From the NCBI GenBank assembly GCA_008974985.1, contig BFAS01000036.1, positions 1 to 40,995 of the forward strand: a stretch of DNA of 40,995 nt, read 5' to 3'. Made by a program: the position numbers and the translations under genes. Within the stretch, counting starts at the first letter, position 1. Every line of letters starts with the position of its first letter. Of the stretch, positions 1-40,995 are shown piece by piece. The notes beneath the pieces were generated by a model. That model did not search any database. It saw only the letters and a program-made list of their open reading frames with translations, and was not told the origin of the DNA. This DNA is from a bacterium MnTg02. Its GTDB lineage: Bacteria; Pseudomonadota; Alphaproteobacteria; Rhizobiales; BFAS01.

Positions 1-273
1 GAAAACGGTGGATGTGTGAACGCCGACTTTTTCGAATACGCGGCCATGCATCAGCGACATGACACCACCGCCGCCATCAGCGCCGGTATGGTCCGTCCGG
101 CTCCATGGATCGCGTTTGAAACGGCCGGGTGAGCGATCGGCAAGCGGCCCATTCACGTCGTCTTCAAGCTCTTCGAAGGCGATACAAATGCGATCACGAA
201 GGTCCTCAAACCAGATCTTGGCACGTTCTTTTTTCGTGTCCAGATCCAATGTTTCGCCGTTTGGTGTCGTCAT
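1..273 (-). CDS. hemF: Aerobic coproporphyrinogen III oxidase, 5' part only
   Basis: This is the first 91 codons of a gene that runs off the left edge of the window. It starts at an ATG on the minus strand (273-271). The translation begins [19 protein letters not shown] and continues through [20 protein letters not shown] and the glycine-rich [18 protein letters not shown], which are characteristic N-terminal landmarks of HemF. HemF carries out the oxygen-dependent oxidative decarboxylation of coproporphyrinogen III to protoporphyrinogen IX in the cytoplasm, so the host makes haem aerobically. The C-terminal part cannot be examined. The family assignment is firm because several conserved blocks occur in order. 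Confidence 0.93.
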
Positions 274-521
274 GACTAGGATCGTCTTTCCTGAGAACGG
301 TTGTTTTCTTGTGCAACGTTCGCTCCAGCGTCCCGGTTTGCCGGATTACCACGTCCGCCGAATTGCCCGCAATTCAAATTCATTTCAAATGATTCCGTAT
401 CCGCCTTAGCAGGCCCAACGTCGAGAGGCGATGCCACTGAACCGCGAGAGTAAGTTTTTCCTGCGGATCGGCTTGCGGGCGTTTAGAGCTGACCTTATTT
501 GATTTTGCAATGTGACGCCTT

Positions 522-536
522 GAACCAATTTGGTTC
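522..536. promoter_or_regulatory. Palindromic operator-like site
   Basis: GAACCAATTTGGTTC is a perfect inverted repeat with 6-base arms around ATT. It lies in the divergent region between hemF and the ABC exporter gene. Its size and symmetry suit a dimeric transcriptional regulator. No regulator gene lies next to it, so the binding protein is unknown. Confidence 0.3.
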
Positions 537-638
537 TCTGCGCGACAGACCTTGTAGAGTGCGAAGTTCTGTCGAGCGCCATTATTCCGTCCCAGTCCTT
601 TGTCTTAAAGGCGGGCTGAACTCGAACTGGAGAGTGTT

Positions 639-652
639 TATAATGATAATGA
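639..652 (+). promoter_or_regulatory. TATAATGATAATGA: possible -10 or Fur-like hexamer pair
   Basis: The stretch contains a perfect TATAAT followed by GATAAT. It may be a -10 element for the ABC exporter gene starting at 795, or two hexamers of a Fur-type site (the classical site is repeats of GATAAT). No clear -35 element is present. Regulation by iron is a guess based only on this similarity and on the neighbouring haem gene. Confidence 0.25.
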
Positions 653-794
653 CCGCTTTTCGCATTTGAATAGCGGCACACCTTAGCCAGAGATTGCGAG
701 ACCTTAGAGGGTCTCATCGCTCGGATGCGTGTCGCTTTTCGTTGAATTCGCCTATTTGAACGAATTGTCCGCACGAAATGTCTGGAGCGACATT

Positions 795-2636
795 ATGTTT
801 CGCTGGTTTGAAAACTTAATCGATCCCTTTAAAACGAACGACGGCGCACAGCCGCCGCAAAGCTTGCTCGGATTCTATTGGTATTATGTCCGGCAAGTGC
901 GGTTGGTATTTCTGGCCGCGATGGCCACGGGATTTCTCGCCGCTATCGTCGAGGTGTCGCTCTTTGCGTTTCTCGGCCAGATCGTCGATATGGTCAAGGA
1001 CGCGCAGGATACAGCCACATTCTTCGAGGTTCATGGAAATGTGCTGTTGCTGATGGCGCTGGTCGCCTTGGTCGGCCGTCCGATCCTGTTCTTCTTTCAC
1101 AATCTGACCGTTGATCAAGCGATCAATCCCGGCTTTACAAATCTCATCCGCTGGCAAACCCACCGCTATGTGTCGCGGCAGAGCTTGTCTTTTTTCAACA
1201 ATGACTTTGCCGGGCGCATCGCCAGTAAGATTATGCAGACGGGGCCGTCTCTCAGGGAATCTGTCGTGCAGTCGGTCGATGCGCTGTGGTTCGTTTGCAT
1301 TTATACGGTGAGCGCGCTGGCGCTTTTCGTGCAGCTCGACATGCGTCTGGCGTTGCCGCTTTTCATTTGGATTTTCGCATTTTCCGGCGTGCTTGTATTC
1401 TTCGTGCCGCGTATCAAGAACCGCTCCACCAAGGCCTCTGAATCGCGTTCAACGCTCACCGGGCGGATTGTCGACAGTTACACGAATATTCTGACTCTGA
1501 AGCTGTTCGCCAACACCGAGCTTGAGGACAATTATACACGCTCAGCGATGGCTGATTTGGTCGACAAATTCCGCTTACTGGCGCGCATGATTACGGTGAT
1601 GGATTTTGCGGTCTGGACGGTGAACGGTTTTCTCATTGTCGGTACCTCGGGGCTTGCGCTCTGGCTCTGGAGCAAAGGGCTGATCACCGTTGGCGCCATT
1701 GCGCTCGCCGTAGCGCTGGTCATCCGCATCAACAATATGGCTGGCTGGATCATGTGGGTCGTGACCGGCATTTTCGAGAATATCGGCAGGGTGCAGGAAG
1801 GTATGGAAACCATATCGCTGCCTCACGGCGTCGTGGATGCGCCTGCGGCCAAGCAGCTTATTGTCCCGGATGGCGAGATCCGCTACGACGCGATCCGTTT
1901 TCACTATGGCCGGGATGCAGGCGTCATTGACGATCTTTCGCTGACCATCAAGCCAGGTGAGCGGGTGGGGCTCGTCGGCCGTTCAGGCGCGGGAAAGTCG
2001 ACGCTCGTCAATTTGTTGTTCCGCTTCTATGACCTTGAGCGCGGACGGATTTTGATCGATGGTCAAGACATCGCGAACGTCACGCAGGACAGCCTGCGCG
2101 CCGCGATCGGCATGGTGACACAGGACACGTCTCTTCTGCACCGCTCAGTTATGGAGAACATTCTGTATGGCCGTCCCGACGCCAGCGAGGCCGAGGCGAT
2201 TGCCGCCGCGAAGCAGGCCCATGCTCACGAGTTTATCCTCGATCTGGAAGATTTATATGGGCGAAAAGGCTATGACGCGCAGGTGGGCGAGCGCGGGGTC
2301 AAGCTCTCCGGCGGGCAGCGCCAACGCGTGGCCATCGCCCGGGTGCTTCTCAAGGATGCCCCAATCTTGATCCTCGACGAGGCCACGTCAGCCTTGGATT
2401 CGGAAGTCGAGGCGGCAATCCAGGAGCAGTTTTATACGCTCATGGAAGGCAAAACCGTGATCGCCATCGCCCATAGGCTGTCAACGATTTCGGCGATGGA
2501 CCGGCTGATCATTATGGATGAAGGCCGGATTATCGAGGAAGGCAGTCATGACGAGCTGGTGAAGCGGGGCGGCCTTTACGCGCAGCTCTGGGCGCGCCAA
2601 TCCGGAGGTTTTCTGCCTCACGAGACGGCGGCTTAG
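795..2636 (+). CDS. ABC transporter, fused transmembrane and ATP-binding half-transporter (exporter type)
   Basis: The 613-residue protein has an N-terminal exporter-type membrane domain of about six helices (residues about 35-330) and a C-terminal nucleotide-binding domain. Visible motifs are Walker A GRSGAGKST (about residue 395), signature LSGGQRQRVAIAR (about 504), Walker B ILILDEATSALD and the switch histidine in IAHRLST. One polypeptide carries both domains, so it should work as a homodimer or heterodimer in the inner membrane, exporting a lipid, peptide or drug-like substrate that the sequence does not reveal. The ATG at 795 is preferred over an in-frame upstream start because GGAGCG precedes it and the protein then begins MFRWFENLIDPFK, a natural start for this family. 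The gene stands alone, facing a convergent neighbour. Confidence 0.92.
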   Translation: MFRWFENLIDPFKTNDGAQPPQSLLGFYWYYVRQVRLVFLAAMATGFLAAIVEVSLFAFLGQIVDMVKDAQDTATFFEVHGNVLLLMALVALVGRPILFFFHNLTVDQAINPGFTNLIRWQTHRYVSRQSLSFFNNDFAGRIASKIMQTGPSLRESVVQSVDALWFVCIYTVSALALFVQLDMRLALPLFIWIFAFSGVLVFFVPRIKNRSTKASESRSTLTGRIVDSYTNILTLKLFANTELEDNYTRSAMADLVDKFRLLARMITVMDFAVWTVNGFLIVGTSGLALWLWSKGLITVGAIALAVALVIRINNMAGWIMWVVTGIFENIGRVQEGMETISLPHGVVDAPAAKQLIVPDGEIRYDAIRFHYGRDAGVIDDLSLTIKPGERVGLVGRSGAGKSTLVNLLFRFYDLERGRILIDGQDIANVTQDSLRAAIGMVTQDTSLLHRSVMENILYGRPDASEAEAIAAAKQAHAHEFILDLEDLYGRKGYDAQVGERGVKLSGGQRQRVAIARVLLKDAPILILDEATSALDSEVEAAIQEQFYTLMEGKTVIAIAHRLSTISAMDRLIIMDEGRIIEEGSHDELVKRGGLYAQLWARQSGGFLPHETAA

Positions 2637-2705
2637 GGCCAATGCTTCAAAGCGGAGTAGAGGGGGCATGGAATCAAGGCTTAAAGGCTTTGGACACCAT
2701 GCTCC

Positions 2706-3347
2706 TTAAGCCGTTGCGGCCATCCGTTTTCTGCGCCAGCCCGCAAAGCCCATAAGAGAGAGGGCTGAACCGAAGAGCCAGAAGGCAGCGGGGAGGGGGA
2801 CGGCAGCGAGATTTCCATAGAGGGTGATGTGGCTGACGCCTTTTAGATTATCATTGTTTAAATTAGTGAAAGGAGACACAAAAGTGCCAGTTGTCTCGCT
2901 GGCTTCTGTGTCTTCCAAAATCTGATAGGCAACATAGGCATCCGGACTGACATTTTGATTGCCATCTTTGAAGATAAGCGCGATCGTGGAGTATGTATCC
3001 CAGACAACGTTGTCGATTGACCACCTGCCGCCAACAAGTTCTTGCGGGATTTCCGAATTCAAAACAATATTGTCGATCATCAGCGCACCCTCTGAACCAG
3101 GAAAACTCTCGACCTTATTAATTTCAGTCCAGCCGTTGCTTAAACTAAACAAATTGTCATCGTCTAGTTGAGTATCACTGTCATTAGCGCCCGTAGCTCC
3201 AATTTGACAGCCGACATGATTAGTGATCGCGGCGAAGATACTGGCCGAACAGACTGCTGCGACCGCTGGCCCAGACCAGGAAACGGCGAGGAAGACTGCC
3301 GCCATCGCAGCGATCGAACGAAAAAGCGTATAGATTGAACCCGCCAT
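2706..3347 (-). CDS. VPLPA-CTERM sorting-signal secreted protein
   Basis: The 213-residue protein has an N-terminal signal peptide (hydrophobic residues about 10-30, AVAA cleavage region). Its acidic, Asn/Asp/Ser-rich middle section is probably a beta-rich extracellular domain. The C-terminus has the motif VPLPA, then a hydrophobic helix (AFWLFGSALSLMGFAGW), then a basic cluster RRKR. That tripartite tail is the VPLPA variant of the PEP-CTERM sorting signal, which is processed by exosortase-type enzymes in exopolysaccharide-producing bacteria. The body resembles no enzyme I know. No exosortase gene lies in the window, so the processing enzyme must be elsewhere. Gene order is convergent with the ABC exporter. 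Confidence 0.8.
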   Translation of the reverse strand: MAGSIYTLFRSIAAMAAVFLAVSWSGPAVAAVCSASIFAAITNHVGCQIGATGANDSDTQLDDDNLFSLSNGWTEINKVESFPGSEGALMIDNIVLNSEIPQELVGGRWSIDNVVWDTYSTIALIFKDGNQNVSPDAYVAYQILEDTEASETTGTFVSPFTNLNNDNLKGVSHITLYGNLAAVPLPAAFWLFGSALSLMGFAGWRRKRMAATA

Positions 3348-3619
3348 AACGCACCCCGCAAATTGCGCCTTTTATTCTGAATAGCCATACATCCGGCCGG
3401 TAAATAGTCAATAAGACCGATCGGAGCAGAATTCCATTTCGCTCATGTTATGCACAGAACGAAACAGTTTATGTTTTCTTGAGTGTGTTGACGCATGAGC
3501 TGAATGCCGGCGCAATTATCGTATATCTGCCGGGTTTCCAATGACAAATGTGCTGACTTTGCAGATATTGTGAGCCGCTTGATGCTTTTTCCAACCGGCA
3601 CGTGGAAGGTGGACCAACT

Positions 3620-4399
3620 ATGGCCTCTCATTGGCAGCGCGCCTGGATAACCGGCGCAAGTATGGGGATCGGCCGTGAGATGGCTTTGCTGTTGGCCGAA
3701 AAAAAAGTTCACGTCGCTCTTTCGGCGCGGTCGAAAGATAAGCTCAACGCAATGGCGCAAAACTCCGACCGGCTTTCCGCATTTCCGCTCGATGTCACGG
3801 ATCGGGCCGCGGTCGGCGCGACTGTTGGTCAAATCGAGCAGGATGTCGGACCGCTTGATCTTGCCATTTTGAATGCCGGGATTTTGGAGTTTGTTGAATT
3901 AGACAATTTCGATGCCTCGATTTTCGAACAGGCCATGCGCGTCAATTATTTGGGCGTAATTTATGCTCTTGAGGCTTTGCTCCCGCGAATGATTGAACGC
4001 GGTGCCGGGCACATCGTGCTGATTGGGTCCGTGTCGGGATATCGAGGAATGCCGAAGGCGGCCGCCTATGGGCCGACAAAGGCGGCTCTTATTAACTTGG
4101 CAGAATCCCTGAAATTGGATGCCGAACCTTATGGCATAAAAATCAGTATCGTCAATCCGGGTTACGTTGATACGCCGATGACTGAAAAAAACGATTTCGA
4201 GATGCCGTTCATCATCAGCGCGGAGAAAGCCGCGCGCAAGATCATCTCGGGGCTTGAGCGAGACAAATTCGAGATCGCCTTTCCCGTCCGGCTTGTCCGG
4301 CCGATGCGCATGCTTCGCCGTCTGCCCGACGGGTTGTTCTTTTGGATTGTCCGTAGGTTCATTGCCAAAATGTGGGAAGCGCCGCCGGAGCAAAAATAA
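3620..4399 (+). CDS. Short-chain dehydrogenase/reductase (SDR family)
   Basis: A classical SDR of 259 residues. The cofactor motif TGASMGIG is at residues 11-18, the NAG motif at 85-87, catalytic Ser in the SVSG segment (about 137-139), and the catalytic Tyr150 and Lys154 in YGPTK. It should reduce or oxidise a carbonyl or alcohol using NAD(P)H; the substrate cannot be told. The C-terminal 45 residues are basic and aromatic (RLVRPMRMLRRLPDGLFFWIVRRF), hinting at membrane association. The ATG at 3620 is preferred over the in-frame GTG at 3602 because GGAAGGTGGA precedes it and the N-terminus then fits the fold. The gene lies 94 bases upstream of matA in the same direction and may be co-transcribed with it. 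Confidence 0.85.
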   Translation: MASHWQRAWITGASMGIGREMALLLAEKKVHVALSARSKDKLNAMAQNSDRLSAFPLDVTDRAAVGATVGQIEQDVGPLDLAILNAGILEFVELDNFDASIFEQAMRVNYLGVIYALEALLPRMIERGAGHIVLIGSVSGYRGMPKAAAYGPTKAALINLAESLKLDAEPYGIKISIVNPGYVDTPMTEKNDFEMPFIISAEKAARKIISGLERDKFEIAFPVRLVRPMRMLRRLPDGLFFWIVRRFIAKMWEAPPEQK

Positions 4400-4493
4400 G
4401 AAGCGCCGTTAGGACGCATTTATTGCGGCGTCACAATTTAGTATGTCTTGAGGCGATATCGCCAAGCCAGCGGAAATTGCGGAGATCAGAGCG

Positions 4494-5864
4494 TTGAACG
4501 TATCCTTCTTTCAAGAATTGCTCACGACTATCGCCGATCGGGGACGGTCCTTGATCGATCTGTCGATTGGACCGTTAAGCGGCAGCGGCGATGACACGAT
4601 TGAGGATCTCTCGCGGGCGCTCATTACGAGCCTCGGTGAAGCCTCGGGCGTTGCTTTGGCAGCCAAGGTTCTCGAGAGCTACAAGCAGTTGGACGAACGG
4701 GGGAAACGGAATTTCTTTCACGTCCTCGCAACGGAGTTTATCCCGCGGCAAGAAGATGTTGCCGCAGCGGCGGGCATCTATTTGGATGATCCAACGCCGC
4801 AGCATATGGAAGCTTTGTCCGAGGCTGTCGCCTCGCCCCGCCAGGAGTTCTTCAGACGTCTCAATCTCGCGCCGGGCGCAACAGCGGAGATTGTTTGCCT
4901 CAGGACCGATCTGCAGCAGCTTATAAAGGACGATCCTGAGTTAAGACTTGTCGACAAGGATCTGGTTCATCTTCTGGCCTCTTGGTTCAATCGGGGCTTT
5001 CTCGTTTTGCAGCGCATCGATTGGTCGACGCCTGCTTCAATCCTTGAGAAGATTATTGCCTATGAGGCCGTTCATGAGATCCAGGGCTGGGAGGATTTGC
5101 GCCGCCGGCTCGATCCGGCCGACCGGCGGTGTTATGCGTTCTTTCATCCCTCGCTGGTCGATGAACCGTTGATTTTCGTCGAGGTTGCACTAACGCACGA
5201 TATTCCAAACTCCATCCAAACTTTGCTCGAGCAGGAACGGAAGACGGATATTGATGGCAAACCTCCGACGACGGCTGTTTTTTACTCGATTTCTAACTGC
5301 CAAGAGGGTCTTGCCGGTATTTCCTTCGGCAACTTTTTGATCAAGCAGCTTGTTGGCGATCTCTCCAAGGAGATACCGACGTTAAAGTCCTTCGTGACGC
5401 TTTCGCCGATTCCTGGCTTTTCGCGCTGGCTGTCAGGTCTACAGGCCGACGAGGGTTCCGAATTATTGAGCCATGATGACCGGGATTTTATAAAGACGCT
5501 CAAAAAGGGTGACTGGCTGGAAGATTCAGATCTAAATACCGTTGCTAAAGGGTTTTTATTGCCGCTTGTTGCCCATTATTTTTTGTTCGCCCAAGATTTG
5601 AACGGGCGGCCTTGGGATCCCGTGGCACGTTTTCATTTAGGCAATGGAGCGCGGTTGGAGCGGATCAATTGGCTCGGAGACATTTCCGCCAAAGGTCTTG
5701 GCGAATCATACAGTTTGATGGTGAATTATCTTTACGATATCAACGACATTGAGAGAAACCACGAAGCTTATATCAATGAGCGCACCGTGATCGCGGCAAA
5801 AGCCGTCCATTCACTCCTAGGCGCGTTGAGCAAACCCAAAGCGCTGGCAACGATCAATGAATGA
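4494..5864 (+). CDS. matA: Malonyl-CoA decarboxylase
   Basis: The 456-residue protein matches the full length of malonyl-CoA decarboxylases and converts malonyl-CoA to acetyl-CoA and CO2. It has an N-terminal helical part (to about residue 185) followed by a GNAT-like catalytic part. Recognisable blocks are HPSLVDEPLIFVEVAL, the CQEGL block (about residue 270), LSPIPGF (about 304) and FHLGNGA (about 381). In the human enzyme the serine of the SPIPGF block and the histidine of the FHLxNGA block are reported as catalytic, and both are present here. The start is a TTG preceded by GGAGA; no ATG lies near the conserved N-terminus. The stop overlaps the start of the malonyl-CoA synthetase gene by 8 bases, showing translational coupling. 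Confidence 0.92.
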   Translation: MNVSFFQELLTTIADRGRSLIDLSIGPLSGSGDDTIEDLSRALITSLGEASGVALAAKVLESYKQLDERGKRNFFHVLATEFIPRQEDVAAAAGIYLDDPTPQHMEALSEAVASPRQEFFRRLNLAPGATAEIVCLRTDLQQLIKDDPELRLVDKDLVHLLASWFNRGFLVLQRIDWSTPASILEKIIAYEAVHEIQGWEDLRRRLDPADRRCYAFFHPSLVDEPLIFVEVALTHDIPNSIQTLLEQERKTDIDGKPPTTAVFYSISNCQEGLAGISFGNFLIKQLVGDLSKEIPTLKSFVTLSPIPGFSRWLSGLQADEGSELLSHDDRDFIKTLKKGDWLEDSDLNTVAKGFLLPLVAHYFLFAQDLNGRPWDPVARFHLGNGARLERINWLGDISAKGLGESYSLMVNYLYDINDIERNHEAYINERTVIAAKAVHSLLGALSKPKALATINE

Positions 5865-7377
5865 GAATGTTTACGCGAAGCTGACCCAAGACATTGGTGA
5901 CGGCAACCGTCCGTTTCTATTGTGCGAGGGCGGCCGTGAAATCGCCTACCGGGCATTTGATGAGGAAACAGCGCGATTTGCAAATGCGCTCATCGCGCTT
6001 GGCGTCACGCCAGGTGACCGTGTTGCTGCCCAAGTGCAGAAGAGCCCCGAGGCGCTTATGCTCTATTTCGCGACGCTGCGGGTAGGAGCTGCCTTTTTGC
6101 CGCTGAATACAGCCTATACGGCACGTGAGCTGCGATATTTCTTGGGCGATGCCGAACCGGTCCTGATGGTTTGCAATCCAGCCGATCGTGAGGGCATCAA
6201 CAGTTTGGCCCAAGAGACGGGAGTTAAACAGGTCGAAACCCTTGGGCCTGATGGCGACGGCAGTCTTATGGAACGCGTTTCCTCTCAATCGCCAGAATTT
6301 GAAACGGTTGCCCGTGAAGGGGATGATCTCGCGGCTATTCTCTACACATCCGGAACGACTGGCCGATCAAAAGGAGCGATGCTCACCCACCGCAATCTGA
6401 CGTCGAATGCCGAGGCGTTGAAAGAGTTCTGGCGCTTTACATCCGACGATAGGCTGCTTCATGCGCTTCCGATTTTTCATACTCATGGATTGTTCACGGC
6501 AACCAATACGCTCATGCTTGCAGGCGGATCGATGGTCTTTCTGCCGCGGTTCGATGCCGAACGCGTAATCGAATTGCTTGGCCAGGCGACATCAATGATG
6601 GCTGTCCCAACCTTTTATAGCCGCCTTCTGCAGCAGCCGGATTTCACCCGCGAACGCGTCAGCCATATGCGCGTGTTTATTTCGGGTTCCGCGCCGCTGT
6701 CATCCGAGATCTATGCGGAATTTAAGGAGCGGACGGGTTACGCCATTCTTGAGCGGTATGGCATGACGGAAACGGGCATGAATACGTCTAATCCTTATGA
6801 TGGAGATCGCCGGTCTGGAACGGTCGGATTGCCGTTGCCAGGTGTTGAGATCCGTATCGCGGACCCCGAGACCGGTGAGCCGCTTCCTCAAGGCAATGTG
6901 GGGATGATCGAAATTCGTGGGCCCAATGTCTTTAAGGGCTATTGGCGGATGCCCGAAAAGACCAAGGAAGAGATGCGCGCCGATGGCTTTTTTGTTTCAG
7001 GCGATCTCGGTCTGCTCGACGATAGGGGCTATGTGCATATCGTTGGCCGGGAGAAGGATCTCATTATTACCGGAGGGTTCAATGTCTATCCCGCCGAGGT
7101 GGAGGCGGCGATCGACGCGCTCCCCGGTGTCGTGGAATCGGCCGTGATCGGTGTTGCGCACCCGGATTTCGGCGAAGGCGTCACGGCGGTTGTCGCCGCT
7201 CTATCCGCTGAAGACGTCGATGAGGACGATATTCTTTTCGCGCTCGGCAGTGAGCTTGCCGGTTTTAAGCAACCTAAGCGGGTCTTTGTGGTCGATGCGC
7301 TTCCGAGAAACAGCATGGGCAAGATCCAAAAAAATGAGCTGAGAGAACGCTTTAAGGATGCTTATAGCGGGGGGTGA
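5857..7377 (+). CDS. matB: Malonyl-CoA synthetase (ANL superfamily)
   Basis: A 506-residue AMP-forming acyl-CoA synthetase with all core motifs intact: P-loop TSGTTGRSKG (164-173), ERYGMTETGMN, the hinge region SGDLGLLDDRGYVHIVGREKD, and the C-terminal catalytic lysine in NSMGKIQKNE (about residue 489). It activates malonate with ATP and CoA, and MatA then decarboxylates the product to acetyl-CoA. The specificity is inferred mainly from its 8-base overlap with matA, an arrangement known from the mat operon of Rhizobium. Unlike that operon, no dicarboxylate carrier or GntR-type MatR gene is adjacent here. Confidence 0.92.
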   Translation: MNENVYAKLTQDIGDGNRPFLLCEGGREIAYRAFDEETARFANALIALGVTPGDRVAAQVQKSPEALMLYFATLRVGAAFLPLNTAYTARELRYFLGDAEPVLMVCNPADREGINSLAQETGVKQVETLGPDGDGSLMERVSSQSPEFETVAREGDDLAAILYTSGTTGRSKGAMLTHRNLTSNAEALKEFWRFTSDDRLLHALPIFHTHGLFTATNTLMLAGGSMVFLPRFDAERVIELLGQATSMMAVPTFYSRLLQQPDFTRERVSHMRVFISGSAPLSSEIYAEFKERTGYAILERYGMTETGMNTSNPYDGDRRSGTVGLPLPGVEIRIADPETGEPLPQGNVGMIEIRGPNVFKGYWRMPEKTKEEMRADGFFVSGDLGLLDDRGYVHIVGREKDLIITGGFNVYPAEVEAAIDALPGVVESAVIGVAHPDFGEGVTAVVAALSAEDVDEDDILFALGSELAGFKQPKRVFVVDALPRNSMGKIQKNELRERFKDAYSGG

Positions 7378-7555
7378 AAACGCGTTAGGCAACCCCAGAA
7401 CAAGTCGGTTAGATAAATAAATTTTTGATACGGCCTCGCAAATAGAAAATACTTCTAATATATTCGGCTTACATTGCGACCTATTGAAATATTATACTAA
7501 TTTGATATTATAATGCCTACAGCGAAAAACACTTATTCAGCGATCCTCAACGGTC

Positions 7556-8302
7556 ATGACTACCGATCAAACCAACAACGGCAAGCGTGCGCCACGTGAT
7601 GAGTGCCTGCAAAATTTGAGGCTGCATTTTGGGCATCTGAATGGGCGAGCTGTTCTCGAGCCATTGCTCAGGGATGTTTTCAAAGGCCGTGTTGCGGCTT
7701 GGTCCTCGTTTGGCGCTGAGTCTGCTGTTTTGCTGCATATGATTTCAAACGTAGATCCTGGAACGCCCATATTGTTCGTCGACACGGGCAAGCTTTTTCC
7801 TGAGACATTGGCCTATAGGGACCGGCTGATCGCCAATCTCGGCCTGACCGGCGTTAGGACACTATCGCAGGAAAAGGCAGAGCAGGAGCGGTTGGATCGG
7901 GATGGAATGCTTTGGCAGACGGATCCCGATACGTGCTGTGCGATACGCAAGGTTGCACCATTGGCGGGCAACCTCACGCCGTTCGCGGCGCTCATCACAG
8001 GACGTAAGCGCTATCAAGCTGCCACACGGTCATCCCTGCAGGTGATCGAGCAGGTCGATGGGTGCATTAAAATAAATCCACTCGCAGGCTGGTCCGAGGA
8101 TCGTGTCCGCACCTATATGTCCGAACATGATTTGCCGGATCATCCGCTTGTTTGGTCCGGTTATCTTTCAATCGGATGTGCACCATGCACGATGTCCGTT
8201 AAGTCTGGCGAGCATGCACGCACTGGGCGATGGCGCGGCCGCGAAAAGACCGAATGCGGTATTCATTTTGCCGGCGGGCGTTCCGTCGGGCAAAATGCGT
8301 GA
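7556..8302 (+). CDS. cysH: Phosphoadenylyl/adenylyl-sulfate reductase, iron-sulfur type
   Basis: A 248-residue member of the PAPS-reductase family. SSFGAESAVLL (50-60) is the modified PP-loop nucleotide site and FVDTGKLFPET follows. Cys127-Cys128 and the pair Cys208/Cys211 supply the four ligands of a [4Fe-4S] cluster, and Cys234 in the KTECGIH tail is the catalytic cysteine. The cluster cysteines mark the APS-type assimilatory reductase rather than the cluster-free enterobacterial PAPS form, so sulfite is probably made directly from adenylyl sulfate. No cysI, cysD or cysN gene lies nearby. The preceding 178 bases are AT-rich and probably carry its promoter. The ATG at 7556 has a weak ribosome-binding site, so the start is less certain than the rest. 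Confidence 0.9.
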   Translation: MTTDQTNNGKRAPRDECLQNLRLHFGHLNGRAVLEPLLRDVFKGRVAAWSSFGAESAVLLHMISNVDPGTPILFVDTGKLFPETLAYRDRLIANLGLTGVRTLSQEKAEQERLDRDGMLWQTDPDTCCAIRKVAPLAGNLTPFAALITGRKRYQAATRSSLQVIEQVDGCIKINPLAGWSEDRVRTYMSEHDLPDHPLVWSGYLSIGCAPCTMSVKSGEHARTGRWRGREKTECGIHFAGGRSVGQNA

Positions 8303-8461
8303 CGTTTTATACTCTCTGATATTGATACTGTTTGGTAATCGGTTGCGTGTCGCCGCTGGCCATGCAGAATCGGCGCCGTCGTTTCAAACCCGGCAACAGT
8401 TGCGCCCAATAATGCGCGGTTAAGGCCATAGGGTGAAGATTGCAGAGTATGAGGTGCGGAT

Positions 8462-9487
8462 ATGCGTTGGCGTGGACGGCGAGAAAGCTCGAATGTTGAA
8501 GATCGGCGCGGCGAGTCAACTGGCGCTGGATTTCCGTTTCCGTTTCCGGGACGGCGAGGCCGCCGCATCAGATTTCCGATGCCGCGCAGTCGGCGAGCGC
8601 GCCGTGGCGGCGGCATTGGGCTATTTGGAATTTTGATTGTCTTTGGAGCGATGCTGTTCCTAGGCATCGATCCACGGTTGCTCTTGCAAGGCGGGTCACC
8701 CGGCGCTGGGCCCCAGCAGCCCGGCCGGTTGCCGAGGATCGAGATGCCGGACCTGCCAAATATTGACGCGCGCTCGAACTCATCAAAACGGACGCGGCTT
8801 CCCGGCTCTGGAACACGGCCCCGGACGAGTGGCTCGGCAGGTTCAGATCCCGTCAAATCCTTCGTATCCGTTGTGTTTGCCGATACGGAGGATGTTTGGA
8901 ATGCTCTGTTCAAGCAGTTTGGCCGTCCCTATAGCGAGCCCAAATTGGTTCTCTTTGATCATGCCATCCGTTCAGGATGCGGACAGGGCCTGTCGGCAAT
9001 GGGTCCGTTCTATTGCCCGCTGGACCGCAAGGTGTATATCGATCTGAGTTTTTTCCGCGAGTTGAAAGAAAAGTTCAAGGCCCCTGGCGATTTTGCCCAG
9101 GCCTATGTTCTCGCTCACGAAGTTGGCCACCATGTTCAGACCCTGCTGGGGATTTCGAAAAAAGTGCAACGGGCGAAGGCGCAGGTTGGAAAGAGAGACG
9201 CAAACCGCCTGCAAGTCATGATGGAACTTCAAGCGGATTGCCTCGCTGGTCTGTGGGCGAAACATGCTGACAAAGCCAAAAATATACTCGAGCAGGGAGA
9301 TATTGATGAGGCATTGAGGGCTGCAACAGCGATTGGCGATGATCGGATTCAGCGGCGGACGACCGGCTTCGTCGTCCCGGATTCCTTTACTCATGGGTCT
9401 TCGAAGCAGCGGGTTCGCTGGTTCAAGACCGGCTTCAAGGCCGGATCGCTCAAAGCATGCGACACCTTTAACGCGCCGGAACTTTAG
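8462..9487 (+). CDS. ypfJ: YpfJ-family neutral zinc metallopeptidase
   Basis: A 341-residue membrane-anchored zincin-like protein. The N-terminal 50 residues are very rich in arginine and proline, then a single transmembrane helix (GIGLFGILIVFGAMLFLGI, about 51-69) is followed by a Gly/Pro/Arg linker. The C-terminal domain carries the zinc motif HEVGHH, preceded by GPFYCPLDRKVYIDLSFF and followed by MELQADCLAGLWA, which supplies the third ligand region. This architecture fits the putative neutral zinc metallopeptidase family typified by E. coli YpfJ, whose substrate is not established. The topology predicts a periplasmic protease domain. GAGGTGCGG precedes the ATG. Confidence 0.9.
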   Translation: MRWRGRRESSNVEDRRGESTGAGFPFPFPGRRGRRIRFPMPRSRRARRGGGIGLFGILIVFGAMLFLGIDPRLLLQGGSPGAGPQQPGRLPRIEMPDLPNIDARSNSSKRTRLPGSGTRPRTSGSAGSDPVKSFVSVVFADTEDVWNALFKQFGRPYSEPKLVLFDHAIRSGCGQGLSAMGPFYCPLDRKVYIDLSFFRELKEKFKAPGDFAQAYVLAHEVGHHVQTLLGISKKVQRAKAQVGKRDANRLQVMMELQADCLAGLWAKHADKAKNILEQGDIDEALRAATAIGDDRIQRRTTGFVVPDSFTHGSSKQRVRWFKTGFKAGSLKACDTFNAPEL

Positions 9488-9618
9488 AGCGTTATCGGTT
9501 CCGATTGAAACAGAACCACGCCCCATCTCTTTGTTTAACGATGATCTTTTCCGAAAACCGGTTTGCATCCCGCCTTCCCGGGGACATGCTTTTCAGGATT
9601 AGCTTTAGCGCGTCAGAG
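9488..9618. repeat. Dispersed intergenic palindromic repeat, copy A
   Basis: The element begins AGAGCGTTATCGG right after the ypfJ stop. It contains CCCATCTCTTTGTTTAACG, then CCGAAAACCGG, then CGGGGACATGCTTTTC, and ends around TTAGCGCG. It shares its core with the reverse complement of copy C at 17938-18032 and with copies B (16317-16362) and D (22276-22344). Elements of this type are common between genes in Hyphomicrobiales. The ends are approximate. Confidence 0.65.
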
Positions 9619-10001
9619 CACGTCTTCTTCGACAGGAAACTCTCAGTCTGCGGCAATTCCCGCTCCAAACTTGCACTATGGTTAATGGGCGCGAACACCG
9701 TCCGGACAGGCGGAATTCGAGACATAGCAATAGAGGTTCCGTTGCGCTGAGCTGTGTCTTTCAGTGGATGGATTTTTGCCTCGATCGAATTTTTCGTGCC
9801 GTTCTACGCCACGCGTGAACGCTCGGATTAAATTTGGCTATTGCGAATAATTCAACGAGCCGTTGAAAAAGGGTCGTCCGCCTGCGTAAGATGAGGCTGT
9901 TTAGTCCTTGAAACACGTAGAATGGTAATTCAGGGCGCGTCCAACAATGAAAAGCTGGTGATCCCATAGCGGGCCAGTATAAGGATTTAGGGAGTTAGCC
10001 T
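9488..10001. other. Intergenic region before the branched-chain amino acid operon
   Basis: About 514 bases hold no convincing gene. The first 130 bases are a dispersed palindromic repeat, described separately. The remainder (about 9620-10001) presumably contains the promoter of the downstream transport operon, but I could not identify a confident -35/-10 pair. GGGAG lies correctly upstream of the ATG at 10002. Confidence 0.5.
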
Positions 10002-11234
10002 ATGGTCATTTCCAACAGATTCGTATTGGCTGCCGTGGCGGCCGTCGCCGCGATCGCGGCGCCAAGCATCGCCTTTGCGGCGCCCTGCGGTACGATAACG
10101 CTCGGTTCGGCGATTTCGTTCACGGGCAAATATTCCACCAATGGCATTCACGCCAAGAACGGCTACGACATCGCCGTCAAGCGCGTCAACGAGATGGGTG
10201 GCGTGAAAATCGGTGGTAAGTGCTACAATCTCGCGGTCAAATATTATGACGATGAGTCAACTCCGGCCCGTACCGCGCAATTGCTTGAGCGTCTGATTAA
10301 GCAGGACGGCATCAAATATATGCTTGGGCCATATAGCTCGGCAACGACGAAGGCCGCCGCACCGGTCATCGAGAAATATAAGATACCGATGGTCGAGGCC
10401 GAGGGTGCATCACGCTCCCTCTTTAACAAGGGTTATAAATATCTGTTCTGCGTCATTTCGACGTCGGAGCAGTATTTAGCGAGTTCTATCGCGCTCGCAG
10501 CCGAAATTGCCAAAAAAATGGGCAAGAAACCGGGCGATGTCAAAGTTGCGATGGCGTTTGAAAACGATCCGTTCTCTCTGGATGTGCGCGCCGGTGTGAT
10601 TGATGACATTAAGAAGCATGGTCTGAAAATCGTTATTGACGACAAGCTTCCCCGGGATCTCTCTGACATGTCGGCGACGCTCACAAAGGTAAGAGCGTTA
10701 AAACCCGATCTGCTTCTCATTTCCGGTCACTCCAAGGGTGCAGCCACCGCTGGTCGCCAGATTGCGGAAATGAAGATCGACACACCGATGATTGCGCTCA
10801 CGCACTGTGAAGCCGCGAAGATCGTTAAAAAGTATGGCGGCGCTGTTAATGGTTTTCTGTGTCCGACGCAGTGGGCCGAAACTTTGAGCTACAAGGGCAA
10901 ATATTTCGGAACAGCAGCGGAATATGACAAGCTCTTCAAGGCGACTTACGACGGTTACAAGAACGTTCCTTATCAGGCAGCCCAGGCGTCAGCCGCGGTG
11001 CTGGTTTGGAAAGAAGGCTTCGAAGCGGCCGGTTCTCTTGACACCGAAAAAGTTCGCGATGCGCTCGCAGCGACAAAGATGCAGACCTTCTATGGCAACA
11101 TCAAGTTTTCGAAGGCCGGCAACAATATCGCCAAGCCCATGGTGCTCCGCCAGATTCAAGATGGAAAATTTAATGTGGTAGCGCCCGCTAAATGGGCCTC
11201 GCATAAAGTCGTCTATCCGCGTATGGCGAAATAG
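10002..11234 (+). CDS. Branched-chain amino acid-type ABC transporter, periplasmic substrate-binding protein
   Basis: A 410-residue type I periplasmic binding protein (LivK/Peripla_BP_6 family). A clear signal peptide (residues 1-27, ending AFA-APC) precedes GTITLGSAISFTGKYSTNG, the usual first strand and loop. A two-lobed fold with LARLI-type helices, MLGPYSSATTKAAAPVIEKYKIPMVEAEGAS and the hinge segments follow. It captures a solute in the periplasm for the permeases encoded downstream. The ligand could be a branched-chain amino acid, another amino acid, an amide or urea, and sequence alone does not decide. It is the first gene of a five-gene operon and is separated from the permease genes by a strong hairpin that may favour extra binding-protein synthesis. 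GGGAG sits 7 bases upstream of the ATG. Confidence 0.9.
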   Translation: MVISNRFVLAAVAAVAAIAAPSIAFAAPCGTITLGSAISFTGKYSTNGIHAKNGYDIAVKRVNEMGGVKIGGKCYNLAVKYYDDESTPARTAQLLERLIKQDGIKYMLGPYSSATTKAAAPVIEKYKIPMVEAEGASRSLFNKGYKYLFCVISTSEQYLASSIALAAEIAKKMGKKPGDVKVAMAFENDPFSLDVRAGVIDDIKKHGLKIVIDDKLPRDLSDMSATLTKVRALKPDLLLISGHSKGAATAGRQIAEMKIDTPMIALTHCEAAKIVKKYGGAVNGFLCPTQWAETLSYKGKYFGTAAEYDKLFKATYDGYKNVPYQAAQASAAVLVWKEGFEAAGSLDTEKVRDALAATKMQTFYGNIKFSKAGNNIAKPMVLRQIQDGKFNVVAPAKWASHKVVYPRMAK

Positions 11235-11260
11235 CGGCTGTTCGACACGACAATGACAAA

Positions 11261-11296
11261 TGCCGCCGTCTCTGCGCACAATCAGAGGCGGCGGCA
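11261..11296 (+). terminator. Hairpin attenuator between binding-protein and permease genes
   Basis: TGCCGCCGTCTCTG and CAGAGGCGGCGGCA form a 14-bp stem with one G-U pair and an 8-base loop, followed by AAATTTAAATTCATT. It lies 26 bases after the binding-protein stop and 36 bases before the LivH start. A hairpin here is expected to end part of the transcripts and protect the upstream mRNA, giving excess binding protein over membrane components. The T-run is weak, so it is probably a partial terminator or a stability element. Confidence 0.7.
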
Positions 11297-11332
11297 AATT
11301 TAAATTCATTCACTTAAGCCGGACCTGCAGCC

Positions 11333-12235
11333 ATGTTAGACAACCTCAATTTGTTGGCACTTGCACCGCTACTCAACATACAACTTTTGCTTGATGGGAT
11401 TTTTATCGGCGCGATCTTTGCACTCGCCGGTTACGGTCTAGCCCTCGTTTGGGGCGTGATGAACGTGAAAAACCTATGCCAAGGCGAGTACGTCATCATG
11501 GGCGGGTATTTCGCTTGGTATGCAGGTACAATCGGAATTCATCCAATCCTTGCAATGCCCGTTGCCGTCGTGGTGATGTTTGGGTTCGGCTGGGTGATCT
11601 ACCGGGTTATTATCTCCAGAGTGGTGGACAAGGACATGTTTACCTCTCTGCTGGCAACATTCGGTCTCGCTATCGTCATCCAGCAAGGGCTCAATCTTGC
11701 ATTTGGCCCAGAGGTTCAAATTGCGCAATCTGGTTTGGAAACGCGGAGCTTTTTCGATGGTGCCGTAACCGTCTCGGAGATTAGGTTTGTATCTTTCGTG
11801 ATTTGTTGTGTGCTCGCGTCCCTTATCGTGCTTTTCATGAAGAACAGCCGCATGGGTCAGGCGATCCGCGCCACGGCGCAGGATGCGCGGGCTGCACGTG
11901 TCATGGGGATCGATACCGACCGCGTTTATGCGTTCACCTATGCCCTAAATTGTGCCATATGCGCCGCCGCCGGCGTCTTGATCTCAATGATCTGGGTGAT
12001 ACAGCCCTTCTATGGGCTCACGCATTCTATTCGGTCATTTGTGATTGTTACCGCCGCAGGGTTCGGGAATTTGCCGGGCGTTATCTTGGCGGCCTTCGGC
12101 ATCGGTGTTGCTGAACAATTTGGCGGGTTCATACTCGGCGCCGAACTTCAACAAGCCACGGTCGTCGGCATCCTTCTTCTTGTTCTGATTTGGCGGCAGG
12201 CACTCATGAGCCGCCGGAGGCAGGCATTGGCATGA
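11333..12235 (+). CDS. livH: Branched-chain amino acid-type ABC transporter permease LivH
   Basis: A 300-residue inner-membrane permease of the LivH family with about eight hydrophobic helices. Family landmarks are LLDGIFIGAIFALAGYGLALVWGVMNVKNLCQGEYVIMGGYFAW near the N-terminus, the cytoplasmic coupling loop MGQAIRATAQDARAARVMGID, and AAGFGNLPGVILAAFGIGVAE near the C-terminus. It pairs with LivM to form the translocation channel. Its stop codon overlaps the start of livM by four bases (ATGA), so the two are translated in a coupled way. Confidence 0.92.
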   Translation: MLDNLNLLALAPLLNIQLLLDGIFIGAIFALAGYGLALVWGVMNVKNLCQGEYVIMGGYFAWYAGTIGIHPILAMPVAVVVMFGFGWVIYRVIISRVVDKDMFTSLLATFGLAIVIQQGLNLAFGPEVQIAQSGLETRSFFDGAVTVSEIRFVSFVICCVLASLIVLFMKNSRMGQAIRATAQDARAARVMGIDTDRVYAFTYALNCAICAAAGVLISMIWVIQPFYGLTHSIRSFVIVTAAGFGNLPGVILAAFGIGVAEQFGGFILGAELQQATVVGILLLVLIWRQALMSRRRQALA

Positions 12236-13365
12236 CAACAGATACGACAACAGCAAGCTTGGCCGTTCGAGAAGCGGCAAGTGGAACCGCGCGCCGCAGG
12301 ATTACGCGCAACGACGTAATGATGTATGCCGCAATCCTCGTTTTCGGTATCGTCGCGCCCATCATCTTTCCCAATTACACGTACCAAATCGCTGTCCTCT
12401 GGCTGATGGTGCTGTTCGCTCAGACCTGGGACTTAGTGGGCGGCCAGATGGGATATAACTCGCTCGGTAATATCTTCTTCTTCGGCGCTGGCATGTATAT
12501 CTGCACGGTGACGCAAATTGGGCTGTTCACCGATGTTGGAGCCTATACGTCATCATCGGATGGCGGACAGTTCGAATTCAGCACGGAACAATATTACATC
12601 GGTGTTGCGGTAGGGCTGGTGCTGGCCGCGATTGGTGCATCTGTGTTGGCGGTCATGCTTGGGTGGATCGTATTTGGCCTCCGGGGCCCCTATTTTGCGA
12701 TCGGAACGCTGGGCATAGCACTTGGGGCAGGCGAGCTCGTCGGCGCCTGGGAGTGGGTCGGCGGCGGTGGCGGAATCCCAATACCCGTTTATCCAGGCAG
12801 CGGCGATGGCAAGGCCTTCTTCTATTATGCGCTCTGTTTTGGGACGGCGGTTGCCACGTTCGCCTTTCTCAAATGGCTTTATTCGACACGGTTCGGCCTG
12901 GCCATCAACGCCATACGGGATGACGAGGAAAAGGCCGAGGCGATGGGGATCCACACGCTCCGCCACAAGACGGTGGCCTGGGCGATCTCGGCGTTTTTTC
13001 TGGGCATCGCCGGCGGTCTTTTCGGCAATATGACCGGCTTTATAGAACCGCTCGAAGTTGCTTTTCCGGTGATAACGTTTGGCATCTTCATGGTCGCCAT
13101 GGCGCTGCTCGGCGGCAAGGGCACCATGTGGGGACCGGTCCTCGGCGCTGTTCTATTTCATATCATCAAGGAAACCACTTGGACCTATTTCCTTGGCTGG
13201 CAGTGGGTTGCTCTGGGCGTGATTATTATCCTCAATATCATGTTCTTCCAGCAGGGTATCGTCGGGTGGATGCAAGAAAAATGGCCGGATCTTTTCGGTA
13301 TTGAGGTTGACCGCTCTTTGGTGGCCGACACGGCAGATGACAGAGCCAGAGGGCGAGGCGTGTGA
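12232..13365 (+). CDS. livM: Branched-chain amino acid-type ABC transporter permease LivM
   Basis: A 377-residue permease of the LivM family. The start is the ATG at 12232, overlapping the livH stop, rather than the in-frame upstream ATG inside livH. After a 25-residue cytoplasmic N-terminus it shows about ten helices. The coupling loop AINAIRDDEEKAEAMGIHTLRHKTVAWAIS and the later MALLGGKGTMWGPVLGAVLF are diagnostic. The loop after the second or third helix (about residues 98-120) is unusually long and polar (SSSDGGQFEFSTEQYY). It overlaps the next gene by four bases (GTGA). Confidence 0.92.
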   Translation: MTTDTTTASLAVREAASGTARRRITRNDVMMYAAILVFGIVAPIIFPNYTYQIAVLWLMVLFAQTWDLVGGQMGYNSLGNIFFFGAGMYICTVTQIGLFTDVGAYTSSSDGGQFEFSTEQYYIGVAVGLVLAAIGASVLAVMLGWIVFGLRGPYFAIGTLGIALGAGELVGAWEWVGGGGGIPIPVYPGSGDGKAFFYYALCFGTAVATFAFLKWLYSTRFGLAINAIRDDEEKAEAMGIHTLRHKTVAWAISAFFLGIAGGLFGNMTGFIEPLEVAFPVITFGIFMVAMALLGGKGTMWGPVLGAVLFHIIKETTWTYFLGWQWVALGVIIILNIMFFQQGIVGWMQEKWPDLFGIEVDRSLVADTADDRARGRGV

Positions 13366-14105
13366 GTAACCTGATTGAAGTTCGCGGTGTGACGAAAACC
13401 TTCGGCGGTGTCGTCGCAAACCGGGATATCTCAATCGATGTGGCGCCCGGCCAGATCACAGGATTAATTGGGCCGAACGGTTCGGGAAAGACGACGCTCT
13501 TCAATTCGATCGTCGGTTATCATCCGATCGATGAAGGATCAATCAAGTTCAAGGGCAAAGAGATTTCGAAATTGCGCGTGCAGCAGATTGCACGCCTCGG
13601 AATGGTCCGGACCTTTCAGCAGACGCGGATCTACGGCAAACTGAGCGGCATCAACAATATGCTGATTTCCGTGCCGCACAGGAATGCTTCATTTGGCGAT
13701 ATGTTCAGACCGTATGGGCATGAGCACCGGGAGAGGGCTGAACATTTGCTCGAATTTGTCGGCCTCTATCAAAAGCGTAAATTGCCATCTGGCGATCTTT
13801 CTTTCGGTCAGCAAAAGCTTCTTGAATTTGCAATGGCGCTCATGAACGAGCCGGAGATTCTCCTTCTCGACGAACCGACGGCGGGTATTAATCCCACACT
13901 TATCAATGGGCTCATCGACCGGCTCAAACGGGCAAATTCGGAATTTGGGATTACGCTGTTCGTGATTGAACATAATATGCGTGTCATCATGAATTTGGCT
14001 CACGAAATTTACTGCCTGGCTCATGGTGAGCTTCTTGCGTCGGGCCCGCCAGAGAAAATCCAAAATGATCAACGCGTCATTGACGCCTATCTTGGAGCGC
14101 ATTGA
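13362..14105 (+). CDS. livG: Branched-chain amino acid-type ABC transporter ATPase LivG
   Basis: A 247-residue ATP-binding subunit. Walker A is GPNGSGKTT (about 37-45), the characteristic LivG segment is LGMVRTFQQTRIYGKLS, the signature is LSFGQQKLLEFA, Walker B is ILLLDEPTAGINP, and the switch histidine lies in VIEHNMRVIMNLA. The start is a GTG in the four-base overlap with livM. It couples ATP hydrolysis to transport through LivH/LivM together with LivF. The stop overlaps the livF start. Confidence 0.93.
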   Translation: MSNLIEVRGVTKTFGGVVANRDISIDVAPGQITGLIGPNGSGKTTLFNSIVGYHPIDEGSIKFKGKEISKLRVQQIARLGMVRTFQQTRIYGKLSGINNMLISVPHRNASFGDMFRPYGHEHRERAEHLLEFVGLYQKRKLPSGDLSFGQQKLLEFAMALMNEPEILLLDEPTAGINPTLINGLIDRLKRANSEFGITLFVIEHNMRVIMNLAHEIYCLAHGELLASGPPEKIQNDQRVIDAYLGAH

Positions 14106-15022
14106 ACGTGGACACATCGGGCAAAACCGCTGTCGAGCAAAATAAGAGTGCGGAGACGAGCTCGCAAGAAGCAGCAGGCGGTTACCATCAAGGTTCGGTC
14201 GAAACGGTCATTTCCGTCGAAGAGGTGACGCGGCAAGCCGCCGCAATTGCCGAGGAAATTTCAATCGACCGGCTCGATGCCCTTGCCGGTAAAGATGCAT
14301 TCTTGTCGATTGAAAATCTTCGTTGCGGCTACGGAAAGATGGAGATCATTCACGATTTTGATCTCAGGGTCGGGCGCAAACAATCTCTCTGCCTCATCGG
14401 TCCAAACGGCGCAGGCAAGTCCACGATCCTGCATGCAATCTTTGGGTTTAATAATATTTTTTCCGGGAAAATCCGGGTTGGAGACGGAGAAGACAAGGTC
14501 GATGTGACCGGATTGTCGTCGAGCGACAAGCTCAAGCGGGCGGGTATCGCCTATATTCTCCAGGACAAATCTGTCTTCCCAGGTATGACGGTCGAGGAAA
14601 ACCTCTGGATGGGCGGCTATTTGATGGATTCGTCCGACGACGCCAAGGAGGCGGCGGAGCGCGTATTCGAAAAATATCCACGGCTCGCACAGCGCCGGAA
14701 ACATCAAGCAAAAGTGCTATCGGGCGGCGAGCGCCGGCTGTTGGAGATATCGCGTGCGTTGGTGATGAATCCTGAGGTGCTGCTTGTGGACGAGCCGTCC
14801 ATCGGTCTAGAGCCCCGTTTCATCGATATGGTTTTCGAAATCCTTCACGATCTGCAGCATGTCGAAGAGAAAACCATCATCATGGTCGAGCAAAACGCGA
14901 AAAAGGGGCTCGAATTCGCGGATATCGGCTATGTTCTGGTCAATGGGGAATTGGCCAAAGCCGGTACGGGCGACGATCTCCTCGCCGACCCGGATGTCGG
15001 CCGCTTGTTCCTGGGCGGTTAG
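14102..15022 (+). CDS. livF: Branched-chain amino acid-type ABC transporter ATPase LivF with N-terminal extension
   Basis: A 306-residue LivF-family ATPase. Usual LivF proteins are about 235 residues; here the ATPase domain begins near residue 65 (FLSIENLRCGYGKMEIIHDF). Walker A is GPNGAGKST, the signature LSGGERRLLEISRAL, and Walker B VLLVDEPSIGLEP. The first 65 residues are polar, Gln/Glu/Ser/Ala-rich and partly helical, without resemblance to known domains. The start is taken as the TTG at 14102 in a four-base overlap with livG; a GTG two codons later is equally possible, and both keep the extension. No alternative start lies close to the ATPase domain, so the extension appears genuinely translated. 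Confidence 0.88.
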   Translation: MNVDTSGKTAVEQNKSAETSSQEAAGGYHQGSVETVISVEEVTRQAAAIAEEISIDRLDALAGKDAFLSIENLRCGYGKMEIIHDFDLRVGRKQSLCLIGPNGAGKSTILHAIFGFNNIFSGKIRVGDGEDKVDVTGLSSSDKLKRAGIAYILQDKSVFPGMTVEENLWMGGYLMDSSDDAKEAAERVFEKYPRLAQRRKHQAKVLSGGERRLLEISRALVMNPEVLLVDEPSIGLEPRFIDMVFEILHDLQHVEEKTIIMVEQNAKKGLEFADIGYVLVNGELAKAGTGDDLLADPDVGRLFLGG

Positions 15023-15093
15023 GGTTCCGATGTTCTTGATGGGATGGAGCCCGACAGCTTAGGCGGGATAAGTCTATTCACGCAGCAAATTGG

Positions 15094-15951
15094 CTAGAGC
15101 GACTTACCCGCAAATATCGTTGCTTTGCAAAAGGATTTCCCGGCCTGTATCCGCACGCAGAGTCGAATGGCTTCCGCGGCATTCGTGAACGGCCCGGCGA
15201 TGAGCTGAAAGGCTGTCTTGTTCGCTGCCGGTTCCTTGAGATAGCGCCCTTCGAGTTCCGAGAGATATGTGGCATAGCGTGCGCGAATGATGTTCCACTC
15301 GGAGCGAACCATATCGATAGAATTTCCGGATCCAAGATGGACGCCAAATATGATGCGGTTTGCCATAGGCCGCATCGCAACCATTAACACCGGCGGGCGC
15401 TCAGATGTGTCTCCAAATCCGCTATCCGGTAGAGGGACGGTGCGGACGTTGATCCCCGGTGGCAATGCGGCGACGTGTTTTGGATTTTGACTGCCGCCGG
15501 TCATTTTCTTGGTCAGCTTCGCGGAAGAGATGGCCGAACGGGCGCTTGGTGCCGGTAGTGCAGCAGTTGTGAGGGGGCTGAAATTGACTCCAAGTCCGGC
15601 AATTTTCTTGTTGATCTTGTTGGTATTGGTTTCGACCGTTTCCAGCCGCAACATCAACGCGTTGACTTGCTCCCGAACCTCTTGAACATCGATCCGGAAT
15701 GTGGAGGCGCTTCGGTTTGCAAGTTCCGCAATTGCCTCGGCTCGCGATTGACGGAGATCGGATTGCGGTGCGGTGAGTGCAATCGTTTGTGAACCGGCTA
15801 GGTAAAGTTCTTTGGTGTGTGCCCCGGACAATGCAGAGAGTGCGAAACCCGCAATATAGAGCATTGCGCCGGTCGCTAGCCCGGCCCAAGTGGCCATATA
15901 AATCACGTGAATACGGGAAAGCGAGCGCAAGTGTCGCGATGCCGCTCCCAT
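15094..15951 (-). CDS. Membrane-anchored SPOR-like domain protein
   Basis: About 285 residues. A basic cytoplasmic N-terminus is followed by one transmembrane helix (WAGLATGAMLYIAGFALSAL), a probable coiled coil (about 55-125, with VREQVNALMLRLETVETNTNKINKKI), a Pro/Ala/Ser-rich linker, and a C-terminal domain of about 90 residues (IIFGVHLGSGNSIDMVRSEW to the end). That domain has the length and pattern of a SPOR peptidoglycan-binding domain, including FQLIAGPFTNAAEAIRLCVRI. The preferred ATG at 15951 is preceded by GCGGGGAC; an in-frame ATG at 16035 would add 28 residues. It faces away from glmU. The likely role is at the cell envelope, binding septal denuded glycan. The SPOR call is based on pattern, not on a profile search. 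Confidence 0.75.
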   Translation of the reverse strand: MGAASRHLRSLSRIHVIYMATWAGLATGAMLYIAGFALSALSGAHTKELYLAGSQTIALTAPQSDLRQSRAEAIAELANRSASTFRIDVQEVREQVNALMLRLETVETNTNKINKKIAGLGVNFSPLTTAALPAPSARSAISSAKLTKKMTGGSQNPKHVAALPPGINVRTVPLPDSGFGDTSERPPVLMVAMRPMANRIIFGVHLGSGNSIDMVRSEWNIIRARYATYLSELEGRYLKEPAANKTAFQLIAGPFTNAAEAIRLCVRIQAGKSFCKATIFAGKSL

Positions 15952-16185
15952 AATAGTCCCCGCTTCCTGGAACGCCACGTAACACAGGACACAATACAGT
16001 CCGACTAGCGTCCGTTTGAGCCCACCGATTTTCAAATATGGCGGGAGCTTGTCTGAGTCGTGTTATGGGGTCAATTGATCGTGTCAGGTACACAGGAATT
16101 TCGTTTTTTCTGAACGGCTTGGCATCAAATTTTATTGCGCCACCGATATCGCCACTATGGTTTTGAGCGTCGGCTTGATCTAGAA

Positions 16186-16215
16186 TTGACCGTAAGAACG
16201 CGCGGTGACTATCAT
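16186..16215 (+). promoter_or_regulatory. Possible sigma-70 type promoter for glmU
   Basis: TTGACC and TATCAT are separated by 18 bases, a good approximation to -35 and -10 elements. The site is about 190 bases upstream of the glmU start, leaving a leader that contains two hairpins. This is a motif match only. Confidence 0.35.
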
Positions 16216-16316
16216 ATTTGTCAGAGTTGGTGGCGAATGCGTGCTGAAGGTCAATAGGGCCTAGGGTCTTTTCGTTTTTGATTGAATCAAAAGCAGACCC
16301 CAGTTCTTTGATTTTA

Positions 16317-16362
16317 AGTGCTTCTTATCGGAAAACCGGTTTCCACTTTATCCGGAAGCACT
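16317..16362. repeat. Dispersed intergenic palindromic repeat, copy B
   Basis: Perfect 8-base arms AGTGCTTC and GAAGCACT enclose CGGAAAACCGGTTTCCACTT, the core shared with copies A and C. The element is followed by TCTAGA. It lies 45 bases before glmU and could form a hairpin in the mRNA leader. Confidence 0.7.
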
Positions 16363-16406
16363 CTAGAAGGCGGTCTTGGAAATTCAACCGAACAGCAAAA
16401 AGTGAG

Positions 16407-17777
16407 ATGACAAACACCTCATTGCTCACGCTCGTCTTGGCGGCCGGTCAAGGCACGCGTATGAAGTCTCGTCTGCCCAAAGTCCTTCATGCTCTGGCTG
16501 GCCGATCGATGCTCGGGCACGTCATGGAAACGGCGAAAGCGGCGGGAGCAGTCAAAAATGCCCTTGTCGTTGCTCCGCAGATGGACGCGGTTCGCGATTA
16601 TGCGCTCCAGTTTGATCCCAACACGCAAATATTTGTTCAAGACCCGCGGCTTGGCACAGCCCATGCGGTGCTGGCGGCGCGTCAGGCGATTGATGATTTT
16701 CAAGGCCATGTCATTGTACTCTACGGCGACACGCCACTGCTAACGACACAGACGCTGGAGCGGATGAGTGCCGCCCTCGAGGCAGGGGCCGGTGTCGCCA
16801 TACTGGGTTTCGACGCGGATGACCCATCTGGCTATGGGCGATTGCTGATGGATGGCAATGGTGAGCTCTCAGCCATTCGCGAGCATAGGGATGCGAGCCC
16901 AGAAGAGCGGAAGATCACATTTTGTAATTCAGGCGTTATCGGCTTTCGAAGCGATATTATGCTCGGTCTTCTCGATCGAATTGGAAACAGCAATGCCAAG
17001 GGTGAATATTACCTTACCGATGCTGTCGAGATTGCCCGCTCCGATGGTATCAAACGATCGACTGTGACCTGCGACGAGCAAGAAGTGCTTGGCATCAACA
17101 CCCGTCGCCAGCTCGCGGCGGCGGAGGCTCTGCTGCAAAGCAGTTTGCGCATCGCTGTCATGGATGGCGGCGCGACGCTCATCGATCCGGATAGCGTCCA
17201 TTTGAGCTTTGACACGGAAATCGGCCAAGACGTTCTGATTGAGCCGAACGTCTTCTTCGGTCCGGGCGTTAGAGTGGAGGACGGCGTGGTCATTCATGGA
17301 TTTTGCCACATGGAAAACGCCCGCATTGGACCCGGAGCTGAAATTGGCCCCTATGCACGGCTGCGTCCGGGCGCCGATCTGGGTGAAAGCGTTAAGATTG
17401 GAAATTTCGTCGAGGTGAAAAAGTCCGTCATCGAGCGTGGCGCGAAGGTCAACCATTTAACCTATATTGGCGATGCGCGCGTTGGCAGCGGTGCTAATGT
17501 CGGAGCTGGGACGATCATCTGCAATTATGATGGCTTCCACAAGCATCAAACGGATATTGGTGCTGGGGCATTCATTGGTTCGAACAGTGCGTTGATCGCA
17601 CCTATTAATATTGGCGACGGGGCTTATATCGGATCGGGCAGCGTCGTCAGCAAGGATGTCCCGGCGAATTCGCTCGTTGTCACTCGTGCGCCACGAACGG
17701 AGCGAGAGGATTGGGCGCTGAAATTCCGGGCGCACAATGAGAGAATTGCAGCAAAGAAACGCAATAGTGCGAAATAG
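16407..17777 (+). CDS. glmU: Bifunctional UDP-N-acetylglucosamine pyrophosphorylase / glucosamine-1-phosphate N-acetyltransferase
   Basis: A 456-residue GlmU of standard length. The N-terminal uridyltransferase domain has LAAGQGTRMKS and RLPKVLHALAG near the start, LGTAHAV and YGDTPLL. The C-terminal left-handed beta-helix acetyltransferase domain has RLRPGADLGESVKIGNFVEVKKS, GAGTIICNYDGFHKHQT and hexapeptide repeats such as IGDGAYIGSGSVV. It makes UDP-GlcNAc for peptidoglycan and lipopolysaccharide from glucosamine-1-phosphate, acetyl-CoA and UTP. The ATG at 16407 is chosen over in-frame upstream codons because the family begins here and AGTGAG precedes it. glmS follows in the same direction; glmM is not in the window. 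Confidence 0.97.
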   Translation: MTNTSLLTLVLAAGQGTRMKSRLPKVLHALAGRSMLGHVMETAKAAGAVKNALVVAPQMDAVRDYALQFDPNTQIFVQDPRLGTAHAVLAARQAIDDFQGHVIVLYGDTPLLTTQTLERMSAALEAGAGVAILGFDADDPSGYGRLLMDGNGELSAIREHRDASPEERKITFCNSGVIGFRSDIMLGLLDRIGNSNAKGEYYLTDAVEIARSDGIKRSTVTCDEQEVLGINTRRQLAAAEALLQSSLRIAVMDGGATLIDPDSVHLSFDTEIGQDVLIEPNVFFGPGVRVEDGVVIHGFCHMENARIGPGAEIGPYARLRPGADLGESVKIGNFVEVKKSVIERGAKVNHLTYIGDARVGSGANVGAGTIICNYDGFHKHQTDIGAGAFIGSNSALIAPINIGDGAYIGSGSVVSKDVPANSLVVTRAPRTEREDWALKFRAHNERIAAKKRNSAK

Positions 17778-17937
17778 CTCGTGATTTGCGTCATCGGCGC
17801 TTTGCCGATAACTCGGCAAGAGGTGTTATTTGGCGCCACCAGAGCAGGAAGCGCAAAAGGGGTTGCTGATTTTGCGACAAGATCATGCTGAAGAATAATG
17901 ATAGAGCGAATATTCGATCCCAACAGACACGGCTCTC

Positions 17938-18032
17938 GCTCTAGCGCATTTCCAGGAAAAGCATGTCCCCGCGAAGGCGGGGATGTGTCCGGTTTTCCGC
18001 CCGGCAAATGCTTAAAAACTACGGGCTCTAGA
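17938..18032. repeat. Dispersed intergenic palindromic repeat, copy C
   Basis: The element is bounded by GCTCTAG at both ends, between glmU and glmS. It contains AGGAAAAGCATGTCC, a tight hairpin CCCCGC-GAAG-GCGGGG (about 17967-17982), and CCGGTTTTCCG. Read in reverse complement its core matches copy A. The GC-rich hairpin may also reduce read-through between glmU and glmS. Confidence 0.7.
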
Positions 18033-18060
18033 CAACAGACTCGCTAAAGGATTTTGGGGT

Positions 18061-19881
18061 ATGTGTGGGATTGTCGGAATTATCGGTCAGGACGCTGTGG
18101 CGCCGGCCATTCTGGATGCTCTCAAGCGCCTCGAATATCGCGGTTATGATTCAGCGGGTATTTCAACCCTGGAAGGCGGCCGGCTCGACCGCCGACGGTC
18201 GGAGGGCAAACTCCGAAATTTGGAAAATCGTCTTGCCGAGGAACCCTTGAGCGGCAATATCGGTATAGGGCACACACGCTGGGCCACTCACGGCGCGCCG
18301 ACGGAGAATAATGCCCATCCGCATATGACCGATAAGGTCTCTGTGGTCCATAATGGAATTATCGAAAACTTTCAAGAACTGCGCGACAGTCTGATAGGGC
18401 GCGGGGTGCGCTTTACGACAGACACAGACACCGAAGTCATTGCTCATTTGATCAGCGCGGAGATTAAGGCGGGACTTGATCCTCAGAAAGCTGTCCATAA
18501 GTGTTTGGAACAACTCAGAGGTGCCTTCGCCTTAGCTATTATCTTCGATGGGGAAGACGACCTCATGATCGCAGCGCGGCAAGGCAGTCCCTTGGCAATC
18601 GGCTATGGCGATGGCGAAATGTATTTGGGCTCCGACGCAATAGCGCTTGCGCCGTTTACGGATTCAATTACCTACCTCGATGATGGCGATTTGGCTGTTC
18701 TTACGCGGCGTGGCGTGACGGTGTTCAATCGCGAAGGGAGCAACGTGACCCGTCCGGTTTTGAAATCCGTGGGAACGACGTTTCTTGTCGATAAAGGCAA
18801 TCACCGTCACTTTATGTCGAAGGAGATCCACGAACAGCCAGAGGTCGTCAGCCATACATTGGCGCACTATCTCAATATTGCAGAGGGGCGTGTCGAGCTT
18901 CCCGATATCGGAATCGATCTAAAGTCGTTGAAGCGTGTCAGCATCTCAGCTTGCGGTACAGCCTATTATGCTGGCCTCGTTGCCAAATATTGGTTGGAGC
19001 GCTGGGCGTCGCTGCCAGTGGAAATCGATATCGCTTCCGAATTCCGCTACCGGAATGTACCGCTCGAGCCGGGCGGGCTCGCCTTATTTGTTTCGCAATC
19101 CGGTGAGACGGCGGATACGCTCGCAACGCTTCGCTATTGCCGCGAAAAAGAGCAAAATGTCGTGTCGATCGTTAATGTTCAGGGGTCCTCGATCGCGCGG
19201 GAATCCGATGCCATATTGCCAACACTTGGCGGCCCGGAGATTGGCGTCGCGTCGACGAAGGCATTTACCTGTCAGATGACGGTGCTGGCCTGCCTCACGA
19301 TTGCGATCGGCCGGGCACGCGGGCATATCGATGAAGCTCTGGAGCGAGAGCTTGTCGATGCGCTCATGGAGGTTCCGCGTCATATTTCGACAATATTGCG
19401 GAATGAAAGCGTTTACGTAAATCTCGCGCAGTCCTTATCGAGAGCCAAGGACGTTCTTTATTTGGGGCGGGGCATCAACTATCCGATTGCCCTTGAGGGC
19501 GCATTAAAGCTTAAAGAGATTTCATACATTCATGCGGAAGGCTACGCGGCCGGCGAACTCAAACATGGCCCAATTGCCCTTATCGACGAAACGATGCCGG
19601 TCATTGTTGTCGCGCCGGTGGACGAACTTTACGAGAAAACAATATCGAATATGCAAGAAGTCGCCGCCCGCGGCGGGCAAATTATCCTGCTGACTGATTC
19701 GGAATCCGCGGCGAAAGATTGCAAGACGATGGCGACAATCCAAATCCCCAAGGCACATTCCTTTACGAATCCACTGATTTACGCGGTTCCAGTGCAGCTT
19801 CTGGCCTATCATGTTGCGGTTTTTATGGGGACAGATGTGGATCAACCGCGGAATCTCGCGAAATCCGTGACTGTGGAGTAG
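18061..19881 (+). CDS. glmS: Glutamine--fructose-6-phosphate aminotransferase (isomerizing)
   Basis: A 606-residue GlmS of normal length. After the initiator Met, Cys2 of MCGIVGIIGQ is the N-terminal nucleophile of the glutaminase domain (to about residue 240, with GHTRWATHG and HNGIIENF). Two SIS isomerase domains follow, with SACGTAYYAG, SQSGETADT and STKAFT in the first. The C-terminus ends LAKSVTVE, the conserved tail that closes the active site. It converts fructose-6-phosphate and glutamine to glucosamine-6-phosphate, the first step towards UDP-GlcNAc, and GlmU carries out the last steps. GGGG lies just upstream of the ATG. No glmS ribozyme is expected in this phylum, and none is evident in the leader. 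Confidence 0.97.
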   Translation: MCGIVGIIGQDAVAPAILDALKRLEYRGYDSAGISTLEGGRLDRRRSEGKLRNLENRLAEEPLSGNIGIGHTRWATHGAPTENNAHPHMTDKVSVVHNGIIENFQELRDSLIGRGVRFTTDTDTEVIAHLISAEIKAGLDPQKAVHKCLEQLRGAFALAIIFDGEDDLMIAARQGSPLAIGYGDGEMYLGSDAIALAPFTDSITYLDDGDLAVLTRRGVTVFNREGSNVTRPVLKSVGTTFLVDKGNHRHFMSKEIHEQPEVVSHTLAHYLNIAEGRVELPDIGIDLKSLKRVSISACGTAYYAGLVAKYWLERWASLPVEIDIASEFRYRNVPLEPGGLALFVSQSGETADTLATLRYCREKEQNVVSIVNVQGSSIARESDAILPTLGGPEIGVASTKAFTCQMTVLACLTIAIGRARGHIDEALERELVDALMEVPRHISTILRNESVYVNLAQSLSRAKDVLYLGRGINYPIALEGALKLKEISYIHAEGYAAGELKHGPIALIDETMPVIVVAPVDELYEKTISNMQEVAARGGQIILLTDSESAAKDCKTMATIQIPKAHSFTNPLIYAVPVQLLAYHVAVFMGTDVDQPRNLAKSVTVE

Positions 19882-20008
19882 TAAAAGTGGCATATCGTTG
19901 GTCAAGGATCTGCCTGATTTGTATGCTGGATTTGTAGGTTCATTGATTCGGCAGGTGAGCCAGCATTCATCAGACGCTATAGTCACGAAACGCTATAAAG
20001 CGATTGAA

Positions 20009-21214
20009 ATGAACACTCTGCGAATTTCGACAACTGTAATCACAATTGGTGTCCTGCTTGCTATTGGGACAGTGCCAACTCTTGGCCAGTCCAAGCTCGT
20101 CGCTGACAGTGCGTTGGCGACCGGCAATAAGGAGTTAGCAGCCGGCAATTACGCGAAAGCGATTAGTGCCTTTACCAAATCCATGACGTCAGAGTCTCTG
20201 TCGACGACGGCACTTGCCAAAGTGCTTTATCAACGTGGCGCAGCCTATCGGAATGACGGCAAACCAGCGCACGCCATTGCTGATCTTACGAAAGCGCTTT
20301 GGCTTAAGAAATTGTCGCCGAAAGATCGTAGCGAAGCTTTGCGCAACCGGTCGCTCGCATACAAAGCTGTTGGCCAGAAGCGGCAAGCGGCTTCGGACTT
20401 AAAACGGGCCGGAAGTCGTCAAACGGCAAGCAAGCCAACGCAAAGCAAACCAACACCGCATTCGCAAAAAAAGGCGGCAAACGGCAGTTGGCAAACGGCT
20501 GTTGCTAGTCAGCCCGCTAAATCAGAGAATAAGGCGTCGAAAACCCGCAAACGTGGCCTAGCAGGATTTATTAGGAAACTGCGATCGCGCGGGAAAGATC
20601 AGCCAAGTGCAACCGCTGTGAAGCCCGCACCTGCGGCGAAAACAGCGTCTGCGTCGCGTTCTGTTTCGAAGACAAAACCAAGCGCGGGAGCGACTGTCAG
20701 CGCGACCAATCCCACGCCGTCCGGTTGGCAGACCGATGTTGCCAAACCGAGCAAACGGAGAGTTTTTGGTTTGGCTTCGCGTGAAGAGCTGTCTTCTGCA
20801 TTTCCTTCGATCTCGACGTTTGACTCCGATGCGCCACAAAGCAGAAACGCCCGCCGCACCCGGACCTCTAAGGTTTCAGCCAAACGCAGTGCCGCTGTTT
20901 CCGGCGGCACCTGGACCGGATCCACGAAAGTCGCAGCGGTCAGCCCTCCCAAAACGACCGCGAACGATCTGTTCACGGGATATCGTATTCAATTGGCGGC
21001 CGTTTCATCCAAAACAGATGCAAAGCAGACTTGGCGTCAGCTGGTCGCCAAGCACAGGACTCTTTTAACCGGGTGGGATCCTGAGTTTCGAAATGTTGCT
21101 GATGGCGGTGCGTATGGCGTCCAGATCGGCCCATTCGCGGACAAGGATGAAACGCAGGCGCTCTGCAAATCGTTCAAAAAGAGCGGTTTGGACTGCTTCA
21201 TCGTCTCGCGCTGA
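20009..21214 (+). CDS. Periplasmic TPR and SPOR domain protein
   Basis: About 401 residues. The signal peptide or anchor is MNTLRISTTVITIGVLLAIG with VPTLGQ after it. Residues about 30-130 contain at least two tetratricopeptide-like helical hairpins (NKELAAGNYAKAISAFTKS, VLYQRGAAYRNDGKPAHAIADLTKAL). A long Lys/Ser/Thr/Ala-rich linker contains two similar segments around WQTAVA and WQTDVA, each followed by a basic stretch and GLA. The last 80 residues (FTGYRIQLAAVSSKTDAKQTW to FIVSR) form a SPOR domain that should bind peptidoglycan. The ATG at 20009 is chosen because the signal peptide begins there; an upstream TTG would bury it. It follows glmS by 127 bases. The linker suggests spanning of the cell wall. 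Confidence 0.85.
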   Translation: MNTLRISTTVITIGVLLAIGTVPTLGQSKLVADSALATGNKELAAGNYAKAISAFTKSMTSESLSTTALAKVLYQRGAAYRNDGKPAHAIADLTKALWLKKLSPKDRSEALRNRSLAYKAVGQKRQAASDLKRAGSRQTASKPTQSKPTPHSQKKAANGSWQTAVASQPAKSENKASKTRKRGLAGFIRKLRSRGKDQPSATAVKPAPAAKTASASRSVSKTKPSAGATVSATNPTPSGWQTDVAKPSKRRVFGLASREELSSAFPSISTFDSDAPQSRNARRTRTSKVSAKRSAAVSGGTWTGSTKVAAVSPPKTTANDLFTGYRIQLAAVSSKTDAKQTWRQLVAKHRTLLTGWDPEFRNVADGGAYGVQIGPFADKDETQALCKSFKKSGLDCFIVSR

Positions 21215-21425
21215 TTTGGAATTGCGTGCGATTAATCCAATTGCCTGTGTGCTGATAATTTTTTCCTGAGATAAGCTATTCTAGAGCCCTTTCAGAGAAT
21301 TCAGAGCCATTCTGACGGATAGAGACGTTCTGACGGATTAAGGGCCTGTTAGCCATTCGGTTAGTGACCGTTCACTGTTTTCGGTTATCCTTGAATCCTG
21401 CTTAAAAAGAATTAGGTCACTTCGG

Positions 21426-22265
21426 ATGGGTACCAAGAAAGATCAAGAAAAGTCACCAGCTAAAGGCGGGCGCGGCCAATCCGGACGAAATGAGGACCAG
21501 CCTGCCAGCCTGGCTAAGCTTGCCGAACGCACCGAGGATACCGCCGAGCCTGGTGTCAGCACGCGATTGCGCAACTATTTTTTCACCGGTTTGATCGTTG
21601 TCGGCCCCGTCAGTATCACGCTTTATATCGTCTGGTGGTTCGTCAATTTGATTGATAACTGGGTGAAACCGCTGCTCCCAGCCATCTACAATCCAGACAC
21701 CTATTTTCAGATTTCGATCCCCGGAATTGGTTTGGTGTTCGCCATTTTCGGCTTGATGATTATCGGAGCACTCACGGCAAACCTGTTTGGCCGGACATTG
21801 CTGAGCTATGGCGAAATGCTGCTTGGCCGTATGCCGGTTGTCCGCAATGTGTACCGGGCCCTCAAACAAATTTTCGAAACCATTCTGTCCCAAAGCAGTG
21901 GCAGTTTTCAACAGGTGGGACTGATCGAGTATCCGCGCAAAGGGCTTTATGCTGTGGTCTTCGTTTCGAAGGCGACGGAAGGCGAGATCGCCGCAAAAAC
22001 CCAAAATGACGACTTGGTGAGCGTATTTCTGCCAACGACACCTAATCCGACATCCGGCTATCTTCTGTTTGTCCCGAAGAAAGACGTCATCGTGCTTGAT
22101 ATGAGCGTTGAGGACGCCGCGAAGATGGTCATTTCGGCAGGTCTCGTGGAGCCGGACGTTCAGACCAAACTTCATAAGCTCGCCGAAGAGCGTCGGCCGA
22201 AGCGCCGCAATGGCCGGACGCACAAGAAGGAACAGGAAAATGTTCCCAAAGCCGAAGCTAGTTGA
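21426..22265 (+). CDS. DUF502 family membrane protein
   Basis: A 279-residue protein of the DUF502 family, which is widespread in bacteria and includes the plant COV proteins. After a polar N-terminus (residues 1-45) comes RLRNYFFTGLIVVGPVSITLYIVWWFVNLID with the first membrane helix, then a second helix at GIGLVFAIFGLMIIGALTANLFG. The conserved RMPVVRNVYRALKQIFETI and the soluble segment with FLPTTPNPTSGYLLFVPKKDVIVLDMSVEDAAKMVISAG follow. The C-terminus is basic. The biochemical function of the family is not established. It is convergent with recG. Confidence 0.88.
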   Translation: MGTKKDQEKSPAKGGRGQSGRNEDQPASLAKLAERTEDTAEPGVSTRLRNYFFTGLIVVGPVSITLYIVWWFVNLIDNWVKPLLPAIYNPDTYFQISIPGIGLVFAIFGLMIIGALTANLFGRTLLSYGEMLLGRMPVVRNVYRALKQIFETILSQSSGSFQQVGLIEYPRKGLYAVVFVSKATEGEIAAKTQNDDLVSVFLPTTPNPTSGYLLFVPKKDVIVLDMSVEDAAKMVISAGLVEPDVQTKLHKLAEERRPKRRNGRTHKKEQENVPKAEAS

Positions 22266-22275
22266 GTTGCTAAAA

Positions 22276-22344
22276 CTCTAGCTCTTTGTTTTTACGCATT
22301 TTCCGGGCGCAAAACCGCGCATACTTTTCCTGAAAATGCTCTAG
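22276..22344. repeat. Dispersed intergenic palindromic repeat, copy D
   Basis: The element is bounded by CTCTAG at both ends and built on arms GCATTTTC and GAAAATGC. It lies between the convergent genes for the DUF502 protein and RecG, and the recG stop codon lies inside its right-hand CTCTAG. It could form a bidirectional terminator-like hairpin. It is related to copies A to C by its arms and end sequence rather than by the GGAAAACCGG core. Confidence 0.6.
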
Positions 22345-24449
22345 GCTTGAAACAGCCGGATCGCCTCATCGCATTCGAAAAGATATAGAAGAAGCCGGAG
22401 CGCTTCGCCTCGCGCGGTGGAGAAGGTGGGGTCTTGCTCGAGGATGAGTTTGGCGTCATCGCGGGCGACGCTTAAGAGGTCCTCAAAACCCGGCACGTTC
22501 GCCAGTTGAAATTCCGGTATACCACTTTGCCGCGTGCCGAGAACCTCGCCGCCCCCACGCAACCGCAAATCCTCTTCGGCAATGAGAAATCCATCGTCCG
22601 TTTGCCGCATGATTTCAAGCCGGGAGCGCGCTGTCTCGCTCAAATTCGATTGATAGAGCAATAAGCATGTCGATTGTGCTTCACCCCGTCCGACCCTGCC
22701 GCGCAACTGATGCAATTGCGCCAGTCCAAAACACTCTGCGTGCTCAATCACCATCACCGACGCATTGGACACGTCGACGCCGACCTCGATAACGGTCGTA
22801 GACACCAATATGGAAAGCTCACCGGCGGCGAATGCGGCCATCACCGTATCCTTTTCGGTGCCTTTCAATTGCCCATGCACAAGGCCGACGGCTGAGCCAA
22901 AACGTTGTTTCAAATGGGCGTAGCGCTCCTCCGCAGCGGCCAAGTCAATTTTTTGCGACCCTTCCACCAACGGACATACCCAATAAATTTGGGCGTCTTC
23001 GCCCATCGCCCGGCCAACGGCGCTCAATACGTCCTCGAGCCGATCATGAGGGATAGCGACGGTTTTGATTGCTTTACGGCCCGCCGGCTTTTCCGTGAGT
23101 TTGGAGACGTCCATATCCCCATAGTGAGTGAGAAGCAGCGTGCGGGGGATTGGAGTTGCTGTCATCACCAACACATTTGCACCCCCGCCACGGCCCTTGC
23201 TTTGCAAGGCAAGCCGTTGATGAACGCCGAAACGATGTTGCTCGTCGATCACCGCCAAGGCGAGATCCTTGAATTCAACGTCGTGCTGAAAGAGGGCGTG
23301 GGTGCCGATAAGAATATCAATCTTGCCCTCGGCGAGCAGTGTCAGGATCTGCCTGCGGCTCACGCCTTTCTCCCGGCCAGTGAGGAGGGCGAGCCGAAGA
23401 CCGGCCTGATCCGCCCAGGGCTGAAGCGTGTTGAGGTGCTGGCGGGCAAGGACCTCTGTCGGCACCATGAGGGCTGCCTGGGCGCCGGCTTCAACTGCAA
23501 TGGCCATTGCCATTAGGGAGACGACAGTTTTGCCGCTTCCGACGTCACCTTGGAGAAGTCTCAACATCCGATGGGGCGCAGCGATATCGGCGGCAATCTC
23601 CTTCAGCGTCTCTTCCTGAGATGCGGTCAGCGCGAAGGGGAGCGTCTTGAGAATTTTCGCGCGGATATGGCCATCGCCTTCCAGAGCGCGTCCGGCCTCT
23701 TTTTTAAGTGTTGAGCGGACGATCGCGAGTGCAAGCTGGTTGGCGAGAAGCTCGTCATAGGCGAGACGCTGGCGCGGCGGCGCCACCGGAGAAATATCCG
23801 CTTCGTCCTCAGGGCGATGCAGTGCGGTGAGCGACGCGTTTATGTCCGCCCAACCCATTTTTTTGAGCCAAGCGGCGTCTTGCCATTCCGGCAGTTTGGG
23901 CAGTTTTGCAAGGGCTTGCTGAAGTGCTTTTCCAAGAATTTTGCCGGAGAGACCGGCGGTGAGCGGGTAAACCGGCTCGATCAATGGCAACGTCTCGAAC
24001 TCATCCGCATCAACAATATAGTCAGGATGCGGCATTTGCAGTTGATCGCCATAACGCTCGACACGGCCGCTGACATAGCGCAGCGCGCCAACCGGCAGAG
24101 TCTTGGTGAGATAGCGTTTGTCGCCATGGAAGAAAATCAGGTCGAGACGGCCGGACTCATCCTCACATTGAATCCGATAAGGTGCCCGGCTGCGGCCGTG
24201 CGGTGCCTTATGCTTCAAAATCTGGACAGCCAGCGTGGCGATTTGTCCCGGAAAAGCGCCCGCAATTTTTGGTTGATGACGCCGGTCAATGACACCCGTC
24301 GGCATATGCCATAATAGATTGAGTATATGTGGGGTGTGGCCTTCGGCGGGCATGTTGAAAAGTTTTTTGAGCAATACGGAAAAGCGCGGCCCTATCCCGT
24401 CGAGAGTGACCGCGTCGGCAAATAATGGATTAAGAATGGAAGGCCGCAT
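22341..24449 (-). CDS. recG: ATP-dependent DNA helicase RecG
   Basis: A 702-residue superfamily 2 helicase. An N-terminal wedge/OB domain (to about residue 250) is followed by helicase motifs I GDVGSGKTVV, II DEQHRFG, III TATPIPRTL, and the C-terminal block with STTVIEVGVD, QLHQLRGRVGRG and LRLRGGGEVLGTRQSG. RecG unwinds branched DNA and remodels stalled forks. The ATG at 24449 gives MRPSILNPLF, the usual alphaproteobacterial start; an in-frame upstream ATG would add 29 unusual residues. It is divergent from sdhE-mfd, a gene grouping seen in many alphaproteobacteria. Confidence 0.95.
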   Translation of the reverse strand: MRPSILNPLFADAVTLDGIGPRFSVLLKKLFNMPAEGHTPHILNLLWHMPTGVIDRRHQPKIAGAFPGQIATLAVQILKHKAPHGRSRAPYRIQCEDESGRLDLIFFHGDKRYLTKTLPVGALRYVSGRVERYGDQLQMPHPDYIVDADEFETLPLIEPVYPLTAGLSGKILGKALQQALAKLPKLPEWQDAAWLKKMGWADINASLTALHRPEDEADISPVAPPRQRLAYDELLANQLALAIVRSTLKKEAGRALEGDGHIRAKILKTLPFALTASQEETLKEIAADIAAPHRMLRLLQGDVGSGKTVVSLMAMAIAVEAGAQAALMVPTEVLARQHLNTLQPWADQAGLRLALLTGREKGVSRRQILTLLAEGKIDILIGTHALFQHDVEFKDLALAVIDEQHRFGVHQRLALQSKGRGGGANVLVMTATPIPRTLLLTHYGDMDVSKLTEKPAGRKAIKTVAIPHDRLEDVLSAVGRAMGEDAQIYWVCPLVEGSQKIDLAAAEERYAHLKQRFGSAVGLVHGQLKGTEKDTVMAAFAAGELSILVSTTVIEVGVDVSNASVMVIEHAECFGLAQLHQLRGRVGRGEAQSTCLLLYQSNLSETARSRLEIMRQTDDGFLIAEEDLRLRGGGEVLGTRQSGIPEFQLANVPGFEDLLSVARDDAKLILEQDPTFSTARGEALRLLLYLFECDEAIRLFQA

Positions 24450-24636
24450 AGTAGGGCGAGCGGGTAATCGAAAACATTGGTTGAAATTGGTCCGGCATTC
24501 CGGCCGGGTGGGACGCGTTAGGACACAATGACACAAGCTAAACTAGAAGGCTGACAGAGCCCCTTCAGGTCATTATATCATGTGCAGGAGAGGGTGCAGC
24601 CTGAAAACCATAAAGGCTTCTGTAAAATCTAACGGA

Positions 24637-24912
24637 ATGACCAGCGATGCCGATTCATTGATAATCCGCCGCCGACGGGCATTTTACCGTGCCTTTTATC
24701 GTGGCACCAAGGAGATGGATTGGATGCTGGGCCGTTTCGCGGAGGCGGAGTTGCAATCGATGGGCGTGGATGACCTGGGATCATTCGAAAAATTGCTTGC
24801 TTTGCCGGATCCGGATGTCGAGAAATGGCTCATAAATGATCAAAAAGGGGGCGATCAGGATCTCCAGGCAATCGTTAAACGAGTTCGCCGTTTCCACGGA
24901 TTGGAAACTTGA
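24637..24912 (+). CDS. sdhE: FAD assembly factor SdhE (succinate dehydrogenase assembly factor 2 family)
   Basis: A 91-residue protein. The RRRRAFYRAFYRGTKEMDWMLGRFAE block contains the RGxxE motif that SdhE uses to promote covalent FAD attachment to SdhA. Downstream LALPDPDVEKWLI is also typical. The ATG at 24637 gives a family-sized protein; an in-frame start at 24580 would add a 19-residue unrelated extension. It lies between recG and mfd and ends 46 bases before mfd, so the two are probably co-transcribed. Confidence 0.92.
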   Translation: MTSDADSLIIRRRRAFYRAFYRGTKEMDWMLGRFAEAELQSMGVDDLGSFEKLLALPDPDVEKWLINDQKGGDQDLQAIVKRVRRFHGLET

Positions 24913-24958
24913 GCGGGTGTGGCCGGAATGTGGGGCATCGTCAAATATTGGTTGAGCA

Positions 24959-27900
24959 ATGAGTGTTGAAGCGAGCGGTGACCGCACCATGGCGTCGGGA
25001 CGGGTGGAGGGCGCGAAACATATGATCCTGGCCGGAGTCCCGGAAGGATTGGACGCACTTGTCCTTGCTGATCTCGTCCGCAATGAGGAGCAAACAGAAG
25101 CGGGCAAAGCCGCTGTACTTCTTCATATTGCAAGGGACGATAAACGCCTCGCATCGCTCAGAGCATGTCTCAAATTTTTTGCGCCTGGCGTTCGCATCAT
25201 CAGTTTTCCGGCTTGGGACTGTGTCCCTTATGACCGCGTGTCGCCGAACGCCGAGATTTCCGGCCGCCGTATTGCCGCGTTGGCACAGCTTGCGAATAAT
25301 CGCCGGAAACAACCTCTCATCGTTCTAAGCACTGTGAATGCTGTTTTGCAACGCGTACCGCCAAGGGAAACCATCTGTTCTGCCATGTTGCGTCTCAAGC
25401 CCGGCGACGTGACGGGCATGGATGCCCTTGTCCAACGCCTTCAAGCAAGTGGATTTTTGCGCACCGGGACCGTCATGGAACTGGGCGAATTCGCCGTTCG
25501 CGGTGGCATTCTCGATATCTTCCCGCCAGGGCGGGGACGCCCAGTGCGGCTGGATTTTTTCGGCGATACGCTGGAATCGATCCGTGCCTTCGACCCGGCG
25601 ACGCAGCGCACCAGCAGCGCGGTCGAAAAATTAACTCTGCTGCCGGTCTCAGAAATTCCCGGCGGTGGGGATGTGGTGAGCCGTTTCAGGTTACGTTATG
25701 TGGAACTGTTTGGCACGGTGACGCGAGAAGATCCGCTCTATCAAGCGATATCAACCGGGGCCCGTTACCAGGGTGCGGAACATTGGCTGCCGCTTTTCTA
25801 CGAAAAGCTTGAAACCATTTTCGACTATATTCCGGGCGCGACGGTGACCTTCGATCACCTCGCAGAGGATGCGAGAGCGCGCCGTCTCGAACAGGTGCGG
25901 GATCATTATGAGGCGCGGGTTGACGCGCTTGAGCAAAATTCGTTTGGGGCGCCGCCCTATAACCCGGTTCCACCGCAAGATCTTTTTCTTGAGGACCATG
26001 AGTGGAGCTCACTTCTTGAGACCAAGCCGGTCCGCTTCTTTACCGCGTTCGAGGTGCCGGACAAGACCGGTGGTCTTGACGTGATGTCTTTTAAGGGCCG
26101 TCAGGGTAGGGCGTTCGCGGCGGAGCGCAAGACGGATGCCGCTCAAGTTTTCGATGCAGTGACCCGGCATATTCGCGACTTGCAAGCCGCGGGCAAGCAG
26201 GTGGTTATCGCATGTTGGTCGGCGGGGGCTCGGGAACGGTTGAAGGCGCTCTTGGCGGATCATGGTGCTCCTGAAGGGCAACTGGTCGAGTCATGGCAGG
26301 AGGTCTTAAAATTACCGGCTACGCAACTCGCATTTGCTGTGCTTGGCGTTGAGACAGGGTTTGAAACACCGAATTTTGCAATTATCGGCGAGCAAGACAT
26401 TCTGGGCGATCGGCTCATCCGGCGACGGCGCCGCGCCAAACGTGGCAGCGAAGTCTTGTCGGAAGTGGCAAGTCTCGGCGTTGGCGATCTTGTTGTTCAC
26501 GCTGATCACGGGATCGGCCGCTTCGAGGGCCTTAAAGCCATCGAGGCGGCGGGCGCTCCCCACGATTGCCTGGAGCTTATTTATCACGGCGGTGACCGGC
26601 TCTATTTGCCGGTTGAGAATATCGAGCTTTTGACGCGCTATGGCAGCGACGACACTGGCGCCCAACTTGACCGGCTTGGCGGCAGCGGTTGGCAAAGCCG
26701 CAAGGCAAGGCTGAAACAACGCATTCGCAATATGGCGGAAAAACTTCTCAAGGTCGCCGCCGCGCGCGCGTTGCGGGAAGCACCGGTGATGACGCCGCCG
26801 GACGGGCTTTACCAGGAGTTTTGCGCGCGTTTTCCCTACGAGGAAACCGAGGACCAGGAGACGAGCATCGCGGCGGTGCTTGACGATTTGGCGGCCGGTC
26901 GGCCGATGGATCGTCTGATCTGTGGTGATGTTGGCTTCGGCAAAACCGAAGTTGCCCTTCGATCCGCGCTCGTGTCGGTTATGGCGGGCAAGCAGGTTGC
27001 TGTTGTCGTGCCGACGACCTTGCTTGCGCGCCAGCACACGCAAACCTTTTTAGAGCGGTTTCAAGGTTTGCCAGTGCGTATCGCGCAAGTCTCCCGATTG
27101 GTATCGGCCCGTGATCTTGCCACAGCGAAGAAGGATATCGCATCGGGCGAACTCGATATTGTGATCGGCACCCACGCACTTCTCGGCAAATCGATCAAAT
27201 TCGCAGATCTTGGATTGCTGATTATCGACGAGGAGCAGCATTTCGGTGTGCAGCATAAGGAAAGTCTGAAACAAATGCGCGAGGACATTCATGTCCTGAC
27301 GTTGACGGCGACGCCAATTCCCCGGACCTTGCAATTGGCGCTCTCGGGCGTTCGTGAACTCTCGCTGATAACGACGCCGCCCGTGGACCGGTTGGCTGTC
27401 CGCACGTTCGTTACACCGTTTGATCCTGTCATTTTGCGCGAAGCCCTGCTGCGTGAGCGCTATCGCGGCGGACAGAGCTTCTTCGTGTGTCCGCGCATTT
27501 CGGATCTGGATGAAGCAAGCGCCTTCCTCACCGAACATGTGCCTGAATTGAAAGTAGCGCGGGTGCATGGAAAAATCGCGCCCGGTGAGCTTGAGGACGT
27601 CATGAATGCATTTTACGACCGGTCGTATGATGTCCTTTTGTCCACGACGATCGTTGAATCGGGGCTGGATATTCCGACGGCGAATACGCTGATCGTCTAC
27701 CGGGCGGATATGTTCGGCTTAGCGCAGCTCTATCAATTACGGGGCCGTGTTGGCCGGTCCAAAATCCGGGCTTACGCGTTTTTCACAATTCCGGCGAATG
27801 CGAAATTGACGCCTACGGCCGAAAAGCGGCTCAAAGTTTTGCAATCGCTGGATACGCTTGGCGCGGGGTTCTCGCTGGCCAGTCACGACATGGATATTCG

Positions 27901-28498
27901 CGGTTCCGGAAATCTGCTGGGGGAGGAGCAATCTGGCCATATCAAGGAGGTCGGCTTCGAGCTTTACCAGTCGATGCTTGAGGATGCCGTCGCGGCACTT
28001 CGGGGCGGCGATGGTTTGCAGGCCGAGGATCAATGGTCGCCGCAAATTGCCATTGGAACATCTGTGTTGATTCCGGAAAAATATGTTCCCGATCTGCAGT
28101 CGCGCCTCGGTCTTTACCGGCGTCTCTCAAAGATCGAAACGGGAGAGGATATTGAGGAATTTGCGGCGGAGTTGGTCGATAGGTTTGGTGCGCTGCCCGA
28201 AGAGGTCAGACATCTGCTTGATATTGTGCGCATTAAGAGCCTTTGCCGGCAAGCCGGTGTTGAGCAGGTCGACGCTGGTCCAAAGGGTGCGGTCTTCACC
28301 TTTAGAAATAAGAGCTTTGCCAACCCCGAAGGCTTGATCGCCTTGGTGATGGAGAGCCCGGATGTTGTCAAAATTCAACCGGATCACAAGCTGATATTCA
28401 GGGCGAATTGGGAGACGTCCGACGAGCGTCTTGAGGGTACGCGGCTCCTCGTTAAGCGTCTGGCGGACATCGCTAGTGGTGCGAAATGCGCTGCGTAA
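24959..28498 (+). CDS. mfd: Transcription-repair coupling factor Mfd
   Basis: An 1179-residue protein with the full Mfd architecture. An N-terminal UvrB-homology module (IISFPAWDCVPYDRVSP, GEFAVRGGILDIFPPG) is followed by the RNA polymerase interaction domain (LGVGDLVVHADHGIGRFEGL). The RecG-like translocase comes next, with Walker A GDVGFGKTEVA (about residue 658), DEEQHFG (about 757), TATPIPRTLQLALSGVRELS and STTIVESGLDIPTANT, and then the C-terminal TRCF domain. It removes RNA polymerase stalled at lesions and recruits the UvrA machinery. It overlaps nothing and is followed by a short convergent gap before the FrnE-like gene. Confidence 0.97.
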   Translation: MSVEASGDRTMASGRVEGAKHMILAGVPEGLDALVLADLVRNEEQTEAGKAAVLLHIARDDKRLASLRACLKFFAPGVRIISFPAWDCVPYDRVSPNAEISGRRIAALAQLANNRRKQPLIVLSTVNAVLQRVPPRETICSAMLRLKPGDVTGMDALVQRLQASGFLRTGTVMELGEFAVRGGILDIFPPGRGRPVRLDFFGDTLESIRAFDPATQRTSSAVEKLTLLPVSEIPGGGDVVSRFRLRYVELFGTVTREDPLYQAISTGARYQGAEHWLPLFYEKLETIFDYIPGATVTFDHLAEDARARRLEQVRDHYEARVDALEQNSFGAPPYNPVPPQDLFLEDHEWSSLLETKPVRFFTAFEVPDKTGGLDVMSFKGRQGRAFAAERKTDAAQVFDAVTRHIRDLQAAGKQVVIACWSAGARERLKALLADHGAPEGQLVESWQEVLKLPATQLAFAVLGVETGFETPNFAIIGEQDILGDRLIRRRRRAKRGSEVLSEVASLGVGDLVVHADHGIGRFEGLKAIEAAGAPHDCLELIYHGGDRLYLPVENIELLTRYGSDDTGAQLDRLGGSGWQSRKARLKQRIRNMAEKLLKVAAARALREAPVMTPPDGLYQEFCARFPYEETEDQETSIAAVLDDLAAGRPMDRLICGDVGFGKTEVALRSALVSVMAGKQVAVVVPTTLLARQHTQTFLERFQGLPVRIAQVSRLVSARDLATAKKDIASGELDIVIGTHALLGKSIKFADLGLLIIDEEQHFGVQHKESLKQMREDIHVLTLTATPIPRTLQLALSGVRELSLITTPPVDRLAVRTFVTPFDPVILREALLRERYRGGQSFFVCPRISDLDEASAFLTEHVPELKVARVHGKIAPGELEDVMNAFYDRSYDVLLSTTIVESGLDIPTANTLIVYRADMFGLAQLYQLRGRVGRSKIRAYAFFTIPANAKLTPTAEKRLKVLQSLDTLGAGFSLASHDMDIRGSGNLLGEEQSGHIKEVGFELYQSMLEDAVAALRGGDGLQAEDQWSPQIAIGTSVLIPEKYVPDLQSRLGLYRRLSKIETGEDIEEFAAELVDRFGALPEEVRHLLDIVRIKSLCRQAGVEQVDAGPKGAVFTFRNKSFANPEGLIALVMESPDVVKIQPDHKLIFRANWETSDERLEGTRLLVKRLADIASGAKCAA

Positions 28499-28520
28499 GC
28501 GGCGAATGAGAGTCTGACTG

Positions 28521-29183
28521 TTATTCCGCCGCGCCTTGCTGCGCTTGCTCTGCTGTAATTTGCGTTATCGCCTCGGCAAGGCCTTCCGCGGGCTGAGCAC
28601 CGTTAATCAGGCCCGCATTGGCGATGATAAAGGCAGGCACTCCGCCGATGCCGAGCTTGTGGGCTTCCTCCACTTCGCGTTTGACATCCTCTAAATCCAC
28701 ATCGCTTTGAAGCTTTTGGCAAACCTCATCGCTGTCCAAACCCACATCGCGAGCCGCGCCTGCGAGCACGTCTTTATCGCCAATATCTGCGCCCTCGACA
28801 AAGATGAGCGAGAAGAGCCTCTCAGCGACCTCATTTTGTTTGTTTTCAAGCGTCGCCCAGCGAATGACCCGGTGCGAATCGAGCGTATTGGGAGACTTGC
28901 GAATCTTATCGAAGGCAAAAGCGATGCCTTCCTCAGCACCCGCTTGCTCAACGCGCGCATAGACTTTCTTGGCGCCTTCCTCTCCAAATTTGCGGGTTAA
29001 ATAAAGCTGCCGGTCGATTCCCTCGGGTGGGATCGTGGCATCCAACTGGAACGGATGCCAAAAAATTTCCCTATCGGGCTGGCCCAATATCTCAAGGGCG
29101 CGCTCCAGCCGCCGCTTTCCGATGAAGCACCAGGGACACAATGTGTCCGAGACAATGTCAATGCGAAGCTTTTTTGCAGTCAC
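28521..29183 (-). CDS. DsbA-family oxidoreductase, FrnE-like
   Basis: A 220-residue thioredoxin-fold protein of the DsbA/FrnE/2-hydroxychromene-2-carboxylate isomerase family. IDIVSDTLCPWCFIGKRRLE carries the active-site pair Cys16 and Cys19. A helical insertion (about 45-160) and the cis-proline segment GIGGVPAFIIANAGLINGAQP follow. There is no signal peptide, so it acts in the cytoplasm, unlike true DsbA. The substrate is unknown. The gene is convergent with mfd. Its upstream region contains the structured repeat at 29214-29337 in the opposite orientation, only about 30 bases from its start codon. Confidence 0.9.
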   Translation of the reverse strand: MTAKKLRIDIVSDTLCPWCFIGKRRLERALEILGQPDREIFWHPFQLDATIPPEGIDRQLYLTRKFGEEGAKKVYARVEQAGAEEGIAFAFDKIRKSPNTLDSHRVIRWATLENKQNEVAERLFSLIFVEGADIGDKDVLAGAARDVGLDSDEVCQKLQSDVDLEDVKREVEEAHKLGIGGVPAFIIANAGLINGAQPAEGLAEAITQITAEQAQQGAAE

Positions 29184-29213
29184 GGGTCGTCACCTCCCAA
29201 CGAGGGCACAATA

Positions 29214-29337
29214 CCAAAGGAAATTATGTTTGACTCATAATTTCCTTTGGCAAGCGCGACTGCGCGGCCCGCACCTTATGGGTGGTCAAGCCTGCGCGGC
29301 GCCTGAACGCCCATCGGTCATTCTCAATGACCGGATG
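29214..29337 (+). ncRNA. Candidate structured element, copy 1 (variable perfect hairpin plus conserved tail)
   Basis: CCAAAGGAAATTATG (29214-29228) and its exact complement (29236-29250) form a 15-bp stem with a 7-base loop. A conserved stretch of about 87 bases then starts CAAGCGCGACTGCG. It contains short stems CACC/GGTG, GGCG/CGCC and a long hairpin CATCGGTCATT-CTC-AATGACCGGATG with one bulged G. Copy 2 at 40062-40181 shares the tail, but its 15-bp stem has a different sequence and is again perfectly complementary. The orientation given follows the order hairpin then tail. It could be a small RNA, an mRNA element or a mobile intergenic repeat; I do not recognise the family. Transcription is not shown by the sequence. 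Confidence 0.5.
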
Positions 29338-29415
29338 GAATAAAGCGAGCATTGGGGCCGCATGCAAGAGCGGAATGTATCCGTTGGCGGTCTTGTGAGG
29401 CGCTTGGCTGTATAT

Positions 29416-30756
29416 TTAAGCGAGAGCCGCCGACCAGGCTCTTTCAATCAGACGCGCGGGCGTATCGCCGAATTCGTACCCTGCGACGCCTGTACACAGG
29501 TTCACATTGACGGGGGCATGATGACCTTCGATCGCGAATTCAGTGTAATGAATGACACTGGCAATTCGTTTTACGGCGTTCATTGCGAATTCCGGAGGTG
29601 TATCCGGCAGGACAACGACGAACTTGTGCCCGGCATACCGGGTTGCCAAATCCTCGCCCCGGACCAGATAGCCAATCACTTCGCCAATTTGCCGGATCAC
29701 CCTGTCGCCGCCTGCATAGCCCATCAGAGCATTGATTTGCTCTATATTCTGAATGGCGAAGGAGGCGATGCTAAATGTCTGACTGGTCCGCTCCGTATCG
29801 GCGATGATCTGCGCGAGATGTTCGAGAAGAAAGCCGCGATTATAAAGACCGGTCAGCGCATCGTTTGTCGCGAAATGCTTGGCGGCTGAGTAGACATGGC
29901 GAAGCGTGTCGCGAAATCTCAGTTCGCGAATAAGCATCACAGTCCGCAATTCGAGTTCATTGGCCAGAACGGGTTTGAATAGAATATCCGTAACGCCGCA
30001 CCCGTAAGCTTCCTGCGGATTGTCCAATACAGACTTCTCCGCGAGTAGCAACACCGGCACATTGAACATCCGCGAATTGCGGCGCAGCTCTGCGACAAAT
30101 TCCAGACAGGCTGAAGGATTGGCGCCAACATCCATTAATATCGTGTCGAATTTCTCGCGCGAGAGATAATCCATCGCGGTAGAAAAAGAGAGTGCGCCGA
30201 CCAGGGTTGCTTTTTTCGACAAAGCATTTTCAGCCATTCCATAGCTTGACGCATCGCCGAGGAACAAAACCTTGGCATTGTCGATTTGCCGTGGAGGGGT
30301 GACGGGTTCCGGAGCATCGACACCATATTTAGCCGACGTATTCAGACGGCGGATAAGCTCCTCGTGCATGGTATTGAGGCGCACAAGGGCTTTGACGCGG
30401 TGACAGATTTGCGCGGATTGTATCGGCCCGAGCAACAAATCATCGATGGCCGTTAGTTCGCTATTGATGTTCAGCTCGCGACTGCCGCCGATCAGCATAA
30501 TGCGCATACGGCTTGCGAGCGTGCTGTCTTTAAGGGTTTGAGCAAGGGCCAGAAAGGAACGCGGATTATTCTGCGCTTCGATCGAATCCATGTTCAAGAT
30601 AACGACATCAGGCCGCCGCCGCCCAGTAAGTTCGGCGGCGCTTTGAGTGATGTCGCCGGTATAACTTTCGAAGCCCTTTTCATGAAGGGCGCTCGCAATG
30701 TCCTCTTGAGCGGGCTTCGAGTCGCCGACAATGAGTACGCGAGCCGCACTGTTCAT
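29416..30756 (-). CDS. PleD/PopA-like REC-REC-degenerate GGDEF protein
   Basis: A 446-residue protein with the domain order of PleD: receiver 1 (about 5-120), receiver 2 (about 155-275) and GGDEF (about 290-446). The GGDEF signature is replaced by AGHKF (375-379), and the metal-binding Asp of the first strand is missing (FAIQNIEQIN), so cyclase activity is unlikely. The allosteric I-site RGED (Arg366, Asp369) is intact at the correct five-residue spacing, so c-di-GMP binding is likely. Receiver 1 has Asn in place of the phospho-acceptor (VILNMD); receiver 2 keeps Asp in TILMDV and Lys in LFKPV. This pattern and length resemble Caulobacter PopA, a c-di-GMP effector that promotes CtrA degradation. 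A CtrA box lies upstream. The orthology is inferred. Confidence 0.85.
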   Translation of the reverse strand: MNSAARVLIVGDSKPAQEDIASALHEKGFESYTGDITQSAAELTGRRRPDVVILNMDSIEAQNNPRSFLALAQTLKDSTLASRMRIMLIGGSRELNINSELTAIDDLLLGPIQSAQICHRVKALVRLNTMHEELIRRLNTSAKYGVDAPEPVTPPRQIDNAKVLFLGDASSYGMAENALSKKATLVGALSFSTAMDYLSREKFDTILMDVGANPSACLEFVAELRRNSRMFNVPVLLLAEKSVLDNPQEAYGCGVTDILFKPVLANELELRTVMLIRELRFRDTLRHVYSAAKHFATNDALTGLYNRGFLLEHLAQIIADTERTSQTFSIASFAIQNIEQINALMGYAGGDRVIRQIGEVIGYLVRGEDLATRYAGHKFVVVLPDTPPEFAMNAVKRIASVIHYTEFAIEGHHAPVNVNLCTGVAGYEFGDTPARLIERAWSAALA

Positions 30757-30807
30757 GGCTGTAGGTTCCCCCCATTTTCGGATCTCAATCTTTTTGAGCC
30801 CGGAAGC

Positions 30808-30823
30808 TTAATAACCCATTAAC
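30808..30823. promoter_or_regulatory. CtrA-binding box upstream of the PopA-like gene
   Basis: TTAATAACCCATTAAC matches the full CtrA consensus TTAA-N7-TTAAC exactly. The site is 52 bases upstream of the start codon at 30756 on the minus strand, a normal position for promoter regulation. CtrA is the master cell-cycle regulator of alphaproteobacteria. Such a site before a gene for a PopA-like protein, which in Caulobacter acts on CtrA stability, would make a feedback loop. Confidence 0.6.
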
Positions 30824-30918
30824 CAACATGAAGATGGCGGCGGCGAGTTCGAAAAATTGATCGGATTTTCGAACTCATCACCGTCAATACGCCATGGCTA
30901 AAAACCTGGAAAAGGGCT

Positions 30919-32577
30919 CTAAATTTGTTGGAGAAGGGCGTCGCGACGCACATGGCCGCATTCGTCACGCGGAATTTGCCGCACCAAAACAATCTGTTCC
31001 GGCTGCTTGAAGGGGGCGACATTGCGATTCTCTAGGTAGGATTTGAGCGCTTGCAACGACGGAGAAGCGCCTGGTGCCGGAACTGCCGCCGCTAAAATAC
31101 GCTTGCCCATGACCGGGTCGTCAACCACGAATACCGCGGCGTCATCGAAACCGTCATATCCGGCATAGAGCAAATCCAATTCTTCTTCGCGCAACACTGT
31201 CCCGCCATGATAGATGACGGCATGCGGCGGTGCGCAGAGAGCGCTATTTGCTGCATCCTCGACAAGTGTGCAGCGAATGCCGGTGTGCACCCATGGGTTG
31301 GATGAGTTGCGCGAGATATGACCCAATTGCGTCAACGTTGCGCTGTTGGGTACGGAAAGGCCCCGTATATAGAGTGAACCGGCCATCGCCCTGCTATTTG
31401 ATCCTGTATCTTGAATGCGGCCACGCACGCGTGTTTCCAGCAGCACCAGAGGGCCATGCTGGCCATCCAGGGAGTGAACGCCGCCAAGCTCGAGAGCAGC
31501 CGGGTTTGCGCCTGCATGGCGGGCCGTGATGTGACAGGCCATGTCATTCAGATTGCGGATATCATAGACCGGAACAGGCGGCGTTTCGGACGCTATCGCG
31601 ATTGTTGTGTTGGCTTCCGGCCAGCCAACGGAACCGAGACGCGTTAATTCCAGCTCGCCGGATACAAGCGCACCATCTCTCAGCAAAGTCTCGGCGATGG
31701 GAGCCGGTAGGGCCGTATAGCTTATCTCTTCATCGCAAAGTTGCCGGAGGAAGCCGTCGTAATCGAATGGATGGTGCTGACTAAGATGGGTGCCCGAGAG
31801 TAGCCACGGGACAAAAAGGCCGGTGATACCGACAATATTCGTAAGCGGATAGGGATTGAGGAGGCGGTCCGCTATTGTCACATCGGCGGCGAGAACATGC
31901 TGCAGGCCGGCCGCAATCAATTCGCGGTGGGACCATAGGACCGGTTTGAAGCCATCCGATGTGACGGTCCATAAGACCAGAGCGACATCATCCAAATCAT
32001 TCTCGGGAAACTCATTGAAGATGTCCAAGTCAGTTGAATATGAGATGGTTGGATCAAACAGGTCCGATATAGGTGTCTGGCCATCTGCCAAATTAGTGCC
32101 AACGCCATAGATAAAGCGGACATTCACATGACGAGCCGCCAGTGCGCACATCATGTCGCCATGGCTGTATCCGGCAAACTCATGGACGGATATGATCCCT
32201 TTGACGGGCATATGCACCAGTGCTTGCTCAATCTCGTGGGCGCGCCACAGCATAGATACTGGGCAGGCGATGAGCCCGGCCCTCATGGCACCAAGTATAG
32301 CGAGGGGAAGCTCGGCTGTATTTGGCAGCTGAATAGCGATCGCGTCACCCGGTTTCAGCCCGTGAGTAAGAAACCGCCTGGCGAGTTGGTCGACAATGAC
32401 GTCAATGCTCCGGTAATCCAGCCAAGCCGGGCAGCCAAGTTGATATTCGGCGCTTACTGCCGCGTTTGAGAGAGCAGAGGCTTCAGGATGCTGGGCCGCC
32501 CAAAAGCGCAGAAGTTCGTCAAGCGTCCGCTGCTCCGCTACGTGCGCGGGTTCTGGATGAGTTGAATCTGTTGACAT
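30919..32577 (-). CDS. ANL-superfamily (acyl-CoA synthetase-like) protein with degenerate catalytic motifs
   Basis: A 552-residue protein with the overall layout of AMP-forming acyl-CoA ligases: LDYRSIDVIVDQLARRFLTHGLKPGDAIAIQLPNTAELPLAILGAMRAG at the N-terminus, and ELDLLYAGYDGFDDAAVFVVDDPVMGKRILAAAVP near the end. The P-loop TSGTTGxPKG is replaced by TVTSDGFKPVLWSH (204-217). No YGxTE motif is visible, the hinge RGD block is absent, and the catalytic lysine of the terminal PRxxxGK motif is replaced (PRDECGHVRRD, about 536-546). It is therefore probably inactive as a ligase, or works differently. No frameshift is seen, so it is a maintained open reading frame rather than an obvious pseudogene. 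It lies between the PopA-like and YejA-like genes. Confidence 0.75.
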   Translation of the reverse strand: MSTDSTHPEPAHVAEQRTLDELLRFWAAQHPEASALSNAAVSAEYQLGCPAWLDYRSIDVIVDQLARRFLTHGLKPGDAIAIQLPNTAELPLAILGAMRAGLIACPVSMLWRAHEIEQALVHMPVKGIISVHEFAGYSHGDMMCALAARHVNVRFIYGVGTNLADGQTPISDLFDPTISYSTDLDIFNEFPENDLDDVALVLWTVTSDGFKPVLWSHRELIAAGLQHVLAADVTIADRLLNPYPLTNIVGITGLFVPWLLSGTHLSQHHPFDYDGFLRQLCDEEISYTALPAPIAETLLRDGALVSGELELTRLGSVGWPEANTTIAIASETPPVPVYDIRNLNDMACHITARHAGANPAALELGGVHSLDGQHGPLVLLETRVRGRIQDTGSNSRAMAGSLYIRGLSVPNSATLTQLGHISRNSSNPWVHTGIRCTLVEDAANSALCAPPHAVIYHGGTVLREEELDLLYAGYDGFDDAAVFVVDDPVMGKRILAAAVPAPGASPSLQALKSYLENRNVAPFKQPEQIVLVRQIPRDECGHVRRDALLQQI

Positions 32578-32654
32578 GTCCCCTGCTATGCCGCCGCTGC
32601 CATGCCTCGGTTTTTGCCACTACAGTCTTTTAGGCTTTATCGGGCGGGCTGGCC

Positions 32655-34439
32655 CTAGGGCCTTGCCTCTGCCCACCACGAATCGAGCCGATAGCCGTAT
32701 AATGATGCTTTATCAGGATGGCGCAAATGATTCCAGCGCGCCACCCACTGGCGCGGCAAGTGGAACAGCGGCAGGACGTAGCGGCCGGACAGCAGAACCC
32801 GGTCGAGAGCTCTGACGGCGGAAACGAATTGAGTCCGGTTTTTTGCTGCGAGCAAGGCGTGGATCATGGCATCGACGGCGGGGCTTTGAATGCCGGCAAA
32901 GTTGAATGTGCCCTCGGTTGCCGCGGCTTTGCTGCTCCATCGGAAATTCTGCTCGTTTCCTGGTGAAAGAGAAGCCGTCCAGTGATTTTGGATCATGTCG
33001 AAATCATAGGAGGTCTTGCGCCGCTGATATTGTGATGAGTCCACCTGGCGAATCTCGGCCTCTATGCCTGCTCGCTTAAGGGCGCGGGCAAAACTCAAGA
33101 GCAAACGCTCCTGGGCGCGTGTCGCGGCGAGGATTTCAAACCGGAAAGGTTTTTGGCTGGCTTTGTGGATAAGTTTGCCACCCTTGAGCACAAAGCCCGC
33201 ATTCTCGAAAAGAGCGAGCGCTTGACGCAGGTTCCTCCGATTTCGGCCGGTTCCGCTGCTGACGGGCGCTTTATGTGTTCCGTTCAGAACGTCGGGATCG
33301 ACCTCATTAGCAAAGGCGGCCAAAAGTTTGCGTTCATAATCGTCCGCCGGCCGGCCATGAGAGGACAGCTCAGAACGGGAGAAATAGCTCTGCGTGCGTG
33401 AATAGAGCCCGTGATAAAGGTTTTTGTTCATCCACTCGAAATCGAAGAGCAGGGTGATGGCTTTGCGCACGCGCTTGTCGGCGAAAATCGGCCGGCGCGT
33501 ATTGAACACAAGCGCCGACATGCCGGCCGGGATCGCCAGATCAAATTGTTCCTTTTCGACGCGCCCATCCTTCGCGGCCGGAAAATCATAAGCCAACGAC
33601 CATTGTCCGGGATCGGTTTCGGAGCGGATGTCAATTAGACCCTTCTTGAACCCCTCGAAAAGTGAATTGCTGTCGCGGTAATAGTCGAAACGGATTTCGT
33701 CAAAATTGAACCGGCCGCGATTGGCCGGGATGCTATGTCCCCAATAATTCGGATTTCGGCGGTAGGCGATGCGCATGCCTGGATCGATCTTGTCAACCAG
33801 ATAGGGGCCGCTGCCGATGGGTGCTGTTAGGCTCGTTTTTTCAAACGACTCTGGGCTGACATGGCGTTTCGGCAGGATCGGCATCAGGCCCATAATCAGC
33901 GGCATTTCCCGGTCGCCATCCGCGCTGAAGTGAAATTTGATTGTGTCGCTGCCGATCCTCTCGATCCGCGCGACCTTAGCGTAATAAAACCGGTGATTGG
34001 GGCGCCCTTTGTCGCGCAGCAGCGCGTGGGAGAAAACCACATCGTCTACCGTTACCGGCGTGCCATCCGAAAAAGCTGCTTCCTTGCGCAGCGTAAACGA
34101 TACCCAACTTCGATCATCGGGTGTCTCGACGGTTTCGGCCAGCAGGCCATAGAGCGAGAAGGGTTCGTCGAATGCGCGCGCCATCAGGCTTTCATAGACA
34201 TAGCCGCGAATTCCGGCCGCCGAGACGCCTTTGATGATGAGCGGATTGAGGCTGTCGAAACTGCCAACAGCCGCAAGATTTAAGCGCCCGCCCTTGGGCG
34301 CGGCTGGATTGACATAGGAGAAGTGTTTGAAGCCGGGGCCGTGCTTGAGAGAACCATGCATGGCGATCCCGTGCGCGGGCTCGGCCGTGGCGGGACTTGC
34401 AAAAAGCACAAGCGCGGCAATGGCGAAGAGGTATCTCAT
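32655..34439 (-). CDS. yejA: Oligopeptide-type ABC transporter substrate-binding protein, YejA-like
   Basis: A 594-residue family 5 extracellular solute-binding protein. A signal peptide (MRYLFAIAALVLFASPATAE) is followed by HGIAMHGSLKHGPGFKHFSYVNPAAPKGG, a block typical of YejA, the binding protein for microcin C and certain peptides. Further landmarks are LNPLIIKG, FSDGTPVTVDDVVFS, GSGPYLVDKIDPGMRIAYRRNPNYWG and FRWSSKAAATEGTFNFAGI. It should bind peptides in the periplasm. No permease or ATPase (yejB, yejE, yejF) lies within the window on either side, so it is an orphan binding protein here. The specific YejA assignment is by resemblance. Confidence 0.9.
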   Translation of the reverse strand: MRYLFAIAALVLFASPATAEPAHGIAMHGSLKHGPGFKHFSYVNPAAPKGGRLNLAAVGSFDSLNPLIIKGVSAAGIRGYVYESLMARAFDEPFSLYGLLAETVETPDDRSWVSFTLRKEAAFSDGTPVTVDDVVFSHALLRDKGRPNHRFYYAKVARIERIGSDTIKFHFSADGDREMPLIMGLMPILPKRHVSPESFEKTSLTAPIGSGPYLVDKIDPGMRIAYRRNPNYWGHSIPANRGRFNFDEIRFDYYRDSNSLFEGFKKGLIDIRSETDPGQWSLAYDFPAAKDGRVEKEQFDLAIPAGMSALVFNTRRPIFADKRVRKAITLLFDFEWMNKNLYHGLYSRTQSYFSRSELSSHGRPADDYERKLLAAFANEVDPDVLNGTHKAPVSSGTGRNRRNLRQALALFENAGFVLKGGKLIHKASQKPFRFEILAATRAQERLLLSFARALKRAGIEAEIRQVDSSQYQRRKTSYDFDMIQNHWTASLSPGNEQNFRWSSKAAATEGTFNFAGIQSPAVDAMIHALLAAKNRTQFVSAVRALDRVLLSGRYVLPLFHLPRQWVARWNHLRHPDKASLYGYRLDSWWAEARP

Positions 34440-34913
34440 TGGCTCTTCTTACCTGTGTACAATTCGAAAAAACGTGCCCCTATTCACGATTTTTCTGTGT
34501 CAAATAATCTTGAGCAAATCACCGCGAAAGATTTTTTCCCGGCAAAAAATCAGGCCGTTCGTGCGTCCGGAGATCCTATTCAAATTCTCTCGGTTGCGTC
34601 TAGTCTGCCTGAATTATCAAAGACATATCATAGCTAGCATCAACGCCAATCCAGTCGAGATAATGACATTCACGGCCCGCGTGGGCGATCGATTTTTGCG
34701 CCGGCGTCAAAGTGTCTTTGGTGTCACGGTCGGTGGATTTGGGATTAAGACATGGCGTATGTTAGATTAATCGCCACGTGAATGCCGCAATTCGATGCAT
34801 TTGAGCGCGCTAAACAGCGCCATGAGGTGCACTAATTTAGTATTGAGAGGGCAGAGCTCCGGGCTCTGGCTATGAAAGGTTTTATCTTCATGTTGACGAC
34901 ACTGAGGCTAGGA
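34440..34913. other. Intergenic region without recognised gene
   Basis: About 470 bases lie between the divergent YejA-like and IalB-family genes. I see no gene, no tRNA and no clear hairpin. The stretch presumably contains the two divergent promoters. The last 42 bases could be coding if the IalB-family gene starts at 34872. Confidence 0.4.
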
Positions 34914-35687
34914 ATGACAAAGCGGCCGCCCTCAGCGAGGAGTTGCCTGACACGAGCTGCATTGATGGTTCTGTTGCTTGTTCCTTTCGCGAGTACTGTG
35001 CATGCACAAAAGGCCGCGAAGGGAAAACAGGATAAGAGTCCCGCTCAGAAGATCAGCAAGCCATCTTGGATAAAGATATGTCCCAAGCAGGAAAAAGACT
35101 TCAAGGTTTGCATTGTGCAGGTCGATGGCTTGAACTCAATTACAGGGCAACCTTATTCGCCCGTATCCGTTGAGATCGTTTTAAAGGGCAAGGAACAGAA
35201 GACGCAGCTCATAGCCAGTTTCCAGCACATTATGCCGGCGATTGTTTCTGTGACGGATAAGAAGACAAAAAAGAAAAGAAACGTGCTTAGAGCGTCAGCG
35301 CCGAGAATTAGGATACAAGCGGGTGTTCGCTATCAGATCGACAAACAGAAATACGTCGATATGAAATTCTTATGGTGCGACCAAGTTGGATGCCTTGCCG
35401 GAGGGGAGGCAAAGGACGATCTCGTCAAGAGTTTGAAAAACGGCAAAATCATTGTTGTTGCCATCATGAACAACGAACGGCTCATGCCCGTACCTGTCCC
35501 ACTTAAAGGTTTCAAAGAGGCTTTTGACGGTCCGCCGTTGGAGATCAAGGCGTTTCAGAAAAGAATTCAAGCGCGTATTCAACAATTCAGAATTGCAGCT
35601 GCATCTGCGCAGAAAAGGGCGAAAGCAAATGCGGCGGCAGCGGCGGCAGCGGCGGCAAAAGCAGGGACAACGGTGAAGAAGAAGTAG
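34914..35687 (+). CDS. Invasion-associated locus B (IalB) family periplasmic protein
   Basis: About 257 residues. The signal peptide MTKRPPSARSCLTRAALMVLLLV ends at VHAQ. The mature part carries the IalB pattern: WIKICPKQEKDFKVCIVQVDG, then LIASFQHIMPAIVSV, RIRIQAGVRYQID, and MKFLWCDQVGCLAGGEAKDDLVKSLKNGKIIVVAIMNN, with four cysteines in two close pairs likely to form disulfides. The C-terminal 40 residues are a Lys/Ala/Gln-rich helix with a run of nine alanines and a KKK end. IalB proteins are envelope proteins of unsettled function, first linked to erythrocyte invasion in Bartonella but common in free-living relatives. The ATG at 34914 follows GAGGCTAGGA; an in-frame ATG at 34872 is possible but lengthens the signal region. 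Confidence 0.85.
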   Translation: MTKRPPSARSCLTRAALMVLLLVPFASTVHAQKAAKGKQDKSPAQKISKPSWIKICPKQEKDFKVCIVQVDGLNSITGQPYSPVSVEIVLKGKEQKTQLIASFQHIMPAIVSVTDKKTKKKRNVLRASAPRIRIQAGVRYQIDKQKYVDMKFLWCDQVGCLAGGEAKDDLVKSLKNGKIIVVAIMNNERLMPVPVPLKGFKEAFDGPPLEIKAFQKRIQARIQQFRIAAASAQKRAKANAAAAAAAAAKAGTTVKKK

Positions 35688-35704
35688 GGTAGGCTGAAAT
35701 ATTG

Positions 35705-35739
35705 GTCTGGCTGCTTCGAAAATATAGAAGCGGCCAGAC
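35705..35739 (+). terminator. Hairpin downstream of the IalB-family gene
   Basis: GTCTGGC-T-GCTTC and GAAGC-G-GCCAGAC form a 13-bp stem (one T-G pair) around a 9-base loop, starting 18 bases after the stop codon. The following ATTTATGG is a poor T-run, so termination strength is uncertain, but position and stem quality fit a transcription terminator. Confidence 0.55.
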
Positions 35740-35875
35740 ATTTATGGAATGGCTGGTTTGTGTGAGGCCGTTCCAGCAAGCGGCGCGTGCCAGCCGCGCA
35801 CGGCAATTCCAGAAAAAGCGCTATCCCTCAGCGATCAATTATTCGTATGTCCACCGACGTTTGCTGCTGCCGGGT

Positions 35876-36208
35876 TCAATGTTCCTGTACAAAACGAAAT
35901 CGATAGATTCCGCCATCGAGGTCATCGAACAGCTCAGAAACTTGCGGATGCCGGACTGGCTCGCCGGAAAAGTCCGGAATGAGATTTTGTTCCGAAACAT
36001 AGGCGATATATTCCGTGTCGTCATTCTCGGCGAGGAGATGATAGTAAGGTTGATCCTTGGCTGGCCGGACTTCCTCAGGAATCGAAAGCCACCAATCATC
36101 GGTATTGCTGAACGTCGGATCGACGTCGAAAACAACACCGCGAAAGGCATAGATCCGGTGCTTGACGACTTGACCCAGTTGGTATTTGGCTATTTTGTTG
36201 TTTTCCAT
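35876..36208 (-). CDS. hspQ: Heat shock protein HspQ (YccV-like, hemimethylated DNA-binding family)
   Basis: About 110 residues. The blocks YQLGQVVKHRIYAFRGVVFDVDP, NTDDWWLSIPEEVRPAKDQPYYHLLAEND and TEYIAYVSEQNLIPDFSGEPVRHPQV are diagnostic for HspQ. In enterobacteria HspQ is a heat-shock protein linked to stability of DnaA variants and to Lon. The start at 36208 (MENNKIAKYQ) matches the usual N-terminal length; an in-frame ATG at 36223 would add five residues. A 196-residue open frame on the opposite strand covers this gene but has no recognisable content. Confidence 0.93.
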   Translation of the reverse strand: MENNKIAKYQLGQVVKHRIYAFRGVVFDVDPTFSNTDDWWLSIPEEVRPAKDQPYYHLLAENDDTEYIAYVSEQNLIPDFSGEPVRHPQVSELFDDLDGGIYRFRFVQEH

Positions 36209-36259
36209 AATACGCACGACCATAAAAGCAGCAAAGGCATCTTAATGCGATATCATGGT

Positions 36260-36271
36260 GTTTGGCCAAAC
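36260..36271. promoter_or_regulatory. Short perfect palindrome between hspQ and mcl1
   Basis: GTTTGGCCAAAC is a perfect 12-base palindrome, 52 bases upstream of the hspQ start at 36208. It could be a regulator site for hspQ. No supporting -10/-35 arrangement was identified, so this is a motif observation only. Confidence 0.2.
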
Positions 36272-36317
36272 CGCAATAGTAATTTGACGTAATCGCTCAT
36301 CAAATGCCGGTGCGGTA

Positions 36318-37343
36318 CTAACCGTCTTTCTCGCGCACGAGATTTGCCAAATCGACGATGACTTTGGCCTGCTTCCAAGTCGCGTCATCTTGCATTTTGC
36401 CGTCAATCATGACAGCTCCTGTGCCATCCGGCATCGCTTCCAGAATCCTCTCCGCAAATTCGATTTCTTGGGCTTCGGGGCTGAAAACCCGCCTCGCAAT
36501 CTCGATTTGGCTCGGGTGAAGGGACCACGCACCAACGCACCCTTGCAGGAACGCATTGCGGAACTGCGCCTCGCAGGCGTCGGCGTCAGCAAAATCTCCG
36601 AATGGTCCGTAAAATGGCTTGAGGCCATAAGAGACACAGGCGTCGACCATGCGTCCAATCGTGTAGTGCCAAAGATCTTGTTGAACGAATTGACGCTCAC
36701 CATTCTGAGGCGCGTCCGTCAGCACGCCATAGAACGGGTGACCGCCGCCAACGCGCGTGGTTTTCATACCGCGTGAGGCCGCAAGATCCGCCGGACCAAG
36801 ACTCATCCCATGCATCCGCGGGCTTGCCGCTGCGATCGCCTCAACATTCTTAACGCCTTCCGCCGTTTCGAGAATGGCATGAATGAGGATGGGTTTTGCA
36901 ATATCGTGCCGCGCCTCAAGTTGGGCCAAGAGTTGATCGAGATAGTGAATATCCCAAGGCCCTTCGACCATAGGCAACATGATCACATCCAACGCGTTTC
37001 CGGCTGCGGCGACAATCTCGCTCACATCATCGAGAGCCCAGGGACTTTTCAAACTGTTGATACGTGTCCAAAGAGATGTCGCGCCGAATTGGTGCGATTG
37101 GGCGATCTCGATAAAACCCTTGCGTGCCGCCTCCTTGGCGTCGGCGGGAATTGCGTCCTCCAGATTACCAAGCAGGACGTCAACCTGACCGATGAGGTTT
37201 GGTATCTTTGCTTTAATTTTGTCGATATGGGGCGGGATGAAATGGATCATGCGCTCAAGCCGCACCGGCAGTTGCCTCAGGGGCTGAGGCGCGCCGATGG
37301 TCAAAGGGTCATAGAAGCGGGAGGGGGACTTCTGAGTCGGCAT
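36318..37343 (-). CDS. mcl1: L-malyl-CoA/beta-methylmalyl-CoA lyase (HpcH/HpaI-CitE superfamily)
   Basis: A 341-residue CoA-ester lyase of the TIM-barrel CitE superfamily. [20 protein letters not shown] near the start, [23 protein letters not shown] (acidic metal-site region), [50 protein letters not shown], and [19 protein letters not shown] follow the family order, ending [18 protein letters not shown]. The enzyme reversibly cleaves beta-methylmalyl-CoA to propionyl-CoA and glyoxylate, and malyl-CoA to acetyl-CoA and glyoxylate. In many alphaproteobacteria it serves the ethylmalonyl-CoA pathway for acetyl-CoA assimilation. AAAGGA precedes the ATG. No other genes of that pathway lie in the window, so the pathway is inferred from this gene only. 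Confidence 0.9.
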
Positions 37344-37380
37344 GTTTCAATCCTTTAATTTATGGTTGCGCGTGCAGCGT

Positions 37381-38280
37381 TTATGACCAACGCCTATTTG
37401 ACCACATCCACTGCTCCGGATATTCGCGGATCCACTCCTCAAACTGCTTATGCATTGCGGCAGTTATCACACGAACATCCTCTTGCGGGTCATCGGTTCG
37501 CGGCACTTTGAGTTCTTTGATCTCGACCGCGAATTGGCACTTATTGTCTTTTCGCACACAGCGTCCCATCCACATTCGGGCGCCAAGGCGCCGCGCGAGC
37601 ATGGCGGGAAAGGGCGTCGATGGTGCGGGATGGCCAAAAAACGGCACGTCAATGCCTTTCTTTTCGTAAAGATCACATAGAAAGCCGAGCCTGCCCCCTT
37701 GGCGCAGATAACTGCCGATCATGCGGGCGGTATCGTGCCCGGCGAGGTTTCCCTTCATCTTGCCTTTTGCAAAGAGGCCGCCGGGGTATAGCTCGGTCCG
37801 CATACTGCGCAAATAAAGATCGACGAACGGGTTCTTAACCAGACGGTAGACGGCGGCCGGTTTGGTCCCCGCTCTGGCCATCGGCCACATGGAGAGTTCC
37901 CAATTGCCCGTATGAAGCGACACACAGATTGCTGGTCCCATTTTTGATTTATAGCGTTTGAGCACATACTCCGTCCTATTCTCGATCCGCTCCGGCTGTT
38001 TCAGGAGGCGGTCGAGCTGCATCGTTTCGGCCATCACGCGGCCGAGGTTAGCCCACATATCAAGTGCAATCTGCTCTCGTTCCTCAGGGGTCTTTTCAGG
38101 ATAAGCGCGCGCCAGATTATCAAGGGCCCGGCGATGCCGTCTGCCGCGTGGGGCAAGCACGCGCCAGGTGCGTGCGGAAATCGCCACGGCCATATCCAGG
38201 GGAAATAGTCTGACGAACTCAATAATGGCTCTGAGAGCAAAATATTCGAGCCTGTAGCGAAGAAGGAGAAGTGGACTCAT
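37381..38280 (-). CDS. LpxL/HtrB-family lysophospholipid acyltransferase
   Basis: A 299-residue lipid acyltransferase of the LpxL/HtrB (Lip_A_acyltrans) family. A hydrophobic N-terminal anchor (about 12-38) precedes RRHRRALDNLARAYPEKTPEEREQIALDMWANLGRVMAE. The catalytic H-x4-E motif is HTGNWE (His123 to Glu128). GGRLGFLCDLYEKKGIDVPFFG and the terminal YPEQWMWSNRRW are also typical of the family. It should transfer an acyl chain from acyl-ACP to lipid A or a lysolipid at the inner membrane; which acceptor cannot be told. No other lipid A genes are adjacent. Confidence 0.9.
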   Translation of the reverse strand: MSPLLLLRYRLEYFALRAIIEFVRLFPLDMAVAISARTWRVLAPRGRRHRRALDNLARAYPEKTPEEREQIALDMWANLGRVMAETMQLDRLLKQPERIENRTEYVLKRYKSKMGPAICVSLHTGNWELSMWPMARAGTKPAAVYRLVKNPFVDLYLRSMRTELYPGGLFAKGKMKGNLAGHDTARMIGSYLRQGGRLGFLCDLYEKKGIDVPFFGHPAPSTPFPAMLARRLGARMWMGRCVRKDNKCQFAVEIKELKVPRTDDPQEDVRVITAAMHKQFEEWIREYPEQWMWSNRRWS

Positions 38281-38454
38281 AAGTGGGGTCCTATGATCTG
38301 AACAAATCGCATCCCGTTTGGTGCTCCGGGAAAAGGCAGGCGTTAACTCGTATGTTACTCTGGTAGGTTACTGGGGCTGGATGGGCTCTGTTGGCAAGCC
38401 AAAAGCAGTCCGTCAAGTGCGCTTGTACTGCAGCCGGGCAGCTTTGAGCTCTTT

Positions 38455-38607
38455 GCCTGAACTTTATTCGTGTTTGGCCTGAACTTTATTCGTGTTTGGC
38501 CTGAACTTTATTCGTGTTTGGCCTGAACTTTATTCGTGTTTGGCCTGAACTTTATTCATGTTTGGCCTGAACTTTATTCATGTTTGGCCTGAACTTATTC
38601 ATGTTTG
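38455..38607. repeat. Tandem repeat array, seven units of 22 bp
   Basis: The unit begins GCCTGAACTTTATTC and ends GTGTTTG or ATGTTTG. Units start at 38455, 38477, 38499, 38521, 38543, 38565 and 38587. The first four are identical, with CG before TGTTTG; units 5 and 6 have CA there. Unit 7 also has CA and lacks one T (21 bp). Unit 7 contains the last codons and stop of the UbiH-family gene (minus strand), so the array looks like successive duplication of the gene's 3' end. The flanking 38281-38454 stretch holds no visible gene. Confidence 0.95.
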
Positions 38608-39887
38608 GACGGTGCTGACGCCGCATCCTGCATATGGCCCGGTGGCGTTTTTGGCATCGATGGCGCCAAGCCCTGACGCATGACAAAACGGCGCAACGGT
38701 GCGACGGCATTCAAGAGGTGAAGTCCAATGGTGCGGGCTGCCTGAACGGGGAGAAAACCAGAGAGCAAGCTGCGGTTGAGGAGGTCGACAGCCGCCGACC
38801 GGCTCCAGACGTCACCGCGCCGCCCAAAGCTATAGGCCTGCATGACGCCGCCGCCGCCAATATCGCTGCCGGTGCGTTGCGCTTCTGCTACGCAGTCAGT
38901 CAGTTGAACGATATCCCGAAATCCGAGATTCAAACCCTGGGCGCCGATGGGTGGCAGCACATGAGCGGCTTCACCAACGAGAGCGATACGCCGGCGGGCG
39001 AATGTCTTTGCGGTAAGGCCGGTGAGTGGAAAGGCCGCCCGGCTGCCGACAGCGACGACATCGCCGAGCAAGCCGTGAAGGCGGCTCTCGATGGCGCGGG
39101 CAAATTCCTCATCATCGAGGCGCATTAGGCGCTGGGCTTCGGCGGGTGTTTCAACCCAAACGAGGCTGGAATCGCGGTCGGGAAGGGGAACGGTCGTGAA
39201 CGGTCCGCTCGGCCTGTGAAATTCGGTCGAGACGTTTCGATGGTCGAGCGTGTGGGTAAAATTACAAGCGAGCGCCGTTTGCTCATAGGTCCAATTGACC
39301 GTTTCGACATTGGCGGCCGTGCGGGTGGGCGACTTGCGGCCATCAGCGCCGACGACCAGCAAGGCTTCGATTTCCTCGCCCTCGGCCGTTTCAAGGCGCA
39401 CGCACTTGGGTTGGGGCGTGATCGCGGTTACTGCCTCGGTCGCAATATGGCGCGCACGCGGTTGATTATCAAATTGGCGGTAGAGTGCGCTCACCAAGGC
39501 GCTATTTGGAACATTATATCCGAATGCCTCCAGACCGAGTTCAGAAGCGCGAAATTCGGTATCCGGTGCGCGAATGAGCCGGCCGGTATCGTCGATGATG
39601 CGGATGGCTTCAAGGGGAGCGGCGGCGGCGCAGCAAGATTTCCCTGTTCCGATTGAGTCGAGAAATTCGATCGAACCGGATAACAAGGCCGCCGTCCGTG
39701 TGTCTGGATTTGTGGCACTGGGCTTCGGTGTAGGTCCAGTACAGACGGTTTCCAAACCGAGGCCGGCGAGCGCCAGAGCGGCGGCAAGGCCGGTCGGACC
39801 CGTTCCAACGACGGCCACATCAACTGAATGAGTTGTATCGCGCCGAGCAAAGCCTATCTTGTCTTTATGTGCTGGTTGGTCTGCCAT
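38595..39887 (-). CDS. UbiH/UbiF/COQ6-family FAD-dependent hydroxylase
   Basis: A 430-residue flavoprotein monooxygenase. The dinucleotide motif GTGPTGLAAALALAG (about 28-42) binds the ADP part of FAD. GADGRKSPTR is the DG motif, and RRIALVGEAAHVLPPIGAQGLNLGFRDI is the second FAD motif with the ubiquinone-hydroxylase signature. It most likely hydroxylates the ubiquinone ring or a related aromatic, in a soluble or peripheral membrane complex. The motif GD is GE here, as in several members. Its last codons (…PSKHE, stop) lie inside the final unit of the tandem repeat, so the C-terminus may vary between strains. It is divergent from the metallo-hydrolase. Confidence 0.88.
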   Translation of the reverse strand: MADQPAHKDKIGFARRDTTHSVDVAVVGTGPTGLAAALALAGLGLETVCTGPTPKPSATNPDTRTAALLSGSIEFLDSIGTGKSCCAAAAPLEAIRIIDDTGRLIRAPDTEFRASELGLEAFGYNVPNSALVSALYRQFDNQPRARHIATEAVTAITPQPKCVRLETAEGEEIEALLVVGADGRKSPTRTAANVETVNWTYEQTALACNFTHTLDHRNVSTEFHRPSGPFTTVPLPDRDSSLVWVETPAEAQRLMRLDDEEFARAIESRLHGLLGDVVAVGSRAAFPLTGLTAKTFARRRIALVGEAAHVLPPIGAQGLNLGFRDIVQLTDCVAEAQRTGSDIGGGGVMQAYSFGRRGDVWSRSAAVDLLNRSLLSGFLPVQAARTIGLHLLNAVAPLRRFVMRQGLAPSMPKTPPGHMQDAASAPSKHE

Positions 39888-40203
39888 AGAGGCAATTATA
39901 GCGCTTAAATCCCGATCGCGACATGCGGTGGATGATAGCAGTACCGGGACAGTCCGGCTGGCTAACGTTGCGCCGCTGAATAGGACCGGGTTTGAGCCGT
40001 ATAAACCTGTCAGTAATGCGTGCTTGCCGTGGCATGGCGCAGGATAATGTGGGGCTTTACACCAATAGTCCTTGAGGCAAACTCAAGGACTATTGGCAAG
40101 CGCGACTGCGTGGTCCGCGCCAAATGGCGGTCAAGCCTGCGTGGCGCTTGAACGCCCATCGGTTATTTCTAATGATCGATGTATTAGACAATTGGAGGTC
40201 TGC
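39888..40203. other. Divergent intergenic region with structured repeat
   Basis: The 316 bases between the UbiH-family gene (leftward) and the metallo-hydrolase gene (rightward) hold structured element copy 2 at 40062-40181. The remainder presumably carries both promoters. I see no gene in it. GGAGG lies 5 bases before the metallo-hydrolase start. Confidence 0.5.
40062..40181 (+). ncRNA. Candidate structured element, copy 2 (variable perfect hairpin plus conserved tail)
   Basis: CCAATAGTCCTTGAG (40062-40076) and its exact complement (40082-40096) form a 15-bp stem with loop GCAAA. The tail then starts CAAGCGCGACTGCG as in copy 1. It has stems CGCC/GGCG (CACC/GGTG in copy 1, a compensated pair change), GGCG/CGCC and CATCGGTTATT-TCT-AATGATCGATG, which pairs over 11 positions including two G-U pairs. 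By hand alignment the tails differ by about 13 substitutions and 2 single-base gaps over about 87 positions. The element ends 22 bases before the metallo-hydrolase start. Function and transcription are unknown. Confidence 0.5.
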
Positions 40204-40995
40204 ATGTCTCCCGAGGTGACATCGTTTTTCGATTCCGCGACGAATACGATCAGTCATATCGTTCGCGACCCATCGTCCAATGCGTGTGCGATCATTGATT
40301 CTGTACTTGATTATGATCCAGTCTCAGGAAAAAGGAGTACGGAAAGCGCCGAGAAATTGCTGCAATTTCTCACAGACAATAGTCTCGAACTGCAATGGAT
40401 CTTGGAAACCCATGTTCATGCGGACCATCTCACCGCCGCCCCCTATATCAAAAAGCAAGCTGGCGGCAAGATTGCCATCGGCAATCATATTTCGAGTGTG
40501 CAAAAGGCTTGGAACAGCATTTTTAACTACAAGGACGGGCTTGAAACCGATCCAAGCGTTTTCGACCACCTTCTCGAAGATGGTGAGACATTTACCATCG
40601 GCAATTTGAGTGCCTTAGTGATGTACACGCCAGGCCATACGAGCGTCGACGTAACCTACGTTATTGGCGATGCCGCATTTGTCGGGGATACGCTATTTAT
40701 GCCGGATTATGGGACAGCACGTGCCGATTTTCCAGGTGGTGACGCCAGGGCAATGTATCAATCGATCCAAAAAATATTGTCGCTTCCAGACGAAACACGG
40801 CTCTTTATGTGCCACGATTATTTGCCGAAAGAAGGCCGCGATGACTACAAATGGGTCACGACGGTTGGCGAGGAAAAAAACAATATCTTGGTCTCCGGCC
40901 GGAGCGAAGAGGAATTTGTCGCCGAGCGCCAGGAGCGCGACAAAAACCTGGCAACGCCCACGCTTCTTTATGCCTCGCTGCAGGTGAATATCCGG
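40204..40995 (+). CDS. MBL-fold metallo-hydrolase, ETHE1/BLH persulfide dioxygenase-like, 3' truncated by window edge
   Basis: The first 264 codons are present; the stop lies beyond the window. The metallo-beta-lactamase metal motif is HVHADH (70-75), followed by TPGHTSVDVTY, GDAAFVGDTLFMPDYGTARADFPGGDA, and LFMCHDYLPKEGRDDY, with the residues typical of mononuclear-iron ETHE1-like enzymes. Its close length and pattern match to the beta-lactamase-hydrolase-like (BLH) group suggests a sulfur dioxygenase that oxidises glutathione persulfide or a related persulfide. BLH genes are often linked to bigR and sulfite exporters, but none is seen here; any would lie downstream of the edge. GGAGG is well placed before the ATG. 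Confidence 0.9.
   Translation, partial: MSPEVTSFFDSATNTISHIVRDPSSNACAIIDSVLDYDPVSGKRSTESAEKLLQFLTDNSLELQWILETHVHADHLTAAPYIKKQAGGKIAIGNHISSVQKAWNSIFNYKDGLETDPSVFDHLLEDGETFTIGNLSALVMYTPGHTSVDVTYVIGDAAFVGDTLFMPDYGTARADFPGGDARAMYQSIQKILSLPDETRLFMCHDYLPKEGRDDYKWVTTVGEEKNNILVSGRSEEEFVAERQERDKNLATPTLLYASLQVNIR

Follow-up and report, generated by a model that had tools for sequence, protein, structure and literature searches.

The locus raises one question: does the GGDEF protein encoded in the window, the 40,995-nucleotide stretch of alphaproteobacterial DNA analyzed here, still synthesize c-di-GMP, or is it, as PopA of Caulobacter is, a protein that has kept the binding site for the product of the enzyme it resembles? 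Caulobacter PopA, which is defined by micromolar c-di-GMP affinity, RcdA binding, localization to the pole and delivery of CtrA to ClpXP, responds to c-di-GMP by setting off the breakdown of this cell-cycle regulator. The initial annotation, which was made from the sequence alone, had called it PopA-like.

The GGDEF domain has lost its catalytic residues and kept its I-site

The gene and the landmarks of its C-terminal domain are as follows.

29416..30756, minus strand: popA ortholog, a REC-REC-GGDEF pseudo-cyclase of 446 aa (ORF, Pfam, PleD alignment, tree)
29419..29877, minus strand: degenerate GGDEF domain, residues 294-446 (Pfam, PleD alignment, model)
29755..29757, minus strand: A334, replacing the metal-binding Asp, PleD D327 (PleD alignment)
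29650..29661, minus strand: I-site RGED, R366-D369, equivalent to PleD R359-D362 (PleD alignment and family alignment)
29620..29634, minus strand: degenerate A-site AGHKF, residues 375-379, over PleD GGEEF, with E370 changed to K378 (PleD alignment)
29566..29568, minus strand: R397, the third I-site residue, equivalent to PleD R390 (alignment; contacts from PMC7288161)

Pfam reported GGDEF (1.2e-24) together with Response_reg in the ORF. The closest solved structure was PleD, spanning residues 4-440, and the predicted model (pLDDT 85) likewise had PleD with c-di-GMP as its top PDB match. Pfam, the PleD alignment and the model all placed the REC-REC-GGDEF domain order at full length in the protein. 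It resembles Caulobacter crescentus PleD in domain order, fold and I-site residues; PleD differs in that its metal ligands, its GGEEF motif and the acid pocket of its REC1 are all intact, and in belonging to a separate clade.

The alignment to PleD bore out two earlier observations. GGDEF has become AGHKF and the metal-binding Asp is lost, with AGHKF lying over GGEEF and A334 over D327, and RGED is kept at the I-site spacing, R366-D369 aligning on R359-D362. Both metal ligands are gone from the domain (A334 and K378). The c-di-GMP contacts of PleD are R359, R390 and D362 (PMC7288161). The window protein is a dead diguanylate cyclase, in which the catalytic residues are lost and the c-di-GMP-binding I-site is retained; judged from these residues, it very likely binds c-di-GMP.

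Some variant GGDEF motifs keep activity, among them that of Campylobacter CbrR (SAEKI), for which low c-di-GMP output is reported (PMC8779298), and the window protein retains N342 and D351, which are equivalent to base-binding residues. It is nevertheless highly improbable that the protein is an active cyclase working with a non-canonical A-site, given that A334 and K378 replace the metal ligands and that these positions vary in the family whereas the I-site does not. Campylobacter jejuni CbrR is similar in having two receivers, a non-canonical GGDEF domain and an I-site that binds c-di-GMP, but differs in its I-site (KGRD), its A-site and its reported low c-di-GMP production (PMC8779298). It also has predicted phosphorylation sites in both receivers; the trees described below did not include it.

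Neither receiver domain is a credible phosphorylation target

Two receiver domains precede the GGDEF domain.

30373..30747, minus strand: REC1, residues 4-128, a pseudo-receiver with N55 at the acceptor position and the acid pocket and Lys lost (alignments)
29917..30279, minus strand: REC2, residues 160-280, a pseudo-receiver with D209 in the acceptor column and the acid pocket lost, G167 (Pfam, alignments)

The PleD-type phosphorylatable set of REC1 (DD, D, T, K) is absent, its places being taken by G11, N55, G90 and G110. In REC2, G167 replaces the first acidic residue and is G in 27/27 family members and in 41/43 proteins overall, and many relatives have N, S, E or A in the D209 column. A contrast had been drawn between a first receiver without the acceptor Asp and a second that keeps it. 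It stands for the two residues themselves, N55 in REC1 and D209 in the acceptor column of REC2, but not for what they might do: both acid pockets are lost, and D209 is not a credible phospho-acceptor because the REC2 pocket is gone and the position is variable among relatives. On these grounds phosphorylation at D209 was rejected, and from the alignments it is unlikely.

The protein is an ortholog of Caulobacter PopA

The C. vibrioides genome (G277) was recognized by its PleD, which matches the sequence of the solved PleD in the PDB at 100% identity. A profile of the window family matched a second full-length protein there (8e-76) above PleD (4e-58), and this was the only match in that genome besides PleD. 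It carries R357, D360 and D55, of which we take R357 and D55 to be the positions known from PopA work. Published descriptions of PopA make it a PleD paralog whose RxxD is intact and whose A-site is degenerate. BLASTP aligned the window protein to C. vibrioides PopA with 29% identity over 431 aa (3e-42).

Compared with C. crescentus PopA (CC1842 / CCNA_01918), the window protein has the same REC-REC-GGDEF order and nearly the same length (441 aa versus 446), a degenerate A-site (ATEVF in PopA versus AGHKF), an I-site RxED with the R390 equivalent, the same clade, the same popA-frnE-mfd gene order and a PleD paralog elsewhere in the genome. The differences are the 29% identity, N55 in REC1 versus D55 in PopA, the retained N342 and the upstream neighbors, which in the window are a substrate-binding protein and ACS1; the function of the window protein is, moreover, a prediction from sequence. 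REC1 of Caulobacter PopA also lacks the acid pocket, though D55 is kept.

In a tree rooted with other GGDEF proteins, from which the long-branch rows L008, L013, L023, L118 and L119 were left out, the window family and Caulobacterales PopA formed one clade (100/100), sister to PleD (100/98), and the window protein lay outside the PleD clade. A tree without outgroup separated 28 PleD sequences from PopA plus the window family at 100/100; the five long-branch sequences took unstable places in it. Forcing PopA together with Caulobacteraceae PleD cost 77 log-likelihood units (p-AU 2e-5), and forcing it together with all PleD cost 47 (p 5e-6). A PleD-derived PopA was thus rejected by AU tests under the model used. 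In view of the long-branch warning that the tree program gave for PopA and PleD, gene order is the important independent line of evidence.

A PleD copy inactivated recently and independently in this lineage, with a merely convergent likeness to PopA, would have the domain order seen here, and the best named NCBIfam model for the protein is indeed PleD, although below its cut-off. The tree, the AU tests, the RxED signature common to the window family and PopA (PleD mostly has I, V or A where these have E) and the common frnE-mfd neighborhood make this very improbable. RGED itself is kept in all full-length members of the window family. The protein is an ortholog of PopA, beyond mere likeness: the phylogeny with PleD and PopA that the initial annotation had proposed places its family in the PopA clade, apart from PleD, and the tree, the AU tests and the shared popA-frnE-mfd order together raise "PopA-like" to orthology.

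Clear relatives occur in 13/61 same-order genomes, the window's own counted, and several relatives hold eroded popA copies or none. Among named genomes, Rhodobium orientis and Prosthecomicrobium hirschii, the latter a dimorphic bacterium, carry the gene.

The popA neighborhood is conserved from Caulobacter to Hyphomicrobiales

The following genes flank popA in the window.

24959..28498, plus strand: mfd, convergent neighbor, arranged likewise in Caulobacter (locus comparison)
28521..29183, minus strand: DsbA/FrnE-like oxidoreductase, adjoining popA in Caulobacter too (Pfam, locus comparison)
30919..32577, minus strand: ACS1, a pseudoenzyme resembling acyl-CoA synthetases, upstream of popA in Hyphomicrobiales (Pfam, locus comparison)
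32655..34439, minus strand: oligopeptide/nickel-type substrate-binding protein, conserved upstream neighbor (locus comparison)

In C. vibrioides, popA is followed by a FrnE/DsbA-like gene, 41% identical to that of the window, and then by convergent mfd, as in the window. Genome G101 has the popA-frnE-mfd order too, and so do loci across Hyphomicrobiales. The window genome's own PleD, with an intact GGEEF, lies directly beside divK, where the window protein does not; the popA and pleD paralogs therefore occupy two distinct places.

On the upstream side, the substrate-binding protein and ACS1 precede popA in Hyphomicrobiales, often with ACS2, an intact second ligase, between ACS1 and popA. ACS2, an AMP-dependent ligase, holds this position in many relatives (L032:6357-7925, L040:6321-7895 and others) and is absent at that place in the window. 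ACS1 lies upstream of popA in nearly every popA-bearing Hyphomicrobiales genome with a long enough contig. It lacks the P-loop, the TGD Asp and the catalytic A10 Lys in 15/15 loci examined, and is predicted from its sequence to be catalytically dead. About half of the sampled Hyphomicrobiales have ACS1, next to the substrate-binding protein.

A strict functional linkage of popA and ACS1 was considered and rejected, as about ten genomes with no popA found at the locus have ACS1 all the same. We claim no functional pair for this reason, and we regard the link as positional, since ACS1 persists without popA and is also absent beside popA in Caulobacter.

The I-site residues are the most conserved positions of the GGDEF domain

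Across 43 proteins at the popA locus, R366 (100%), R397 (100%) and D369 (98%) were the top three conserved of 153 GGDEF-domain columns, coinciding exactly with the PleD contacts R359, R390 and D362; the A-site and metal positions were variable. The chance that three random named columns would be exactly the top three is near 2e-6, relatedness being ignored in this figure as in the column-conservation count itself. An I-site held constant beside an A-site and metal ligands that are not kept in this way is the pattern expected if selection acts on c-di-GMP binding and no longer on catalysis.

Six popA-locus copies are eroded, and in them no columns but the I-site trio were kept in 5/6 or more, in an alignment that is uncertain away from the motif. 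Pfam GGDEF was not reported at E 0.1 or better in 4/6 of these copies (L222:4911-6098, L226:5004-6356, L229:2367-3416 and L231:2560-3816). These four popA-position proteins still hold the I-site Arg, Asp and second Arg, and are possible cryptic c-di-GMP receptors on the strength of those residues. In genome G043, a second GGDEF protein with a PleD-like score lies between frnE and the eroded popA (L226:2693-5029, plus strand).

Eroded copies, or none, in several relatives are what would be expected of a decaying gene without function. This reading is improbable in the extreme for the window protein, if slightly less so than an active cyclase or a convergent PleD copy, as its reading frame is unbroken and even the eroded copies conserve the I-site trio above all else. 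The near-exclusive survival of the three I-site residues instead offers a clean case of an enzyme domain of which little but the ligand-binding site is left. An extension is that the Hyphomicrobiales popA locus would be the source of a class of database-invisible c-di-GMP receptors, with three I-site residues and no recognizable GGDEF domain, which would form with the pseudoenzyme ACS1 a signaling unit of two dead enzymes. We regard this as a long shot; if true, the popA/ACS1 unit would couple the cell cycle to lipid or acyl metabolism.

Partner genes of the ClpXP pathway

The window genome encodes CtrA (421 bits, curated cut-off 350) and RcdA (212 bits, curated cut-off 170). CpdR, ClpX and ClpP were not found in its draft, which is 92.9% complete in 378 contigs. 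The search for rcdA, cpdR and clpX suggested at the outset thus succeeded for rcdA only in this draft, the other two being present in relatives: CpdR in 12/12 popA-carrying relatives tested and ClpX in 6/6. A CpdR probe based on the rhizobial protein gave one clear match in each of the 12 relatives and in Caulobacter. It gave no match in the window genome, where short receiver proteins were also viewed as CpdR candidates and none fitted. Secondary ClpX-profile matches of about 440 aa in relatives, probably HslU, are missing from the window genome as well; the absence of these, clpP, clpX and cpdR most likely reflects assembly gaps. The genome also holds four closely similar ChvI-like response regulators (contigs C375, C21, C15 and C298), three of them nearly identical.

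RcdA and CpdR were present in all popA-carrying relatives tested. RcdA, however, occurs in 56/61 genomes, many of them without popA, and Sinorhizobium meliloti is reported to have RcdA and CpdR1 without PopA (PMC11500502, 2024). Because both proteins also occur where popA is absent, their presence is not specific, and we give that of RcdA little weight.

Proposed role of the window protein

Taken as a whole, the best explanation, and one we hold to be likely, is that the window protein is a Hyphomicrobiales PopA ortholog that would bind c-di-GMP at its I-site and act most likely through an RcdA/CtrA-ClpXP output. In this scheme, an ancient PleD duplicate would have lost diguanylate cyclase activity and phosphorylation and kept the product-binding I-site. 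A rise in c-di-GMP, made by the separate PleD and other cyclases of the window genome, would lead a c-di-GMP dimer to bind R366, D369 and R397 and so change the protein's position or partners, with the two pseudo-receivers then serving as an output surface. Orthology points most to the output of Caulobacter PopA, in which RcdA, and via RcdA CtrA or other substrates, would be brought to CpdR-primed ClpXP. REC1 of Caulobacter PopA is reported by Ozaki et al. (2014) to bind RcdA, with the receiver acting as output; the strong divergence of the window REC1 from that domain counts against an RcdA-binding output. In Caulobacter PopA, c-di-GMP binding at the I-site alters localization or partner binding (PMC3764195, PMC10212136).

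Orthology does not guarantee the output, because Hyphomonas neptunium has a PopA homolog and its CtrA is nevertheless not controlled by proteolysis (PMC7200025). By orthology alone, the chances of an adaptor role in ClpXP proteolysis appear about evenly balanced, and delivery of CtrA to ClpXP is plausible. A PopA ortholog that binds c-di-GMP for a client other than CtrA/ClpXP, such as the neighboring pseudo acyl-CoA synthetase or a polar process, is a less probable but serious possibility: the H. neptunium case, the near-constant position of ACS1 upstream of popA in Hyphomicrobiales and the predicted catalytic loss of ACS1 itself speak for it, while the genomes that keep ACS1 without popA at the locus, the absence of ACS1 beside Caulobacter popA and the co-occurrence of RcdA and CpdR with popA speak against it.

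Known PopA proteins come from Caulobacter and related bacteria; the ortholog described here belongs to an order in which the model species, S. meliloti, reportedly has none (PMC11500502). Our results point to a duplication of PleD and PopA older than the split between Caulobacterales and Hyphomicrobiales, followed by loss or erosion of popA in many lineages. The cultured carriers Rhodobium orientis and Prosthecomicrobium hirschii make an ancestral c-di-GMP-dependent proteolysis of CtrA testable.
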